Assembly (NCBI GenBank): GCA_020853525.1
Contig: JADYYS010000050.1
Coordinates: forward strand, 82,672 to 146,671
DNA: 64,000 nt
From: Ardenticatenales bacterium
Lineage (GTDB): Bacteria; Chloroflexota; Anaerolineae; Epilineales; Epilineaceae
Reading direction: 5' to 3'
Positions 1 to 64,000 of the stretch are shown here, piece after piece; the stretch's first letter is position 1, and each line of letters begins with the position of its first letter. A program made the position numbers and the translations under genes. The notes beneath the pieces are model-generated. The model was not told the origin of the DNA. It saw nothing but the letters and a program-made list of their open reading frames with translations, and did not search any database.

Positions 1-133
1 ATCCAGCGAAGTTCACCACGTCGGCCTCCGTGACCGTGCGCGCCGCAGTCACAAAGCGCTGGCCGATATGGAACGCGTCGAAGGCAAGGCCTCGCGGCTG
101 ATAGACCGCCCGGACGTCAGCCGTCTCGTTCAT
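1..133 (-). CDS. MaoC-like acyl dehydratase, 5' fragment (cut by window edge)
   Basis: Only the first 44 codons are in the window; the gene continues beyond the left edge. The ATG at 133 opens a protein whose visible part (…FHIGQRF…TVTEADVVNFAG) matches the conserved N-terminus of MaoC/hot-dog acyl-CoA dehydratases. Its start lies inside the 3' end of the upstream small gene (17-nt overlap), so it is translationally coupled to the benzoyl-CoA operon. A hydratase acting on an acyl-CoA intermediate after ring cleavage fits the context, but the substrate cannot be read from a fragment. The catalytic hot-dog motif is outside the window. Confidence 0.6.
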   Translation of the reverse strand, partial: MNETADVRAVYQPRGLAFDAFHIGQRFVTAARTVTEADVVNFAG

Positions 134-434
134 CGCTCTGGACCTCCCTGTCCATGGTGTGCCGACGGGTATAGATCACAATGTGGCGCGGGCACGATGA
201 CACCAGGCACTGTGCGCACAGTGGACTGACCATGTCCGGCGCCACCGGGCGGGCCAACACGTCAAACCCCAAGTCGGCGTACACCTGCATCGCTTCGTCC
301 GCCCGACGGCCCTCGGAGAGGAATCGTACGACCCAGCCCTCAGCCACCAAGGCCGGCTCCGCCATGAGGTCCACGTCGTAGCATGCGGCGGCGTCGCCGG
401 TGTCTGACTCGCCTGACGTACGCTCTTCAGCCAC
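117..434 (-). CDS. Small cysteine-containing protein of the benzoyl-CoA operon, function unknown
   Basis: A 105-residue soluble protein with no signal peptide or membrane segment. It starts 8 nt inside the 3' end of bzdQ and ends 17 nt inside the next gene, so it is a true member of the operon and not a chance frame. The N-terminus is acidic. The C-terminal third holds a compact Cys cluster (LCAQCLVSSC, about residues 73-81) followed by a basic stretch, which could bind a metal or an FeS cluster. I do not recognise a family. Some bzd clusters carry small proteins of unknown role, but homology to any of them is not shown here. Confidence 0.6.
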   Translation of the reverse strand: MAEERTSGESDTGDAAACYDVDLMAEPALVAEGWVVRFLSEGRRADEAMQVYADLGFDVLARPVAPDMVSPLCAQCLVSSCPRHIVIYTRRHTMDREVQSDERDG

Positions 435-1275
435 CCGATACCACCCGCTCGGTGGTGACCGCCGGCATCAGCCCAGCACCGATCTGTGCCAACCGTAGGC
501 GACCCAGTGACGCGGCTCCAATCGCCCCATTGAACTGGGCTAAGTCGCCCGGCGGAACGTTCACGTTCTCACCCAACTGTTCGCGCATCACGCGCGCCAT
601 CGGTTCGAAGCGCAGGATGCCGCCAACAAGGGTGAACTCCGGCTCCATGTGCACCCGCCGCATCAACTGCACAGAACGCTCCACGAGGGAGAGGATTGCG
701 CTGAACATGATCTCGGACGGTGGTACACCCTGCGACAAGTGGTTGATTACCTCGGACTCGGCGAACACGGCACACACGCCAGAGATCGGCACGGTGGACG
801 TAGCCTGGGCTGCCAACGGTCCGATGTCCGTCGTTGTGAAGCCCATGTAGTGCACCGTCTTCTCAAGAAACGCACCAGTGCCGGCCGCGCACTTGTCATT
901 GAGTCGGAAGGACTGCACCCATCCCGACTCGTCAAGGCGTGTTGCTTTCATCGTCTGACCGCCCACATCCAGCACGGTCCGCGTTCCGGGGAAGAAGTGG
1001 CGTGCGCCCCGTGCATGTGCGGTCAGATCGGTGACCTTGAGGTGTCGGAATGCCACCTGATTGCGGCCGTAGCCGGTACTGACCACGTAGGCGACCTGCG
1101 ACGCATCCATTTGCCCGGCTTCTGCGAGGGCCGCCGCATAGGTGCGGCTTGCCGCCTCATCCAGGCGATACCCCGTGGGAAGCATGGCTCGTCCCAGCAA
1201 CATCCCGTCAGGACCAAGGATCACCGCCTTGGTGTACGTAGATCCGACATCTATGCCTGCTGTGAAGTCCATCAT
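427..1275 (-). CDS. bzdQ: Benzoyl-CoA reductase activator/ATPase subunit (BzdQ-like)
   Basis: A 282-residue protein of the BadF/BadG/BcrA/D/HgdC ATPase family. With its partner it forms the ATP-hydrolysing electron activator of class I benzoyl-CoA reductase. The phosphate loop [12 protein letters not shown] is at residues 7-18, the second nucleotide motif is VLDVGGQ, and the cluster-binding cysteines sit in [14 protein letters not shown] and [11 protein letters not shown], which supply the shared 4Fe-4S cluster between the two ATPase subunits. The short length matches BzdP/BzdQ rather than the about 440-residue BcrA/BadF, so the enzyme is Azoarcus-type. The start codon overlaps the bzdP stop by 4 nt. 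Which of the two short subunits is P or Q is assigned from gene order. Confidence 0.88.
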
Positions 1276-2090
1276 CGCCCTCCAGCCGTCGCGGTCGCTG
1301 CGTGGCGGCCTTCCAGGTGATCCATCGCCACGAGCGATGCACCTAGCGCGCCCATGAAGTGGGAGTCTTCACTGACGTTAAGCGACGTTGCCAGCATCTT
1401 CTCAAGCACGGCCACCATGGCCCGATTACGGGTCACCCCGCCGGTGAACGTGATCTCGTTCACCACTCCGACCCGACGTAACAGCGCTACGGACCGAGTG
1501 GCGATCGAGTGATGCACACCCATCAAGATATCCTCGATCTTCTTACCACGCCCGAGCCATGCAAGAACCTCGGACTCGGCGAAGACGGTACACGTGGTGC
1601 TGATCTTCACCGGCCGCTCGGCTCGCAGTGCCGTGGGTCCGAGCTCACCCAACGGGATATCCAGCGCCGCAGCCGCCGCGCCAAGGAAGCGACCGGTGCC
1701 AGCTGCGCACTTGTCGTTCATGCAGAAGTCCAGCACCTCGCCGCGCTCATTGACCAGGATGGCTTTCGTGTCTTGTCCGCCCATGTCCAGCACACTTCGC
1801 GTGGTAGGAAACATATGCGCCGCACCCCGGGCGTGGCAGCTAATCTCCGTGACCTGACTATCGCCAAATGTCACTCGATAGCGACCATAGCCCGTACCCA
1901 CGACCCATCCCACATCACCCTCAGCCAGTCCCGCATCCGCCAATGCGGCACGGAAGGCATTCTCGGCCGCCACAACCACGTTGGCGCCGGTGTCGATGAG
2001 CGCTCGGCCCACCATTCGGCGGTCTGCCCCCAGAACCACCGCCTTGGTCTGGGTTGATCCGACGTCCACACCCGCCGAGTAGATACCCAT
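1272..2090 (-). CDS. bzdP: Benzoyl-CoA reductase activator/ATPase subunit (BzdP-like)
   Basis: A 272-residue paralogue of the adjacent BzdQ with the same ASKHA ATPase layout: [13 protein letters not shown] at residues 7-19, [28 protein letters not shown] and [12 protein letters not shown]. The two conserved Cys motifs are the ligands for the bridging 4Fe-4S cluster. It hydrolyses ATP to drive low-potential electrons into the BzdN/BzdO catalytic pair. A strong GGAGGAGG ribosome site precedes the ATG at 2090, and only 11 nt separate it from bzdO. It follows O and precedes Q, the order of the Azoarcus bzdNOPQ genes. Confidence 0.88.
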
Positions 2091-2101
2091 AGCCTCCTCC
2101 G

Positions 2102-3400
2102 CTATCTTTCTGTCAGGTCTTGTCGGCGGCGCGTGACGAGATTTTCGAAGAAGGCATCAACGCGGTTCTTGAGTTGTGCCTCAGATACGACACGACGGTC
2201 CATCATATCAGATTCGATAAACAAGGTGGGTAGGTCACGCGCCGCCATGAAGGCGCGCCGGGCATCCGCCATGCCGGTGGCCGTCGTACGGCAGCTCTTG
2301 CTGGCATGAAACACGAGCCCGTCCACATGGTACGGATCAGCCATGGCGACGAGGCTCTCTACTGGGAAGAACATGCTGTCCATGGCATCCCGCACCGCCA
2401 CGAGAAGCCCTTCAGCCAGACTCTCAAGCGGCCGAGACAAGTCATACTCGAAGCCACAGTTGGCGCCGCCTGCTGCGAACCACAGGTACGTTGAGTTGAC
2501 GAAGTTGCCGCCGCTTCCCGTGAAGAGGTCGTTGAAACGCCTGAAGATCGGGTAGCACGGAATGCCGAGGTACACCAGTCGGAATCGCTCCTCGGCCACC
2601 GGACCCAATCCGTGGTCCACCTTGTAGCGTACCTCCTCCAGCAGGTCGCGGAAGTAGGCCGCGCCTTCGGGCGTGCCACGTAGCGCGTTGATGACGCCAA
2701 GATATACCGTGCCATCGGTCAGTGCGTTGAATGGTGCCGGTACATTGTTGTTGAGGCGAATTACCTCCCGCCAGCAGCGGCTCATCTCATTGGTGTGGTG
2801 CATGACCTCGCGGAGGCGGTCGATATCGAGCTTTCGAGAAGTGATCGTCTCGCAGAGGACGATAAGCTCTCGCAACTGGTGTTCCACATAGCGCCGGTCG
2901 GTCTCAAAGTCCGGATTACCCGGCCACGTCTGACCACCGGCAGTCCGCGTGCCCGGTACGTCCAAGGTAAAGACCGGAATATGATACATACGTTCCCAAA
3001 TTTCAGCCCACTTGATATAGGTATTGCATGCATTGGTTAGCACTGCGAGACTGGGTCGCGGCACGCGGCCCATCGGGTGCTCGCCACCACGCAACTGCAA
3101 TGCCACATCTGCCTTCACATAGCCACAGATGTCGGGTGAATAGCCGTAATCTTCTGCCTCTTTGAGATAATCGTGGGCCACACCACGCACGGCCATTTGC
3201 AGCGACGTGATTTCCGGAAACACCATGTGGATATCGAACGCCCGGAGAATCTCCGCCAAGCTCCCCATAACGAATACGTAGGCAGCGGGTGCGCCAGCCT
3301 CGGCAGCCTGGCCCAACTCTGCAAACCACTGACGAAACAACGAGGCTCCGTCTCGCACACCACGACCAATCAACTCGCTAGAGTGTCCGTCTCCGCCCAT
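2102..3400 (-). CDS. bzdO: Benzoyl-CoA reductase catalytic-module subunit (BzdO-like)
   Basis: A 432-residue member of the HgdB/BcrB-type 2-hydroxyacyl-CoA dehydratase D-component family, which carries a 4Fe-4S cluster and part of the benzoyl-CoA site. Conserved cysteine contexts include [37 protein letters not shown] and [16 protein letters not shown], followed by the family's C-terminal SDMMDRR…[13 protein letters not shown] frame extends upstream into bzdN, but the ATG at 3400 has an AGGGGGA ribosome site and lies 10 nt after the bzdN stop, so I use it. Reduction of benzoyl-CoA to the 1,5-dienoyl-CoA needs ferredoxin and 2 ATP; no ferredoxin gene is visible in the window. Confidence 0.87.
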
Positions 3401-3410
3401 TCCGATCCCC

Positions 3411-4610
3411 CTAAGTGGCGAACAACAGTCGCTCGACGAAGGTCTCGAGTTGGATCTCGAGATGATCAAAGCTGGTCATATTCTGTTCAAATTCACTCAC
3501 AAAATACGGCACATTTCGCTCGTCAAGATCATGAGCATAACTCACCTGCTCCTCAAGTCCAGGCTCACACATCTTGGCAGCAGTGAGGATTGCTGCAGTC
3601 GCGCCAGACGCGCGCATCCGTTCTTCCAGCATGCGCTCTTTTGGCTTGCGAAGGTCGTGCTGCACCGGGCTGTAGCTACTATGCTCCAGGTACGCGCTGG
3701 CCAATGCGGCAAGAGGATCCCCTTCGCACAGAACATCAGCCGTGATCCAGCGCAGCCCGATCATCAGATCATCGTCTACCACATAGCAGGACTGGCCGAT
3801 AACCCGCAGCAAGTCGATCGGCGGCTGTTCGCAGAACCCTCCCTCGAAGACAACACGCACACGGTCCTGAGGATGTGCTGAGCGCGCCTCGATGAGTGGT
3901 AGAATCCGGTGCAGGAGGGCATTGTGCTCTTCGCGCGGTACCAGTCCGCCGAGGGCAACGAGCACGTAGACCTCATCCAGCCCGACTAGCCAAGGTCGGT
4001 CGCGCTTCACGGCATACAATGCCCGAATCAAGCGCCGGTTCTCGTTGAACACCTCAACGCTACGCCGTAGGTCATCGTCAGTCACCGCTCTTCCGGCCAG
4101 ATCCTCGATACTACGCCGCATGCGATCATACTCGTGGCGAAGGTAGTCGGCAGCAAAGGCCGAGTTGGCGTTCTGCGGTAGGTACAGGATCTGGCAGGGG
4201 TAGCTGACATTGCGACCCCACACAGCGGCCAGATTGCGAGCCGCATCGCAGATAGGATGACTGACGAACATGTCGAGTGGAAGACGGTTATCGAGTGCCA
4301 ACTCCAGCGACGACTTCATGATGGAGCACAGGTAGGACCCAAAGCGCGAGTCGGCATGCTGCGGCTCGATCATTGCCCCGCGCACTTTGACGGGCAGCAG
4401 TCCCGCGGCGTGGACGATCTCTTCCGGGAAATACACCTGGAAGTGTCCAACTGTCTTACCGCCGAACTCACGCCAGCGCCGAACAGTCGGGAAGTCGGCG
4501 TCGTCCACCACCTCGCGACATGCAGTCAGGGTGTCCGTGAGGTTGAGCCGCTCCCACTCGTCCAGGATGAGGTTCAAGTTGGACTCCTCGCTGGAGTCGT
4601 CCTGTCGCAC
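3411..4610 (-). CDS. bzdN: Benzoyl-CoA reductase catalytic-module subunit (BzdN-like)
   Basis: A 399-residue HgdB/BcrC-type subunit that pairs with BzdO. Motifs seen are HFQVYFPEEIVHAAGLLPV near residue 55, SHPICDAARNLA, VVFEGGFCEQPPIDLLR, GQSCYVVDDDLMIG and AKMCEPGLEEQ; these hold the cysteine ligands of the catalytic-module FeS clusters. The start is a GTG at 4610 with a weak AAAGG site. Length and position (first of the four reductase genes) match Azoarcus BzdN. The local base composition is clearly lower in GC than in the window from 8 kb onward. Confidence 0.87.
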   Translation of the reverse strand: MRQDDSSEESNLNLILDEWERLNLTDTLTACREVVDDADFPTVRRWREFGGKTVGHFQVYFPEEIVHAAGLLPVKVRGAMIEPQHADSRFGSYLCSIMKSSLELALDNRLPLDMFVSHPICDAARNLAAVWGRNVSYPCQILYLPQNANSAFAADYLRHEYDRMRRSIEDLAGRAVTDDDLRRSVEVFNENRRLIRALYAVKRDRPWLVGLDEVYVLVALGGLVPREEHNALLHRILPLIEARSAHPQDRVRVVFEGGFCEQPPIDLLRVIGQSCYVVDDDLMIGLRWITADVLCEGDPLAALASAYLEHSSYSPVQHDLRKPKERMLEERMRASGATAAILTAAKMCEPGLEEQVSYAHDLDERNVPYFVSEFEQNMTSFDHLEIQLETFVERLLFAT

Positions 4611-4643
4611 CGTGCCTTTGTGCCTGCCCGGTCTTTCATACCG

Positions 4644-5435
4644 CTACCGCTCCTGCTGCCATTGGGGCGGCCGCTTCTCGATGAATGCCGCCAGTCCCTC
4701 ATGGGCGTCCGCGGTGGCCATCAGCTCGTCCAAGTACAGTCGCTCCAGGTTGTGGAGTTGCTCGGTGATGTCCTTACCGTTGCCGGCCCGCAACGCGCGC
4801 TTGGCAAGGCGCAGGGCCGTACCGCTTGCCCCGCAGAACGCATTCAATACATCAGCCTCAAGCTCGGCTAGCTCGCCGTCAGGCGCCAAGCGGCTGACCA
4901 GCCCTGCTGCCGCAGCCTCTTCGGCTCCCACCGTCCGGCCGGTGAGCAGCCAGTCTGCTGCACGCTGCGGTCCGATGGCTGCCGGCAGCAGGAGGCTGGC
5001 TACCGGGGCGAAGGCGGCCAGCTTGATTTCTGGCTGGCCAAAGCGTGCCCTTGGGCTGGCCAGCACAACGTCGCAGCTGGCAACAATCTCACATCCTCCG
5101 CCCAGCGCCGCGCCGTCGACCACAGCCACGATAGGCAGCGGGAAGTTGCACAAGCCCTGGCACACGCGGTGGAAGGTGCTCAGCATGTCTGCCACCCGAT
5201 CGGTGGTGTGATCGGCCACATCGACGCCGGCGCAGAATGCCCGCGCCCCGGGCACCGCATCCAGCACCACGACCTTGAGTCGTGCGTCGGTCGTGGCCTC
5301 TTCGAGCGCCGAGTCAAGTTCGGACAACAGTTCCGTCGACAACACGTTCAGCGGTGGTCGGTCGAGACTCAGCCGCAAGACCGCCCCACTCGACGCTCGT
5401 TGAACGCGCACCAGTGCGTCGTGCTCCCCGCTCAT
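4644..5435 (-). CDS. bzdW: Cyclohexa-1,5-dienecarbonyl-CoA hydratase (Dch/BzdW-like, crotonase family)
   Basis: A 263-residue enoyl-CoA hydratase/isomerase family protein. The oxyanion-hole segments ARAFCAGVDVAD and DGAALGGGCEIVASCD and the FGQPEIKLAAFAP loop are visible. In the benzoyl-CoA pathway the paralogue of this size adds water to the dienoyl-CoA made by benzoyl-CoA reductase, giving 6-hydroxycyclohex-1-ene-1-carbonyl-CoA. Its place between the ring hydrolase and bzdN makes that role most likely. The frame is open to 5486, but the ATG at 5435 gives the usual family N-terminus. A generic crotonase role cannot be excluded from sequence alone. Confidence 0.8.
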   Translation of the reverse strand: MSGEHDALVRVQRASSGAVLRLSLDRPPLNVLSTELLSELDSALEEATTDARLKVVVLDAVPGARAFCAGVDVADHTTDRVADMLSTFHRVCQGLCNFPLPIVAVVDGAALGGGCEIVASCDVVLASPRARFGQPEIKLAAFAPVASLLLPAAIGPQRAADWLLTGRTVGAEEAAAAGLVSRLAPDGELAELEADVLNAFCGASGTALRLAKRALRAGNGKDITEQLHNLERLYLDELMATADAHEGLAAFIEKRPPQWQQER

Positions 5436-5495
5436 ACGGCCATCCGAGTGCAACGCGCGCTGCGCAAGGCTCGACCAGACAGCCAACGGGTTTGG

Positions 5496-6593
5496 TCAGG
5501 ATGGCCGCACATCGCGTGCCTCCTGATCCGCGAGGGATGCGCCACACTGACCACAGAATCGAAACGTCACCGGCAGCTGACCGGTGCCACAAACAGAGCA
5601 GCGTCCGGAGTACGGTCCCCAACGGAACTCGCTGGACCCTCCGTCGGCCGCCCGCTGGCGAATAGCCCGATAATCAGGCGATCTCCGCTCTACGAAGGCC
5701 GTCATGCCTTCGAGTGGCTCCAACGATGTGTAGTGCAGTGCAAGCCATTCGCCGGCATGCCCTATCGTCTGGGACCATGACATCTGCTTCCAGAAGCCAA
5801 CCTGCTCCCGTGTGTAACGGGTGCATTCGGCGAACTTGTCCACCAGCTTCTGGCAAAGCACGTCCACCGCTTGGTCAAGAGCGGTCAGATCGATGGAGTA
5901 GCCGTCCCGGCCACCTAGCGCCAACTCGATGGCCTCTGGGCCGGCACGCTCGATATAGGCGCCGTCCTTGATTACCGATGGTACAACCTGGTTCACCAAC
6001 CCCCAATCGAGGGCCTGGTAGGCGGGGATGGGCTCATTTAGGAACAGCATCTCCCGCGCACGCCGATCGCCGATATGGATCGGCAGCCACTGTGTCGCTC
6101 CCCCGGCTGCAACACTACCCACACTGGTGCCGACTTGGCGAAGGTAGGCATGCTCGGCCATGACGGCCAGGTCGCAGGCCATTTGGCTCTCATTGCCGCC
6201 CCCGACTGCCATGCCGTTGAGCCGTGCGATCACGGGCTTGCCGGCATTGAGGATGGATTCCAGGTACGCCCGAAACAGCCGCATGTACTTCCAGTAGTCA
6301 CGAGGACGGTCCGTGTATTCGGCCTGGTACTCCTTCACGTCGCCCCCGGTGCAGAATGCTCGGTGGCCGGTGCCGCTGAAGACGATCACGGCCACGCTGT
6401 CATCGAACGACGCGTCACGGAATGCAGTGGCCAGCGACTCAAGGGCGGAGGTGCTGTAGGCGTTGTGCCGATCCGGACGGTCAATCGTGATGCGCGCAAT
6501 CCAGTCCCGCTTCTCGTAGGTCACCTCTCGAAAGCCAAACGAATCCGCCGGGCGGGGAACAAGACTGCGTCCGTAGTAGTTATCGTGGTTCAT
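5496..6593 (-). CDS. bzdY: 6-oxocyclohex-1-ene-1-carbonyl-CoA hydrolase (Oah/BzdY-like) with C-terminal zinc ribbon
   Basis: A 365-residue crotonase-fold ring hydrolase, longer than ordinary hydratases as expected for Oah. It hydrates and opens the 6-oxo ring to a dicarboxylic (3-hydroxypimelyl) CoA ester. Crotonase landmarks are FSGTGHRAFCTGGDVKEYQ and NGMAVGGGNESQMACDLAVM; the C-terminal half (EQVGFWKQMSW) resembles Oah. After the usual end, the last about 45 residues add a ribbon with two CxxC knuckles (CSVCG and CGQCG, 14 residues between them), which I do not know from characterised Oah proteins. An AGAAGGA ribosome site precedes the ATG at 6593. Confidence 0.84.
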   Translation of the reverse strand: MNHDNYYGRSLVPRPADSFGFREVTYEKRDWIARITIDRPDRHNAYSTSALESLATAFRDASFDDSVAVIVFSGTGHRAFCTGGDVKEYQAEYTDRPRDYWKYMRLFRAYLESILNAGKPVIARLNGMAVGGGNESQMACDLAVMAEHAYLRQVGTSVGSVAAGGATQWLPIHIGDRRAREMLFLNEPIPAYQALDWGLVNQVVPSVIKDGAYIERAGPEAIELALGGRDGYSIDLTALDQAVDVLCQKLVDKFAECTRYTREQVGFWKQMSWSQTIGHAGEWLALHYTSLEPLEGMTAFVERRSPDYRAIRQRAADGGSSEFRWGPYSGRCSVCGTGQLPVTFRFCGQCGASLADQEARDVRPS

Positions 6594-6629
6594 GACCAGT
6601 CCTTCTCATGTCCTCGCTAAGAATCCTCG

Positions 6630-7649
6630 CTACGGAACCACAACCGAGCGTACGCCATCCCCGGCGCGCAGGGCATCGAACGCATCGTTGATACGGTCCA
6701 ACCCGAAGCGCGCCGTGACCAACTCCGTCAACTGGATGCGGTCGCTACGCACGAGCTCGATCACCCTTGGGTAATCGAGCGAACGGCAACCCAGCGAACC
6801 GAGTATCTCCATTTCACGGAACATCACCCGACCGCCGTTGAGGAGCATGGGCTCGGGACTGTAGCCCACTAGGACTGTCCGGCCGCCGTTGCGGGTACTG
6901 CTGAATGCTTGCACTTGCGTTGAAGGATGGCCGACGCATTCGAAGGTCACATCAGCGCCGCCGGACGTTTCGGCACGCACCGCCTTGTCCACGGCGTCTT
7001 CGGTCGCCCCGTTCACCGTCGCAGACGCTCCCAGCTTGCGCGCCCAGTCCAACTTATCGGTACGGACGTCTACTGCCACCACGCGTGCGCCAAGTGCGGC
7101 TGCGATCTGAATGACGTTCAGGCCGATGCCACCACAGCCGAACACCGCCACTTGGTCACCAGGCTTGACCTGGCCGCGGTTGACGACGGCGTGGTACGGC
7201 GTCGTGACGGCATCGGCGATGATGGCACTTTCGACCAGCGGCAGTGATTCGGGCAAGGGCACAAGTCCTGCAGCCGGTGCGACCACGAACTCTGCGTATC
7301 CGCCATCCACGTGGTTGCCGAACATCTGGAGGTTCCCGCACAAGTTCTCGCGGCCGGATCGGCAGGCCGTGCAGTAGCCGCAGCCGAGAACTGCCGGCAG
7401 GAGAACCCGATCACCCGGTTGTATCGGCCCATCGCCCGCGACAGACTCCACCGTCCCCGAGATCTCATGCCCCAGAATCAACGGCGGGGCCTTGAAGGTG
7501 GCCACGCCATGATCCAGATAGTGCAGATCTGTGTGGCATACGCCACATGCCGCCACACGCACCAAGGCTTCGCCAAGGGCTGGCACGGGCGTGGGCACCT
7601 CCTCAATGGACATCGGTCGACCCGAGCCATGAAATATCGCGGCCTTCAT
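6630..7649 (-). CDS. bzdX: 6-hydroxycyclohex-1-ene-1-carbonyl-CoA dehydrogenase (Had/BzdX-like)
   Basis: A 339-residue zinc-dependent medium-chain dehydrogenase. Catalytic zinc ligands lie in [10 protein letters not shown] and GHE, structural-zinc cysteines in [15 protein letters not shown], and the Rossmann motif FGCGGIGLN binds NAD. As first gene of a bzd operon next to the hydratase and ring hydrolase it should oxidise the 6-hydroxy-enoyl-CoA to the 6-oxo form. The frame runs to 7745, but the ATG at 7649 has an AGGGGACGA ribosome site and starts directly at the MKAAIFHG family N-terminus. It is the promoter-proximal gene of the operon. Confidence 0.85.
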
Positions 7650-7724
7650 CGTTCGTCCCCTGGCCCCATCGATCCACCGAGCGCACAGAACACACCAAGC
7701 CGCCGACGTGTGTCGTTCGTACGC

Positions 7725-7745
7725 ATGCCGTTTCGAAAGCGGCAT
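7725..7745. promoter_or_regulatory. Inverted repeat at the bzd operon start site, candidate operator
   Basis: ATGCCG and CGGCAT arms flank a TTTCGAAAG centre. The site lies 7 nt or more downstream of the -10 box of the predicted bzd promoter, so a bound protein would block initiation. No regulator gene is in the window, so the binding protein is unknown. Confidence 0.35.
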
Positions 7746-7751
7746 ATGTTG

Positions 7752-7780
7752 AGTATGACAGGTCGCAGCCGCCGTGTCAA
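7752..7780 (-). promoter_or_regulatory. Promoter of the bzd operon
   Basis: On the minus strand a perfect -35 TTGACA (7775-7780) is separated by 17 nt from a -10 CATACT (7752-7757). Transcription would start near 7745, giving a leader of about 95 nt before the bzdX ATG. It is the best sigma-70 match I saw in the window. Confidence 0.6.
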
Positions 7781-8055
7781 GACCGCCAGGCGGCGGTGGG
7801 CATCACTCCCTACCCCGAGGCGGGTTCCTGCCTCGAACGTCCTCTTGCCGTTGCCGTCCTGCCCCCTGAGCCGATGATCGAATCGATCGCACGGTCCCGT
7901 GCTTCAGGGCTGTTCCGTTCTCGCGCCCCGCACTCATCCCCTGCCACGAACTTGCACCCCCGCCCGCCGCCCCCCATAATCCCCGGATTCGCCAACCGAA
8001 TACCCCCGGCTCGCCGCCACCTACCCCGGCCGCGCGCCGACCTTGACCTCCTTTC
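7781..8055. other. Divergent intergenic spacer between bzd operon and rpsF
   Basis: No convincing gene is seen in this 275-bp stretch. Frames open through it are GC-driven read-throughs of rpsF. Base composition rises here from the lower-GC bzd side to the high-GC genome side. Confidence 0.4.
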
Positions 8056-8078
8056 TGCTCCGGGTGCGTCCCGGGGCA
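8056..8078 (+). promoter_or_regulatory. Hairpin in the rpsF leader, possible S6:S18 autoregulatory element
   Basis: A 9-bp stem (TGCTCCGGG with CCCGGGGCA, one T-G pair) closes a TGCGT loop 27 nt before the rpsF ATG. A second small GGAC-AAAC-GTCC hairpin (8091-8102) overlaps the ribosome-site region. Many bacteria have an S6:S18-binding leader before rpsF. This resembles one only by position and the presence of CCG; the full motif was not demonstrated. Confidence 0.3.
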
Positions 8079-8104
8079 AACCCGTGGAAAGGACAAACGT
8101 CCCC

Positions 8105-8434
8105 ATGCATGCATATGAACTGGTGATGGTGCTCCAGTCCGCCTTGGACGACGGTGGCGTGAACGCGCTGCTCGCCGGCCTGGCGGGCGGTGTCGAGCGC
8201 AACGGCGGCGAGGTTCAGCTGGCGGGCCAGCTGATGGACCGCCGCGGCACCGTCGGCGAGACGACCGAGGGCTGGAAGGCCCGGCGGCTGGCCTACCCGA
8301 TGTCGAAGAACAAGGAAGGCTACTTCGCCGTCCTGCGCTTCAACGCGCCGCCCGCCTACATCGTCGAACTCGAGCGCGGGTTGCAGCTCGATGAGAATGT
8401 CCTCCGCTACATCACCGTCCGCGGCGACGAGTGA
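8105..8434 (+). CDS. rpsF: 30S ribosomal protein S6
   Basis: A 109-residue ribosomal protein S6. The N-terminus HAYELVMVLQSALDDGGVNALL and the later KARRLAYPMSKNKEGYF…RFNAPPAYIVELERGL are the standard S6 landmarks. It binds 16S rRNA together with S18 in the platform of the small subunit. The ATG at 8105 is preceded by GGAAAGGA; a much longer upstream open frame is a read-through with no S6 homology. It is followed 47 nt later by rpsR. Confidence 0.93.
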   Translation: MHAYELVMVLQSALDDGGVNALLAGLAGGVERNGGEVQLAGQLMDRRGTVGETTEGWKARRLAYPMSKNKEGYFAVLRFNAPPAYIVELERGLQLDENVLRYITVRGDE

Positions 8435-8481
8435 CGTCCAAGCGCCGCGTTACGACGAAGAGAACAAGGGGATAACGGACC

Positions 8482-8892
8482 ATGCAGCAAGGCTCCATGA
8501 ACCGCCAGCGCCGGCCGCGCACCTCGTCGGGTGAGCTCCTCCGCGGCGTGACGAAGATCGATTTCAAGAACGTCGAGATCCTCGAGCGCTTCCTCGAGGA
8601 CGGCGGCCGCATCCGGTCGCGCCGCCGCACCCGCACCTCTGCCAAGGTCCAGCGCGCGATCACCGTGGCGATCAAGCGGGCGCGCCACATCGGCCTCCTG
8701 CCCTACACGGTCAGCACCGAGCGGGGCGCGGGCGACCGCGGTCGCCGCATGGACCGTCGTCCGCAGCGAGACGATCGGATGGATGACCGCATGGACGACC
8801 GCGGGCCGCGGGACCGCGGCGGCGCGGAAGACCAGGACACCGTCGACGACATGCTGACGTTGGCCGGCGAGGCCGGCGACAGCGACGAGTAG
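8482..8892 (+). CDS. rpsR: 30S ribosomal protein S18 with acidic/arginine-rich C-terminal tail
   Basis: A 136-residue protein. Residues about 20-80 (IDFKNVEILERFLEDGGRI…SAKVQRAITVAIKRARHIGLLPY) are the S18 core that pairs with S6 on 16S rRNA. S18 usually ends soon after this core at 75-90 residues; here a further tail of about 50 residues rich in Arg and Asp (repeated DDRMDDR) follows. The usual ssb gene between rpsF and rpsR is absent, and rplI does not follow. An AAGGGGATAA ribosome site precedes the ATG. Confidence 0.92.
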   Translation: MQQGSMNRQRRPRTSSGELLRGVTKIDFKNVEILERFLEDGGRIRSRRRTRTSAKVQRAITVAIKRARHIGLLPYTVSTERGAGDRGRRMDRRPQRDDRMDDRMDDRGPRDRGGAEDQDTVDDMLTLAGEAGDSDE

Positions 8893-8951
8893 TCCGCCGG
8901 TCCGGGGCTACCCGACACGTCACACGACAGCCACACGACAAGGGGAATGCG

Positions 8952-10544
8952 ATGGCTCGCCGCAAACAGGCCGAGCGCGCCGCCGCCGAGGCGATGAAGG
9001 CCCGGCGCGCGTACTACCAGCACATTCGAACGAACCGGCAGCGCCGGCAGATGCTCTACGCTTTCGGCCCGATCCTCGCGGTCATCATCGGCCTCGTGGG
9101 CTACGCCTACTACACGTTTGAGTACGCGCGGCCGCGCCAGCCCGTGGCCCGCGTCTCGGGCCAGGCGATCACCGCCTCGGTGTTCAGCCAGCGACTGCAA
9201 TACTCCCGGCGGCAGGTGCTGAACAACGTCCGGCAGCTCGTCGGCATGATCCAGACGGACGACAAGTCGTTCATCACGCAGTACGCGAACGGCCAGCGTT
9301 CGGGGGTCGTGCAGTCGACGCTCGACGCGCTGATCGACGAAGTGCTCATCAAGAAGGAAGCCGAGGCGCGCGGCGTGGCCGTGGCGGACCAGGAGGTCCA
9401 CGACGAGATCTGCCGCCAGCTGCAGACAGCCACCAAGATCACCAGCCCGAGCGACGCCACGGCCACCGCCGCGGCCGCCGAGTCGGAGGGCGTGACCGCC
9501 ACCGACGCGGTGACGACGACCGACGCGATCACGACGACCGACCCCGTGAGCGGGACCGTCGCGGGCGCGCCGGCGACACCGACGGACGCGGCGAAGCCCG
9601 CGTGCGAGCTGTCCGAAGTCGAGTTCGATCGTGCGTTCGACGAGCTCTACAAGCCCGTCCTGACCGAGGCCGGGATGACGCGCGCCACGTACGACGATCT
9701 GGTGCGGATGAACCTGTACCGCGAAGCGCTCAACAAGGCGATCGGCGCCGAGATCCCGACGATCTCGGAGCAGGTCGAGGTCGAGTACCTGGTGTTCAAC
9801 GATTCCGGCGCAGCCGCCGGCGCCGCGGCGCTCGCGGCCGCCAAGTCGGGCACCTCCTTCAACGCCCTGCTGACCCAGTACGGCCCGCGCGCCGTGGACG
9901 ATGAGACCGCCGGCAGCCCGACCTCCGCGCTGACCGAGACGGTATCGGCGGACGGAGCGACCGCGACGTTCCAGACGGACCCAGCCTCCGCCGGGGCGAC
10001 CGAGGCGACAACCGCCACCGGCGCCACGACGTCGACGGGTGCGACGGGCGCGCTGAGCGACACCGCTGCGGCGGCACCGCCCACCCCGGCGCCCTTGCCG
10101 ACGACCGCGCCGAACCCGTATGCGGTCGTGAAGAGCGAAGGCAAGACGTGGTACACGAAGGAATCGATGAAGACCGAGCTCGGCTTCATCGACGCCGATG
10201 TCGACAAGATCTTCGCGCTTGCCGCCGGCAAGGCGGCGGATGCGCTCATCAAGGGCAGCCAGGGCAACTATCTGGTCGTCGTCCACCAGAAGGACGCCGA
10301 GCGGGAGCTCCCGGAGTCCGAACTCCAGACGAAGCGCGACGGCGCGCTCGAGGAATGGCTGAAGAAGACCCGGACCGAGAAGTCGGCGGAGATCAGCAAG
10401 TTCCCGTTGGACGTCCACACGCCGCCGGAGCCGCAGTGGTACATCGACGGCTTCACGGAGATCATGGGCACCGCCGACACGCAGCCGCCGCTCGACGTCG
10501 CCTCGATGTTGACGCAGCAGCCGGCCGGCACGCCGGCCCCGTAG
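8952..10544 (+). CDS. Membrane-anchored peptidyl-prolyl isomerase/foldase (SurA/PpiC type)
   Basis: A 530-residue protein with a basic cytoplasmic N-terminus and one membrane anchor (about residues 37-57, LYAFGPILAVIIGLVGYAYY), then an outside domain. The SurA-like N-domain (PVARVSGQAITASVFSQRLQ, LIDEVLIKKEAEARGV) is interrupted by a Thr/Ala-rich low-complexity stretch (about 160-205). A PpiC-like domain starts at VEYLVFNDSG and is itself split by another Ala/Thr-rich insert (about 330-375). It should catalyse prolyl isomerisation or chaperone exported proteins, like PrsA/SurA. The start has AAGGGGA upstream. Both inserts are unusual and may be disordered linkers. Confidence 0.75.
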   Translation: MARRKQAERAAAEAMKARRAYYQHIRTNRQRRQMLYAFGPILAVIIGLVGYAYYTFEYARPRQPVARVSGQAITASVFSQRLQYSRRQVLNNVRQLVGMIQTDDKSFITQYANGQRSGVVQSTLDALIDEVLIKKEAEARGVAVADQEVHDEICRQLQTATKITSPSDATATAAAAESEGVTATDAVTTTDAITTTDPVSGTVAGAPATPTDAAKPACELSEVEFDRAFDELYKPVLTEAGMTRATYDDLVRMNLYREALNKAIGAEIPTISEQVEVEYLVFNDSGAAAGAAALAAAKSGTSFNALLTQYGPRAVDDETAGSPTSALTETVSADGATATFQTDPASAGATEATTATGATTSTGATGALSDTAAAAPPTPAPLPTTAPNPYAVVKSEGKTWYTKESMKTELGFIDADVDKIFALAAGKAADALIKGSQGNYLVVVHQKDAERELPESELQTKRDGALEEWLKKTRTEKSAEISKFPLDVHTPPEPQWYIDGFTEIMGTADTQPPLDVASMLTQQPAGTPAP

Positions 10545-10550
10545 CGCGCC

Positions 10551-10575
10551 GTTCCGGACGGCGGTCCGACGGAAC
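10551..10575. terminator. Hairpin after the foldase gene
   Basis: GTTCCG pairs with CGGAAC with an inner GAC/GTC stem and a small bulge, 7 nt after the stop codon. No T-tract follows, so termination is only suggested by position. Confidence 0.3.
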
Positions 10576-10600
10576 CCGGCACACCCGGCATACCCTTTCC

Positions 10601-10631
10601 ACAGGCCTGGCCGACCGTAGGTCAGGCCTGT
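10601..10631. terminator. Perfect 9-bp inverted repeat between foldase gene and ftsH
   Basis: ACAGGCCTG (10601-10609) and CAGGCCTGT (10623-10631) flank a 13-nt loop that contains a further ACC/GGT pair. It is followed by CGAACTTTCC, not a T-run. It could be a terminator or a processing stem. Confidence 0.35.
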
Positions 10632-10670
10632 CGAACTTTCCGGCCGAGGTCAGCGACGCATCGCCCCACT

Positions 10671-10698
10671 TTGAGGCAACGACGGCCCCGACTATCCT
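10671..10698 (+). promoter_or_regulatory. Candidate promoter of ftsH
   Basis: TTGAGG and TATCCT are spaced by 16 nt, about 70 nt before the ftsH ATG and after the intergenic hairpins. Both boxes match the consensus at 4 of 6 positions. Confidence 0.35.
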
Positions 10699-10766
10699 TG
10701 GCGGCTTGAGGGGAACGGCGGCCGCACTGCCGGCCGGCCGGATTCGGAACAGGTGGGGACCCGACC

Positions 10767-12597
<1,831 letters not shown>

Positions 12598-12599
<2 letters not shown>

Positions 12600-12614
12600 C
12601 GCCGTGGTGGCGCT
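12598..12614. terminator. Short hairpin between convergent ftsH and rdgB
   Basis: AGCGCC-GTGGT-GGCGCT begins at the ftsH stop codon in the 25-bp gap between converging genes. It could serve both strands; no T-tract is present. Confidence 0.35.
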
Positions 12615-12624
12615 GGACGCGGGC

Positions 12625-13275
12625 CTATCCGTCGAGCGCCAGGCGAGCGATCGTCGGCAACAGCCCCGCCACCGCCCGTCCGCGGTGGCTCAGCACGTTC
12701 TTCGTGCCCGCGTCCAGCTCGGCCATCGTCCGCGTCCCGTCCAACCCGCCGTCCTCGACGAGAAACACCGGGTCGTAGCCGAACCCCCCATCGCCGCGCG
12801 GCGCGAAGGCGATCCGACCCTCGACGGCGCCGGCGGCGGTCGCGACGAGGTGGGTCGCGCGATCGCCGGACGCGGGATCCGCGTCGGGCGCGGCCGGCAC
12901 CGCCAGTGCTGCCACCGTACGGAATCGGGCCGTTCGACCTTCGGTCGGCACCCCGCCCAGCCGGGCGAGCAGCGCCGCCACCCGGTCCGCGTCGCTCCCC
13001 GGCACCCAGCGCGCCGAGTACACGCCCGGCTCGCCGCCCAAGGCGTCGACCTCGATGCCCGAGTCGTCTCCCAGCGCGGGCAGCCCGCCGGCGGCAGCGA
13101 ACGCGCGCGCCTTGCGCACCGCGTTCGCCTCGAACGTCGCGCCGTCCTCGACGACGTCCAGGTCGAGTCCGATGTCCGACGGCGTGACGACCTCGACACC
13201 GAGTTCGGCGAGCAGCGTGCGCAACTCACGGACCTTGCCGGGGTTCGTTGAGGCGATGAGCAGGCGGATCGTCAC
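12625..13275 (-). CDS. rdgB: XTP/dITP pyrophosphatase (RdgB/HAM1 family)
   Basis: A 216-residue nucleotide-pool sanitising enzyme that removes non-canonical purine nucleoside triphosphates. LLIASTNPGKVRELRTLL is the family N-terminus. SDIGLDLDVVEDGATFEANAVRKA, LGDDSGIEVDALGGEPGVYSARW and FGYDPVF are conserved nucleotide/metal-binding segments, followed by KNVLSHRGRA. The GTG at 13275 overlaps the nadD stop (GTGA), so the two genes are translationally coupled; longer upstream frames lie within nadD. Pairing of rdgB with nadD suggests a nucleotide/NAD maintenance unit. Confidence 0.92.
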   Translation of the reverse strand: MTIRLLIASTNPGKVRELRTLLAELGVEVVTPSDIGLDLDVVEDGATFEANAVRKARAFAAAGGLPALGDDSGIEVDALGGEPGVYSARWVPGSDADRVAALLARLGGVPTEGRTARFRTVAALAVPAAPDADPASGDRATHLVATAAGAVEGRIAFAPRGDGGFGYDPVFLVEDGGLDGTRTMAELDAGTKNVLSHRGRAVAGLLPTIARLALDG

Positions 13276-13901
13276 GTCGTGCGCCGGTAAAGGTCGTGCG
13301 TGGCGATGTGGTCGGCCACGGCTTCCGGCACGCGCCACCGGATCGACTTCCCGTCCGCCACACGCCGCCGGATGTCCGTGGCCGAGAGGTCGATGAGCGG
13401 CGCGTCGATCAGCGTCCAGCGACCGAGGAGTGCGGGCAGTGTCGCCGTGGCCGCCGACAAGCGCACGTCGCGCTCGGCCGACGAAGCCGCGATGCCCGGG
13501 CGATCGACGACCGCGAGGTACGCAAGCGCGGCGATACCGGCCGGATCGCGCCAGCGCGACAGATCGAGAAAGCTGTCGAGGCCGACGACGAAGGTCAGCT
13601 CGGCGCCCGGATGCGCCTCGGCCAGCAGGCGCAGCGTGTCGACGGTGTAGCTCGGCGGCGGGCGGTCGAGGTCGACGCGGTGCACCGTGAAGCGCCCATC
13701 GCCCGCCGTCGCCGCCTCGAGCATCGCGACGCGGTCGGAATCGGTGGCGCGCGGATCGTCGGCCTTCAGCGGCGAGCGCTGGGCCGGCACGAACAGCAGG
13801 CGGTCGAGGCCGAGCGCCTCGACGACGGCATCGGCCACGAGCAAGTGGCCGATGTGCACCGGATCGAACGTACCGCCGAACACACCGAGGCGCAGGGTCA
13901 T
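13272..13901 (-). CDS. nadD: Nicotinate-nucleotide adenylyltransferase
   Basis: A 209-residue NadD that transfers AMP to nicotinate mononucleotide in NAD synthesis. The nucleotidyltransferase motif GVFGGTFDPVHIGHLLVA is at residues 6-23, and the C-terminal ISxTxIR motif appears as LSATDIRRRVADGKSIRWRVP, ending in HDLYRR. It is transcribed away from the FGE-like lipoprotein gene and runs into rdgB with a 4-nt overlap. An ATG at 13901 gives the family N-terminus directly. Confidence 0.93.
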   Translation of the reverse strand: MTLRLGVFGGTFDPVHIGHLLVADAVVEALGLDRLLFVPAQRSPLKADDPRATDSDRVAMLEAATAGDGRFTVHRVDLDRPPPSYTVDTLRLLAEAHPGAELTFVVGLDSFLDLSRWRDPAGIAALAYLAVVDRPGIAASSAERDVRLSAATATLPALLGRWTLIDAPLIDLSATDIRRRVADGKSIRWRVPEAVADHIATHDLYRRTT

Positions 13902-13987
13902 CGGTCGTCGCAGGCCCTCCTCAAGCGGTCACAGTTTAGCGTTGAATCGCGCTGTACGTACGCATCGCCCCAAGGAGCGCCCCGCCC

Positions 13988-14938
13988 ATGGTCACTTCGC
14001 GCCTGGATTGCCCGACATCCCTCGTCGCTCGGCTCGTCGTCGTGCCCGCGCTGCTGGCGGTCGCCGCTTGCGGACCCGACCCGTCGCATGCGCCCAGCGC
14101 CAGCGATGCCGCCGGTCGCCACGATGCCCACGGCATCGCCCAGCGTCAGGTGCCGCCCGGCGCGTTCCGGATGGGCACGTCGACCGAGCAGGCCGCGGCG
14201 CTGTCGCCGCCCGGCTGGGCGGCGGGCGAGCTCGCGTCCGAGCAGCCGCAGCACACCGTGCGGCTCAGCAAGGGGTTCTGGATCGACACGTTCGAGGTCA
14301 GCAACGCGGCGTTCCAGGCCTTCGTCGATGCGGGCGGATACCGGGACGACGCGCTCTGGTCGGCCGACGGCCTGAAGTGGCTGGGCACCGTCCACCGCGA
14401 CGAACTGCCCGTCGACTGCGTGCCCGACGCGCCGCCCAACCACCCGCGCGTCTGCGTGACGTGGCACGAGGCCGAGGCCTACGCCCGCTGGCGCGGCGGC
14501 CGGCTGCCGACCGAGGCCGAGTGGGAACTCGCCGCCCGCGGGCCTGACGCGCGCGTCTATCCTTGGGGCGACGACTGGGATCCGGCCAAGGCCAACGTTG
14601 TCGACGGCACCGGCCTGACGCCCATCGGCACGTTCCCGGCAGGGGCGAGCTGGGTCGGCGCGCACGACATGGCGGGCAACGCGATGGAGTGGGTGGCGGA
14701 CTGGCTGGACGCCGGGTACTACGCGCAGATCGTCGAGGCGGCGAACGGCGGCGAGATCGTCGATCCGACCGGGGCGGCGACGGGCGCGATCAAGATCGAG
14801 AAGGGCGGCTGGTGGGACGGCGACCCGTTCGTCGCACGCGCCGCATACCGGCACTTCGAGGACGGGCGGTCGTACCAGGACCACCATATCGGCTTCCGGG
14901 TCGTGTCGGACACGGACACGGAAGCCGACGCGGAGTGA
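13988..14938 (+). CDS. FGE-sulfatase/SUMF1-domain lipoprotein
   Basis: A 316-residue exported protein. The N-terminal hydrophobic stretch ends in a lipobox (LLAVAAC, Cys about residue 28), so it is likely membrane-anchored outside the cell. The rest is a formylglycine-generating-enzyme-like domain: PGAFRMGTS, WIDTFEVSNAAFQAFVDAGGY, HPRVCVTWHEAEAYARWRGGRLPTEAEWELAARG, DMAGNAMEWVADW and the terminal HIGFRVV. The paired Cys that act in true FGE are not obvious, so it may be a non-catalytic, sugar- or protein-binding member. AAGGAG lies 10 nt before the ATG. Confidence 0.85.
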   Translation: MVTSRLDCPTSLVARLVVVPALLAVAACGPDPSHAPSASDAAGRHDAHGIAQRQVPPGAFRMGTSTEQAAALSPPGWAAGELASEQPQHTVRLSKGFWIDTFEVSNAAFQAFVDAGGYRDDALWSADGLKWLGTVHRDELPVDCVPDAPPNHPRVCVTWHEAEAYARWRGGRLPTEAEWELAARGPDARVYPWGDDWDPAKANVVDGTGLTPIGTFPAGASWVGAHDMAGNAMEWVADWLDAGYYAQIVEAANGGEIVDPTGAATGAIKIEKGGWWDGDPFVARAAYRHFEDGRSYQDHHIGFRVVSDTDTEADAE

Positions 14939-14941
14939 CCG

Positions 14942-15163
14942 ATGACCGAGGATCAACTGATCGAAGCACCGGCCGGCGACGCTCTTTCGGCGAGCGACTT
15001 GTCGGCGAGTGACCCGCGTACGCTACCTGCTCGAGCCCGGCCGCACTTCGCACGCGCCCACGCGCTGCTGTCGGCGGACGCCTGGTTCGTCGCCAACGAG
15101 CCGGCGCGGCTGGCGCGGCTGGCGAAGATGGCGGGGACGACGCGTACGTCGTCGGTCGAATAA
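14942..15163 (+). CDS. Small hypothetical protein downstream of the FGE-like gene
   Basis: A 73-residue frame that opens 3 nt after the FGE-like stop codon. It has an Ala/Ser/Asp-rich start with a short duplicated ALSASDLSASD stretch and a more regular, Arg- and Ala-rich second half. No family is recognised and no clear ribosome site is present. It could be a coupled small gene or chance coding in GC-rich DNA. The roughly 110 bp between its end and the convergent peptidase gene hold nothing I can name. Confidence 0.3.
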   Translation: MTEDQLIEAPAGDALSASDLSASDPRTLPARARPHFARAHALLSADAWFVANEPARLARLAKMAGTTRTSSVE

Positions 15164-15272
15164 CGGCCGGGCGCTCCCGCCCGATTCACCGGCACCCCAA
15201 CGCGGGTGTCGGATGCGCGGGCGGCGGCATGACATTGCGGGCGGTCGTCATTGGGCGACGTATTCGTCGCAC

Positions 15273-18200
15273 TTACGACTCGTCCTCGTCGTCCCCCTCC
15301 CCCATCTCCGCCAGCAACGCCGCGCCCCGCTGCCCGATCGCCTCGCCCTCCCAGCCGAGGCCGGATGCGGCCAGGGCGTCGCGGCTGGTGACGACGGCGG
15401 CGGCGGCGCGGTCGGGGTCGAGCCAGGTGGCGGCGACGCGGCGGATGTCGTCCGAGGTCGTGGCCAGGATCCGGCTGCGGTAGGCGTTGATCACGCTGGG
15501 GCCGTAGCCGATGAGGTCGGCGACGAATCGGCGGCGGCCCTCGCCGGCCGGGCTCTGCGGGCGGTCGATGTCGGCGATCGCGCGCAGGACAGCCTCGCGG
15601 AGATGGCGTTCGTCGTCCGCGATCGTGGCCAGCCAGCGAAAGCCGTCGCGCATGTCGGTGAACGTGTCGGCCAGCCGCGGATCGCGGTAGCTCGTCGTCG
15701 TAAAGGCGCTCAGGCTGGCGGAGTAGGCGGCCCGGGAGCCGTACGCGCCGCCCTTCTCGCGGATCCGCTGGTGGAGGTAGGCGTTGCCGAGGTAGCGCGC
15801 CGCCACCGACAGCGGCGCGGCGTCCGGGTGGCTGATCGCGGGGGCGGGCAGGGCGAGCGCACAGTAGTTCACCTGGGTGGCGGTCGTGAAGGCGCGCGGC
15901 GCGGCGGGCTCGGCGCCGGGCAGCGGGGTGCGCGTGACGTCGGGGCCGAGGTTGGCGGGGCGGTCGAAGTTCGACCATGTCGCCCGCGTCCGGTCCTGAA
16001 CCGCCGTCTGGTCCGCCGCGTCGCCGATGATCGCAAGGCGCACCGGCCGGGCGGCGAGACGGGCCATCAGCAGGCTCAGCTCGGCGCCGAGAGACTGGAT
16101 CGCCCCCTTGTCCTTGCCGCCGCGCTCGGCCATGTCCTCGAGCCAGCGCAGGCGGCCGAGGCCGCTGAAGCGGTGGTCGAGGCCGGCGCGGCCACCGAAG
16201 CCGCGCATTGCCGCCTGCTCGGCCAGCGTGTTGCCGGAGTAATTGATCCGCTGGAGCATGCCGACGACGGCCTGCTCGATGATCTCCAGCAACCGATCCG
16301 TCTCGTCGAATCGCTGCGCACGCAACGTCTCGGCGATCAGGCCGGCGAAGTCGTCATACTTGCGGGCGAGGCCGTAGACCTCGAAGAAGGCGAAGCCGTT
16401 GACGACGCTCGGGTCGGCGGCGCTGTTGCGAAGGTCCACCCAGGCCGAGAGGTCGCCGCAGACGGCGTGGATCAGGGCCGCCTGGCGGGTGTAGTCCCGG
16501 TTGCCGACGCCCAGCTTGCCGATGGCGCCGATGAGGAGCGGCAGGAGCTCCAGATCGCGTGGGGAGAGCGGGCCGAGCGGAATCGCGGCCACTTGGTGCA
16601 GGATGCCGTTCGTGCCGGCCGCAAAGACGTCGACGCCGTCGCCGTTCGTCATGCCCTCCGCCCAGCGCAGATCGGCCGGGATGTCGGACAGCAGGAGTTC
16701 CGGCAGGACCGAGACGTCGTCGACCTCGGCCTGGCGCTCGGCCAGCGCGGCGTCCGCGGCGCGGATCGCGTCCTGCGCGGCCGCATCCAGCTCGGCGACG
16801 CGGGCGTTGATCCGCGTCCGCTCCTCGCTGTCCTGGCGGCGGTTCCACTCGGCGTCGGGCTGGGTGACCATCAGGGCGCGGTGCGGGTTGTCCAGGAAGC
16901 GGGCGCCGAGACTGCGCGACAGCCAGCCGGGAGCGAGGGCTCGGGCACGGAGATCCTCGAGCGCCCGGTCCTGGTCCAGGTAGAGGAACGGGTCGAGGCC
17001 GAGCTGCCACGCGTCCGTGGCGGACAGCGCGAGCTCGAGGCAGAACGGGAAGCGGTCGCCGCTGATGAGGCGGCGCTCGAGCTCAAGCTGATGAAGCGCG
17101 GCTTCCAGATCCGCCTTCGGCACGCCGTCGGCCACCAGGCGCTCGATCGTGTCCAGGACGAGCTTCTCGAACCGCGGGCCGTCGGCCGGGTCGAGGCCCT
17201 TGATACCGACGCCGAACGTCCCGTTGGCCCCGTAAGCAGAGGCGCCGCTCGGCGCCATCGCCCGCCCGATGCCGCTCGACTCGACGGCCAACCGGAGCGG
17301 CGCGCCGGCGTGGCCGAGGAGGAGCTGATCGATCAGCTCGAGCTCGAGGCTGTCGGTGAGGTCCCGCATGTCGCCCGTGACCCAGGTGACGGTGGCGATC
17401 GTGACGTCGCGGGCATCCTGGCCGTCCTGGATGGGCACCGGGAACAGGGCCGACGCCGGCTGGCCGTGCGGACCCTCGGGCGCCGGCAGGGCGACAGGCG
17501 CGCCGGGGCGGGCGGCCAGGTAGGGCGCGAACTTGGCGTGCAGCTCGGCGACATCGAGGTCGCCGTACGTGGCGAAGCATGCGTTGGCCGCGTTGTAGTG
17601 CTCGGCGTGGAAGCGGACTAGGTCGTCGTAGTCCAGGGCGGGGATGTCGGCCGGCTCGCCGCCGGAATTGTGGCGATAGGGCGTGCTCGGCACGAGGACC
17701 TGGCCGGCGTGGCGGTAGAGCTGAGCATCGGCGTTGCCCATCGCGCCCTTCATCTCGTTGTAGACAACGCCCTTGAACGCCCAGCCGTCGGGCGAATCGG
17801 GCTTCGCGTCCGGCCCATCCGCCGGCTCGAGCCGGAAGCCCTCCTGCGCGAAGTCCAGCGGGTTGAGGGTGGGCTTGAAGACGGCGTCGAGGTAGATGCT
17901 GAGCAGGTTGTCGAAGTCCTTCTTCACCTGCGAGCTGAACGGGTAGTACGTGCCGTCCGGACCCGTCATGGCGTTCATGAACGTCTGGAGGCTGCGGCGA
18001 ATCATCAGGAAGAAGGGATCGCGCACCGGGAACCGCTCGCTGCCGCACAGGACGAGGTGCTCGAGGATGTGCGGCAGGCCGGTCGAGTCGCTCGGGATCG
18101 TCCGGAAGCTGACGCAGAAGCCGCAGTGCGGGTCGGCGGCGCTCAGGTGGTAGTGGACGGCGCCGGTGGGGTGGCTCCATGTCTGGAGGACTAGGTTGAG

Positions 18201-18332
18201 GTTGGGGACGGGTTTCGTCGACTGCAGGGTGAACCCGCTGGCGTCGGTGGCGCCGACCGCGATGGGCGGGAGCGGGACGGCGGGGGCCGGGGCGGGGGCG
18301 ATCGGCGCTGCGGCGGTCGGCGAGGGGGTCAC
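15273..18332 (-). CDS. M16C family metallopeptidase (presequence-protease/insulinase-like)
   Basis: A 1019-residue zinc peptidase of the M16C (PreP) group. The inverted zinc motif HxxEH is at residues 88-92 (HILEH), and the distal Glu ligand is in YNEMKG (E193). The segment RRSLQTFMNAMTGPDGTYYPF is typical of M16C. The second half carries the M16C-associated region and the inactive C-terminal domains with …EKGGAYGSRAAY (RY-type substrate motif). It degrades peptides inside a clamshell chamber. No signal peptide is seen; the N-terminal about 25 residues are Pro/Ala-rich. The start is GTG at 18332 with an upstream CGGAG. Confidence 0.9.
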   Translation of the reverse strand: MTPSPTAAAPIAPAPAPAVPLPPIAVGATDASGFTLQSTKPVPNLNLVLQTWSHPTGAVHYHLSAADPHCGFCVSFRTIPSDSTGLPHILEHLVLCGSERFPVRDPFFLMIRRSLQTFMNAMTGPDGTYYPFSSQVKKDFDNLLSIYLDAVFKPTLNPLDFAQEGFRLEPADGPDAKPDSPDGWAFKGVVYNEMKGAMGNADAQLYRHAGQVLVPSTPYRHNSGGEPADIPALDYDDLVRFHAEHYNAANACFATYGDLDVAELHAKFAPYLAARPGAPVALPAPEGPHGQPASALFPVPIQDGQDARDVTIATVTWVTGDMRDLTDSLELELIDQLLLGHAGAPLRLAVESSGIGRAMAPSGASAYGANGTFGVGIKGLDPADGPRFEKLVLDTIERLVADGVPKADLEAALHQLELERRLISGDRFPFCLELALSATDAWQLGLDPFLYLDQDRALEDLRARALAPGWLSRSLGARFLDNPHRALMVTQPDAEWNRRQDSEERTRINARVAELDAAAQDAIRAADAALAERQAEVDDVSVLPELLLSDIPADLRWAEGMTNGDGVDVFAAGTNGILHQVAAIPLGPLSPRDLELLPLLIGAIGKLGVGNRDYTRQAALIHAVCGDLSAWVDLRNSAADPSVVNGFAFFEVYGLARKYDDFAGLIAETLRAQRFDETDRLLEIIEQAVVGMLQRINYSGNTLAEQAAMRGFGGRAGLDHRFSGLGRLRWLEDMAERGGKDKGAIQSLGAELSLLMARLAARPVRLAIIGDAADQTAVQDRTRATWSNFDRPANLGPDVTRTPLPGAEPAAPRAFTTATQVNYCALALPAPAISHPDAAPLSVAARYLGNAYLHQRIREKGGAYGSRAAYSASLSAFTTTSYRDPRLADTFTDMRDGFRWLATIADDERHLREAVLRAIADIDRPQSPAGEGRRRFVADLIGYGPSVINAYRSRILATTSDDIRRVAATWLDPDRAAAAVVTSRDALAASGLGWEGEAIGQRGAALLAEMGEGDDEDES

Positions 18333-18511
18333 GGGCGGGCTCCGTATGGGTGGGACGGGCCGGTGGGGCTGGCCCGAGCGTCGCGAGAAGACGACCGCGG
18401 GGGCGGTCGCGATTTGGGTGGGCGGGGCGGTGACGGGAGATCGTAGTGGAGGATGGGGTTGGGTTCAACAACGCTGGGGTGGGGGTGGGGTGTGACGGGG
18501 GGGGTGCCGAC

Positions 18512-18575
18512 GGCCTTAGGCCCTCTCCCCCCGACCCCCTCCCCCAAGTCTGGGGGAGGGGGAGGATGCTTGGCG
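18512..18575 (+). repeat. GC-rich hairpin repeat, copy A
   Basis: A 64-bp unit with a self-complementary core (CTCCCCCA-AGTC-TGGGGGAG) inside a C-rich then G-rich frame, ending GGATGCTTGGCG. Near-identical copies are at 19288-19351 (same strand), 19795-19858 (inverted) and, shorter, in dnaE (42251-42304). Here it lies in the 264-bp gap between the peptidase gene and a membrane-protein gene. Confidence 0.85.
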
Positions 18576-18596
18576 AGGGGGCCGGCAGGAGGCGCC

Positions 18597-19193
18597 TCAG
18601 GAGGTCGCGGTCTTGTCGGGGTCGGCGACCGCGTCGTCGCTGAGGGCGAGGTCGAGGGCGGGCTTGGGGTGCCAGCCGCGAACGATGAACGACTCGATTT
18701 GGTGCGGCCAGCGGATGCAGGCGGCACCGACGATGACCTTCGACAGTGCGGGGAGGAAGGTGGTCCAGTTCCGGTCCATGGTGAAGGCGCTCGATGCGAG
18801 GTCCTGAGACTCGAGGACGATGCCTGTCGCGGCGAGCAGTTCTGCCAGGCCGGGGATGAGCAGGTAGAGGCCGACAAGCAGGACGACGACGCCGACCGTG
18901 AGCTCGCCGTCGCCGGCCAGGGGCGCGACGCCGATCGTGCGGTCCTTGGGCCAGAACGTGCGGGCGACGGCGTCGGTGCGGAAGAGGAAGAGCCAGATGA
19001 GCGCTCCATAGACGGCCAGGGGCAGTCCCATGAGGAATCCTACGACGGCGATCATCCGAGCATCGGCGTCTCCGCCCATCACGACAAAGCCTGAGATGCT
19101 CAACGCCGACTCGACGGCGCCGGCGATCAAGCCAGATATGAACGTCAGGCCCATGAACTTCAGGAACAGGTCACGGATTACGGGCGTTCGCAC
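18597..19193 (-). CDS. Integral membrane protein, function unknown
   Basis: A 198-residue protein with about four hydrophobic segments: LFLKFMGLTFISGLIAGAV, MIAVVGFLMGLPLAVYGALIWLFLF, LTVGVVVLLVGLYLLIPGLAELL, and a weaker one near ALSKVIVGAACI. I do not recognise a family. The GTG at 19193 has AAGGAG 9 nt upstream; an in-frame ATG at 19238 lacks one. The gene is bracketed by copies A and B of the GC-rich hairpin repeat. Confidence 0.6.
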   Translation of the reverse strand: MRTPVIRDLFLKFMGLTFISGLIAGAVESALSISGFVVMGGDADARMIAVVGFLMGLPLAVYGALIWLFLFRTDAVARTFWPKDRTIGVAPLAGDGELTVGVVVLLVGLYLLIPGLAELLAATGIVLESQDLASSAFTMDRNWTTFLPALSKVIVGAACIRWPHQIESFIVRGWHPKPALDLALSDDAVADPDKTATS

Positions 19194-19287
19194 GTCGGTT
19201 GGCTCCTTGGACGGGTGTGGTGGCAACGGGTGGATCATATCGCACTGTTAAAGGGTGGGCGTGTCTGTACGGGATCACACGACGGGC

Positions 19288-19351
19288 GGCCTAAGGCCCT
19301 CTCCCCCCGACCCCCTCCCCCAAGTCTGGGGGAGGGGGAGGATGCTTGGCG
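19288..19351 (+). repeat. GC-rich hairpin repeat, copy B
   Basis: Almost identical to copy A over 64 bp and in the same orientation. It lies 57 bp before the DUF559 gene, and copy C lies inverted at that gene's other end. Confidence 0.85.
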
Positions 19352-19408
19352 GGGGGGGGCGGCATGGGATACGCTTGAGGGCGTTCGCGAGTTCCTCGGG
19401 AGGGTTGG

Positions 19409-19846
19409 ATGATGCAGTCATCGAGCGGCCGGATTCGGGGTACGTTGGCTGTCGTGGAGGCGAGCGCGCGCGAGATGCGACATCGGCCAACTCCTGCGGA
19501 ACGCGTACTCTGGGACATGCTCCGCACGGCGCCGGTCGGCGGCTTGAAATGGCGTCGGCAGCACCCAGTCGGCCGATTCGTCCTCGACTTCTGTTGCCCT
19601 CAACTTCGTCTGGTCGTCGAGCTCGACGGCGAGGTACATGCGTATCAAGCGTCCTACGATGAGGACCGAACGGATCACCTGGCGCGCCACGGCTACCACG
19701 TGATCCGCTTCGCCAACCGCGACGTCTTCGATCACCCGGATGCCGTTCTCGCGACGATCGCATCGGCTTGCCAATCCCGATCCGCCCTCCCCCCCGCCAA
19801 GCATCCTCCCCCTCCCCCAGACTTGGGGGAGGGGGTCGGGGGGTGA
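19409..19846 (+). CDS. DUF559 (Vsr-like nuclease fold) protein flanked by inverted repeats
   Basis: A 145-residue protein. Residues about 15-125 are a DUF559 domain: REMRHRPTPAERVLWDMLR, KWRRQHPVGRFVLDFCCPQLRLVVELDGEVH, DRTDHLARHGYHVIRFANRDV. The D-(x)n-ELDGE pattern is the PD-(D/E)XK-like catalytic core related to very-short-patch repair nucleases. The last about 18 residues (PPAKHPPPPPDLGEGVGG) are encoded by repeat copy C, which also supplies the stop codon. A GGGAGGG site precedes the tandem ATGs. Nuclease activity is a family inference. The placement between inverted repeat copies suggests a mobile or repeat-maintaining role. Confidence 0.8.
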   Translation: MMQSSSGRIRGTLAVVEASAREMRHRPTPAERVLWDMLRTAPVGGLKWRRQHPVGRFVLDFCCPQLRLVVELDGEVHAYQASYDEDRTDHLARHGYHVIRFANRDVFDHPDAVLATIASACQSRSALPPAKHPPPPPDLGEGVGG

Positions 19847-19858
19847 GGGCCTTAGGCC
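19795..19858 (-). repeat. GC-rich hairpin repeat, copy C (inverted)
   Basis: Reverse complement of copies A and B with one or two differences. It contains the end of the DUF559 frame (TGA 19844-19846) and the overlapping GTG (19843) that best starts the GH44 gene. The G-run just upstream of that GTG can act as a ribosome site. Confidence 0.85.
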
Positions 19859-21606
19859 GCCCGCCAATCGTCCTCCTCACGCTCGCCACGTCGCTCGGCC
19901 TCCTTGCCCCCGTCCTCCATCTCAGGGCAGGCGCGCCTCGCGCCGCAGCCCTCGCCACCCCGTCCTTCACCATCGACACCACCGCCGACCGCCGCCCGAT
20001 CAGCCCCGACATCTACGGCATGAACTTCGCCGACCCGGCTCTGATGCGCGAATTGGGCATGACGGTTCGCCGCTGGGGCGGCAACGCGACGACGCGTTAC
20101 AACTACATGGACGACACTTCCAACCGCGGCAGCGACTGGTTCTTCGAGACGCTCCCCGAGGACAACGACGACCGGGCCCGCCTCCCCGGCGGCTCAGCCG
20201 CCGACCGCTTCGTCGCTGAGGGCCGGGCCGCCGGCACGAACACCGTGCTCACCGTGCCGCTCATCGGCTGGACGGCCAAGGCGGGCGGTCGCTATTGCTC
20301 GTTCAGCGTCGCCAAGTACGGGCCGCCGGAGGGCACCGACCCGTGGTGGTCGGACTGCGGCAACGGGCGTCGCCCGGGCGGCGCGGCGATCACGGGCAAC
20401 GACCCGACGGACGCGAACACGGCCGTCGACCCGACGTTCGTCAAGCGCTGGGTGACGCACCTCGTCGACACGTTCGGCGACGCATCACAAGGCGGCGTGA
20501 AGTACTACAACCTCGACAACGAGCCGATGCTCTGGCACGAGACGCACCGCGACGTCTTCCCGCGCGGCCTCGACTACGACGGGCTGCGCGACCGAACGCT
20601 GGCCTACGCGGCGGCCGTCAAGGACGCGGACCCGTCGGCCGAGACGCTCGGGCCGGCGGAGTGGGGCTGGACGGGCTACTTCTGGTCCGCGCGGGACGCC
20701 GAGGGCGGCGGCGACTGGTGGAACCGTGCGCCCGACCGGCGGGCACACGGCGATGTGCCGTTGGCGGCGTGGTACCTGGCGCAGCTGCGCGACGCGGAGC
20801 GATCATCGGGCCGTCGCCTGCTCGACTACTTCGACCTCCACTACTACCCGCAGGCCGACGGCGTCGCCCTCGCGCCGGCGGGCGACGCGGCCACGCAGGC
20901 ACGGCGGCTGCGTTCGACCCGCTCGCTCTGGGACCCGACATACCACGATGAGAGCTGGATCGACGAGCCCGTCCGGCTGATCCCGCGCATGCGCGACTGG
21001 GTCGCGGCGAACTACCCCGGCACGAAGCTCGCGATCGGCGAGTACAACTGGGGCGCGCTGGACGATCTGAACGGCGCCCTGGCCCAGGTCGACGTCCTCG
21101 GCATCTTCGGCCGCGAGGGCGTCGACCTGGCGACGCTGTGGGATCCGATGAAGGCCGACGAGCCGGGCGCGTTCGCGTTCCGCGCCTTCCGCAACTACGA
21201 CGGTCAGGGCGGGCGGTTCGGCGAGACGGCGGTGCGCGTGGCAGGCGGCACCGCCGAGCGGGACGTGGCGGTGTACGCGGCGGAGCGGGCGGCCGATGGG
21301 GCATTGACGGTGGTGGCGGTGAACAAGACGACGGTGGGCGTGGACGCGTTGGCCTGCCTCGCCAACTTCGTGCCGCGCTCACCGGTCCGCGCCTTCCGCT
21401 ACGACGCATCCTTGCCGGCATCGATCCGCCGCCTGCCCGACACCGGGCCTGTCAGGGACCTCTGCGGCCCGAACGAGGACGACGTCGCACTGCGGCTCGA
21501 CCTGCCGGCGACGTCGATCACGATCCTCGAGGCGCTTCCGGACCGCTCAGCCCCCCCCTTCGAGACACCTCGCCTGCCCGTCTACCTGCCCTTCGCGCGG
21601 CAATGA
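19843..21606 (+). CDS. Secreted glycoside hydrolase family 44-like endoglucanase
   Basis: A 587-residue exported enzyme. After a signal peptide (IVLLTLATSLGLLAPVLHL) the domain starts TIDTTADRRPISPDIYGMNF…RRWGGNATTRYNY, the GH44 signature. The likely acid/base is E227 in LDNEPMLWHE and the nucleophile E400 in AIGEYNWG. GH44 enzymes cleave cellulose or xyloglucan chains with retention. A small beta domain follows, and the protein ends LPVYLPFARQ, a tail like those of two other secreted proteins here. The start is taken as GTG 19843 inside repeat C; an earlier TTG at 19768 would add repeat-encoded residues before the signal peptide. Confidence 0.85.
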   Translation: MRALGRPPIVLLTLATSLGLLAPVLHLRAGAPRAAALATPSFTIDTTADRRPISPDIYGMNFADPALMRELGMTVRRWGGNATTRYNYMDDTSNRGSDWFFETLPEDNDDRARLPGGSAADRFVAEGRAAGTNTVLTVPLIGWTAKAGGRYCSFSVAKYGPPEGTDPWWSDCGNGRRPGGAAITGNDPTDANTAVDPTFVKRWVTHLVDTFGDASQGGVKYYNLDNEPMLWHETHRDVFPRGLDYDGLRDRTLAYAAAVKDADPSAETLGPAEWGWTGYFWSARDAEGGGDWWNRAPDRRAHGDVPLAAWYLAQLRDAERSSGRRLLDYFDLHYYPQADGVALAPAGDAATQARRLRSTRSLWDPTYHDESWIDEPVRLIPRMRDWVAANYPGTKLAIGEYNWGALDDLNGALAQVDVLGIFGREGVDLATLWDPMKADEPGAFAFRAFRNYDGQGGRFGETAVRVAGGTAERDVAVYAAERAADGALTVVAVNKTTVGVDALACLANFVPRSPVRAFRYDASLPASIRRLPDTGPVRDLCGPNEDDVALRLDLPATSITILEALPDRSAPPFETPRLPVYLPFARQ

Positions 21607-21811
21607 GGGCCGCGCGCGTCATGATTTCGCGCTTGGGTACGCCGCACAACTACATCCAACTGGCTGCCGCCCGATTGGCCATCTGGCCAGCGACCACCAT
21701 CATGCGGCTGCCTTACACTGTGCGATGCGGCGAGCAGATCGCCGCGGGCTGGAAGGCGCGCGTACGCAATCCTGCGACGCCCCTGTGCGGCCCACAAGGA
21801 GGATGGCAGTC

Positions 21812-24800
21812 ATGGCCCGTTCCGTCCGTTTAACACTCGCCCTACTCGGCATCCTTGCCGCGGCAGCCCTCGCCATCGGTGCATGGACCGGCGACGCGTC
21901 GCGCATCTCGGCGCAACCAGCCGTGCCCGCCGCACCCGTGGTTCGGGAGACCGGGCATGGCGTCGGGGAGCGGCGCGTCGCTGTCGGCCAGTCGGCGACC
22001 GGCGCCTCGGCGTCCGACATCACGGCACGCAAGAGCGGCGCCGGCCGGGAGGCCGGAGCACCCGACGTCGTTCTCGCGCCCGCCCAGAGCACGGCGCTGA
22101 TCACCGAGGACTTCGAGAACACGTCGTGGCCGACCGGGACGTTGTGGCGGACGTTCGACAACAACGGCGCCGAGCATGGCGAGTACTACTGGGAGAACCG
22201 CTGCACCGGCCACCACACCGCCCGCTCGGCATGGGCGATCGGCGAAGGGGCCAGCGGGCGCTCGCTGGCATGCGGAGCCACGTACCCCGAGAACCTCGAC
22301 AGCTACATGATCTACGGCCCGTTCAGCCTCGCCGGCTACAGCAAGGCCACGCTCGAGTTCGCGTTCTGGCTGGACAGCGAGTGCCAAGGGACGAACTGCG
22401 CCACCAAGGCCGACCGGATGTGGGCACTGGCCTCGACAGACGGCAAGAACTTCTACGGCGAATGGTGGGCCGGCGACTGGGCCCACGACCCCGACGCGCA
22501 CCCGGGCGGCTGGAACGAGGACAGCATCAGCCTGGACGACTACGCCGGTGAGTCCCAGGTCTGGATCGCCTTCAACTTCGACAGCGACGGCACCACCGGG
22601 TTCGCCGGCGGCGCGTTCGTGGACGACGTCGTCGTGCGCGTCGAGGGCGGCTGCAGCCCGACGGCGTCGATCGTCCGCATCACCCCCGACCGCACGTGCT
22701 ATACGCCGGGCAGCACGATCGGCGCGTTCGTCGAGGTCGCGAACAGCGGCGGATCGCGCGAGATCGAGGCCGAGGCGACGCTCTGGAGCGGCGATGTCAT
22801 CTGGGCGTCCTCCACGCAGCGCTTCACGGCGCCTGGACAGCGCGTCCTGTCGCTGGCCATTCCAGCCGACCTCTTCCCCGGCGACTACGACGTCGTCGTC
22901 CGCGTCTACGACCCGGCGGCGCCCGGCTGCACGCACGACACCAAGCGCGTTACGGTCCGCATCGACCCGACGTGCGGCACCGTCACCGCGCCCGTCCCGA
23001 CGACGCCGACGCCCACGCGTCAACCGACCCCGACGCCGACGATCCAGGCGACGCTCTGCCCGGGCCAGTCCGTGTCCGAGGTGAAGAACATCAGCATCCC
23101 CGCCGCGCCCGCCCGGGCCGACGTCCTGTTCGCGTTCGACACGACGAGCAGCATGGGACCGGTCCTGTCGTCCGCCAAGTCGAATGCCCTGGCGATCATG
23201 AACAGCCTGGCGACGCTGATCCCCGACATCCAGTTCGGCGTCGTCGACCTGCGTGATTACCCCGTGGCGCCCTACGGCGAGGCCGGCGACTGGCCCTACC
23301 GGCTCCGACAGGGGATCACGAACAACCGCACCGCCGTCGTGGGTGCGATCAACGCCACCGCCGCCGCCGGCGGCAAGGACTTCCCCGAAGCCTATTCGCG
23401 AGCGCTCTACGAGACCGGCACGGACGGTGCGATCGGCTGGCGCGCCGACACGCGCCACTTCGTGGTGATGTTCGGCGACGACGTCCCGCACGACGACAAC
23501 CTGAACGCCGACATCGTCGGTCCGCTCGTGAACCCAGGCGGCACGTGGTGCGGCGACACCACGGCCGGCTGCGTCCGCGACCCGGGGCGGGACGGCGTGC
23601 CCGGGACGGCTGACGATCTCGACTTCCAGGCCGTCCTCGACCAGATGCGCGGCCACCGCACGACGCTGCTGTACGTCGTCAGCGGCGGCGGCAGCACGTC
23701 GCAGGCCAACCTCGTCCAGTACTGGAAGCAGTGGGCCCGCCGCACGAACACGGGCGGCGATGCGCTCCCGCTGGCCGACGCATCGGCCCTTCCGGCGGCG
23801 ATCCAGAACCTGATCACCGCCGCCAGCCGCCGGATCTCCCGCCTCGAGCTGCGCACCGTGCCGGCCGGCTACGAGAGCTGGCTGACCGTCACCCCACCCG
23901 CCTACACCGACCTGGACGTCCCGCCCGGCGGCATGTCCGTGCGCTTCGACGTCGTCATCCGCGTGCCGGACGGCACCGCTCCCGGCACGTACAGCTTCGC
24001 CGTCAAGGCGATCGGCGACGGCGCGGTGTACGGCGGCCAAGGCGTGACGATCCACGTCCCGACGAACTGCAACCCCACCCCCACCGTCACCGTCACCCCG
24101 ACGACGACCCGCCACCCGACCGCCACGCCGACGCCGACGACCACCCCGGTCGTCTGCCCACCGACGCGGCCGGAGGTGACGATCACGTGCCTGCGACCGA
24201 ACGTGGTCCGCAACCCGGACTTCGAGAAGGGCCACCGCAGCTGGGGCGAGTACTCCACGCTCGGCCGCCAGATCATCGACACGGACGGTGCGATCAGTGG
24301 CTTCTGGTCGGCGACGTTCTACGGCCCGCCCGGCGCGAACAGCGACGAGTGGCTCTACCAGTACGTCGACGTCCCACCCGACGTCACCGGCATGAGCTTC
24401 TGGGTGGAGGGCGTCGCGCGCTTCGCGGCGGCCGTCAACCCGCCGCCGATCTCGGGGGGCAACTTCTTCCGGGCGTCGATCTACGACCTGACGATGGGCA
24501 CCGAGCTCGTGCGGCTGTGGGAGTTCGACCCGCTCCTGCCGCTCGAGTGCGCCATCGACCCGCCGGGCTTCAACCTGGCCCCGGCGCAGCTCGACCTGCT
24601 GCGCGACAAGACGGTCGCGCTCGTCTTCCGCTTCCACAAGGTGACGCCCGGCTGGCACGTCGGCGCCAAGGTCGACGACGTCCACCTGACGGTCTGCCAT
24701 CCCGGCCCGCCCTGCCGCGTGACGGGCGACAAGACCGCTGCCCCCGGCGAGGTGCCGCCCGGCGGCGAGGCGACCGTCACGCTCAGCCTGAGCGGCCACG

Positions 24801-26632
24801 ACGGCACGTGCCTCCCGGAGCGCAAGCCGGCCGACGTCGCGCTCGTCCTGGACGTCTCCGGCAGCATGGACGGCCAGCCGATCATCGACGCCAAGACGGC
24901 CGCCAAAGGCTTCGTCGACCGCCTCGAGCCCGGTATCGATCAGAGCGCGCTCGTGACGTTCGCGGACTCGGGCAGCGTGAAGGCGGTTCTCGGCGCGTAC
25001 GCCGGCGGCATCCGCACCGCGATCGACGGCCTGAGCGCGGCGGGGAGTACGAACATGGCGGAAGGTTTGGCCCTCGCCCGCGCCGAGCTGGACGGCCCGC
25101 GGCACCGCGCCGCCAACGCCAAGGCCATCGTCCTGTTGTCCGACGGCCACCCGAACGTCGGCGGCGACCCGCGCGCCGAGGCGGCGGCGGCCAAGGCGGC
25201 CGGCGCGCGCGTCTTCACGATCGGCCTCGGCAACGACGTCGACCCGGCCCTGCTGCGCGATGTGGCGACGTCGCCGAGCGACTACTTCTTCGCTCCCACG
25301 AGCGACCAGCTGGCGGCGATCTACCAGCAGATCTCCGGCTTGCTGGGCGGCTCGCCGGCCACCGACATCACGATCACCGACACGCTGTCGCCGAACGTCA
25401 CGCTCGTCCCGAACTCGTTCACCGGCGCGCCGCTGCCGACCGTCAGCCCGGACGGCAGGACGCTCACGTGGCGCATCCCGCGCCTCGGCCTCGAGACGAT
25501 GATCTGGACCTACCGCGTGAAGCTGACGACGACCCCGGGCCTGTGGCCGACGAACGTATCGGCGACGGCCACCTACACGGACTCGCGCGGCCAGCCGGGC
25601 TCGGTCGTCTTCCCGATCCCGCAGGTGCGCGTCCGCCCGGCCGACGTCGGCCAGCCCGAGCTCGTCTGCCGGGACCACGAGGCCGACACGGGCGCCGTCC
25701 CGTCCAACCCGGGCGGCGAGCCGGTCTGGGACAGCCCGGACATCTGGGTCCGCCACAGCGCGGACGGCGTCGCGACGCATCAGAACCCGCAGCTCGGCCA
25801 ATCGAACACGATCTACGTCCGCGTCCGCAACATCGGCACCGCGCCGCTGGAGAACGTCGTCGTCCACGTCTACGACGCCGTCGGCGCCACCAGCCTCCGC
25901 TGGCCGGACGACTGGGCGCCCGAGATCGGACGCGCCACGATCGCGCGCATCCTGCCTGGGGCATCGGCGGTCGTGGGCGTCCCGTGGGTGCCGACAATGG
26001 GCGGCCACACGTGCTTCCTGGCGCGGATCGAGGCCACCACCGACCCGATCCGGTTCGACGGCTGGGTGCCGTTCGACAACAACATCTGCCAGAAGAACGT
26101 GCAGGTCATGGACCCACCGCCCAGCGGCAGCACGACGTCCGAAGGCACCACGAGCGTCGGCAACCGCAACCGCGGCCACGGCTACGGCGCGGTAAGGGTG
26201 CGGTCGGACGACGTGCCGGCGGGCGCGAGCGGCAAGATCGTGTTCGATTCGCAGGAGCTCTTCGATCGCTGGATGCTGGCCGGCGGCGAGGCCAAGGGCG
26301 GCACCGTGGATCGCGCCACGAAGTCGGTGCGTATCGGCACCGGCGGCGGCTTGGCGGCGGACGCGCCGATCGACGTGACGCTGGAGCGGCTGCCCTTCGA
26401 GGGCGACGAGCTGTCCGCCCTGCGGTTCGAGTTCACGAACCTTGGCGGCAGCCCGCCGCCGACGCTGCTCCTCGAGCAGATCCAGGAAGGCGCGTCCGTC
26501 GGCGGCGTCACGATTCGCCCGCCGGCGCCGAATGTGGTTTATCTTCCGGTATCCGTGCGATCGGCCGTCGTCGCCGGACCGGCGGCGCAGCAGCGGTCGC
26601 CGGAGACCCATGCACCAAGGAGCATCCGATGA
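21812..26632 (+). CDS. Large secreted protein with two von Willebrand A domains
   Basis: A 1606-residue exported protein. The signal peptide is LTLALLGILAAAALAIGAW. Region about 65-270 is a beta-rich (immune-inhibitor-A/MAM-like) module with EDFENTSWPTGTLW and SYMIYGPFSLAGYSKATLEF. VWA domain 1 has DTTSSM at 443 and VWA domain 2 a canonical MIDAS DVSGSM at 1014. Thr/Pro linkers (PTTPTPTRQPTPTP and VTVTPTTTRHPTATPTPTTT) separate modules. A second jelly-roll and several Ig-like repeats (DUF11-type near 1190-1300) follow. The C-terminus carries VVYLPVSVRS. The protein probably binds metal and ligands at the cell surface. The ATG at 21812 has AGGAGG 9 nt upstream. The next gene overlaps its stop. 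Confidence 0.8.
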   Translation: MARSVRLTLALLGILAAAALAIGAWTGDASRISAQPAVPAAPVVRETGHGVGERRVAVGQSATGASASDITARKSGAGREAGAPDVVLAPAQSTALITEDFENTSWPTGTLWRTFDNNGAEHGEYYWENRCTGHHTARSAWAIGEGASGRSLACGATYPENLDSYMIYGPFSLAGYSKATLEFAFWLDSECQGTNCATKADRMWALASTDGKNFYGEWWAGDWAHDPDAHPGGWNEDSISLDDYAGESQVWIAFNFDSDGTTGFAGGAFVDDVVVRVEGGCSPTASIVRITPDRTCYTPGSTIGAFVEVANSGGSREIEAEATLWSGDVIWASSTQRFTAPGQRVLSLAIPADLFPGDYDVVVRVYDPAAPGCTHDTKRVTVRIDPTCGTVTAPVPTTPTPTRQPTPTPTIQATLCPGQSVSEVKNISIPAAPARADVLFAFDTTSSMGPVLSSAKSNALAIMNSLATLIPDIQFGVVDLRDYPVAPYGEAGDWPYRLRQGITNNRTAVVGAINATAAAGGKDFPEAYSRALYETGTDGAIGWRADTRHFVVMFGDDVPHDDNLNADIVGPLVNPGGTWCGDTTAGCVRDPGRDGVPGTADDLDFQAVLDQMRGHRTTLLYVVSGGGSTSQANLVQYWKQWARRTNTGGDALPLADASALPAAIQNLITAASRRISRLELRTVPAGYESWLTVTPPAYTDLDVPPGGMSVRFDVVIRVPDGTAPGTYSFAVKAIGDGAVYGGQGVTIHVPTNCNPTPTVTVTPTTTRHPTATPTPTTTPVVCPPTRPEVTITCLRPNVVRNPDFEKGHRSWGEYSTLGRQIIDTDGAISGFWSATFYGPPGANSDEWLYQYVDVPPDVTGMSFWVEGVARFAAAVNPPPISGGNFFRASIYDLTMGTELVRLWEFDPLLPLECAIDPPGFNLAPAQLDLLRDKTVALVFRFHKVTPGWHVGAKVDDVHLTVCHPGPPCRVTGDKTAAPGEVPPGGEATVTLSLSGHDGTCLPERKPADVALVLDVSGSMDGQPIIDAKTAAKGFVDRLEPGIDQSALVTFADSGSVKAVLGAYAGGIRTAIDGLSAAGSTNMAEGLALARAELDGPRHRAANAKAIVLLSDGHPNVGGDPRAEAAAAKAAGARVFTIGLGNDVDPALLRDVATSPSDYFFAPTSDQLAAIYQQISGLLGGSPATDITITDTLSPNVTLVPNSFTGAPLPTVSPDGRTLTWRIPRLGLETMIWTYRVKLTTTPGLWPTNVSATATYTDSRGQPGSVVFPIPQVRVRPADVGQPELVCRDHEADTGAVPSNPGGEPVWDSPDIWVRHSADGVATHQNPQLGQSNTIYVRVRNIGTAPLENVVVHVYDAVGATSLRWPDDWAPEIGRATIARILPGASAVVGVPWVPTMGGHTCFLARIEATTDPIRFDGWVPFDNNICQKNVQVMDPPPSGSTTSEGTTSVGNRNRGHGYGAVRVRSDDVPAGASGKIVFDSQELFDRWMLAGGEAKGGTVDRATKSVRIGTGGGLAADAPIDVTLERLPFEGDELSALRFEFTNLGGSPPPTLLLEQIQEGASVGGVTIRPPAPNVVYLPVSVRSAVVAGPAAQQRSPETHAPRSIR

Positions 26633-27294
26633 GCCCTGCCAAGCAGAATCTCGGCCTGCAGATCATCTTCTCGATCTTCCTCGGGCTGATGGTCATGGCG
26701 TTCATCGGCGTCGGCGTGTACACGTTCTACCCGCCGCCCGACCCGGTCGGCCAGGAAGAACTCCAGGATCTCTACCGGCAGCAGGAGGACGTCCAGCGCT
26801 TCAAGGACCCGACCGCCCTGACCGACGCCGAGCGCGACCGGCTGACGGAGGTCCAGGAGAAGATCCGGACCGTCGAGGATCGGCTGGCGGCCCAGCGCGA
26901 GGTCTGGGGCCGCAACACGAGCATCATCTTGATCGCTTTTGCGACCCTGACGATGGCGATCTCGCTGATCCGCTCGGACCAGCTGCCCGTGATCAGCAAC
27001 GGCCTGCTGCTGGGCGGCGTCTTCACGATGATCTACGGCGTGGGCTGGATCGTCGCCACGGGCACGTCGAAGGCGCGGTTCTTCGTGATGACGGTGGCGC
27101 TGGCCATCACGCTCGTGCTCGGCTACATCCGGTTCGTCTGGCGGAGACAGCTGAAAGCCGGGCAAGCGGGCGCCGGCGCGGCCGGCGGGGGCGGCATCGT
27201 CGTCGGCGACGTCGGCGACATCGAGGCGCGGTTGGAGGCGATCGAGGCGCGGCTGGGGGCGGTGGGAGCTGCGTTGATGGGGCCGAAGTCCTAG
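26629..27294 (+). CDS. Membrane protein with cytoplasmic coiled coils, unknown function
   Basis: A 221-residue protein whose ATG overlaps the stop of the VWA gene (ATGA), with AAGGAG upstream, so the two are co-translated. TM1 (about 10-33) is followed by a charged coiled-coil loop (about 40-95, EELQDLYRQQEDVQRFKD…LTEVQEKIRTVEDRLA), three more hydrophobic segments (about 99-116, 125-146, 152-170), a Gly-rich linker and a short terminal coiled coil (IEARLEAIEARLGAVGAAL). I do not recognise a family. The coupling suggests it partners or anchors the surface protein. Confidence 0.7.
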   Translation: MSPAKQNLGLQIIFSIFLGLMVMAFIGVGVYTFYPPPDPVGQEELQDLYRQQEDVQRFKDPTALTDAERDRLTEVQEKIRTVEDRLAAQREVWGRNTSIILIAFATLTMAISLIRSDQLPVISNGLLLGGVFTMIYGVGWIVATGTSKARFFVMTVALAITLVLGYIRFVWRRQLKAGQAGAGAAGGGGIVVGDVGDIEARLEAIEARLGAVGAALMGPKS

Positions 27295-27344
27295 CTGGAA
27301 TCGGGTGATTCGCGCTGCCCGACCCTGACGCACCGTACGCTGGT

Positions 27345-27384
27345 GGGGATGCGCGCTGTCGACGATTCGACAGCGTGCGTCCCC
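27345..27384. terminator. Strong 18-bp hairpin before the ABC transporter operon
   Basis: Arms 27345-27362 and 27367-27384 pair over 18 bp with two G-T pairs around a CGAT loop. It follows the membrane-protein gene by 50 nt. There is no T-tract, so it may end transcription or be a processing stem. Confidence 0.45.
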
Positions 27385-27460
27385 ATCGTCGACGTCGACA
27401 CCTCGTGCTAACATCCGCCTCGGCGCAACGTCCCCACCGTTCGTCGCGATGACTCGTGAG

Positions 27461-27510
27461 TTCGCGGATTCGCCACGGCCCGCATGGCCGTGGACGAGGT
27501 CGCGAACGAC
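27461..27510. promoter_or_regulatory. Nested inverted repeat just upstream of the permease start
   Basis: GTTCGCG/CGCGAAC outer arms enclose CCACGGCC-CGCAT-GGCCGTGG (27473-27493). It ends 16 nt before the ATG at 27526 and could control translation or bind a regulator. Confidence 0.3.
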
Positions 27511-27525
27511 GACGGAGTGGGGCCG

Positions 27526-29757
27526 ATGATCCTTCGCCACCTGATCCAGCGCCGGCTGCGCAGCGCGCTGACCGTGCTCGGCGTCGCGCTCGGCATCGCC
27601 GCCATCGTCGTGCTCACGGCGGTGGCCGGCGGATTGGCCAGCGGCATCGGTGACCTGTTCGGCGGCTCGGATGCCGACCTCACCGTCACGCAGGCCGAGG
27701 CGTACGACCCGTTTATCAGCAGCCTGGATGAGCAGGACGGCGAGATCATCCGGGCGCAGCCTCAGGTCGCGGATGTGGCGGGCATCCTCTACAGCGCCAT
27801 TCCGCTGGGCGATATCCCGTTCTTCGTCGTCTTCGGCTACGAGCCGGATCGTTACGCGATCGGCCACTTCAAGGTGACCGAGGGTCGCACGCTGTCGGAC
27901 GATCGCGAGATCGTGCTCGGCAAGGGTGCGGCGCGGAACCTGAAGCTGGGTGTCGGCGACACGCTGCGGATCGCCGACAATGCGTTCCGGATCGTCGGCG
28001 TCTTCGAGACGGGCCAGTCGTTCGAGGAGGCGGGCGGCGTCATGACGCTGTCCGACGCCCAGGCCCTGTTCAAGCGGCCGCGCCAGGTGAACCTGTTCCA
28101 GGTCAAGCTGCGCGCGCCCGACCAGGCCGCGGCGCTCCGCGACCGGCTGGCGGACCGCATGCCGCAGGCGCAGATCACGCTCGGGACCGGCGCCGGTCAG
28201 CGCCTGGAGATCTACGCGATGCTCGAGGCGTTCGCGCTGATGATCGGGCTCGTCGCGGCGCTCGTCGGCGGGCTGGGCATGATGAACACGATCTTCATGG
28301 GCGTCTTCGAGCGCGTCCGCGACATCGGCGTCCTGCGGGCGCTCGGGTGGCGGCGGCGGCACGTCGTCTGGATGATCGTCGCCGAGGCGCTGCTCCTCAG
28401 CGGCACGGGCGGCGTCCTGGGCTCGCTCTTCGGCTGGCTGCTGCTCGGCGTGCTCAACCGACTGCCCGCGTTCAGCAGCATGATCGTCGCCTCGTTCGCG
28501 CCTTCGACGTTCCTGGAGGCGGGCGTCGTGGCGTTCGGCATGGGGCTCGTCGCCGCCTGGGTTCCCGCCGCCTGGGCCGCCCGCCTGCCGCCCATCGAGG
28601 CGCTGCGCTACGAGGGCGGCGTCGGCGGCGCGCAGCCGCTCGGGGCATGGGCCACGCGGTTGCCGGCCGTGGCGCGCAACCTTCTGCGTCGGCGCGGGCG
28701 GACCGTCCTCACCGCCGGCGGCATCGCGATCGGCGTCATGATCGTCGTGCTGCTCGACGGCCTGACGCAGGGCGTTTCGGCCCAGTTCAACCAGGTGATG
28801 GGCGAGGGGGCGGCCGACCTCGCCATCGCCCAAGCCGACCTGGCCGACCTCAGCTTGAGCACGCTGGACGCCGCGGTCGGCCAGCGCGTAGCGACGATGG
28901 CGGACGTCGAGGCGGTGGCCGGGATGGTCATGGGCTTCGTGAGCACGCCCGAGATGCCGATGCTCATCGTGTTCGGTCTGGAGGCGGACGAGTTCACCGT
29001 CGAGCAGTTCACGGTCGTCGAAGGTCGGCGCCCGTCCGCGCGCGGCGAGGCGATGCTGGGCCGGCCGGCGGCGGAGGGCGCCCGCGCGCAGCTGGGCGAT
29101 GTCGTTCGGATCAGCGGGCGGCCGTTCAAGGTCGTCGGGCTCTACGAGTCCGGCGTCGGCTACCAGGACATGGGCGCCGTCGTCGGCATGCGCGAGGCGC
29201 AGGACATGTTCGAGAAGCCGCGGCAGGTCAGCTTCTATCAGGTCCGCCTGCGCCGGCCCGAAGCGGCCGCGACCGTGATGGCCGAGATCGAGCGGCGCTT
29301 CCCGGAGACGGCCGTCTCGCGCTCGTCCGAGCTCGTCGACGACACCGCCGACTTCCAGCGCCTGGACACGATCATGACCGCCCTGTCGTCCATCGCCGTC
29401 ATCGTCGGCAGCGTGGGGGTCGTGAACACGATCCTCATGAGCGTGCTCGAGCGCACCCGCGAGATCGGCGTGCTGCGGGCGGTCGGCTGGCGGCGGCGGC
29501 GCGTCATCGGCCAGATCGCCGCGGAGTCGCTGCTGCTCGGTGCGTTCGGCGGTGCGATCGGCACGGTCCTCGGCATGATCCTGCTGGCGCTGATCACCCT
29601 CGTGCCGACGCTCGGTGCCCTCCTCGCCGGTGCCTACACGCCGAGCGTGTTCGTCAAGGCGGCCGTCGTCTCGCTCGGGCTCGGAGCCTTGGGGAGCGTG
29701 TATCCGGCGTGGCGGGCGAGCCGGATCGCGCCGGCGGAGGCGCTGCGGTATGAGTGA
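27526..29757 (+). CDS. ABC transporter permease, two fused FtsX/MacB-PCD units
   Basis: A 743-residue membrane protein made of two homologous halves. Each half has an N-terminal TM helix (RRLRSALTVLGVALGIAAIVVL; RRRGRTVLTAGGIAIGVMIVVLL), a large outside MacB-type periplasmic core domain, and three C-terminal TM helices with the FtsX motif (NTIFMGVFERVRDIGVLRALGWRRR; NTILMSVLERTREIGVLRAVGWRRR). Such fusions act as a single-chain dimer in lipoprotein/macrolide/peptide-export ABC systems. With the HlyD adaptor and ATPase downstream it forms one export complex. The ATG at 27526 has GGAGTGG upstream; the frame is open to 27484. Confidence 0.88.
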   Translation: MILRHLIQRRLRSALTVLGVALGIAAIVVLTAVAGGLASGIGDLFGGSDADLTVTQAEAYDPFISSLDEQDGEIIRAQPQVADVAGILYSAIPLGDIPFFVVFGYEPDRYAIGHFKVTEGRTLSDDREIVLGKGAARNLKLGVGDTLRIADNAFRIVGVFETGQSFEEAGGVMTLSDAQALFKRPRQVNLFQVKLRAPDQAAALRDRLADRMPQAQITLGTGAGQRLEIYAMLEAFALMIGLVAALVGGLGMMNTIFMGVFERVRDIGVLRALGWRRRHVVWMIVAEALLLSGTGGVLGSLFGWLLLGVLNRLPAFSSMIVASFAPSTFLEAGVVAFGMGLVAAWVPAAWAARLPPIEALRYEGGVGGAQPLGAWATRLPAVARNLLRRRGRTVLTAGGIAIGVMIVVLLDGLTQGVSAQFNQVMGEGAADLAIAQADLADLSLSTLDAAVGQRVATMADVEAVAGMVMGFVSTPEMPMLIVFGLEADEFTVEQFTVVEGRRPSARGEAMLGRPAAEGARAQLGDVVRISGRPFKVVGLYESGVGYQDMGAVVGMREAQDMFEKPRQVSFYQVRLRRPEAAATVMAEIERRFPETAVSRSSELVDDTADFQRLDTIMTALSSIAVIVGSVGVVNTILMSVLERTREIGVLRAVGWRRRRVIGQIAAESLLLGAFGGAIGTVLGMILLALITLVPTLGALLAGAYTPSVFVKAAVVSLGLGALGSVYPAWRASRIAPAEALRYE

Positions 29758-29777
29758 GGGGCGAATGAACGTGGAAC

Positions 29778-29918
29778 GGGCAGCTGAAGCTTGCCCGCTG
29801 AGGGCCGTTGGCCATGGCGCCCGCCTGCGCGGGCGCCCAGCAAGTCGGAGGCGCCCGCGCAGGCGGGCGCCATGGCGGCCCGTCAGGGTCGCCTCCAGCG
29901 GGCCAGCCTCAGCTGCCC
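29778..29918. repeat. Large nested foldback element
   Basis: A perfect 27-bp inverted repeat (29811-29837 and 29850-29876, 12-nt loop) is enclosed by a second pair of 23-bp arms (29778-29800 and 29896-29918, about 2 mismatches). It lies between the permease stop and the adaptor start. Its layout (short CTGAAGC hairpin, CGCTGAGGG box, central GCGCC…GGCGC stems) resembles the element at 48717-48893. Confidence 0.85.
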
Positions 29919-29946
29919 GCTACATCGACGTACGGGAGATCGACCG

Positions 29947-31206
29947 ATGACCGTTTTCCTCGACAAGCGCTACCACCCGTGGTGGATCGCCGCCGCCGCC
30001 GTCGCGCTGATCGCCGTCCTCTTCTCCGGCGGCCGCGCCTGGCAGGCCGCCCGCGCGCCGGCGCCGACGCCCACGCCGGACACCGCCGTGGACACCGTCG
30101 TCTGGGCATCGGGCAAGGTCGTGCCGGTGCGCCGGGCGACGCTTTCGTTCGGGACGGCCGGCCGGCTCGTGGGCTTCAGCGTGATGGAGGGCGACACGAT
30201 CACGGCCGGCGATCCGGTGGCGTTCCTGGATGCGCCCGAGCTTGAGGCGCAGCTGGCGCAGGCCGAGGCCGGGCTCGCGCTGGCCGAAGCGCAGCGCGAC
30301 CTCGTCCGCGCCGGCGCCGCGCCGGAGGACGTCGCCGTCGCCGAGGCCGCCGTACAGGCGGCGCAGGCGCAGCTGGCGGCGGCCGGTGCGGCGGGCGATC
30401 AGGCCGGCGCGGCGCTGCAGCGCGTATCGTCGGGGGCCGACACCGAGCACGCGTTGGCGCGCATCGCTCTCGACCAGGCCAAGGACGAGCTGTACGGCGC
30501 GCAGTCGCGGCGCGACACGATCGGCGGCCAGCACGACCGCAAGGAGGTCGGCCAGCCCGAGTTCGACACCGCCAAGGCGGGCGTCCTCGTGGCAGCCGAC
30601 GGTGTCCGCGCCGCCGAGGCCCGCCTGGCGGCGCTGGACGGCGGCGCCACCGACGCCACCCGCGCCGAGGCGCAGGCCGCCGCCCGCCGCGCCCGCGCCG
30701 AGGCCGAGATGGCGCGGGCGGCGCTGCGGCAGGCGGAGCTGAGGGCGAACCAGCTCAAGGCGGGCGCCCGGCCCGAGCAGCTGGCCGTGGCGGACGCCGA
30801 GGTCGCGCGGGCGCGGGCCGCGCTCGAGGCGGCCCGCGCCGTCCAGGCGCAGACGCTCCTGCCCGCGCCGTTCGACGGCACCGTCGGCGCGTTGTTGTTC
30901 CAGCCGGGCGAGCGCGTCCTGCCCGGCCAGGCCGTGGCGATCATCGGCGGCCTCGACGCGCTGCGGATCGAGACGACGGACCTGCGCGAAACGGATGTGG
31001 CGCGCGTCGCCGTCGGCCAGAAGGTCGACGTGACGTTCGACAGCCTGCCGGATGTCCGCCTTGCCGGCCGCGTCGACTACCTGGCGCCGATGGCCGCGAC
31101 GGGCCAGGGCGGCACGAGCTACGCCGCCTGGGTCGCCCTAGATCGACCCGATCCGCGGGTGCGCTGGGGCATGACGGCGTTCGTGAACATCCAGGTTGCA
31201 CCGTGA
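29947..31206 (+). CDS. HlyD/MacA-type efflux adaptor (membrane fusion protein)
   Basis: A 419-residue protein with one N-terminal anchor (WWIAAAAVALIAVLF), a lipoyl/biotinyl half-motif (GRLVGFSVMEGDTITAGDPVAFLDAPEL), a long Ala/Glu-rich helical hairpin (about residues 100-300) and a beta-barrel region (LPAPFDGTVGALLFQPGERVLPGQAVAIIGG…TTDLRETDVARVAVGQKVDV). It links the permease to the outside. ATG 29947 is 28 nt after the foldback element; a longer frame translates through that element and has no homology. Its stop overlaps the ATPase start. Confidence 0.87.
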   Translation: MTVFLDKRYHPWWIAAAAVALIAVLFSGGRAWQAARAPAPTPTPDTAVDTVVWASGKVVPVRRATLSFGTAGRLVGFSVMEGDTITAGDPVAFLDAPELEAQLAQAEAGLALAEAQRDLVRAGAAPEDVAVAEAAVQAAQAQLAAAGAAGDQAGAALQRVSSGADTEHALARIALDQAKDELYGAQSRRDTIGGQHDRKEVGQPEFDTAKAGVLVAADGVRAAEARLAALDGGATDATRAEAQAAARRARAEAEMARAALRQAELRANQLKAGARPEQLAVADAEVARARAALEAARAVQAQTLLPAPFDGTVGALLFQPGERVLPGQAVAIIGGLDALRIETTDLRETDVARVAVGQKVDVTFDSLPDVRLAGRVDYLAPMAATGQGGTSYAAWVALDRPDPRVRWGMTAFVNIQVAP

Positions 31207-32045
31207 CGATGCCCGAAGACGCCCCGTCCTGGGTCGTCGAGGCCGTCGGCCTGACGCGCGTCTTTCCCGACGCGGTGGCCGTGCGCGCCCTGGACGGGGT
31301 CGACGTCCGGATCGCACGCGGCGAGTTCGTGGCGATCATGGGGCCGTCGGGCAGCGGCAAGTCGACGCTGCTGCACCTCGTGGGCGCGCTCGACCGGCCG
31401 ACGGACGGCGTGATCCGCGTCGATGGTCAGGACTTGGCCGCGGTCGACGATCTCGATCGCTTTCGAGCGCGCTCGATCGGCTTCATCTTCCAGATGCACA
31501 ACCTGCTGCCGACACTCACCGCCGCCGAGAACGTCGCCGTCCCGATGCAGGGGATCGGCGTGCCGGCCGCGACCCGGCGAACGCGGTCGCTCGAGCTGCT
31601 GGACTCCCTCGGCCTCGCGCACCTGGCGCACCGGCTGCCGAACCAGCTCTCGGGCGGCCAGCGCCAGCGCGTGGCGGTGGCACGGGCGCTGGCCAACGAC
31701 CCATCGCTCATCCTGGCCGACGAGCCGACGGGCAACCTGGACTCGACGTCCGGCGGCGAGGTCGTGAAGCGGTTCCAGAGCCTGGCCCACGAGCACGGCA
31801 AGACGATCGTCCTCGTGACGCACGACCCCGTGGTGGCGCTGGCGGCGGGCCGGATCATCTCGCTGCGCGATGGGCGGATCGACCAGGACGAGCAGGTAGA
31901 CGAGGCGTACGTCAACCAGTTGAACGCGCTGCGCCCGACACCGCTGGGCCGGCTGCTGTTCGGCGAGCGGCCGGTGGCCGGTTCGGAGGCCGAGCCGGAT
32001 CAGCCTGCCCAACCTGCACAGCCTGCCCAGCGGCGTGGATCGTAG
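31203..32045 (+). CDS. ABC transporter ATP-binding protein (LolD/MacB type)
   Basis: A 280-residue ATPase: Walker A GPSGSGKST, Q-loop FIFQMHNLLPTLTAAENV, signature LSGGQRQRVAVARAL, Walker B LILADEPTGNLDS and switch H in LVTHD. It energises the double permease encoded upstream. The GTG start overlaps the adaptor stop (GTGA); ATG 31209 is an alternative. A C-terminal tail of about 40 residues ends in a PAQPAQPAQ repeat. The stop codon lies in the left arm of a bidirectional hairpin. Confidence 0.9.
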   Translation: MTMPEDAPSWVVEAVGLTRVFPDAVAVRALDGVDVRIARGEFVAIMGPSGSGKSTLLHLVGALDRPTDGVIRVDGQDLAAVDDLDRFRARSIGFIFQMHNLLPTLTAAENVAVPMQGIGVPAATRRTRSLELLDSLGLAHLAHRLPNQLSGGQRQRVAVARALANDPSLILADEPTGNLDSTSGGEVVKRFQSLAHEHGKTIVLVTHDPVVALAAGRIISLRDGRIDQDEQVDEAYVNQLNALRPTPLGRLLFGERPVAGSEAEPDQPAQPAQPAQRRGS

Positions 32046-32080
32046 CGGTTGGAGGCCCCTCGGCGGGAGGGGTGCCGCTA
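32043..32080. terminator. Bidirectional terminator between convergent genes
   Basis: TAGCGG/CCGCTA outer arms and CCCCTC/GAGGGG inner arms form one hairpin. The outer arms are the stop codons of the ABC ATPase (plus) and of the YeaQ-like gene (minus). Confidence 0.55.
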
Positions 32081-32341
32081 TCTGGCGCGGCGGATGAGGC
32101 GCAGGATCACCAGCAGCACGATGGCGCCGAGCGTGGCGATGAGGATCGTACCGACGATGCCGGCGGGCAGCGGCAGCTTCAGCATCGGCTGCAGCCAATT
32201 GCCGATGAACGCCCCGACGATGCCGATGATGATCGTCTCGAGCAGCCCGCCGGCGTAGCCGCCGACGACGGCCTTGCCGAGCCAGCCGGCGACGGCGCCG
32301 ACCAAGATCAGGACGATCCAGGACTGAATCTGCGGATCCAT
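32078..32341 (-). CDS. GlsB/YeaQ/YmgE family membrane protein
   Basis: An 87-residue, almost entirely hydrophobic protein with three membrane segments (IQSWIVLILVGAVAGWLGKAVV, GLLETIIIGIVGAFIGNWL, AGIVGTILIATLGAIVLLVILRLI). The G-W-L-G, G-D/E-I-I-I-G-I-V-G-A-x-I-G pattern is that of the transglycosylase-associated (PF04226) family, often stress-induced. The molecular role is unknown. It ends against the ABC operon with a shared hairpin. Confidence 0.85.
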   Translation of the reverse strand: MDPQIQSWIVLILVGAVAGWLGKAVVGGYAGGLLETIIIGIVGAFIGNWLQPMLKLPLPAGIVGTILIATLGAIVLLVILRLIRRAR

Positions 32342-32584
32342 GGCCTACCTCCCGATGTGCGGTTGACGTGGCGGCCAGCTGCGGCCGGCCGCCGGACGGC
32401 ACGATACCACCGGCCGATACGCCGCGCCAGCGCCGCGGCGGCGTCGAAGCTGCCCATGACCGCCGGGACGGCCCGGAGTCCCTTGTTGGGCGGGGGGCGT
32501 ATCCCTACAATCGACCCAGCGATTCGATCGTTCGGTCAGACGTTCGCCCCAACTGCCCGTCTCGTGACAGACGCGGAGTGCCCG

Positions 32585-33163
32585 ATGGCCATGGCAGCCA
32601 CGCGCACCTACACCCCGGACGAATACCTCGCGATCGAGCGCGCGGCCGCGCACAGGAGCGAGTTTCTCGACGGGCGGATCGTGGCGATGTCCGGCGGCAG
32701 CCGGAACCACAGCCTGATCGCCGCCCAGCTGATCCGCCTGCTCGGCAACCAGATGGACGGTCGACCGTGCGAAGTGCACGGTAGCGACATGCGGGTCAAG
32801 GTCGCCGACCAAGGGCTGTACACCTATCCGGACGTCACGGCGATCTGCGGCGAACCGCAGTTCGAGGACGCGCACGGCGACACGTTGCTCAACCCGACCG
32901 TGATCTTCGAGGTGCTCTCGCCCACCACCGAGGCCTATGACCGCGGCGAGAAGTTCGCGCGCTACCGGCGGTTGCCGTCGCTCACGGACTACGTGCTCGT
33001 GGCGCAGGACCGCCCGCGCATCGAACGGTTCACGCGCGACGGTGACGACTGGGTGCTGACGGCCTTCGACGGGCTTGAGGCGACGGTCGCGCTCGCGTCC
33101 ATCGGCTGCGGTGTGGGGTTGGGCGATGTGTACGCGAAGGTGCGTTGGGGAGCGGAGCGATGA
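32585..33163 (+). CDS. Uma2 (DUF820) family putative endonuclease, copy 1
   Basis: A 192-residue protein: TYTPDEYLAIERAAAHRSEFLDGRIVAMSGGSRNHSLIA at the start, then the PD-(D/E)XK-like core YPDVTAICGEPQF…NPTVIFEVLSPTTEAYDRGEKFARYRRLPSLTDYVLVAQDRPRIERF. Uma2 proteins are abundant in cyanobacteria and Chloroflexota. Nuclease activity is predicted from fold, and cellular roles are unclear. CGGAG precedes the ATG. The 243 bp upstream shows no other gene. Two further Uma2 proteins occur at 37716 and 48961. Confidence 0.87.
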   Translation: MAMAATRTYTPDEYLAIERAAAHRSEFLDGRIVAMSGGSRNHSLIAAQLIRLLGNQMDGRPCEVHGSDMRVKVADQGLYTYPDVTAICGEPQFEDAHGDTLLNPTVIFEVLSPTTEAYDRGEKFARYRRLPSLTDYVLVAQDRPRIERFTRDGDDWVLTAFDGLEATVALASIGCGVGLGDVYAKVRWGAER

Positions 33164-33240
33164 GCGACGGCAATTCGCTTGAGCCATCGTTGCCCTGGAC
33201 GCCGCGGCTGACTGGCACCCAAGACCCGGCCGTGAGTCGC

Positions 33241-33576
33241 CTAGCCGATGCACGCCTTGATCATCGCCAGAACGTCATCGACGAACGCCGTCGGCGCTGC
33301 CTCGACGAACCGCGCGCCGCGCCGCGCGTGATCGAGTGACTTCACCTGCTCGACCATCACGAAGCCGGTGAGCGACGATGACTCGGGCACGGCGAGATGA
33401 AACGGGAACCGCCGGTCCGTGTTCGTGATCGGACAGACGATGGCCAGCCCGGTGTGTTGGTTGAACAGGTCGTTGCTGATGACCAGCGCCGGCCGATGCC
33501 CGCGTTGCTCGTGTCCGGCTTGCGAGTCGAACGACAGCGTGATGAAGTCGCCTTTCCGCGGGACGTACGGCGGCAC
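33241..33576 (-). CDS. mazF: MazF/PemK-type endoribonuclease toxin
   Basis: A 111-residue toxin. VPRKGDFITLSFDSQAGHEQRGHRPALVISNDLFNQHTGLAIVCPIT is the PemK/MazF beta-barrel start with the catalytic Arg/Thr region, and FVMVEQVKSLDHARRGARFVE the conserved C-terminal part. It would cut mRNA when free of antitoxin. The GTG start (33574-33576) directly follows the antitoxin stop codon with no gap; the GAGGAG in the antitoxin end serves as ribosome site. Confidence 0.92.
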   Translation of the reverse strand: MPPYVPRKGDFITLSFDSQAGHEQRGHRPALVISNDLFNQHTGLAIVCPITNTDRRFPFHLAVPESSSLTGFVMVEQVKSLDHARRGARFVEAAPTAFVDDVLAMIKACIG

Positions 33577-33822
33577 CTACCACTCCTCGCGGCCGACCGG
33601 CGGGCCCGCGTCAGCCTCAACGGGGCAATAGCCCTCGGGGATGCGGGCAACCAAGTCAGCGAGGACGTACGGCGGGTGCGCACGCTTCTTCACAACGATC
33701 TGGTGATCGCCCACCACGACCTCGACGTCGTCGCCGACAGCGATATCGGCCAGGTCGAGGATCTGCTTCGAAAGGCGCAGGCCCTGGCTGTTGCCCCATC
33801 TGAGGATGCGGGTCGTGAACAT
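33577..33822 (-). CDS. mazE: MazE-type (AbrB/SpoVT fold) antitoxin
   Basis: An 81-residue antitoxin. TRILRWGNSQGLRLSKQILDLADIAVGDDVEVVVGDHQIVVKK is the swapped-hairpin AbrB/MazE DNA-binding domain; the acidic C-terminal tail (EGYCPVEADAGPP) would wrap MazF. A GAGGAGG ribosome site lies before the ATG at 33822. It is first in the operon, as usual for such pairs. The 140 bp upstream hold the likely promoter, not resolved further. Confidence 0.92.
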   Translation of the reverse strand: MFTTRILRWGNSQGLRLSKQILDLADIAVGDDVEVVVGDHQIVVKKRAHPPYVLADLVARIPEGYCPVEADAGPPVGREEW

Positions 33823-33962
33823 GGCGGCCTCCTCGTACGGATAGCCGAAGGATACACCGCGGGATGATCGGGCGTCAACGGTCCAGTCGGTGGCGGTGAC
33901 GCCGCATCGCTACGCGCGGTTCGGCGCTGAGGCAAGAGAGGGCGTCTCCACGTGTCATCGGG

Positions 33963-34340
33963 TCAGGACGGAGACCGCAAGAACACGACGCGATCCGCCC
34001 AATCATCGCCGCCGCTGGCGTCCCATACCTGCACCAGCGCACGAGCTATGCCGCCCACATCGCTTGGCCGAATGGACTGCCGGTGCACAAAGATCACGCC
34101 GCCGTGGGCGACACCTTGCTCGGTCCACGCCCTGAGCAGCGGCGGGATTGTGCGCAGGTCGAACGTCACGATCGTGATGCCGTCAGCGGCCGCGGCGCGC
34201 AGGATGGCCGCATCGTCGGCCGCAAGGTAATTGCCGGCGCGCCATGTCTGCAGGGCCTGGATCGCGATGGTCGGTCGGGTAGCTTTGACGGCGGTCGCGA
34301 TCGACGGCGAGAGGTGCTCGTCGAGGAGAAAGCTGAGCAT
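33963..34340 (-). CDS. DUF5615 PIN-like toxin
   Basis: A 125-residue protein beginning MLSFLLDEHLSPSIATAV, the DUF5615 signature with the first acidic PIN residues (DEH). It continues with ADDAAILRAAAADGITIVTFDLRTIP (second and third acidic positions) and GVIFVHR. These are putative RNases paired with DUF433-type antitoxins. It lies 12 nt after the preceding antitoxin gene and forms one operon with it. Toxicity is inferred from family and pairing. Confidence 0.85.
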   Translation of the reverse strand: MLSFLLDEHLSPSIATAVKATRPTIAIQALQTWRAGNYLAADDAAILRAAAADGITIVTFDLRTIPPLLRAWTEQGVAHGGVIFVHRQSIRPSDVGGIARALVQVWDASGGDDWADRVVFLRSPS

Positions 34341-34352
34341 GTCAGCGCTCTG

Positions 34353-34796
34353 TCAACGCTGTGGGCGGCGTTCGTCCGGCGACACTTCCATTACCGTTGT
34401 GGCCGGCACTTGTCGCAACAGTTCTGCCCAGCCTACCGCGTCGTTGTCGGCGATGGCCGCCTCGATCTCGCCGGCAAAGGCGGCCGCATAGTTGAGCGCG
34501 GCCTGGACACGGTGTACGGGCCACTCCAAGTGGCCGGCGGTGTCCGGCGCGGACAGGCCATGGTCGCGCGCCACAAGCACCACCTCCCACACGGCCAGGG
34601 TCGAGCCCTGGAGATACGCCTGGCGCCCGACGGGCGAGTCGCGAAAGTCGATGAGCGCAAACTCCGCGCGGCGCAGCGCTTCCTCGATCAGCATCGCACT
34701 CGCCTCGCTGGGGGTGCGCCCGAGGCGGCGGGCGAGGCGCCGCAGACGCTCCACCTGCTCATCGCGCAGCCGCAGGCTGACCACATGTGTCGCCAT
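34353..34796 (-). CDS. Antitoxin with ribbon-helix-helix start and DUF433-like end
   Basis: A 147-residue protein. Residues 4-50 (HVVSLRLRDEQVERLRRLARRLGRTPSEASAMLIEEALRR) form a ribbon-helix-helix DNA-binding domain. The rest (DSPVGRQAYLQGSTLAVWEVVLVARDHGLSAPDTAGHLEWPVHRVQAALNY) resembles DUF433, the usual partner domain of DUF5615. It should neutralise the downstream toxin and repress its own promoter, where a TTACA-A-TGTAA palindrome lies 15-25 nt upstream of the start. Confidence 0.83.
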   Translation of the reverse strand: MATHVVSLRLRDEQVERLRRLARRLGRTPSEASAMLIEEALRRAEFALIDFRDSPVGRQAYLQGSTLAVWEVVLVARDHGLSAPDTAGHLEWPVHRVQAALNYAAAFAGEIEAAIADNDAVGWAELLRQVPATTVMEVSPDERRPQR

Positions 34797-34811
34797 CGCT
34801 TGCCTCCCTGT

Positions 34812-34822
34812 TTACAATGTAA
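34812..34822. promoter_or_regulatory. Palindrome upstream of the RHH antitoxin, candidate operator
   Basis: TTACA and TGTAA arms around one base lie in an AT-rich patch, next to the GGGAGG ribosome site of the antitoxin. A ribbon-helix-helix dimer could bind here for autorepression. Confidence 0.35.
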
Positions 34823-34936
34823 CTGACAGTAGCAGGGCGATGCGTTGCAGACAAGCGCAGCAAAGCCTGCCTGACTGCCATCGAGGCACATCCCTATCTC
34901 CAGATCAAGTGGCTGCCTAGCTGATGCACGCCTCAA

Positions 34937-35947
34937 TCATCGACCGCCGCCCTCCATCGCCACCGGCCACCGACACGCCTCCGCCACCACCCCCGCCGCC
35001 CCCCGCATCGCCCCCCATTCCTCCTCCTCCAACCCCCCGAACGCACCCGGCCCGACAATGTCATACCCCCCCTGCCGCAACCGCACCGGCAGCCCGAGGA
35101 ACGCATCCGCTCCGCCCACGCCCAAGTGCAACGACTCGGCCCACTCGCCCCCGACGCGCACGCCCACCGGACACCGCCGCTCCGCCTCGCCGACCAGGCA
35201 GCGGAAGATCACGTCCGCGCAGTCCGTCACCGCCCACCACGTGCTCGGCTGTGTCCGGCGCACCTGCCAGGCCGCCGTCCGCGTCAGCTCGGCGCACCGT
35301 GTCAGGATGGCCGGGTCGCGGACGACCGCATCGACGTCGCGAATCGGCTTGCCCGCGACGGTCGTGCGGCTGAACACCGGCACCTGCGCGTCGCCGTGCT
35401 CGCCGAGGACCCAGGCGTCGACGGCGGCGGGGGCGACGCCGAGCGCTTCGCCGAGGTAGTAGGCGAGACGCGCGGCCTCGAGCAGCGTGCCGGTGCTGAT
35501 GACCTGCGCCGCGTCGATGCCGCTGGCCTGCCAGGCGTGCCAGGCGATGACGTCGACCGGGTTCGTGATGACGATGATGAACGGTTCGTGGCTGAACTGG
35601 GCCGCGCCGAAGATCGTGCGGGTGAGCGCCGCGTTCGCGTCGGCCACGACGTGGCGGCTCACGCCGACCGGGTTGCTGGCGCCGGCGGCGTGGAAGACGA
35701 CGCGCGCGGCGCGGAACGCGTCGGCGTCGTTCCAGCGCAGGCGGTGGGCGGGGTGGAAGGCGGCCGTGTGCGCCAGGTCGAGGAACGCGCCGCGGTGGGC
35801 GTCGCTCGGGACGACGACGTTGATGTCGAGGGGGCGCGCGGTGTGCGCGAGCAGCCGGCCGACGACCGCCGCGCCCACCCAGCCGAGGCCGAGGACGCTG
35901 ACCGGGAGCCGCCCGTCCGGCGCGAGCGCGTCGTCAGGCCAGGCCAA
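34937..35947 (-). CDS. Divergent lactate/malate dehydrogenase-like protein
   Basis: A 336-residue member of the LDH/MDH fold: VLGLGWVGAAVVGRLLA is the NAD loop, ITNPVDVIAW the NPVD motif, VLGEHGDAQVPVFS carries the catalytic His. The specificity loop reads AGASNPVGVSR where LDH has AGxxQxPGxxR, so Asn replaces the substrate-selecting Gln/Arg. The catalytic Asp of LDxAR is Glu (LLEAARLAYYLGE). Product choice is therefore uncertain. The last about 50 residues are Gly/Glu-rich. The likely start is a TTG at 35947 inside lhgO, so the two genes are coupled. Confidence 0.78.
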   Translation of the reverse strand: MAWPDDALAPDGRLPVSVLGLGWVGAAVVGRLLAHTARPLDINVVVPSDAHRGAFLDLAHTAAFHPAHRLRWNDADAFRAARVVFHAAGASNPVGVSRHVVADANAALTRTIFGAAQFSHEPFIIVITNPVDVIAWHAWQASGIDAAQVISTGTLLEAARLAYYLGEALGVAPAAVDAWVLGEHGDAQVPVFSRTTVAGKPIRDVDAVVRDPAILTRCAELTRTAAWQVRRTQPSTWWAVTDCADVIFRCLVGEAERRCPVGVRVGGEWAESLHLGVGGADAFLGLPVRLRQGGYDIVGPGAFGGLEEEEWGAMRGAAGVVAEACRWPVAMEGGGR

Positions 35948-37190
35948 AGTGCGCCGTCGCCCGCTCGGCGATGTGCCGGCCGATGCTGATGGAGGCCGTC
36001 GCGGCCGGTGACGGGGCGTTCAGGACGTGGATCATCCGCTCCCCCTCGACGATCCGGAAGTCGTCGACGAGCGCCCCCGATGGATCGAGCGCCTGCGCCC
36101 GGACGCCCGCGCCGGCCGGCGCGAGGTCGGCGGTGCGGACCGCCGGCACGATCGCGCGCAGCGCACGGGCGAGCGCGGGGCGCGACCACGAGCGGACGAT
36201 CTCGCCCATGCCGAGCCGCCAGTAGCGCGCCGACAGCCGCCAGACGGCCGGGCTCCCGGCGATGGCCGCCGCGTCGAGCACGTCGAACGCGCCGCGCGTG
36301 TAGCCGTGCCGCGCCAGCGCCAGGATCGCGTTCGGCCCGACGTGGACGGTGCCGTCGATGCCGCGCGTGAAGTGCACCCCCAGGAACGGGAAGCGCGGGT
36401 CGGGCACCGGGTAGATGAGGTGCCGCACGAGGTCGGCGCTCGGGCCGACGAGGCGGTGGTACTCGCCGCGGAACGGGACGATCTGCACCCCGGGCGGAAC
36501 GCCGCACAGCGCCGCGATGCGGTCGGCGTGCAGGCCGGCGCAGGCGACGAGGGCGCGGGCACGGACGGCGCCACCCGTCGTCGCGAGCACGATGCCATCC
36601 GCCTCCCGTCGCATGCCCGTCAGCCGCGCGCCCAGCCGCACCTCGCCGCCGCGCTCGACGATGATCCGGGCCATCGCCTTTGTGACGAGGCGGTAGTCGA
36701 CGATGCCGGTCTCGGGGACCCAGAGCGCCGCGAGTCCGACGGCATGCGGTTCGACGTCGGCGATCTCGTGGGGGCCGAGTCGGCGCAGCCCGACGAGGCC
36801 GTTCGCCCGCCCGCGCGCCTCGAGATCGTCGAGCCTCGCCAGCTCGTCGGCTCGCGTGGCGACGACGAGCTTGCCGCAGCGCTCGTGCGGGATGTCGTAG
36901 GCGGCGCAGAAGGCGAACATCGCCTCGCGGCCCTCGGTGCACAGCGTGGCCTTCAGCGATCCCGGCGCGTAGTAGAGCCCGGAGTGGATCACGCCGCTGT
37001 TGTGGCCGGTCTGGTGGGCGGCGACATGATCCTCGGCTTCGAGGACGACGACGCGGAGCGGCGCCCGGCCGCGACCGTCGGCATCGCGACCGTCGGCGGC
37101 GGCCCGCTCGGTGAGCGCCATCGCCGTCGCCAGGCCGACGATGCCGGCGCCGATGAGGGCGATGTCGAACGGCGGGACGTCGTCGGACAT
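35934..37190 (-). CDS. lhgO: L-2-hydroxyglutarate oxidase-like FAD enzyme (LhgO family)
   Basis: A 418-residue DAO-family flavoprotein. The dinucleotide motif IGAGIVGLATAMAL is near residue 12, and HQTGHNSGVIHSGLYYAPGSLKA is the LhgO hallmark, followed by PFRGEYHRL and FLGVHFTRGIDGTVHVGPNAILAL. It oxidises L-2-hydroxyglutarate to 2-oxoglutarate, feeding electrons to the membrane quinone pool. That repairs the side product that malate or lactate dehydrogenases make from 2-oxoglutarate, which is notable since an LDH/MDH-like gene follows with 14-nt overlap. ATG 37190 directly follows an in-frame GTG. Confidence 0.87.
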   Translation of the reverse strand: MSDDVPPFDIALIGAGIVGLATAMALTERAAADGRDADGRGRAPLRVVVLEAEDHVAAHQTGHNSGVIHSGLYYAPGSLKATLCTEGREAMFAFCAAYDIPHERCGKLVVATRADELARLDDLEARGRANGLVGLRRLGPHEIADVEPHAVGLAALWVPETGIVDYRLVTKAMARIIVERGGEVRLGARLTGMRREADGIVLATTGGAVRARALVACAGLHADRIAALCGVPPGVQIVPFRGEYHRLVGPSADLVRHLIYPVPDPRFPFLGVHFTRGIDGTVHVGPNAILALARHGYTRGAFDVLDAAAIAGSPAVWRLSARYWRLGMGEIVRSWSRPALARALRAIVPAVRTADLAPAGAGVRAQALDPSGALVDDFRIVEGERMIHVLNAPSPAATASISIGRHIAERATAHFGLA

Positions 37191-37239
37191 CACGCGGTCC
37201 GTCGCGGCATCGACGCGCGATGCGTGCTAGGATCTGTCT

Positions 37240-37253
37240 TGAACATGCGTTCA
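37240..37253. promoter_or_regulatory. GAAC-N4-GTTC palindrome in the lhgO/TfoX divergent spacer
   Basis: TGAAC-ATGC-GTTCA matches the core of the Gram-positive-type LexA box. It lies between lhgO (minus) and the TfoX-domain gene (plus), 50 nt before the latter's start. Binding is unproven. Confidence 0.35.
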
Positions 37254-37302
37254 GTCAACATATCTCCATCCTCCCGATCCCAATGCGCCTAGGAGTCCGT
37301 CG

Positions 37303-37641
37303 ATGGCCTACGACATTGAGCTCGCCGACCGCATCCGCCACCACCTCGCCGGCGTCCCGGACCTGACCGAGAAGAAGATGTTCGGCGGGTTGTGCTTCAT
37401 GGTCAACGGCCACATGGTCTGCGGTCCGGTGAAGGACCTCCTCATGGTCCGCGTCGGCCCCGACGCCTACGACATTGCCCTCGCCCAGCCCGACGCGCGG
37501 CCGATGACATTCACCGGCCGCACGATGCGCGGCTTCGTCGAGATCCACGCCGAGGCGCTCGAGGACGACGACGTGCTGGCGGATTGGGTGGACCGCGGCG
37601 TGGCGCACGCGCTGTCGCTGCCGCCGAAGGGCGGGGGGTGA
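37303..37641 (+). CDS. TfoX N-terminal domain protein
   Basis: A 112-residue single-domain protein. LTEKKMFGGLCFMVNGHMVCGPVKDLLMVRVGPD is the TfoX/Sxy N-terminal domain; there is no C-terminal TfoX half. Full-length Sxy co-regulates competence genes in gammaproteobacteria. Stand-alone N-domains are widespread and uncharacterised, so no competence role is claimed. The TAGGAG site precedes the ATG. It converges on the second Uma2 gene. Confidence 0.85.
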   Translation: MAYDIELADRIRHHLAGVPDLTEKKMFGGLCFMVNGHMVCGPVKDLLMVRVGPDAYDIALAQPDARPMTFTGRTMRGFVEIHAEALEDDDVLADWVDRGVAHALSLPPKGGG

Positions 37642-37700
37642 GGGCGCGATCGACTACGATGCCGTCGACGATCCAATCGCAGTGCCAGCAACTTTGTTTG

Positions 37701-37729
37701 ACGCCGCCGTACGGATTACGGCGCGGCGT
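37701..37729. terminator. Hairpin between convergent TfoX-domain and Uma2 genes
   Basis: ACGCCGC/GCGGCGT outer stem with an inner CGTA-CGGAT-TACG hairpin overlaps the 3' end of the Uma2 gene. No T-tract is seen on either strand. Confidence 0.35.
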
Positions 37730-38426
37730 TCGGCCCTCCCCTTGTGGCGGTCATGGCAGACGTCAACACCTTCAGCACGAGCTCGAGATCGCCTTCCAAC
37801 ATCGCCACGACGTCCAGGCGCAGGCCCGGGAACACCGTGCTGTCGATAATCCCTTCGTCGTCCATCTCGCGCACGACGTACGAACCGCCGTCGAGAACGA
37901 ACCACTGGATCTCGCCACCTTCGAGATCCCAGACGATGTACTCACGTACGCCAGCCGCCAGGTAGACTGGCTTCTTGAGCTTCAGGTCGCGCGAAAGACT
38001 CGAATAGGCCACCTCGACCACGAGCTCGGGTGCTCCGGATACGAACTCGTCCGCATCGATGTGAGATTGCCCGCCAGCCTCCGGCTTCAGGCGGAGGAAC
38101 ACATCGGGCTGAACTTCGGTGTCGTCGCTGAGGCGAACGGTGCCACCGTCGCTGGCGGTGACATTCGGGTGCTTCGATACGTAGGTGCCCAACCATGTGC
38201 CCACACACAAGGTTGCGGCACCATGCAGATTGCGCGTTGGCGAGGACAAGTAGACCACCCCCTCGACCAGCTCCGCTTTCTTCAGATCCGGCCGCAGCCA
38301 GTACCGCCTCTCGAACTCGGCACGCGTCATCCTGTCGCCGCTCTCGAGCATCGGCGGTACTTCGGGGAGCGGACGGAGAATGCGCGACGCGTTCGGTTGG
38401 CGGGTGTGGCGTTCGGTCTGGATCAC
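37716..38426 (-). CDS. Uma2 family putative endonuclease, copy 2
   Basis: A 236-residue Uma2 protein. MTRAEFERRYWLRPDLKKAELVEGVVYLSSPTRNLHG is the N-terminal signature, and VQPDVFLRL…GAPELVVEVAYSSLSRDLKLKKPVYLAAGVREYIVWD the PD-(D/E)XK-like core. It is only distantly similar to the other two copies, so this is not recent duplication. The GTG at 38426 has AAGGAG 7 nt upstream; ATG 38351 is the main alternative. It is divergent from dnaE across the SOS-box region. Confidence 0.85.
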   Translation of the reverse strand: MIQTERHTRQPNASRILRPLPEVPPMLESGDRMTRAEFERRYWLRPDLKKAELVEGVVYLSSPTRNLHGAATLCVGTWLGTYVSKHPNVTASDGGTVRLSDDTEVQPDVFLRLKPEAGGQSHIDADEFVSGAPELVVEVAYSSLSRDLKLKKPVYLAAGVREYIVWDLEGGEIQWFVLDGGSYVVREMDDEGIIDSTVFPGLRLDVVAMLEGDLELVLKVLTSAMTATRGGPNAAP

Positions 38427-38505
38427 GGAGGGTCTCCTTGGCGTGGGTGACCGCATCGGGACGGGTCGAAGGATAGTCGCGCCACGGGCGCCGGGCAAGC
38501 CGATC

Positions 38506-38519
38506 CGAACACGCGTTCG
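38506..38519. promoter_or_regulatory. CGAAC-N4-GTTCG box, distal, upstream of dnaE
   Basis: CGAAC-ACGC-GTTCG exactly matches the Gram-positive-type LexA-box pattern. It lies 154 nt before the dnaE start, on the Uma2 side of the divergent spacer. Confidence 0.5.
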
Positions 38520-38576
38520 ACGATGTCGACGTCCCTCTCCCCGACGCGACGTGCCCGGACGGTTGCCCGGACAACC

Positions 38577-38585
38577 TGTGGATAA
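38577..38585 (-). promoter_or_regulatory. DnaA box upstream of dnaE
   Basis: The minus strand reads TTATCCACA, a perfect match to the DnaA box consensus, 88 nt before the dnaE start. It is the only perfect box noticed in this spacer, so it suggests regulation of dnaE by DnaA rather than an origin. Confidence 0.5.
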
Positions 38586-38642
38586 CGCGTTGCGCCGCCG
38601 CCGACCGCCCACACTGTCGCCCCCCCGCCGACAGCGTGGCCC

Positions 38643-38656
38643 CGAACGCCCGTTCG
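38643..38656. promoter_or_regulatory. CGAAC-N4-GTTCG box, proximal, overlapping the dnaE promoter
   Basis: CGAAC-GCCC-GTTCG ends 16 nt before the dnaE ATG and just upstream of a TATCCT -10-like box (38661-38666). A repressor here would sit between -35 and -10. Confidence 0.55.
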
Positions 38657-38672
38657 ATGATATCCTCACCCC

Positions 38673-41600
38673 ATGCCGTCGTTCACCCACCTCCACGTCC
38701 ACTCGGACTACAGCCTTCTCGACGGCCTCGCCCGCATCCCGGACCTGGTCAAGACGGCCGCCGAGCGGAACTTCGACGCCCTGGCGCTGACGGACCACGG
38801 CGTGATGTTCGGTGCGGTGCAGTTCGTGCAGTACGCCAGGAAAGCCGGCATCAAGCCGATCATCGGCTGTGAGCTCTACGTCGCCAACCGGACGCGGTCC
38901 GATCGCGACAGCCAGATCGACCGCAAGCCCTACCACCTGACGGCCCTCGCCGAGAACGAGGTCGGCTACCGCAACCTCCTCTCACTCGTCAGCCGCGCCC
39001 AGCTCGAGGGCTTCTACTACAAGCCGCGCGTCGACCGCGAGCTCCTCAGCGCGCACGCCGAGGGTGTGATCGTCTTCTCGGGCTGCCCGGCCGCCGAAGT
39101 CGCGCGCTGGCTCATGGAGGGCCAGTACGACAAGGCGCGCGAGGCGGCCGCTTGGTACGCCGACACGTTCCCCGGCCGCTACTACATCGAGCTCCAGGTC
39201 CACGACATCCACTTCATCCCGCAGCTGAACAAGGATCTGCTCCGCCTGGCCGACGACCTCGGCCTGCCGACGGTGGCCACGAACGACGTCCACTACTGCC
39301 GCGAGACGGACGTCCGGGCGCACGAGGTCCTGCTGTGCGTCCAGACGCAGACCACCATGAACGACCCGAAGCGCATGAAGATCGGCGACACGTTCTACCT
39401 GCGCACGGCCGAGGAGATGGCCCACCTCTTCCGCGAGATGCCCCAGGCCCTCACGACGACCGCGGAGATCGCCGAGCGCTGCAACGTCACGCTCGACTTC
39501 GACGGCTACAAGCTGCCGCAGTTCGACGTCCCCGCCGGCCACACCCCCGCCTCGTACCTGCGCGCGCTGTGCGACGCGGGCGTTGCGGAGCGCTACGACG
39601 TCGTGACCGACGCGGTGCGGGAGCGGCTGGACTACGAGCTGTCCGTCATCGGCCAGATGGGCTTCGACAGCTACTTCCTCATCGTCTGGGACCTCTGCCG
39701 CTTTGCCGCCGCCGAGGGCGTCTGGTGGAACGTCCGCGGCTCGGGCGCCGGCTCCATCGTCAGCTACGCCCTGCGGATCACGAACCTCGACCCTCTCCAC
39801 CACCAACTGATCTTCGAGCGCTTCCTGAACCCGTCCCGCATCAGCATGCCCGACATCGACCTCGACTTCCCGGACGACCAGCGCGACCTGCTCATCCAGT
39901 ACACGTTCCGCAAGTACGGCCACGACCGCGTGGCCCAGATCATCACGTTCGGGACGATGGGCGCCCGCGCCGCCATCCGCGACGCCGGCCGCGCTCTGGA
40001 CTTCCCGCTCTCCGACGTCGATCGCGTCGCCCGCCTTGTGCCGGCGATCCCGGGCAAGGCGTGCGGGATCGCGGACGCGATGCGTCCCGGGACGGGCGAG
40101 GAGCCGAACGAGTTCTACACGGCCGACCTCGTCCAGATCTACAAGGCCGAGCCGGACGTCAAGATCCTGCTCGATACGGCGCAGACGCTCGAGGGCGTCG
40201 CCCGCCACGCCTCGACGCACGCGGCCGGCGTCGTGATCTGCGACCGGCCGCTCGTCGAGGTCGTCCCGCTCCACCGCCCGACGCGCGGCAGCGACGACGC
40301 GGCGGCGGTGGCCGACCTGCTGGCCGTCACGCAGTACAACATGAAGGACGTCGAGACGCTCGGGCTGCTGAAGGTGGACTTCCTCGGCCTATCGACGCTG
40401 ACGGTGCTCCGCCGCGCCGCCGAGCTTGTCGAGCGCTACCACGGCGTGCGCTACACACTGGACAACATCCCGCTGGACGACCCGGCCATCTACCAGCTCC
40501 TGTCGGCCGGCAACGTCACCGGCGTGTTCCAGGTGGAAGGCGCCGGCATGCGCAAGATGCTGCGCGAGATGCGCCCCAACCGCTTCGAGCACGTCGTCGC
40601 CGCCATCGCCCTCTACCGCCCGGGGCCGATGGAGTACATCCCGACGTACATCAAGCGCCTGCACGGCGAGGAGCCCGTACGCTACCGCCACCCCCTCCTC
40701 GAGCCGATCCTGTCCGAGACGTACGGCATCATCGTCTACCAGGAGCAGATCATCCAGATCGCCCGCGACCTGGCCGGCTACGATGCGGGCGAGGCGGACA
40801 CGATCCGCAAGGCCGTCGGCAAGAAGATCAAAGCCGAGCTCGTCAAGCACCGCACGACGTTCGTCGAGGGCGCGGCGGCGAACGGGATCGCCCGACCGGT
40901 CGCCGAAGGGATCTTCGACGACATCGAGACGTTCGCCCGCTACGGCTTCAACAAAGCGCACGCCGCCGACTACGCCGTCATCGTCTGCCAGACCGCCTTC
41001 CTCAAGGCGCACCACCCGGTGGAATATGCCACGGCGCTGCTGTCCGTCGACCGCGACGACACCGCCAAGATCGCCGTGGTGGCGGCCGATAGCCGCCGCC
41101 AGGGGATCGCGCTCCTGCCGCCCAGCGTCGACGCGAGCGACCTCGACTTCGTCATCGAGGGTCTCGACGTCGAAGCGACGGACGACGCGGTCGGCACCCG
41201 GCGCAGCATCCGCTTCGGCTTGGCCGCCATCAAGAACGTCGGCGAGGGGCAGTCCCGGGCGATCATGGCGGCGCGCGCGGATGGGCCGTTCGACGACCTG
41301 GACGACCTCTGCCGGCGCGTCGACCTGCGCCAGGTCGGCAAGCGCTCCCTCGAATCGCTGATGAAGGTCGGTGCGTTCGACCGCTACGGCACCCGCGCCG
41401 CGCTGCTGGCGACGATCGACCGGATGATGTCGACGAGCACGGCCCACCACCAGGCCAAGGACGTCGGTCAGCTCTCGCTCTTCGGCGGCATGGTCGATGC
41501 AGCGCAGCCGGCCATGGTCACACCGCTCCCCGACCTGCCGCGCGACGTCAAGACCGAGCTGACGTGGGAGAAGGAGTTGATCGGCCTCTACCTGTCCGAC

Positions 41601-42650
41601 CACCCCCTCCACCGCCACGCCGCCGCGCTCGTCGAGACCATCACCGTCCTGTCCGGCGACATCGACGAGACGAAGGCGGGCCTGCCCGTGACGATGGCCG
41701 GCCTCGTGACGAGCGTCCGCACCCTCGTCACGAAGAAGGGCGCCACGATGGCGTTCATCAAGATCGAGGACCTGCAGGGCGATGTCGAGCTCACGCTCTT
41801 CCCGCGCACGTACGAGGCGACGCGCGACCTCTGGAAGGCGGATCGCGTCGTCCTCGTCCAGGGCAAGGTCGAGTACCGCGGCGACCGCCCGCAGATCCTC
41901 GTCGACACGGCATGGTCGTACGATCCCGACGGCACGGGCGACGCCGATGTGGGCACCACCGGCGTCGATGCCGCGCCCGCGGCCGCGGTCTGGCGCGTGC
42001 CGGCGGCGGCCAACATCGCCGCGCCACTGGTGAACGGGACGTTCGACATGGCGTGGACGGCACCGAGGCCGACGCCGGCGAATGGCGCCCCGACGAACAC
42101 GCCCCCGATGGTAGGGGCACGGCATGCCGTGCCCATCGCCCGACCACCCGAGGCCAACGCGCCCGCCGATCCAAGCCCCGCGCTGCCGCGTTGGGTCACG
42201 GAAACGGAGAAGGTGATCGCGGAGGCCGAGCGGGGGATGCTTGGGCGTGCGCAGGCCCTCACCCCCCGACCCCCTCCCCCAAGGCTGGGGGAGGGGGAGG
42301 ATCAGGGGGCGGTGGAAGAAGCACATGTCGCTTCCATCGTCGATTCTGTTTCCAACGGATCTACCCCCTCACCCCCCCAACCCACCCGCCCCGACGGCCC
42401 CACCTACCACGTCGAAGTCCGCATCCCCCCCGGCCCCGACCAAGCAACGACCATCGGCCTGCTCAGCGAGGTCTTCAACCTCCTCATCGGCTTCAGCGGA
42501 CCGGACCGCTTCTCCGTGATCCTGCCGAACGGCCACGAGCTCGTCGAGCTCGAGTTCCCGAACAACACCACCCGCTACTGCGTCGACCTGCTGCGCAAGC
42601 TCTCGACGATGGTCGGCGACGAGCGGCGGATCAAGGTCGCGGCGCGGTGA
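38673..42650 (+). CDS. dnaE: DNA polymerase III alpha subunit
   Basis: A 1325-residue replicative polymerase. The PHP domain starts THLHVHSDYSLLDGLARI; the palm has SMPDIDLDFPD with D394 and D396 as catalytic metal ligands; GFNKAHAADYAVIVCQTAF is the typical fingers segment; the OB domain includes GLVTSVRTLVTKKGATMAFIKIEDLQG (about 1010-1040). Residues about 1090-1245 are a low-complexity insert containing one palindromic repeat (about 1148) and one GC-rich repeat (about 1193-1210); normal sequence resumes near YHVEVRIPPGPDQ. No ribosome site precedes the ATG, and a TATCCT lies 7 nt upstream, so the mRNA may be leaderless. Confidence 0.95.
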   Translation: MPSFTHLHVHSDYSLLDGLARIPDLVKTAAERNFDALALTDHGVMFGAVQFVQYARKAGIKPIIGCELYVANRTRSDRDSQIDRKPYHLTALAENEVGYRNLLSLVSRAQLEGFYYKPRVDRELLSAHAEGVIVFSGCPAAEVARWLMEGQYDKAREAAAWYADTFPGRYYIELQVHDIHFIPQLNKDLLRLADDLGLPTVATNDVHYCRETDVRAHEVLLCVQTQTTMNDPKRMKIGDTFYLRTAEEMAHLFREMPQALTTTAEIAERCNVTLDFDGYKLPQFDVPAGHTPASYLRALCDAGVAERYDVVTDAVRERLDYELSVIGQMGFDSYFLIVWDLCRFAAAEGVWWNVRGSGAGSIVSYALRITNLDPLHHQLIFERFLNPSRISMPDIDLDFPDDQRDLLIQYTFRKYGHDRVAQIITFGTMGARAAIRDAGRALDFPLSDVDRVARLVPAIPGKACGIADAMRPGTGEEPNEFYTADLVQIYKAEPDVKILLDTAQTLEGVARHASTHAAGVVICDRPLVEVVPLHRPTRGSDDAAAVADLLAVTQYNMKDVETLGLLKVDFLGLSTLTVLRRAAELVERYHGVRYTLDNIPLDDPAIYQLLSAGNVTGVFQVEGAGMRKMLREMRPNRFEHVVAAIALYRPGPMEYIPTYIKRLHGEEPVRYRHPLLEPILSETYGIIVYQEQIIQIARDLAGYDAGEADTIRKAVGKKIKAELVKHRTTFVEGAAANGIARPVAEGIFDDIETFARYGFNKAHAADYAVIVCQTAFLKAHHPVEYATALLSVDRDDTAKIAVVAADSRRQGIALLPPSVDASDLDFVIEGLDVEATDDAVGTRRSIRFGLAAIKNVGEGQSRAIMAARADGPFDDLDDLCRRVDLRQVGKRSLESLMKVGAFDRYGTRAALLATIDRMMSTSTAHHQAKDVGQLSLFGGMVDAAQPAMVTPLPDLPRDVKTELTWEKELIGLYLSDHPLHRHAAALVETITVLSGDIDETKAGLPVTMAGLVTSVRTLVTKKGATMAFIKIEDLQGDVELTLFPRTYEATRDLWKADRVVLVQGKVEYRGDRPQILVDTAWSYDPDGTGDADVGTTGVDAAPAAAVWRVPAAANIAAPLVNGTFDMAWTAPRPTPANGAPTNTPPMVGARHAVPIARPPEANAPADPSPALPRWVTETEKVIAEAERGMLGRAQALTPRPPPPRLGEGEDQGAVEEAHVASIVDSVSNGSTPSPPQPTRPDGPTYHVEVRIPPGPDQATTIGLLSEVFNLLIGFSGPDRFSVILPNGHELVELEFPNNTTRYCVDLLRKLSTMVGDERRIKVAAR
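42115..42134. repeat. 20-bp perfect palindrome in dnaE
   Basis: GGGCACGGCATGCCGTGCCC, encoding ARHAVP in the dnaE frame. The same palindrome with similar left flank occurs twice in hom (44563 and 44689). Confidence 0.9.
42251..42304 (+). repeat. GC-rich hairpin repeat, copy D, inside dnaE
   Basis: A 54-bp copy of the repeat at 18512 with a few changes (AAGGCT in the loop). It is read in frame as ALTPRPPPPRLGEGED within the disordered insert of DnaE. Confidence 0.8.
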
Positions 42651-42681
42651 CGCGCGGGTCGCACGGCTCGATGTTCACGAC

Positions 42682-44367
42682 GTGCTCGATGATATCGATG
42701 GTTACAGCGTGATCGCGCGCCTGCGGCGACTGCCGCGCGGACTCATCGCTGTCCTGGCGCTGTCGCTGGCATTGAACAGCATCGGCGCCGGCTGGGGGCT
42801 GCCGAACGTCCGATCGTGGTCGAACGACGATCCGACGGCCAGGGTGCCGCTGCGGATCGGCGAAATCTGGTGCTGCGGCGACAACAAGTATCCGTACCTC
42901 CAACCATTGATCACGCGCGCCGTCTACGAGCCGGTCCTGGCGTGGTGGCGCGTGCGCGGCGACGTCGTCACACCATGCGACGACCTCGCCGACGAGGACT
43001 GCCACCGCCGGCCGTTCGAGCAGCTTGGCCTGCTCATGCGCCTGTCGCGCCTGCTCGCGGCGCTGATGGGCGCCGGCACCGTGGCAGCCGTCTACGCCCT
43101 CGCCTGGCGCCTGTACGCCGACCGCCGCGCCGCGCTCTTCGCCGCCTTCGCCGCCGCCGTCATCCACGAGCTCGTCCTGTTCAGCCACTGGGGCAACGTC
43201 GACGTCCCGTACCTCTTCTGGTTCGCGTGGTCCATCGTGGCCTTCGTCGACATCGTCGACCGCGGCCGGGTGCGGGACTACGCCGCGTTCGGGCTGCTGT
43301 CGTCGGCGGCGCTGTCGACCAAGGAGAGCATCGTCGGCGCCTACGTCCTCGTCGGCGCGGCGATCCTCGTCCTCCACGCGCGGCGGGCGCTGGCAGCGCG
43401 GCCGCCCGGCCAGGCCGCGCCGTACGCACTGCAGCGCTCCGTCACCGCCGACCCGCGGTTGACGGTCCTGCTCGTGTGCCTGTTCGGCTTCTACGGCCTC
43501 GTGAACAACGTCGTCTTCAACTGGGCCGGCTTCCAGGCCCACGTCGGCCATTGGATCGGCGGCACCGGCATCGACCCGTGGAACGATCGCTTCACCGGCC
43601 ACGCCGCGCTGTTGGCGACGTTCATGGCGCGTCTGCGCGACGCCGTCGGCTGGCCATGGCTCGCGGCGGCGGGCGTCGCGGTGGTGTGGGCGACGTGGCG
43701 CGACCGGCGGACGGCGTGGGTGCTGCTGCCGGCCGTCTCGTACTACCTGTTCACGATCGCGCCGATCCGGTACGCGTACACGCGCTTCACGCTGCCGGTG
43801 GCGATCCTGTTGGCCGTGCCGCTCGGCTGGCTTGCGGCCCGGGCGTTCGCCGGCAGCGCGAACGATAGGCGCGGCGGGCGGTGGATCGCGCAACGCGTCT
43901 TGGCGCTCACGTTGGCGCTCGCGTTTGTACATGCCTTTCTCTACAGTGTGCACGCCGACGTCATGCTCCTCACGGACGGCCGCTTCGCCGCCGAACGATG
44001 GCTGACGGTCGAGGTGCCGCGCGACGTGGACGTCGTCGCGATCGGCTCGCCGAGCTACCTGCCGCGGCTCGACTGGCTCGGCTACGAGATCGAGCGCCTG
44101 GACGATGACGAAGCGTCGCTCGCCGCGGTGCTGGCCGAGAACGCCGACGTCGTCGTCACGACGCGCCGCGCCCGCGCGCCCGGTATCGGCGCCGACGCGA
44201 CGCTCGTCGACGAGCTCGTCGCGGCCGGATACACCGTGCGGTACGACGCGGCGAGTCCCGCGCCCCTCGCGCCGCTGCTCGGCACGGCCTACATCGAGTC
44301 GCGCGTGAACCCGACGACGGTCATCCTGACGCGGGGGCGAGCCGCGGCGCCGGGCGCGGCACCGTGA
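42682..44367 (+). CDS. Polytopic membrane protein, probable GT-C (ArnT/PMT-like) glycosyltransferase
   Basis: A 561-residue protein with about ten membrane segments. TM1 is LIAVLALSLALNSIGAGWGLPN; the following outside loop has SNDDPTARVP, and an Asp pair in such a loop is typical for GT-C enzymes. A TKES motif follows a helix (SSAALSTKESIVGAYVLVGAAILVL). The C-terminal about 130 residues are a soluble outside domain. It would transfer a sugar from a lipid carrier to an extracellular acceptor; donor and acceptor are unknown. GTG 42682 lies 31 nt after dnaE. Its stop overlaps hom. Confidence 0.65.
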   Translation: MLDDIDGYSVIARLRRLPRGLIAVLALSLALNSIGAGWGLPNVRSWSNDDPTARVPLRIGEIWCCGDNKYPYLQPLITRAVYEPVLAWWRVRGDVVTPCDDLADEDCHRRPFEQLGLLMRLSRLLAALMGAGTVAAVYALAWRLYADRRAALFAAFAAAVIHELVLFSHWGNVDVPYLFWFAWSIVAFVDIVDRGRVRDYAAFGLLSSAALSTKESIVGAYVLVGAAILVLHARRALAARPPGQAAPYALQRSVTADPRLTVLLVCLFGFYGLVNNVVFNWAGFQAHVGHWIGGTGIDPWNDRFTGHAALLATFMARLRDAVGWPWLAAAGVAVVWATWRDRRTAWVLLPAVSYYLFTIAPIRYAYTRFTLPVAILLAVPLGWLAARAFAGSANDRRGGRWIAQRVLALTLALAFVHAFLYSVHADVMLLTDGRFAAERWLTVEVPRDVDVVAIGSPSYLPRLDWLGYEIERLDDDEASLAAVLAENADVVVTTRRARAPGIGADATLVDELVAAGYTVRYDAASPAPLAPLLGTAYIESRVNPTTVILTRGRAAAPGAAP

Positions 44368-45641
44368 CCGCGGGCGACGTGACCGATCGGCGGGCGGTAC
44401 AGGCCGTACCGGTCATCGTCCTCGGCCTCGGCGGCGTCGGGCGCGCCTTGGTGCGCCAGATCGTCGCCGCGCGCCCGGCGCATGCGCGGCGCTTCGGCTT
44501 GGCGCTCCATGTCGTGGCGCTGGCGGACAGTGGTGCCACGGCCGTCGCATCCCCGTTGGCGGGGGCACGGCATGCCGTGCCCCTACACGACCCGCTGTTG
44601 CTGGCGTTCGTCGACGCGAAGGCGGCAGGGCGCGGGCTGGTCGACGTGGCCGACGACCGAGCCGCGGTCATCCCATCCCCGCTGGTAGGGGCACGGCATG
44701 CCGTGCCCTCCTCGGGCACCCATGGCGATGCGCCCGCATGGCACCACATCCCCACCCCCCACGCCATCGTCGTCGACTGCACCGCCGCCGACGCCACCAC
44801 CCCCCACCTCCGCGCCGCCCTCGAGCGGGGCTGGGACATCGTCCTGGCGAACAAGCTGCCGCTCGCCGGCCCACTCGACGACTTCGCGTTCCTGACCGGC
44901 AACGGCGTCGACGCCGGCGAGGGCGTCGTGCCCCGCCGCCGCGGCCGCGCGCGCTGGGAAGCCACCGTCGGCGCCGGCGTGCCGCTGATCGCCACGCTCT
45001 CGCGCCTCGTCGCGGCGGACGATGCGGTGGCGCGGATCGAGGGCACGTTCAGCGGCACGCTGAACTTCGTCGCCGCCGAGCTCCGCGCCGGCCGGCCGCT
45101 GTCGGAGATCGTCCGCGAGGCGATGGCGCGCGGCTTCACGGAGCCCGACCCGCGCACGGATCTCGGCGGTCACGACATGGCACGCAAGGCGCTGATCCTG
45201 GCGCGGATGCTCGGCTGGGAGATCCTCTTGGACGATGTGACCGTCCACGGCCTCTACCCACCCGAGTGGGATGACCCATCCCACCCGGATCACGTCGCCG
45301 ATGTCGACGCGTTCCTCGAGCGTCTCCCCGAACTCGACGCGCCTGCGGCCGAGCGCGTCGCGGCCGCGAAGGCCGCCGACGGCGTCTATCGGCTGGTCGC
45401 CATGATCGCCGATGGCCGCGCCGCCGTCACGCCAACCGTTGTGCCCGCCGACAGCCCGCTCGGCCGCCTTGCCGGCACGGACAACCTCGTCGCGTTCCAC
45501 AGCCGGTGGTATGACACGGCGCCACTCGTGCTGCAAGGGCGCGGGGCGGGGGTCGAGGCGACGGCGTCGGGGGTGCTGGCGGACGTCGTCGATCTGGCGA
45601 TGCGGCGGGGTGGAACGGCCGCACCTGTCGAGAGGGCATGA
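44364..45641 (+). CDS. hom: Homoserine dehydrogenase with two repeat-encoded inserts
   Basis: A 425-residue NAD(P)-dependent enzyme making homoserine from aspartate semialdehyde for Thr/Met synthesis. Seen are VLGLGGVGRALVRQ (NAD loop), VVDCTAAD, IVLANKLPLAGP, VGAGVPLIATLSRLVA, RIEGTFSGTLNFV, FTEPDPRTDLGGHDMARKALILAR with the catalytic Asp and Lys, and no ACT domain. The NAD domain has two inserts (SPLAGARHAVP about residue 64, SPLVGARHAVP about 105) encoded by the 20-bp palindrome. The frame is intact, so the inserts must be tolerated. GTG start overlaps the upstream stop. Confidence 0.9.
   Translation: MTAGDVTDRRAVQAVPVIVLGLGGVGRALVRQIVAARPAHARRFGLALHVVALADSGATAVASPLAGARHAVPLHDPLLLAFVDAKAAGRGLVDVADDRAAVIPSPLVGARHAVPSSGTHGDAPAWHHIPTPHAIVVDCTAADATTPHLRAALERGWDIVLANKLPLAGPLDDFAFLTGNGVDAGEGVVPRRRGRARWEATVGAGVPLIATLSRLVAADDAVARIEGTFSGTLNFVAAELRAGRPLSEIVREAMARGFTEPDPRTDLGGHDMARKALILARMLGWEILLDDVTVHGLYPPEWDDPSHPDHVADVDAFLERLPELDAPAAERVAAAKAADGVYRLVAMIADGRAAVTPTVVPADSPLGRLAGTDNLVAFHSRWYDTAPLVLQGRGAGVEATASGVLADVVDLAMRRGGTAAPVERA
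44563..44582. repeat. 20-bp perfect palindrome in hom, copy 1
   Basis: Identical to the dnaE palindrome and read in the same frame (ARHAVP). One further base pair extends it on each side (44562-44583). Confidence 0.9.
44689..44708. repeat. 20-bp perfect palindrome in hom, copy 2
   Basis: Same palindrome, 126 bp (42 codons) after copy 1. The left flank CCCCGCTGGTAGGGG can form a small hairpin and is shared, with changes, by the dnaE copy. Confidence 0.9.
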
Positions 45642-45673
45642 ACGTGCTCGATCGTCTCAAGAGGGAGGACACG

Positions 45674-46039
45674 ATGGCCACCGGTTTCGACGAGATGCGC
45701 GTGATGCTCCTGGCGAAGCCGGGCGCCGCCGAGGACTTCCCGTTCGGTCCCGAAACCCACGTCTTCAAGGTCGCCGGCAAGGTCTTCGCGATCATGGGCG
45801 CGGACGACAGCTCCCCGGCCAACGTCAGCCTCAAGTGCGACCCCGATCTGGCGCCGCTCCTGCGCGAGCAATACGACGCGGTCATCCCCGGCTACCACCT
45901 GAACAAGGCCCACTGGAACACCGTCGTGCTCGACGGCAGCGTGCCGGATGAGGAACTGGGCGAGTGGGTGGCGATGTCGTATGACCTGGTGATCGCAGGA
46001 CTGAGCAAGGCGGTGCGGGCGGGGTTGGGGGTGCGGTAG
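45674..46039 (+). CDS. MmcQ/YjbR family protein
   Basis: A 121-residue protein: FDEMRVMLLAKPGAAEDFPFGPETHVFKVAGKVFAIMG…PANVSLKCDPDLAPLLREQYDAVIPGYHLNKAHWNTVVLDGSVPDEELGEWVAMSYDLV covers the whole YjbR (CyaY-like fold) domain. Members are small, often called DNA-binding, and not functionally defined. ATG 45674 has GAGGGAGG 5 nt upstream; an ATG at 45638 overlapping the hom stop would add 12 residues. It is the last gene of the dnaE-GT-hom run. Confidence 0.85.
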   Translation: MATGFDEMRVMLLAKPGAAEDFPFGPETHVFKVAGKVFAIMGADDSSPANVSLKCDPDLAPLLREQYDAVIPGYHLNKAHWNTVVLDGSVPDEELGEWVAMSYDLVIAGLSKAVRAGLGVR

Positions 46040-46161
46040 GGAGGGTCGGGTCGATTAGGGGTCCCGGCCGCCGACGACCGGCTGACCGCCTCGCCAGTGG
46101 CGCAGAGCGCACGAGGGTGCGAACCGACATCGCATTCGACACACCCTTCGACAACCGCCCC

Positions 46162-46190
46162 TTGCGCCACCTGCCCCCATCCGACATACT
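46162..46190 (+). promoter_or_regulatory. Candidate promoter of the LVIVD-repeat protein gene
   Basis: TTGCGC and CATACT spaced by 17 nt, 58 nt before the start codon. The -10 hexamer is the same as that of the bzd promoter; each box matches the consensus at 4 of 6 positions. Confidence 0.35.
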
Positions 46191-46247
46191 GGCCCCACGC
46201 CGGCCCCATTCCCTTCCGCGACGTCCTGGCCGGCCGGGAGGTTCCCG

Positions 46248-48662
46248 ATGCGCCGCTCGTCCCCACCGCCGTCCGCGGACCGTCGCCCCACGGGCGGCCG
46301 TGCCTTCCCGGCCGTCGTCACGACCGCCGCCGCCATCTCAACGACACTCGCCCTCGCCCTCGCCGCGCTCCCCACGACGCCCCCTGGCCCGATCGCCGCC
46401 CAGGCCCCGCGCATCGTACGCTCCCTAGACGCCCAGCCGGCCGGCGCGTACGGCCACGGCTTCACCCGCATCGCCGCCGACGGTGCGCGCGTCTTCGCGA
46501 TCGAAGGCGATCGGGTCGCCGCGTTCGACCTCGCCGACCCGATCGCCCCGCACCCCCTCGGCCACACCGACCCGCTCGCCGACCCGACGCTCATCGCCGC
46601 CGGTACCGGACTCGTCGCCGTCGTCATCCATCCGACCGGCGATGCCGACCTGCCCTCGCTCGCCCTCTTCGACGGCCGCACCGATCCGCCGTCCGCCGCC
46701 GGCACCGTGCCGCTCGGCGCGTGCGACGCCGCGAGCGTGGCCGTCGCCGGCGCGTGGATCGCCGTGGCGTGCGGGGCAGCGGGCGTGCGGATCGTCGACG
46801 CATCCGCGCCGGATCGGCCGGTCGTCGCCACGACGCTGCTCGACGCCGGATTGGCGTGGGCGGTGGCGATGGACAGCCGGCGGCTGCTCGTCGGCGGTGC
46901 GACCGGCGAGGCGGCGAGGGAAGGTGGGTACGCGGCGCTGTACGATGTCGCCGATCCGGCGCAGCCGGTGCCGTCGAGCGACACGCGCTGGCCCGCGCCC
47001 GTCGTGGCGGTCGGCCTCGGCAAGGAGCGCGCGTTGGTCGGTTCCCGCGACATGCACTCCATCACACGACTTGCTGTCGTCGACCTCGACGCCGACATCG
47101 CCGGCGGAAGCACCAGTCCATGGGCCGTCCGAGCCGAGCGCACCTTCGACGGCATTGCCGGCGGCGCGCGCATCGCATCCGACGGCGCGCACGCATTCGC
47201 GACCTTTCCGGTCTGGATCCGCGGCGAATCCAAGGTGCTGGACGTCGACTTGACGCGGCCGGACGCGCCGTGGGCGCAGGATCTGCACTTCCCGTGGCAC
47301 ACCGTCGATGTCGCACCGTTGCCGGGCGGCCTCGCGGTCGACGACGGCTATCGCGGTCTCGTGCGCTACGGCCGCGGCACCGACGCGAAGCTGGCCGAGC
47401 GGGCCATCGTGCCGACGATCTCGTCGCCGTACGGCGCCGCCACGGACGGCACGCACCTGTTCGTCGCGGATGACGACGACGAGTTCTGGACGCTCGACAT
47501 CGACGATCCCGCCGTACCCCGCGTCGTCGGCCGGTCGGCGCTCGGCCCGCCGCTTGGGGGCTGGATGTTCCCGACGTACGGCGGCGGCCTGGCGCTCGGC
47601 GCGGGCCGCGCCGTTGCCGTCCGCGGGCCGGCGTTCAGCTCGATCGGCGACGTCGGCCTCGTCGACCTCGCCGACCCGCTACGGCCTCGTCCGCTCGGAC
47701 GATGGGTGGCGGAGTCGGATCCGGGCATTTCCGGCGCGCCGAAGGACACGTACTCCTTCGCCACGACCTCGCGCTACGACCCGATCGACCTCGGCAATCT
47801 CGTCCTCGTCCCGTCGCACGATGCCGGCGTGACCGTGCTCGACGTCCGCGTCCCGGCGGCGCCGACGTTCGCGTCCGTCCTCGCTCGCCAGGGCGGCTGC
47901 GGCAGCTGGCGCGGGCGCACTTGGGTCATGGGCAACTGTGACGTGCGCGGCATCGCCGCCGCGGACCGCACCGTCTACGTCGCCGGCAGCGAAGCCGGCG
48001 TCCTGATATACACGCTCCAGGACGACGGGACGGCGACGGCGGCCGGTACGATCGATGTGCCGGGCGAGGCGTACGATGTCGCGGTCGTCGGCGACGTGCT
48101 CCTCGTCGCCGTCGCCTTTGCCGGCGAACGGGGCGGCGTGCGCGTCATCGACCGGCAGACCCTTCAGGCGGTGCGGTCCGTCGAGGGGTTCGCGGCGCTG
48201 CGGCTCCGCATCGCCGGCGACACGGCGTTCGTCGTCGGCGTGGACCAGGCCGCCGACGTCGTGGGGAGCCGGGATGCCGTCTGGGCGATCGACATCGCCG
48301 ACCCGTTCGCGCCCGTCGTCCGTGCCCGCATCCCGCTCCCGGCGAGCGCGGATGCCCACCTCCGCCCGGCGCACGTCGCGCGGATCGGCGACGTCCTTGC
48401 CGTCGTCGCGGCCTTTGAGGACGGTGACGGTCCGTCGATCCTCCTGTACCGCCTGACGGACGGCGAACCGCTGCCGGCCGTCGCGCCCGGCGCGACGCTC
48501 ACGGCGTGGCCGACGCGGGCGCCGTCCGCGTCGCCGGGGCCGGAGGAACCGACGGCGGTGGGGGAGCCGGGCACGACGGCGACACCGCTGCCGCCGACGG
48601 TTGCGCCGCCCGATGTGCCCATGCGGCGTGCGTTTCTGCCGATGGCGATGGTGCGGCGCTAG
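46248..48662 (+). CDS. Secreted LVIVD-repeat beta-propeller protein
   Basis: An 804-residue exported protein. A signal peptide (VVTTAAAISTTLALALAAL) is followed by many repeats of the LVIVD type, each a strand pattern like ARVFAIEGDRVAAFDLADPIAPHPLG, AWIAVACGAAGVRIVDASAPDRPVV or VLLVAVAFAGERGGVRVIDRQTLQ, predicted to fold as beta-propeller blades. The end is a Pro/Thr-rich linker and the tail RRAFLPMAMVRR, similar to the tails of the GH44 and VWA proteins. Ligand or partner is unknown. GGGAGG precedes the ATG. Confidence 0.8.
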   Translation: MRRSSPPPSADRRPTGGRAFPAVVTTAAAISTTLALALAALPTTPPGPIAAQAPRIVRSLDAQPAGAYGHGFTRIAADGARVFAIEGDRVAAFDLADPIAPHPLGHTDPLADPTLIAAGTGLVAVVIHPTGDADLPSLALFDGRTDPPSAAGTVPLGACDAASVAVAGAWIAVACGAAGVRIVDASAPDRPVVATTLLDAGLAWAVAMDSRRLLVGGATGEAAREGGYAALYDVADPAQPVPSSDTRWPAPVVAVGLGKERALVGSRDMHSITRLAVVDLDADIAGGSTSPWAVRAERTFDGIAGGARIASDGAHAFATFPVWIRGESKVLDVDLTRPDAPWAQDLHFPWHTVDVAPLPGGLAVDDGYRGLVRYGRGTDAKLAERAIVPTISSPYGAATDGTHLFVADDDDEFWTLDIDDPAVPRVVGRSALGPPLGGWMFPTYGGGLALGAGRAVAVRGPAFSSIGDVGLVDLADPLRPRPLGRWVAESDPGISGAPKDTYSFATTSRYDPIDLGNLVLVPSHDAGVTVLDVRVPAAPTFASVLARQGGCGSWRGRTWVMGNCDVRGIAAADRTVYVAGSEAGVLIYTLQDDGTATAAGTIDVPGEAYDVAVVGDVLLVAVAFAGERGGVRVIDRQTLQAVRSVEGFAALRLRIAGDTAFVVGVDQAADVVGSRDAVWAIDIADPFAPVVRARIPLPASADAHLRPAHVARIGDVLAVVAAFEDGDGPSILLYRLTDGEPLPAVAPGATLTAWPTRAPSASPGPEEPTAVGEPGTTATPLPPTVAPPDVPMRRAFLPMAMVRR

Positions 48663-48716
48663 ACGCTGGGTTCGGGCGCCCGACGATGCGCAAGAGCCCT
48701 TCCTACGCCAAGACGA

Positions 48717-48893
48717 ATCAACGGCTGAAGCCGTCGCTGAGGGCAGCCTCCGGCTGCCGCGCGCCTGCCTTCGCAGGCGCCAGACCAAGGTATGGAGTTG
48801 TCGGTATCGTTGGTCGCACTGCTTTGGCGCCTGCGAAGGCAGGCGCGTGGTGGACCGACAGGTCCACCCTTAGCGACGGCTTCAGCCGTTGAT
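48717..48893. repeat. Composite foldback element with 22-bp terminal inverted repeats
   Basis: Perfect 22-bp terminal repeats (48717-48738 and 48872-48893). Inside are several hairpins: GGCAGCC/GGCTGCC, GCGCCTGC-CTTC-GCAGGCGC (48761-48780), GCGCCTGC-GAAG-GCAGGCGC (48827-48846) and GGTGGACC-GACA-GGTCCACC (48848-48867). No open reading frame of its own. It occupies most of the 298-bp gap between the LVIVD and Uma2 genes. Confidence 0.85.
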
Positions 48894-48960
48894 ACCGACC
48901 CCTCCGCCAAAGGCAAGTCACATGGTGCGATCACGCCGGATTGGTATTAGGCCACCGCCG

Positions 48961-49512
48961 TCACGCAAACAACTGCCCCACCTCCACCCCAAACCCCGGC
49001 AGCACATCCCCCCCGTCCAGCACCTCGCCCTCGCCCAGCACCCGCACGTCGCCGCTCGCATCGTGGACGGTGACGGTGCGGTTCTTGGCGCGGATGACCC
49101 ATACGAGCGGCGTGCCGGCGCCCATAAAATCGGCCACTTTGGCTGCGACCTCACGCTCGGTGTCGTTGGGCGAGACGACTTCTACTGCAAGGTCGGGCGG
49201 GCCTTCGATGAAGCCAGGCTGGTCAAGCGGGTGGTCGCCGCGCGGAAAGGCGAGGTATGAGGCGTCGGGGGCGCGGACCGTGTCCGGGTTGCGCGCCAGA
49301 ACGAAGCCTGTCTCGGCAGCATACACGCGACCCGTTGGGTGTCGCCGGACGTGATCAACGAGCCAGTAGCCGATGTTGATCCCCACCGCCCCGTGACCGC
49401 CGCTGGCTGGCGCCATCTCGATGTACTCCCCCTTGACGAGCTCGGACCGCCCCGCACGGCCCGACCAAGCGGCCAACTCCTCGGCGGTCATCGGCTTGGT
49501 CTGGGTAATCAT
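48961..49512 (-). CDS. Uma2 family putative endonuclease, copy 3
   Basis: A 183-residue Uma2 protein. KPMTAEELAAWSGRAGRSELVKGEYIEMAPASGGHGAVGINIGYWL is the N-terminal motif; RAPDASYLAF…PPDLAVEVVSPNDTEREVAAKVADFMGAGTPLVWVIRAKNRTVTVH holds the D…E.V core. It is divergent from tpiA. The 263-bp spacer between them contains the tpiA promoter. Confidence 0.88.
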   Translation of the reverse strand: MITQTKPMTAEELAAWSGRAGRSELVKGEYIEMAPASGGHGAVGINIGYWLVDHVRRHPTGRVYAAETGFVLARNPDTVRAPDASYLAFPRGDHPLDQPGFIEGPPDLAVEVVSPNDTEREVAAKVADFMGAGTPLVWVIRAKNRTVTVHDASGDVRVLGEGEVLDGGDVLPGFGVEVGQLFA

Positions 49513-49638
49513 GGGGCATGGTCCTTCGAGCTCTGGCGACGAATCGGGTGATGTGCGCTGGGGGTAACAAGCGACGGGCGAAGGCTAGCGGAGCGTGCAC
49601 GAGGGTGCAATGGCACCAGTGACGCGTTTGCGACAGCA

Positions 49639-49668
49639 TTGACCCAATCGCCCTCTCTGCGCTATCGT
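49639..49668 (+). promoter_or_regulatory. Candidate promoter of tpiA
   Basis: TTGACC (49639-49644) and TATCGT (49663-49668) with an 18-nt spacer, about 100 nt before the tpiA start. Confidence 0.45.
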
Positions 49669-49775
49669 ACGACTTCACCGCGCCGCTCCACGGCGCCCAC
49701 CGCGCCCCGAGCGCGGTCCGCCCATCCCTCCCCGCCCGCCCCCGCCGTCCACGCACGGCGCCGGAGCCGAGGCCA

Positions 49776-50573
49776 TTGCGCACACCCCTGATCGCCGGTA
49801 ACTGGAAGATGCACAAGACCGTCGCTGAAGCGCGCGCGCTCGCCGGCGCGGTCGTCGATGGCGTCGCCGCCACTGCGACGCGTGATCGATCGGGCTGCGA
49901 TGTCGTCATCTGCCCCTCGTTCACTGCGCTGGCCGCCGTCGCCGACGTCGTGCGCGGCACTGAAGCACGCGGCGGCGGAGCCCACGTCGGAGCCCACGTC
50001 GGCGCCCAGGACGCCTTCTGGGGCGACGCAGGCGCGTTCACCGGCGCGGTGGCGATGCCGATGGTGGCCGAACTCGCCTCCCACGTCATCGTCGGCCACT
50101 CCGAGCGCCGCACGCTGTTCGGCGAGACGGACGACGATGTGAACCGCAAGGTCCACGCGGCGTTCGCGCACGACCTCGTGCCGATCGTGTGCGTCGGCGA
50201 GACGGCGGCGGCGCGGGACGAAGGCCGGGCGGACGCCGTCGTCCTCGGCCAGTTGGACGCGGCGACGGCCGGTATCGCGCCGGACGAGGCCGAGCGGCTC
50301 GTTGTGGCGTACGAGCCCGTCTGGGCGATCGGCACCGGGCGGGCGTGCGATGCCGGTGAAGCGGCGCGCATCGCGGCGTTGGTGCGGGCGCGGCTGGCCG
50401 AGGCGTTCGGCGACCCCGTCGGCCGGAGCGTGCGCGTGCTGTACGGGGGCTCGGTCAACCCCGGCAACATCGCCGCCTACCTGGCGGCCGAAGACGTCGA
50501 CGGCGCGCTCGTCGGCGGGGCGTCGCTCGATGCAGCGAGCTTCCTCGCGCTGGTGGACGCCGCGCGAACATGA
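49776..50573 (+). CDS. tpiA: Triosephosphate isomerase
   Basis: A 265-residue TIM-barrel enzyme interconverting dihydroxyacetone phosphate and glyceraldehyde 3-phosphate. LIAGNWKMHKT carries the catalytic Lys; VIVGHSERRTLFGE has the catalytic His; VVAYEPVWAIGTGRA has the catalytic Glu and loop 6; VLYGGSVNPGN binds phosphate. The stretch before GAQDAFW is duplicated (GAHVGAHVGAQ), a small insertion in a surface loop. The start is TTG at 49776 with GAGG upstream, giving MRTPLIAGNWKM. Confidence 0.95.
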   Translation: MRTPLIAGNWKMHKTVAEARALAGAVVDGVAATATRDRSGCDVVICPSFTALAAVADVVRGTEARGGGAHVGAHVGAQDAFWGDAGAFTGAVAMPMVAELASHVIVGHSERRTLFGETDDDVNRKVHAAFAHDLVPIVCVGETAAARDEGRADAVVLGQLDAATAGIAPDEAERLVVAYEPVWAIGTGRACDAGEAARIAALVRARLAEAFGDPVGRSVRVLYGGSVNPGNIAAYLAAEDVDGALVGGASLDAASFLALVDAART

Positions 50574-50582
50574 TCGCCCAGT

Positions 50583-50672
50583 GTCGAACCGCCCGGTGTT
50601 GAACCACCCAGCTTTGAACCACCCGACGTCGGACCGTCCGACTTCGGCTCATCTGACGACACATCACCCCAC
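50583..50672 (+). repeat. Degenerate 15-bp tandem repeat between tpiA and rnj
   Basis: About six units, e.g. GTCGAACCGCCCGGT, GTTGAACCACCCAGC, TTTGAACCACCCGAC, GTCGGACCGTCCGAC. Their 15-bp period is a multiple of three. They lie in the 160-bp spacer before the RNase J gene and are not part of tpiA in its frame. Confidence 0.65.
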
Positions 50673-50733
50673 TGCGGCGTTGTCGCGAACGCGCGACAGC
50701 GCCGCAAACACCTGAACCTAAGGACAGACACAC

Positions 50734-52512
50734 TTGAGCGCCAAACTGCGCATCATCCCCCTCGGGGGCTTCGGCGAGGTCGGCCGCAACCTGACGGCCA
50801 TCGAATACGACTCTCAGATCATCATCATCGACTGCGGGCTCATGTTCCCGGAAAGCGACATGCCCGGGGTCGACCTCATCCTCCCCAACTTCACCTACCT
50901 CCAGGACCACGTCGACAAGGTCCTGGCGTACTTCATCACGCACGGCCACGAGGACCATCACGGCGCCCTGCCGTTCGTCCTCCCCCACGTCCCGGCGCCC
51001 ATCTACGCCACCGCCCTGACGCGCGGCCTCATCGAGGTCAAGCTCAAAGAGCACGGTCTGCTGGCCATGGCCGAGATCCACACGATCACGACCGAGGACG
51101 TCATCGACATCGGCCCGTTCCATGTCGAGCCGTTCCGCGTCAGCCACAGCATCCCGGACACCGTCGGCTTCGCCGTCGACACCCCGCTCGGGCTGATCGT
51201 CCACACCGCCGAGTACAAGTTCGACCTCACGCCCGTCAACGGCGAGACGACGGACATCCACCGCCTGGCCGAGTACGGCCAGCGCGGCGTGCTCGCGCTC
51301 CTCAGCGACAGCACGAACGCCGAGCGACCCGGCCACACGCCGTCCGAGGCGATCGTCCGCGAGACGCTCGAGCGCGTGTTCGAGCGCGCGCCGGGGCGGA
51401 TCATCATCAGCACGTTCGCCAGCAACATCAGCCGCGTCCAGGAGACGCTGAACGTGGCCGCCGAGTTCGGGCGCAAGGTGGCGCTCGTAGGCCGGTCGAT
51501 GGAGAACAACTGCCGGATGGCCCTCGAGCTCGGCTACCTGAAGGCCGAGCCGGGCCTCATCGTCAGCTTGCGCGATCTCGAGAAGCTGCCGCTGGACGAG
51601 GTCGCGATCGTCTGCACGGGCACGCAGGGCGAGCCGACGAGCGCGCTCGTGCGGATGGCCAACGACAATCACCGCGACGTCAGCCTGATCAAGGGCGACA
51701 CCGTTGTCCTCTCCGCCACGCCGATTCCGGGCAACGAGGAGCTCGTCCACCGGACCCTCAACGAGCTCTTCCGGCACGGCGCCGACGTGCTGTACTCGGC
51801 CCTGTCACCGGTCCACGTCTCCGGTCACGCGAACCGCGAAGAGCAGAAGCTCATGCTGAAGATCGTCGCACCGCGCTACTTCCTGCCCAACGGCGGCGAG
51901 CACCGCATGCTCTGCCTGCACGGCCGGATGGCCAAGGATCTCGGGATGGCGGACGAGGACATCTTCATCCTCGAGAGCGGCGACGCCGTCGAGTTCGATG
52001 GTCAGGGCGCCACGAAGGTGCTCAAGGCCGCCAACGGCGAGTACATCTACGTCGACGGCAAGAGCGTCGGCACCGTCACCGAAGCCATTCTGCGGGATCG
52101 CCGGCAGCTGGCGAGCAGCGGCTTCGTAACCCCGATCATCGTCATCGACCGCAAGACGCGCCGCTTGGTCGCCGATCCCGAGATCGTGACCCGCGGCTTC
52201 GTCATCTACAAGAACTCGGCGGAGCTGATCGCCGAGCTCGTCCAGCATGTCACCGGCGTCGTCGACCGCGCCGCCGAGGGCGTGCCGGCGAGCGCACCGT
52301 CCGGCGGCCGGCGTGACCGCGGCCGCGACTTCGACCGGGGCCGCGACGGCGACAGCGACCGCGAGGCGGCCGACGAAGGCGGCGGGGCCGGCACGAACCG
52401 CGGCGGGGCGACGGCGGAGCTGGCGGAGCGGGTGAAGAACTCGCTGTCCGGCTTCGTCCAGGACCGGACCGGGCGACGGCCGATCGTGCTGCCGATCGTC
52501 ATCGAAGTCTGA
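50734..52512 (+). CDS. rnj: Ribonuclease J
   Basis: A 592-residue metallo-beta-lactamase/beta-CASP RNase that processes and degrades RNA by endo- and 5'-exonuclease action. The metal motif is THGHEDHHGALPF; DSTNAERPGHTPSE, STFASNISRVQ and SPVHVSGHANREEQKLML are beta-CASP landmarks. The C-terminal domain is interrupted by a disordered Arg/Asp/Gly-rich segment (about 515-560) before the conserved end KNSLSGFVQDRTGRRPIVLPIVIEV. The TTG start at 50734 has AAGGA upstream. It is the only RNase of its class visible here. Confidence 0.95.
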   Translation: MSAKLRIIPLGGFGEVGRNLTAIEYDSQIIIIDCGLMFPESDMPGVDLILPNFTYLQDHVDKVLAYFITHGHEDHHGALPFVLPHVPAPIYATALTRGLIEVKLKEHGLLAMAEIHTITTEDVIDIGPFHVEPFRVSHSIPDTVGFAVDTPLGLIVHTAEYKFDLTPVNGETTDIHRLAEYGQRGVLALLSDSTNAERPGHTPSEAIVRETLERVFERAPGRIIISTFASNISRVQETLNVAAEFGRKVALVGRSMENNCRMALELGYLKAEPGLIVSLRDLEKLPLDEVAIVCTGTQGEPTSALVRMANDNHRDVSLIKGDTVVLSATPIPGNEELVHRTLNELFRHGADVLYSALSPVHVSGHANREEQKLMLKIVAPRYFLPNGGEHRMLCLHGRMAKDLGMADEDIFILESGDAVEFDGQGATKVLKAANGEYIYVDGKSVGTVTEAILRDRRQLASSGFVTPIIVIDRKTRRLVADPEIVTRGFVIYKNSAELIAELVQHVTGVVDRAAEGVPASAPSGGRRDRGRDFDRGRDGDSDREAADEGGGAGTNRGGATAELAERVKNSLSGFVQDRTGRRPIVLPIVIEV

Positions 52513-52774
52513 CGCGGCGTCCGGAGCCCGGCAGGCGGCGGGTCGTCTCCGGCCCTGCGCGGTCGCACGTGCGGGGCGAACGTGCCGGCAGTGTAGGACA
52601 CGCGCCGACAGCGCGTCGGCCGATTCCCACGTCGCATGGCGCCGGCGTCCGATGGCGGCGGCCTGTCGGCGGGCCTATCGTACCTCCGACGCGCGGCTCG
52701 CCCCCCCCCAACTGATGGCGCCAGCGTCCCCCGCCGGCGGGCGCGTGCCCGTCACACCAGACAGGAGACCGACC

Positions 52775-53095
52775 GTGAACGCACAGACGATCAAGGGCGA
52801 TTGGAAGCAGATCAAGGGCCAGGTTCGGGAGGCGTTCGGCAAGCTGACCGACGACGACCTCATGGTCGCGCAAGGCAATGCGGAGCAGCTCGTCGGCGCG
52901 ATCCAGAAGCGATACGGCTACTCTCGCCAGCAGGCCGAGCAGGCTTGGGAGACGTTCGCGTCGCGCGTGAGCAGTGCCGCCACCCAGGCCGGCGAAGCGG
53001 TGCGCGAGGGCGCCACGCGCTACGACCCCACCAGCCCGCCGCACGTGCCGGAACACGATCGGGAGCCCACGCGCACCCCGCGGCGCGAGCTCTGA
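52775..53095 (+). CDS. CsbD family stress protein
   Basis: A 106-residue hydrophilic protein: TIKGDWKQIKGQVREAFGKLTDDDLMVAQGNAEQLVGAIQKRYGYSRQQAEQAWETF is a full CsbD domain (four-helix, stress-linked, function unknown), followed by an Ala- then Pro/Arg-rich tail. The GTG at 52775 has AGGAGACC upstream. It is monocistronic; about 300 bp with a strong hairpin separate it from the signalling genes. Confidence 0.87.
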   Translation: MNAQTIKGDWKQIKGQVREAFGKLTDDDLMVAQGNAEQLVGAIQKRYGYSRQQAEQAWETFASRVSSAATQAGEAVREGATRYDPTSPPHVPEHDREPTRTPRREL

Positions 53096-53243
53096 CGTCG
53101 TGATTCGCATCGGCGGCCATCCGACGGTGACGGCCGGCCGGTTCGTGCACGTTGTTGTGGTCATTTTGATTCGATTTGGGTTGACGAGGGTTCAGAGCCG
53201 AGTTGAGTGCTCGCCGTGCGGACCCTCCAGTTGATCGGACTCG

Positions 53244-53285
53244 AAAGGTGCGGAGCTGGGATTCAACACCCGGCTCCGCACCTTT
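53244..53285. terminator. Strong 13-bp hairpin with AAA/TTT ends
   Basis: Arms 53244-53256 and 53273-53285 pair perfectly over 13 bp with A3 at the base and T3 after the stem; GGG/CCC pairs extend it inside the 16-nt loop. It may terminate csbD-side transcription or control the downstream receiver gene, 110 nt away. Confidence 0.55.
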
Positions 53286-53394
53286 GCGAGACAACCGAGT
53301 TCGCGGCAGGATAGGCGGCAAGCGGTGCGCCGCGGCACGAACTCAACCCGAGCGCCGGTTCCTGCTTCCCGTCCCAATGGTTGGATCACAACGG

Positions 53395-53817
53395 ATGCGC
53401 CTTCTCTCGGACTTCTTGACCGTCCTGATCCTCGAAGACGGCACCGCACTGCGGCGCCGACTGGTCGACCTCATCCGCTCGATCGCCGGCGTGAACGAGG
53501 TGCTCGAAGCTGGTGATGCACCGACCGCGCTCGCGCTGGCGAGGCGTCACCGGCCGCAGATCGTCGTGCTCGACATCCGCGTTCCGGGCGACGCCGAGGT
53601 CCGCAACGGGCTCGACGTCCTCGGCGCGATCAAGCGCGGCGAGCCCGACACGTACGCGATCATCCTCACGAACTTTGCCGATGCCCACTACGCCAGGCTC
53701 GCTCGCCAGCTCGGCGCCGACGCCTTCCTCGACAAGTCGTCCGAGTTCGACATGCTCGTCTCGCTGATCGAGGACCGCAGCGCGCGCAACGAAGGGCCCT
53801 CCCCCTCCGTCGCGTGA
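53395..53817 (+). CDS. Single-domain response regulator (receiver only)
   Basis: A 140-residue receiver: VLILEDGTALRRRLVDLI with acidic E14/D15, phosphorylation site D60 in QIVVLDIRVPG, T92 in AIILTNFAD and K114 in AFLDKSSEFD. No output domain follows. It lies 76 nt before the histidine kinase and probably shares its circuit as phosphate sink, inhibitor or diffusible partner. The start is uncertain (ATG 53377 or 53395); I use 53395 because it begins directly before the receiver. Confidence 0.82.
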   Translation: MRLLSDFLTVLILEDGTALRRRLVDLIRSIAGVNEVLEAGDAPTALALARRHRPQIVVLDIRVPGDAEVRNGLDVLGAIKRGEPDTYAIILTNFADAHYARLARQLGADAFLDKSSEFDMLVSLIEDRSARNEGPSPSVA

Positions 53818-53893
53818 GCCGTTCGAAGTGCGCGGTGCTCGGCGACGTCGCATACCTCTCCATCCGCCCACCAGGCAGCATCGAGGGATCGGC

Positions 53894-55762
53894 ATGTTCG
53901 GCAGACTGCGCGCACGGGTTCTCGCGGTCGTGGCCTTGGCCCTCATACCGTCCTTCGTTCTGCTGCTCGCATCCGCTGCCGCCGAGCGCCAGATAGGCAT
54001 CGAGCGCGCGCTCGAGGCGGCGCGCAGCACCGCCAACCTCGTGGCCGACCAACAGTCGGCCCTCGTCGCCTCGACCAGCCAGCTGCTGGGCTTCGTCACG
54101 TCGCTGATGGACCGGCCCGTGACGAACACTGCGGGCTGCGATATCGGTCTCGCCCGGATCATCAGCGGCACGAACGCCTACCTCGGCCTGAGCATCTCGG
54201 GCGCCGACGGCTTCGTCCAATGTGCCGCCCCGCGACTCACGGGCCCGATCACCGTGAACAACACGGATCGGTTGTTCTTCCGGCGCGCCGTCGCGTCCAA
54301 GCAGATGGTCGTCGGCGGTTACATCGTGGGCCGCCTGACCGGCCGCCCGGCCCTCGCCATGGCGGCGCCCGTCATCGACCGGACGGGCGAGATCACCGCC
54401 GTCGTTGCGGCCGGCATCGACCTTGTGATCCTGAACGAAAGAATGGCCGCCGCCCTCCCGGACGATGTCGTCGTTCTCGTCACGGACGATCGGGGGACGG
54501 TGATCGCACATCACCCGAACGCAACGGAATGGCTCGGGCGCGACCTGAGCGAGAGCGAGCTCATCCGACGCATCGAGGTCGAGCGGGAGGGCAGCGCCTA
54601 TATCCCGAACGAGGACGGCGACGGTCGGTGGCACGTCTTCACGACGGTCGGCGATCCCGCTGCCGGCACCGGCGCCCTGTACGTCGACGTCAGCTACATG
54701 CAGCGGCAGCTGTTCGCCGCAGCGGACAGCCGGCTGCGTCAGAACCTGCTCACGCTGCTCGGCGGCACGATCGTCGCGCTCGGGCTGGCGTGGTTCGGAG
54801 CGACGTACATGATCTCGCGTCCGGCCCAGCGCCTGATTCACGTGGTGCAGCGGCTGCGGGCCGGGGATTGGTCGGCGCGCGCCAGTCTGCCCGACAGCAC
54901 CGAGTTCGGTCGGCTCGGCGCTGCGTTCGACGAGATGGCCGACACGCTCCAGACGCACGACCGCGACCTCCAGTCGCTGAACGCCGAGCTGGAGGACCGG
55001 GTGGCGCGCCGTTCGGCCGCGCTCGAGCGCACGAACGAGCGGCTGCGCGCGTCCCGCTCCGAGTTGCGTCGACTGTCGCGCGAGCTCCTCGAGATCGGCG
55101 AGCGGGAGCGAACGCGATTGTCGCGCGAGGTGTACGATCAGATCGGACAGGCGTTGACCGGTTTGAAGATGGACATTTCGGCCGCCCGGCGACGGCTGCA
55201 GCAGTCCGACGTGGACGGCGCGAACGCCAGCCTGACGTCCGCGATGAAGCTCGTAGACGAGACGGTCGGTCTCGCGCGTCGGATCGCCCTCGACCTGCGG
55301 CCGAGCCTGCTCGACGATTTCGGTCTGTCTGCGGCGGTCGAGTGGCAGCTCGAGGACTTCTCGCAGCGGTCCGGGGTTCGCCACACGCTTTCCATGAACG
55401 TCGACGAAGGCGTCGTCTCCCCGGCGCTGGCCACGGCCGCCTTTCGGATTCTCAAGGAGGCGCTGACGAATATCGCCCGCCACGCGTCGGCCCGTACCGT
55501 CGACGTGCGGTTGGCGACGGACGCATCCCACCTCACGCTCGTCATCCGCGACGACGGGCGCGGGGTCACGGAGGATGAACTGACCGGTCCGCACACGCTC
55601 GGCCTGCTCGGCATGCGCGAGCGGGCGCGCCAGTTGGGTGGACGCGTAACGGTCGTCGGCGAGCGAGGTCAGGGTACCGTAGTGACGCTCATCCTGCCGC
55701 TCGAGACTCCGGACAGCGTTGACACCGAGGAGGATCCGCATGACGAGAGTACTGATCGCTGA
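53894..55762 (+). CDS. HisKA_3-type sensor kinase with Tyr in place of the phospho-acceptor His
   Basis: A 622-residue membrane protein: TM1 (about 10-30), outside Cache-like sensor (about 31-280, with NNTDRLFFRRAVASKQMVVGGYIVGRLTGRPALAMAAPVID), TM2 (about 287-307), HAMP (about 308-365) and coiled coil. The dimerisation domain reads ERERTRLSREVYDQIGQALTGLKMDI: where NarX/DesK-type kinases have ELHD, codon TAC at 55133 gives Tyr414. The ATPase domain is intact (EALTNIARHASA, DDGRGV, GLLGMRERARQLGG, GQGTVVTLILPL). Catalysis therefore needs another acceptor or is lost. GAGGGATC precedes the ATG. The end overlaps the next gene. Confidence 0.9.
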   Translation: MFGRLRARVLAVVALALIPSFVLLLASAAAERQIGIERALEAARSTANLVADQQSALVASTSQLLGFVTSLMDRPVTNTAGCDIGLARIISGTNAYLGLSISGADGFVQCAAPRLTGPITVNNTDRLFFRRAVASKQMVVGGYIVGRLTGRPALAMAAPVIDRTGEITAVVAAGIDLVILNERMAAALPDDVVVLVTDDRGTVIAHHPNATEWLGRDLSESELIRRIEVEREGSAYIPNEDGDGRWHVFTTVGDPAAGTGALYVDVSYMQRQLFAAADSRLRQNLLTLLGGTIVALGLAWFGATYMISRPAQRLIHVVQRLRAGDWSARASLPDSTEFGRLGAAFDEMADTLQTHDRDLQSLNAELEDRVARRSAALERTNERLRASRSELRRLSRELLEIGERERTRLSREVYDQIGQALTGLKMDISAARRRLQQSDVDGANASLTSAMKLVDETVGLARRIALDLRPSLLDDFGLSAAVEWQLEDFSQRSGVRHTLSMNVDEGVVSPALATAAFRILKEALTNIARHASARTVDVRLATDASHLTLVIRDDGRGVTEDELTGPHTLGLLGMRERARQLGGRVTVVGERGQGTVVTLILPLETPDSVDTEEDPHDESTDR

Positions 55763-56369
55763 CGACCACGCGATCGTCCGGCGCGGGCTGGAGCGGATCA
55801 TCCAGGACGAGGTCGGTGGCTGGGAGGTCGGCGAAGCGGCCACGGCCGACGACGTGCTGCGCCAGGTGCGTGAGGCGGTCTGGGACGTGATGGTCCTGGA
55901 CATCTCGCTGCCCGACCGCAACGGGCTCGACCTGCTCATCGAGATCAAGGCGCTGCGCCCCGCGCTGCCCGTCCTGATCCTCAGCATGCACGCCGAGTCC
56001 CAGTACGCCATGCGCGCCCTCAAGTGCGGCGCCGCCGGCTACGTCAGCAAGGAGAGCGCCTCCGCCGAGCTCGTCGACGCGCTGAAGCGGGTGCTGAACG
56101 GCGGCAAGTACGTCAGCGCCGCCGTCGCCGAGACGCTGGCCGACGTCGCGCTCGGCCTCAGCTCGTCGACGCCGCACGAAGGGCTCTCCAACCGCGAGTT
56201 CACCGTGCTCGTCGGGCTCGGGCAGGGCAAGGCGGTCGGTGAGCTGGCGGCGGAGCTCGGGCTGAGCGTGAAGACGGTGAGCACGTACCGTAGCCGGATG
56301 CTGGAGAAGATGGCCATGCGGACGAACGCGGACGTCGTGCGGTATGTGATCGATCACGGGCTGGAGTAG
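55740..56369 (+). CDS. NarL/FixJ-type response regulator
   Basis: A 209-residue regulator. The receiver has D8/D9, phospho-site D54 (VMVLDISLPDRNGLDLL) and K104. The LuxR-type helix-turn-helix reads LSNREFTVLVGLGQGKAVGELAAELGLSVKTVSTYRSRMLEKM. It starts 23 nt inside the kinase gene with GAGGAGG upstream, so it is the cognate partner. Targets are unknown. Confidence 0.93.
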   Translation: MTRVLIADDHAIVRRGLERIIQDEVGGWEVGEAATADDVLRQVREAVWDVMVLDISLPDRNGLDLLIEIKALRPALPVLILSMHAESQYAMRALKCGAAGYVSKESASAELVDALKRVLNGGKYVSAAVAETLADVALGLSSSTPHEGLSNREFTVLVGLGQGKAVGELAAELGLSVKTVSTYRSRMLEKMAMRTNADVVRYVIDHGLE

Positions 56370-56383
56370 GCGACGCCGGTCGG

Positions 56384-56450
56384 CGACGGTTTCGCGCGCC
56401 GTGCGACGGTTTCGGCGGCGGCGCGACGGTTGCGCGGCGGCGGCGCGGCG
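56384..56450 (+). repeat. Short imperfect tandem repeat after the response regulator
   Basis: Three GCGACGGTTtCG-type units spaced about 20 bp apart, in the spacer before the deacetylase gene. Confidence 0.45.
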
Positions 56451-56575
56451 GTGAATGGGCCCCACAGACATGCGGATCGCCGTTAGGCTGACGCCGCGCT
56501 CCGGTTCATCCCCGCACCCCACCACCGTCGCGCCCGGGGTGACGATCCACAGGCCGGAGCGGCGGAGGCCTGACG

Positions 56576-57592
56576 ATGTTCCCGACCGACCCCCGCGCCG
56601 GTGCCGTCCCGCTGCGCACCGCGGCGCTCGCCACCACCGTGCTCATGCTCGTGACGATCGCCCACCGGCCGATCCCGTCCCCGCTGCCTTCGCCCGTGCC
56701 GGACGTGGCGACATCGGCATCGACCGAGCCCGCACGGCAGCCGCGATCCACATCCGACGTACCGACCGCGGCCCTCGCGGCCCACACTGGGGCGGTGCCG
56801 TCCGGGCGGTCCCGAGCCATGATCGTCCTTCCGCCCGACCCGGACGGCATCCGCCGCGCGCCGGTGCCGATCCTGCTCTACCACCACGTCACCGCCGGCG
56901 TTCCGGCAACGTCCGCCCTGCGGGAGACGACGGTTTCGCCGGCCGCGCTCGAGCTGCACCTCACCGCCCTCGAGCGCGGCGGCTGGACGGTCGTCGCCCT
57001 CGACGCCGTCGTCGATGCCCTCGCCCTCGGCACACCGCTGCCGCCGAAGGCCGTCGTGCTGACGTTCGACGACGGTTGGCGCGACCAGTTCGACATCGCG
57101 CTGCCCATCCTCGAGCGGCACGGCGTGACGGCGACGTTCTTCCTCACGACCGAGCCCGTCGAGGCCGGCTGGATCGGCTCATTGAACTGGGATCACGTCA
57201 CGGCGCTGGTGGAGCGCGGCATGACGATCGGGGCCCACACCCGCACGCACCGCGACCTGATCGGCCTGTCCGACGCCGCCCTGGCGGACGAGCTGACGGC
57301 ATCGGCCGACCTCATCGCCGCCCGTATCGGCACGCGCCCGCGCCTTCTGGCCTACCCGTACGGCAACTTCGACGACCGCGTGCGGGCAGCGGCGGCGGCG
57401 GCCGGCTATGCGGCGGCCGTCACGGCGAACCCCGACGGATACGCGGCGGGCGCGGCGCTGCTGGCGCTTCCGCGCATCGCCGTGCGCGGGGGGTGCGACA
57501 CGGCGGCGGCGTTCGAGGGATGCGTCGGGGCGTGGTTGGGGGAGGCGGAGGGGTGGTGGGAGGCGGTTGCGCCGGGGAGGGGGTCGCGATAG
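56576..57592 (+). CDS. Exported polysaccharide deacetylase (NodB domain)
   Basis: A 338-residue protein. An N-terminal hydrophobic stretch (LRTAALATTVLMLVTIA) acts as signal or anchor, followed by a Pro/Ser/Thr-rich linker to about residue 95. The NodB domain includes VPILLYHHV, VVLTFDDGWRDQFDIALPILERHGVTATFFLTT (catalytic Asp and metal Asp), GAHTRTHRDL (metal His pair) and LLAYPYGNFDDRV. It removes acyl groups from surface or environmental polysaccharide. The C-terminal part, WLGEAEGWWEAVAPG, is unremarkable. It is convergent with a small membrane-protein gene. Confidence 0.88.
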   Translation: MFPTDPRAGAVPLRTAALATTVLMLVTIAHRPIPSPLPSPVPDVATSASTEPARQPRSTSDVPTAALAAHTGAVPSGRSRAMIVLPPDPDGIRRAPVPILLYHHVTAGVPATSALRETTVSPAALELHLTALERGGWTVVALDAVVDALALGTPLPPKAVVLTFDDGWRDQFDIALPILERHGVTATFFLTTEPVEAGWIGSLNWDHVTALVERGMTIGAHTRTHRDLIGLSDAALADELTASADLIAARIGTRPRLLAYPYGNFDDRVRAAAAAAGYAAAVTANPDGYAAGAALLALPRIAVRGGCDTAAAFEGCVGAWLGEAEGWWEAVAPGRGSR

Positions 57593-57611
57593 TCTCGCGC
57601 GTACCGACGCC

Positions 57612-58061
57612 TCATCCGCGGCGACGGTACTGCGCCAATGCCGACAGGCCTGTCGCGATCCCCACCACCAACACGGTGGCCTGGAGGATCGTCTGCATCG
57701 GGTGCCGCGTGCTGCCCATGAGAATGGCCTGCACGACGATCCAGATGAGGATCCCGCCGGCGCTCATGCCGGCCCAGAACCACGCGGATGGGCGGCGCCG
57801 CACCTCGGAAAGGGCCGCGAACGCGTGGAGCAGGCCGAGGCCGAAGAGGAGGATCCCGGGGATCCGGTAGTCGCGGAACGGTGTTCCGAGCAGCCAGTCC
57901 TGCGGGATCCCGAGGCCGGTCCCGTCGGGCTGTTGGATGAAGCTGAACCCGGCGGCGAGGGCGTTGACGCTGATCAGGGAGAGGAGGACGATGAGGGTCC
58001 AGCGGATCCGGCGGTGTCGTCGCTGAGAGGCGGGCGCGGTTGGGGCGGTAGGGCTGTGCAC
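57612..58061 (-). CDS. Four-helix membrane protein, function unknown
   Basis: A 149-residue protein with four clear membrane segments: WTLIVLLSLISVNALAAGFSF, IPGILLFGLGLLHAFAALS, WFWAGMSAGGILIWIVVQAILMG and TILQATVLVVGIATGLSALA. A loop after TM1 contains QPDGTGLGIPQDWLLGTPFRDY. The family is not recognised. GTG 58061 has GGAGGA 9 nt upstream; ATG 58112 would add 17 residues. Confidence 0.65.
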   Translation of the reverse strand: MHSPTAPTAPASQRRHRRIRWTLIVLLSLISVNALAAGFSFIQQPDGTGLGIPQDWLLGTPFRDYRIPGILLFGLGLLHAFAALSEVRRRPSAWFWAGMSAGGILIWIVVQAILMGSTRHPMQTILQATVLVVGIATGLSALAQYRRRG

Positions 58062-58160
58062 TGTCGTCGGTCCTCCGAGGCGATCGAGATGTCGCCGGGC
58101 GAACCATGGCATCGGACGAGGTGCTGCGCAACCTTGGCACCGATCACCGCCCAATGAACA

Positions 58161-58192
58161 GCGCCGCCCTCCCCGCATGGGAAGGGCGGCGC
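58161..58192. terminator. Terminator-like hairpin after the giant surface-protein gene
   Basis: GCGCCGCCCT and AGGGCGGCGC form a 10-bp stem with a 12-nt loop, about 50 nt downstream of the stop of the minus-strand gene. No long T-tract follows. Confidence 0.5.
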
Positions 58193-58243
58193 CAAATCGT
58201 CGGCTCAGCAGGCCGCCTGGCTCGATCGGCTGTTCACCGTTCG

Positions 58244-61200
58244 CTACGGCAACTCGCAGCTCACCACGGTGTTGTGCCCGCCGCCCGGATCGCACGCGTC
58301 CGTGCCAGGACCGCCGTCGATCTCGTCATTGCCGTTGCCGGCCGTGATCGTGTCGTCACCGCCCCCGGCGTGCACCGTGTTGTGGCCGCCGCCGACGTCG
58401 ATCGCATTGCCGACGTTGCCGTCCGTGACGGTGTCATTGCCGTTGCCGCAGACGATCGCGTGCAGGCCGTTGCCGGCCGTGATCGTGTTGTGGCCGCCGC
58501 CGGCGTCGATGTCGCCGTCGCCGTTGCCGCGGGCGATCTGGTCGTTGCCGTTGCCGGTCGTGATCCGGCATGTGCCGGCGCCGAGGGTGAGCGTGTTGTG
58601 GCCGCCGCCCGCGTCGACTTCGGCGCTGCACGTGGCGCTCGTGATCTCGTCGTTGCCGTTGCCGGTCGTCACGCGGTTCGCGCCGCCGCCGAGGTCGATC
58701 TCGTTGTGGCCGCCGGAGTCCGTCACGGTGTCGTCGCCGTCGCCGGCGGTGATCTCGTCCTTGCCGTTGCCGCCGACAATCGTGTTCGACCCGTCGCCGA
58801 CGACGATCGTGTCGTTGCCGCCGCCGCCGAGCACGGTGTCGTCACCGCTGCCGGCGGTGATGCCATCGTTGCCATTACCGGCCGTGATCCGGTTGTTGCC
58901 GCCGCCGGCGTGGATCGTGTTGCTGCCACCACCCGCGTCGATCGTGTCGTCGCCCGAGAGCGTCGTGATCGTGTCCTTGCCGTTGCCGCCGCAGATCACG
59001 TCGTGGCCGCCGTTGCCGTTGATCACGTCGTTGCCGCCCAGGCCGTGGATGACGTCGTTGCCGCTCGTGCCGTTGATCGTCTCGCCCTGGCTCGTGCCGA
59101 CAATCGTCGGCGTCATCGCGCAGGCGTTCACCGCACCGGCGATGGACACAACGGCCGTGTACGCACGCGACGCGCCGTCGTGGTCCTGCACGCGGCCCTT
59201 GACCGTCCGGCTGCCGGCGCTCGATGTCGTACAGCTGGCCGTCGATGCCGCGCTGTACGGGCCGAAGCCCGCGCCGTCGCCGCAGTCGAAGGCGAACTCG
59301 AGACCGGCCGCCACGTCGCCGCTGCCGGGGTCCGTTGCGCCGGTGAGGGCGAGCCCGATCGGCGTGCCGGCCGAGACGGAGGACGGGGCGCCGAACGTGG
59401 CCGAGGGCTGGAGGTTCGTGACGCCGAGCGCGAACGTGGTCTGGGTGAGATGGCCGTTGCCGTCGTCGACGGTGATCGTGACCGTCTGGCTGTCCGCCGG
59501 GCCGTCGGTGGTGGCCAGCGACCAGCTCCACGTCCCGCCGCTCGGGGTGGCACCGCTCTTGACGATGCTGCCGACCGAGGCGCTCACCGTCACGGCGTAG
59601 CCGTCGTCCGAGTCCGCGAACGTGCCGGCGTTCACCGCCGTCTGGCCCTCGTCGACGGCGACGGTCGACGCGGCGACCGTCAGGATCGGGTCGGGATCAC
59701 AGCTGTCGCCGATGCCGTCGCCGTCCGCGTCGGACTGGGACGTGTTCGACGTGAGCGGGCAGTTGTCGGCGGCGTCCGGGACGCCGTCGCCGTCGTCGTC
59801 CGCGTCGCACGCATTGCCGTCGCCGTCGCCGTCCGTGTCGGATTGGTCGGCGTTGGCGGTCGTCGGGCAGTTGTCGTCCGCATTGGCGATGCCGTCGCCG
59901 TCGACGTCATCGTCACAGGCGTCGCCGATACCGTCGCCGTCCAGGTCGGCTTGCGATTCGTTCGCCATGCGCGGGCAGTTGTCGACGGTGTCGAGCACGC
60001 CGTCGCCGTCTACATCATCGTCACACGGGTCACCGATGCCGTCCTCATCCAGGTCGTCCTGGTCGGGGTTGGCCGTGATTCGGCAGTTGTCCGTCGCGTC
60101 CGGGACGCCGTCGTTGTCGTCGTCCGCGTCGCACGCGTCGCCGAGCGCGTCCGTATCGTTGTTCGCTTGGTCGCCGTTCACGTTGAGCGGGCAGTTGTCG
60201 ACCGCGTTCGGGATTCCGTCGTTGTCCGCGTCCGCTTCGCACGCGTCGCCGATGCCGTCCTCGTCCGCGTCGCCCTGGTCTTGGTTGGCGGCCATGGGGC
60301 AGTTGTCGTCGGCGTTGAGCACGTCGTCGCCGTCGATATCGGCGTCGCAACCGTCGCCGAGACCGTCGTCGTCGATGTCGGACTGGGACGGGTTCGGCGT
60401 GAGCGGGCAGTTGTCGTCGCCGTCCAGGACGCCGTCGTTGTCGTCATCGGCATCGCACGCATCGCCCTGGCCGTCGTCGTCCGCGTCGAGTTGGCCAGGG
60501 TTGTGGTCCAACCGACAGTTGTCGTCTTCGTCGGCGATGCCGTCGTTGTCGTCGTCGGCGTCGCACGCATCCCCTAGGCTGTCGCCGTCCGTGTCGACCT
60601 GGTTCGCGTTCGGCGCGAGCGGGCAGTTGTCGACGCTGTCGAGAATGCCATCGCCGTCGTCATCGCTGTCGCATGCGTCGCCAGCACCGTCGGTGTCCGT
60701 GTCCAACTGGTCCTCGTTTGCGAGGAGCGAACAGTTGTCGTCGGCGTCTGGGACGCCGTCGTTATCGTCGTCCGGATCGCACGCGTCGCCTTGGCCGTCG
60801 CCGTCCGTGTCCGTCTGGAGCGGGTTGGCGACGAGGGCGCAGTTGTCGCCGGCGTCGAGGATGCCGTCGTTGTCGTCGTCCGCGTCACACGCGTCGCCCT
60901 GCAGGTCGCCGTCGCTGTCCAGCTGATCCTCGTTGGCTTGGCGTGGGCAGTTGTCCATGTCGTCCGGCACGGCGTCGCCGTCGTCGTCCGGGTCGCACGC
61001 GTCGCCAATCGTGTCGCCGTCGAGGTCGGCCTGGTCCGCGTTCGGCGTCGCCGGGCAGTTGTCCGCCGCATCCGGCACGCCGTCGCCGTCGTCGTCCGGA
61101 TCGCACGCATCGCCGATCCCATCGACATCGAGGTCCGCCTGGTCGTTGGGCGTCGTCGGGCAGTTGTCCGCCGCGTTGTCCGTGCCGTCGCCGTCCACGT

Positions 61201-64000
61201 CGCCGTCGCACGGGTCGCCGATGCCGTCGCCGTCCTGGTCGGCTTGGCCGGGGTTGGCGATCAACGGGCAGTTGTCGGCGGCGTCCAGGACGCCGTCCCC
61301 GTCGTCGTCGTCGTCGCAGGCATCGCCCTGCGCATCGGTGTCGCTGTTCGCCTGGTCGCCGTTGGACGTGAGCGGGCAGTTGTCGTCGCCGTTCGGGATG
61401 CCGTCGTTGTCCGCATCCGCCTCGCATTCGTCGCCGATCCCGTCGTCGTCCGCATCGGCCTGGTCGGGGTTGGCGGCCAGCGGGCAGTTGTCGTCCTCGT
61501 CGAGGATCCCGTCGCCATCGTCGTCACTGTCGCATTCGTCGCCGAGGTCGTCGCCGTCGAGGTCCGACTGGGCCTCGTTGGGTGTCGTCGGGCAGTTGTC
61601 GTCGCCGTCGAGCACGGTGTCGTTGTCGTCGTCCGGGTCGCAGCCATCGCCGAGGCCGTCGCCGTCCGTGTCGAGTTGCGACGGGTTTGGTTGGATCGGG
61701 CAGTTGTCCGTCGCATCCGGGACGCCGTCGTTGTCGTCGTCGGCGTCGCAGGCGTCGCCGTCGGCGTCCGTGTCGTGGTTCGCCTGGTCGGCGTTGGCGA
61801 CGGACGGGCAGTTGTCGTCGGTATCCAGAATGCCATCGTCGTCCGCGTCGGGCTCGCAGACATCGCCGAAGCCGTTGTGGTTCGCGTCCGCTTGGTCGGG
61901 ATTGCTCACGAACGGACAGTTGTCCTCGTGGTCGGCGACCTCATCGCAGTCCGAGTCCAGGGGTGTGATCGTGGCTTTGACGCCGGTGCTGTCGAACTGG
62001 TTGGTGCCATACATGCCGACGCTGAAGTCGAGGGTATCGCCCGCCGCCACGGTGACATTGGCGCCGTAGACCTGCGTCGCGGTCGAACACGGGCCGGAGA
62101 CGATGGCGTCGTACAGCGAAGCACCGTTCTTGAGGATGTGGACATCGGTGCTCGTCGGACCGCTTGGGTCCTGGCACCGGAACTCCGCAGCCACGTAGTA
62201 CGTGGCGGCTGCCGGCGCGGTCCAACGGAGGGTCGGCATGTCGCCGGTCGCGCTTGGGTGGGCAAACACGCGATCCGGAGGAATGACGGGCGTGCCGCAG
62301 TTGAACGCCGTGCCGACCTTGCTCCGCCCCACCACGCCGCGATCCGCACCGGGAGCGTACCAGTACACCATCTGGTTGCCGCAATGGTTGAGGACGACGG
62401 CGCTGTACGGGGTGAACGCGCCGCTCAGCGTGGGCTTGTAGCCATAGACCCACGGGCTACCCGGCACCGGGTTCGTCGTCGCCGTCGTCGAAAACATCGC
62501 CAGCGCGTCCATGACTTCCGCCGTGAGCGCGCTCGTCGGGCACGTGTCGATCCCGTCCGGGATGCCGTCGTTGTCGTCGTCCGGGTCGCAGGCGTCGCCT
62601 TGGCCGTCGTGGTCGGTATCCAGCTGGCCGGGGTTGACCGCGAGCGGGCAGTTGTCGACCGCATCTGCCACGCCGTCGTTGTCGTCGTCCGGATCGCAGG
62701 CGTCACCGAGGCTGTCGCCGTCGGAGTTCAACTGGTTGCTGTTCGTGGTCGTCGGGCAGTTGTCGGTGGGGTTGAGTACGCCGTCGTCGTCGCGATCCTC
62801 ACTGCAGGGGTTGACCCCCTGGACGATCGCCTGGATTTCCGCGGCCGAGAGCGCGCGATTGTGGATCGAGAGCTCGTCGACCAGACCATCCCACTGGCCA
62901 TGGGTCAAGCTGGCGTGGTAGCCCAGGCGCAGGGACGGCGTGTAGTCATAGTTGATCGGCCCGGTGCTCGTTGCGGTGCCCACCAATGTGCCGTCCACGT
63001 AGGCCCGGACGACGTGGCCGGCATCCCGCGTGATCGCCAGGTGCTGCCAGATGCCTGGGACCAGGGTGAAGGACACACAGCACTCCGCAGCCACGGTGCT
63101 CGGGCCGGCGAAGAAATAGTTGTTCACGAGGGACCAGTTGCCGTTGTTGAGCTGTCGGTTGTCCAGAATCGGGGCCGTCGAAAACTGCGAAGCTCCGGGT
63201 TTGACCCACATGTGGATGCTGAACACCTGCAGGTTGAACCAGCTGCCGAACTCGACGAAATGCACCTGGCCATCCCGCTTGAGGCGGAACGCATGTCCGA
63301 CCTTCCCCGGCACGTAATCCACGGCGCCGCCGAGGCCCATTTCCAGCGACGTCACGCCGTGATGCGCCCCCTCGCTGTCGAGCGCCGTGCCCTCCGCCCG
63401 CCACCAGCCGATCCGGCCGGAGTCCACGGTGTACGACGCACAGGCGTCGCCCTCTCCGTCGCCGTCGGCGTCCGCTTGGTCCGGGTTCGTACAGCGAGGG
63501 CAGTTGTCGATGTCGTCCACCACGCCGTCGCTGTCCGCGTCCGGCAGGCACATGCCGATGCTGCCGGCCTGGAAGATGGCCAGGACTTCCGCAGGCGAGA
63601 GCGCGCGGTCGAAGACGTGCGGCTCGTCCATGCCGCCCATGCCCAGGTAGTTCAGCGGTCCGTAAGTGCCGGGTGGGCGTCGAGCGATGTGAAGATCGAA
63701 GGCGGTCAGGGGCGTGAAGGAGCCCAGGTTCCGCTGCGCGACCTCCGCGCCGTTCCGGAAAAGCTTCGCCACGCCGGATGCTTTGTCATAGGTGACGGCG
63801 ATGTGCTGCCAAGTGTTGAGCGTCATGATGCCCGGAGGGGAGTAGATGACGCTCGAGCCGACGCCGCTCAAGTTGACGTACAGGTTGGCGGGACCGACCG
63901 CGCCCAGTCCGGTCACCGACGTCCACATGTGGGTGCCGGGGCTGCCGTCGGACCATTCGAGGAGCGGTCGGGGGTTCGTGAGGTCGGTCGGTTTGACCCA
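58244..64000 (-). CDS. Giant secreted Ca-binding protein: LamG, TSP type 3 repeats, RTX-like tail (5' end outside window)
   Basis: 1918 codons are visible and the frame is open to the right edge, so the start and signal peptide are missing. Order from the N-side: LamG/concanavalin domain (WQHIAVTYDKASGVAKLFRNGAE), one thrombospondin type 3 repeat, a second LamG domain, two to three TSP3 repeats, a PEP-CTERM-protein-like beta domain (LRWTAPAAATYYVAAEFRC), 21 consecutive TSP3 repeats, an Ig/PKD-like region (GVTNLQPSATFGAPSSVSAG), then about 16 RTX-like GGxGND repeats ending HNTVVSCELP. Asp-rich TSP3 and RTX repeats bind Ca2+ and stiffen or fold the protein outside the cell. LamG domains suggest glycan binding. 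Adhesion is inferred. Confidence 0.88.
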   Translation of the reverse strand, partial: WVKPTDLTNPRPLLEWSDGSPGTHMWTSVTGLGAVGPANLYVNLSGVGSSVIYSPPGIMTLNTWQHIAVTYDKASGVAKLFRNGAEVAQRNLGSFTPLTAFDLHIARRPPGTYGPLNYLGMGGMDEPHVFDRALSPAEVLAIFQAGSIGMCLPDADSDGVVDDIDNCPRCTNPDQADADGDGEGDACASYTVDSGRIGWWRAEGTALDSEGAHHGVTSLEMGLGGAVDYVPGKVGHAFRLKRDGQVHFVEFGSWFNLQVFSIHMWVKPGASQFSTAPILDNRQLNNGNWSLVNNYFFAGPSTVAAECCVSFTLVPGIWQHLAITRDAGHVVRAYVDGTLVGTATSTGPINYDYTPSLRLGYHASLTHGQWDGLVDELSIHNRALSAAEIQAIVQGVNPCSEDRDDDGVLNPTDNCPTTTNSNQLNSDGDSLGDACDPDDDNDGVADAVDNCPLAVNPGQLDTDHDGQGDACDPDDDNDGIPDGIDTCPTSALTAEVMDALAMFSTTATTNPVPGSPWVYGYKPTLSGAFTPYSAVVLNHCGNQMVYWYAPGADRGVVGRSKVGTAFNCGTPVIPPDRVFAHPSATGDMPTLRWTAPAAATYYVAAEFRCQDPSGPTSTDVHILKNGASLYDAIVSGPCSTATQVYGANVTVAAGDTLDFSVGMYGTNQFDSTGVKATITPLDSDCDEVADHEDNCPFVSNPDQADANHNGFGDVCEPDADDDGILDTDDNCPSVANADQANHDTDADGDACDADDDNDGVPDATDNCPIQPNPSQLDTDGDGLGDGCDPDDDNDTVLDGDDNCPTTPNEAQSDLDGDDLGDECDSDDDGDGILDEDDNCPLAANPDQADADDDGIGDECEADADNDGIPNGDDNCPLTSNGDQANSDTDAQGDACDDDDDGDGVLDAADNCPLIANPGQADQDGDGIGDPCDGDVDGDGTDNAADNCPTTPNDQADLDVDGIGDACDPDDDGDGVPDAADNCPATPNADQADLDGDTIGDACDPDDDGDAVPDDMDNCPRQANEDQLDSDGDLQGDACDADDDNDGILDAGDNCALVANPLQTDTDGDGQGDACDPDDDNDGVPDADDNCSLLANEDQLDTDTDGAGDACDSDDDGDGILDSVDNCPLAPNANQVDTDGDSLGDACDADDDNDGIADEDDNCRLDHNPGQLDADDDGQGDACDADDDNDGVLDGDDNCPLTPNPSQSDIDDDGLGDGCDADIDGDDVLNADDNCPMAANQDQGDADEDGIGDACEADADNDGIPNAVDNCPLNVNGDQANNDTDALGDACDADDDNDGVPDATDNCRITANPDQDDLDEDGIGDPCDDDVDGDGVLDTVDNCPRMANESQADLDGDGIGDACDDDVDGDGIANADDNCPTTANADQSDTDGDGDGNACDADDDGDGVPDAADNCPLTSNTSQSDADGDGIGDSCDPDPILTVAASTVAVDEGQTAVNAGTFADSDDGYAVTVSASVGSIVKSGATPSGGTWSWSLATTDGPADSQTVTITVDDGNGHLTQTTFALGVTNLQPSATFGAPSSVSAGTPIGLALTGATDPGSGDVAAGLEFAFDCGDGAGFGPYSAASTASCTTSSAGSRTVKGRVQDHDGASRAYTAVVSIAGAVNACAMTPTIVGTSQGETINGTSGNDVIHGLGGNDVINGNGGHDVICGGNGKDTITTLSGDDTIDAGGGSNTIHAGGGNNRITAGNGNDGITAGSGDDTVLGGGGNDTIVVGDGSNTIVGGNGKDEITAGDGDDTVTDSGGHNEIDLGGGANRVTTGNGNDEITSATCSAEVDAGGGHNTLTLGAGTCRITTGNGNDQIARGNGDGDIDAGGGHNTITAGNGLHAIVCGNGNDTVTDGNVGNAIDVGGGHNTVHAGGGDDTITAGNGNDEIDGGPGTDACDPGGGHNTVVSCELP
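58250..59100 (-). repeat. RTX-like Ca-binding repeat region
   Basis: Nonapeptide-like units (GGNGKDTIT, GGGNNRITAG, GNGNDEITS). Many alternate with a GGGHNT variant, whose His replaces the usual Asp. The region starts after GTSQGETINGTSGNDVIHG. Confidence 0.8.
59690..61960 (-). repeat. Array of 21 thrombospondin type 3 repeats (about 108 bp each)
   Basis: Units of 36 residues, e.g. DGVPDATDNCPIQPNPSQ then LDTDGDGLGDGCDPDDDN. Each has two Cys and 9-13 acidic residues. Unit 8 lacks one codon. Units resembling 5-6 recur at 16-17, suggesting segment duplication. Confidence 0.88.

What the first reader, a model, noticed from the sequence alone, without database searches (positions are those of the whole stretch)
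19288..19858. DUF559 nuclease-like gene enclosed by inverted copies of a GC-rich hairpin repeat: candidate mobile unit
Copy B (forward) and copy C (inverted) bracket the DUF559 gene as terminal inverted repeats would. Copy A lies 0.7 kb away and copy D sits in dnaE. A Vsr-like nuclease beside a dispersed palindrome recalls REP elements with their RAYT nucleases, but with a different enzyme class. I recall DUF559 proteins with repeat-encoded PPPSLGEG-like tails in related genomes, which would fit a linked system.
Basis: partly seen in the sequence, partly recalled or inferred. Interest (0 to 1): 0.75.

Follow-up and report, generated by a model that had tools for sequence, protein, structure and literature searches.

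The report
DUF559 nuclease paired with hairpin repeats
Small nuclease genes of the DUF559 family sit between inverted copies of short, dispersed DNA hairpin repeats in many bacterial phyla, and the repeat-plus-nuclease unit comes and goes between related species, even in frame inside genes such as metH, so it looks like an unrecognised repeat-associated mobile system.

Summary
In the window a 75-nt hairpin repeat (19283-19357) and a 99% inverted copy (19789-19863) bracket a DUF559 gene. The repeat has about 30 sites in this genome. The genome's only other DUF559 gene (50% identical) is bracketed by inverted copies of a different dispersed repeat. Among DUF559 loci from many phyla, 42/76 have such inverted repeats versus 1/468 other ORFs on the same contigs. 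In 400 Chloroflexota genomes repeat number follows DUF559 (>=20 copies: 54/182 versus 8/218) and not RAYT-type Y1 transposases. A 0.6-kb DUF559 unit is absent at the same site in four congeneric species. In another genus, repeat-DUF559-repeat sits in frame in metH in 8 of about 45 species, scattered on the MetH tree. Best reading: a RAYT/REPIN-like partnership with an unrelated Vsr-fold nuclease and homing-like behaviour. Shown: linkage, dispersal, polymorphism. Not shown: cleavage, movement, target duplication. A classical TIR transposon is not supported. I found no published DUF559-repeat link in an open-access library. The window's own site could not be compared, because no close relative is held.

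The parts
18511..18581 (+). Copy A of the hairpin repeat, solo, same orientation as copy B
   Evidence: 97% identical to copy B over 71 nt; one of about 30 genome sites
19283..19357 (+). Copy B of the hairpin repeat, left flank of the DUF559 gene; second arm (tail) faces away from the gene
   Evidence: 75-nt arm of inverted repeat, 99% complementary to copy C; DNA hairpin z -3.1
19409..19846 (+). DUF559 (Vsr-fold, EDxHD-like) nuclease gene, 145 aa; C-terminal tail is translated copy C
   Evidence: PF04480 E=7e-34; structural neighbours 3hrl and 3r3p; conserved E31, D60, E71, D73, H77, D84; low-confidence tail in the model
19789..19863 (-). Copy C of the hairpin repeat, inverted, right flank of the DUF559 gene; overlaps the 3' end of the ORF
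   Evidence: DNA hairpin z -3.2
42253..42302 (+). Copy D, solo repeat in frame within dnaE (ORF 38673-42650), translated ALTPRPPPPRLGEGEDQ
   Evidence: BLAST match G000:C50:124924-124973, 96%; ORF translation

Best explanation
The DUF559 gene and the hairpin repeats form one selfish repeat-nuclease partnership that works like REPIN/RAYT but with an unrelated, Vsr-like (EDxHD) nuclease. The gene sits between inverted repeat copies. Its product is inferred to recognise its cognate repeat, probably the hairpin or its G-rich stem and tail, and to nick or cut there, so that repair or replication copies the small repeat units to new sites and lets the gene re-invade or leave sites with them. The gene stays at low copy while the repeats multiply. 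The repeat is often open in the frame that gives PNPSPxGEG-like linkers, so units are tolerated inside coding genes. Shown: linkage, dispersal, polymorphism, in-frame insertion, conserved nuclease motif. Inferred: repeat recognition, cleavage and the copying step.
For: Inverted repeats around 42/76 DUF559 loci versus 1/468 other ORFs and 44/77 versus 1/2139 sham windows (one of the 44 is an N-run artefact). Both DUF559 genes of this genome are bracketed, by two different dispersed repeats. Repeat number in 400 Chloroflexota genomes follows DUF559, not Y1/RAYT transposases. Repeat stem type is clustered on the DUF559 tree. A unit is absent in four congeners. About 12 of 44 mapped repeat sites differ between two congeners. 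In-frame unit in metH, scattered among species, with one-repeat and repeat-array forms. Nuclease fold and conserved residues. Paralogues diverged as reported for RAYTs.
Against: No cleavage or movement was shown, and repeat recognition is inferred from linkage. Roughly half of DUF559 loci lack a two-sided repeat by the score used. Many repeat-rich genomes lack the gene (G031, G040). Exact insertion limits and target duplications were not found. The 80-locus survey was seeded with mostly bracketed members, and co-occurrence counts are not corrected for relatedness. The window's own site has no empty counterpart.
Confidence: 0.6

Rival explanations
1. Homing endonuclease living in a repeat family: the repeats spread by other means, and the DUF559 nuclease cuts repeat-bearing or cognate sites such as the metH linker and is copied there by recombination, the repeats acting as homology arms and harmless in-frame linkers.
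For: Nearest solved structures include the homing endonuclease I-Bth0305I; DUF559 also occurs in sequences that read as inteins; metH residents are one clade at one site across two genera, sporadic on the host tree, with identities that do not follow host identities.
Against: Repeat copy number tracks DUF559 presence, which a passive repeat would not predict; the intein-borne DUF559s lack hairpin repeats. Eight occupied metH genes is a small sample, and many losses of one old insertion remain possible.
Confidence: 0.25
2. Classical insertion sequence: copies B and C are terminal inverted repeats, DUF559 is the transposase, solo repeats and close inverted pairs are its MITE-like remnants.
For: 99% inverted ends; inverted pair 72 bp apart without the gene at C39:76516-76723; absence of a 0.6-kb unit in congeners.
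Against: No transposase domain; no near-identical gene copies within a genome; no target duplication seen; inserted segment larger than the hairpin-bounded unit; in metH and Sinorhizobium L090 each flank is a complete doublet, not a single end.
Confidence: 0.07
3. Bystander: the repeats are REP elements driven by a RAYT or another enzyme and collect around any dispensable gene; DUF559 has an unrelated role such as mismatch repair.
For: This genome has one Y1 transposase gene; a Caulobacter DUF559 protein, VsrA, is proposed to act in mismatch repair (PMC12907096).
Against: Y1 presence does not predict the repeat once DUF559 is known; no repeat match lies on the Y1 gene's contig C9; other ORFs on the same contigs, small ones included (0/284), are not bracketed.
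Confidence: 0.08

Closest known systems
REP/REPIN elements with RAYTs (PMC2817692, PMC3116915)
   Same: Gene flanked by two inverted palindromic repeats; repeats dispersed and often in inverted doublets; gene at low copy with divergent paralogues; repeat type and enzyme clade associated
   Different: Enzyme is a Vsr-fold DUF559 nuclease, not a Y1 HUH transposase; no GTAG head; units also occur in frame inside coding genes; found in many phyla
EDxHD homing endonuclease I-Bth0305I (PDB 3r3p)
   Same: Fold and active-site type; sporadic occupancy of one site (metH linker)
   Different: No intron or intein around the window gene; flanked by dispersed hairpin repeats
Rickettsia palindromic elements (reviewed in PMC10969869)
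   Same: Palindromic repeats inserted in frame in unrelated protein-coding genes
   Different: Here a nuclease gene can sit between the repeats; repeat sequences differ (not compared directly)
Vsr / VsrA mismatch-repair endonucleases (PMC12907096)
   Same: Fold family; VsrA carries a DUF559 domain
   Different: No methyltransferase next to the window gene; repeat-bracketed
Rhizobial RIME mosaic elements (recalled, not tested)
   Same: From memory: palindrome doublets dispersed in rhizobia; L090 and L103 repeats look alike
   Different: Identity with RIME was not tested here; I know of no published driver

Membership tests
RAYT/REP | Y1 (HUH) tyrosine transposase gene | tested here: not met
   Pfam gives DUF559 and a weak REase_MTES_1575 match only
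RAYT/REP | Gene flanked by two palindromic repeats in inverted orientation | tested here: met
RAYT/REP | Repeats dispersed in the genome, partly as inverted doublets | tested here: met
RAYT/REP | GTAG (GT[A/G]G) head next to the palindrome | tested here: not met
   Read from the 75-nt copies B and C, which hold no such head
Insertion sequence with TIRs | Near-identical copies of the gene in one genome | tested here: not met
   Two DUF559 genes, 50% identical; 36-78% in the other genomes compared
Insertion sequence with TIRs | Target-site duplication | tested here: inconclusive
   Flanks too divergent to read joints; no duplication next to the window copies by eye
EDxHD/Vsr-fold homing endonuclease | Fold and conserved acidic residues and histidine | tested here: met
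   3hrl and 3r3p; invariant E31, D60, E71, D73, H77, D84
EDxHD/Vsr-fold homing endonuclease | Residence in an intron or intein | tested here: not met
   Free-standing ORF in the window, no splicing domain in Pfam; introns were not searched for specifically
EDxHD/Vsr-fold homing endonuclease | Sporadic occupancy of one fixed site | tested here: inconclusive
   Met for metH in another genus, alternative of many losses open; window site untestable
EDxHD/Vsr-fold homing endonuclease | Cuts a defined recognition site | not testable with these tools
   Needs the purified protein
Rickettsia palindromic elements | In-frame palindromic repeat in coding genes | tested here: met
   dnaE copy D; metH. Sequence kinship with RPEs was not tested
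Vsr mismatch-repair endonuclease | Linked cytosine methyltransferase | tested here: not met
   Neighbours are a hypothetical protein, an M16C peptidase and a GH44 protein; linkage is not obligatory (PMC12907096)

The most novel reading that the evidence does not exclude
DUF559 proteins are the dedicated drivers of a phylum-spanning superfamily of CCCTCTCCC-type palindromic repeats: a second, non-HUH class of repeat-mobilising nuclease that inserts and removes in-frame repeat units, explaining repeats without a known driver and palindromes inside coding genes.
Probability: 0.45. Interest if true: 0.92.

Novelty: new variant of a known kind. Interest (0 to 1): 0.8.

Why it matters
REP-like repeats are widespread, and for many families no driver is known; PMC3733652 states that CGTC repeats are not associated with transposase genes. 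If DUF559 drives one large class, a domain of unknown function gains a role, the PPPSLGEG-like tails seen on bacterial proteins are explained as translated mobile repeats, and metH with and without the unit becomes a tractable model of how mobile DNA settles inside coding genes. It also offers a testable contrast: the architecture of RAYT/REPIN with a different enzyme chemistry.

Tried and rejected
Rfam gave only a spurious mir-1228 hit far below its gathering score. The phage collection held three weak DUF559 matches, so phage spread is not indicated. PADLOC gave no defence-system match for the window protein. Two E. coli DUF559 records (L085, L086) have no inverted repeats. The Shinella comparison with Sinorhizobium L090 is consistent with an empty intergenic site but too divergent (81%) for exact limits. 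Limits of solo repeats between G130 and G010 could not be read because intergenic DNA diverges. A RAYT driver was tested as a rival and not supported. I first took the long ORFs with DUF559 for helicase fusions and a negative control; they turned out to be in-frame insertions and inteins. The neighbour gene of the window unit was found in none of 40 relatives, so no empty site could be sought. The first DUF559 alignment was too diverse to search with, and several alignment calls failed because loci from the genome search are not oriented.

Full report
OBSERVATION. The window is contig C50, 82672-146671, of a 4.27-Mb draft genome, in a phylum I take to be Chloroflexota (inference: gene content and named relatives). 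Copies B (19283-19357) and C (19789-19863) form a 75-nt inverted repeat, 99% complementary, around a 145-aa DUF559 ORF. Copy A is 776 nt upstream in the orientation of B. Copy D is a solo copy inside dnaE, in frame. The core is CCCCCTCCCCC-AAGTCT-GGGGGAGGGGG with a second arm, CCCTC(A/T)CCCCCCGA, outside it. Single-strand DNA folding of B and C beats all 200 shuffles. The last residues of the DUF559 protein, KHPPPPPDLGEGVGG, are copy C translated; the AlphaFold model is confident except at its ends.

GENOME SCALE. Family 1 has 39 matches at about 30 sites. One site holds an inverted pair 72 bp apart without the gene (C39:76516-76585 and 76658-76723). The genome has two DUF559 genes, 50% identical. 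The second, C19:92342-92650, is bracketed by inverted copies of an unrelated two-hairpin repeat (L032 1307-1340 and 1901-1934) with 22 matches in the genome, several as close inverted pairs. So both DUF559 genes are bracketed, each by its own repeat family.

CROSS-PHYLUM TEST. Eighty DUF559 loci from named genomes of many phyla were tested for inverted similarity between the 400 bp left and right of the domain: score >=16 in 44 of 77 (one, L167, is an artefact of N runs) against 1 of 2139 sham windows of the same contigs. Against ORF boundaries, with 300-bp flanks and N runs excluded: 42 of 76 against 1 of 468, and at score >=18, 39 of 76 against 0 of 468. Hairpins with stems of 9 or more on both sides: 42% against 0 of 865; on either side 69% against 7%. 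Many loci without a two-sided repeat still have one hairpin of the same class. The common form is CCCTCTCCC-loop-GGGAGAGGG, 2-4 nt or a small hairpin, then GGGTGAGGGG. The tail faces the gene in 21 and away from it in 3 of the loci that could be classed; in the window it faces away (read by eye). Plasmid loci of Pseudanabaena (L088) and Sinorhizobium (L090) are bracketed too. Caveat: the search seeds were mostly bracketed members. In the Chloroflexota list, chosen by domain score and not by repeats, 14 of 30 reach score 16.

CO-OCCURRENCE. In 400 Chloroflexota genomes the pattern CCCTCNCCCN{0,8}GGGNGAGGGN{2,5}GGGNGAGG gives up to 455 copies per genome, and the backward-read control almost none. 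Genomes with DUF559 average 23.6 copies, those without 4.3; >=20 copies in 54/182 against 8/218, odds ratio 11. The window's genome itself scores 0, because its two families differ from this pattern. The Y1 transposase family (RAYT class) does not predict the repeat: with DUF559, 23/70 (Y1 present) and 31/112 (absent); without DUF559, 2/52 and 6/166. Counts were typed from tool output, and relatedness was not modelled. Repeats can persist without the gene (G031, G040). The stem type of the flanking hairpin is clustered on the DUF559 tree (36 changes, shuffled mean 47, none of 200 as low), though host relatedness may contribute.

POLYMORPHISM. G130 carries a DUF559 unit of about 0.6 kb that is missing in G057 (3 bp between the matched flanks), G048, G010 and G146, with flanks 87-93% identical. 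Of 44 repeat sites mapped between G130 and G010, 11 of 28 and about 1 of 16 lack a hairpin in the other genome (one of two G010 cases is a mapping error). Exact limits and duplications could not be read.

IN-FRAME INSERTION. Several DUF559 domains lie in ORFs of 900-1400 aa. Pfam shows two of these to be MetH with its domains in order (S-methyl_trans, Pterin_bind, then DUF559, B12-binding_2, B12-binding, Met_synt_B12); others are DUF1156, MmeI-like and ISP-type proteins. No intein domain is reported for the MetH forms. Three further DUF559s lie in sequences that I read as inteins, and these have no hairpin repeats, a useful internal control. In the genus of G043, 8 of about 45 species with an assessable metH have repeat-DUF559-repeat in frame in the linker after VEADIDEIINR. 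Most have a short linker, G453 and G444 have one repeat, and G443 has a repeat array without the gene. Flanks in metH are often doublets: tail-hairpin-spacer-hairpin-tail. Occupancy is scattered on the MetH tree, 8 changes for 8 occupied species among 29 rows (quick tree, SH-aLRT only). The metH residents, with two from another genus, are one DUF559 clade (FastTree, few columns), and their identities do not follow host identities. That is homing-like, or an old insertion with very many losses.

MECHANISM. The fold is that of gonococcal 3hrl and of the I-Bth0305I homing endonuclease domain 3r3p, with conserved acidic residues and a histidine. I infer a nuclease that acts on its cognate repeat and thereby spreads repeat units, with the gene kept among them. 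It works like RAYT/REPIN, whose genes are likewise flanked by two inverted REPs and stay at low copy, but it is not a member: no HUH transposase and no GTAG head. Whether the primary act is repeat mobilisation or homing into repeats is open.

LIMITS. No close relative of the window's genome is held: the neighbour gene was found in none of 40 relatives, so the window's own site has no empty counterpart. No activity was measured. The literature search covers an open-access library only; within it no paper that I found links DUF559 with repeats.

Noticed in passing
L313, L316, L318: DUF559 domains inside sequences that read as inteins (Hint-like blocks on both sides) within DNA methylase-like proteins, without hairpin repeats.
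   Followed up: partly
L145:5831-5977 and 6347-6493 (Legionella anisa): DUF559 gene bracketed by 147-nt inverted repeats, much longer than elsewhere; this genome (G405) has ten DUF559 matches including broken ones.
   Followed up: no
L087:3870-3904 and 4583-4616 (Neisseria gonorrhoeae): A gonococcal DUF559 gene, the family of solved structure 3hrl (ngo0050), has degenerate inverted hairpins with tails on both sides.
   Followed up: no
L156:5939-6420 (Variovorax guangxiensis): The DUF559 unit lies between two genes that look like a fatty-acid oxidation operon, and the repeat is translated at both ends of the DUF559 ORF.
   Followed up: no
window 19768-19870: The downstream GH44 ORF (19768-21606) as called begins inside copy C, so its true start is probably just after the repeat.
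   Followed up: no
G000:C9:35322-35663 (L358): The genome has one clear Y1 transposase gene; no family-1 or family-2 repeat match lies on that contig.
   Followed up: partly
L026, L027, L028 (own genome): Some family-1 copies are interrupted between the arms by a second palindrome (GAACCCCACCGCACC..GGTGCGGCGGGG), a nested repeat.
   Followed up: no
G031, G040 (same family and genus codes as G075, G107): Genomes with 142 and 200 repeat copies but no DUF559 gene, next to congeners that have it: repeats outlast the gene.
   Followed up: no
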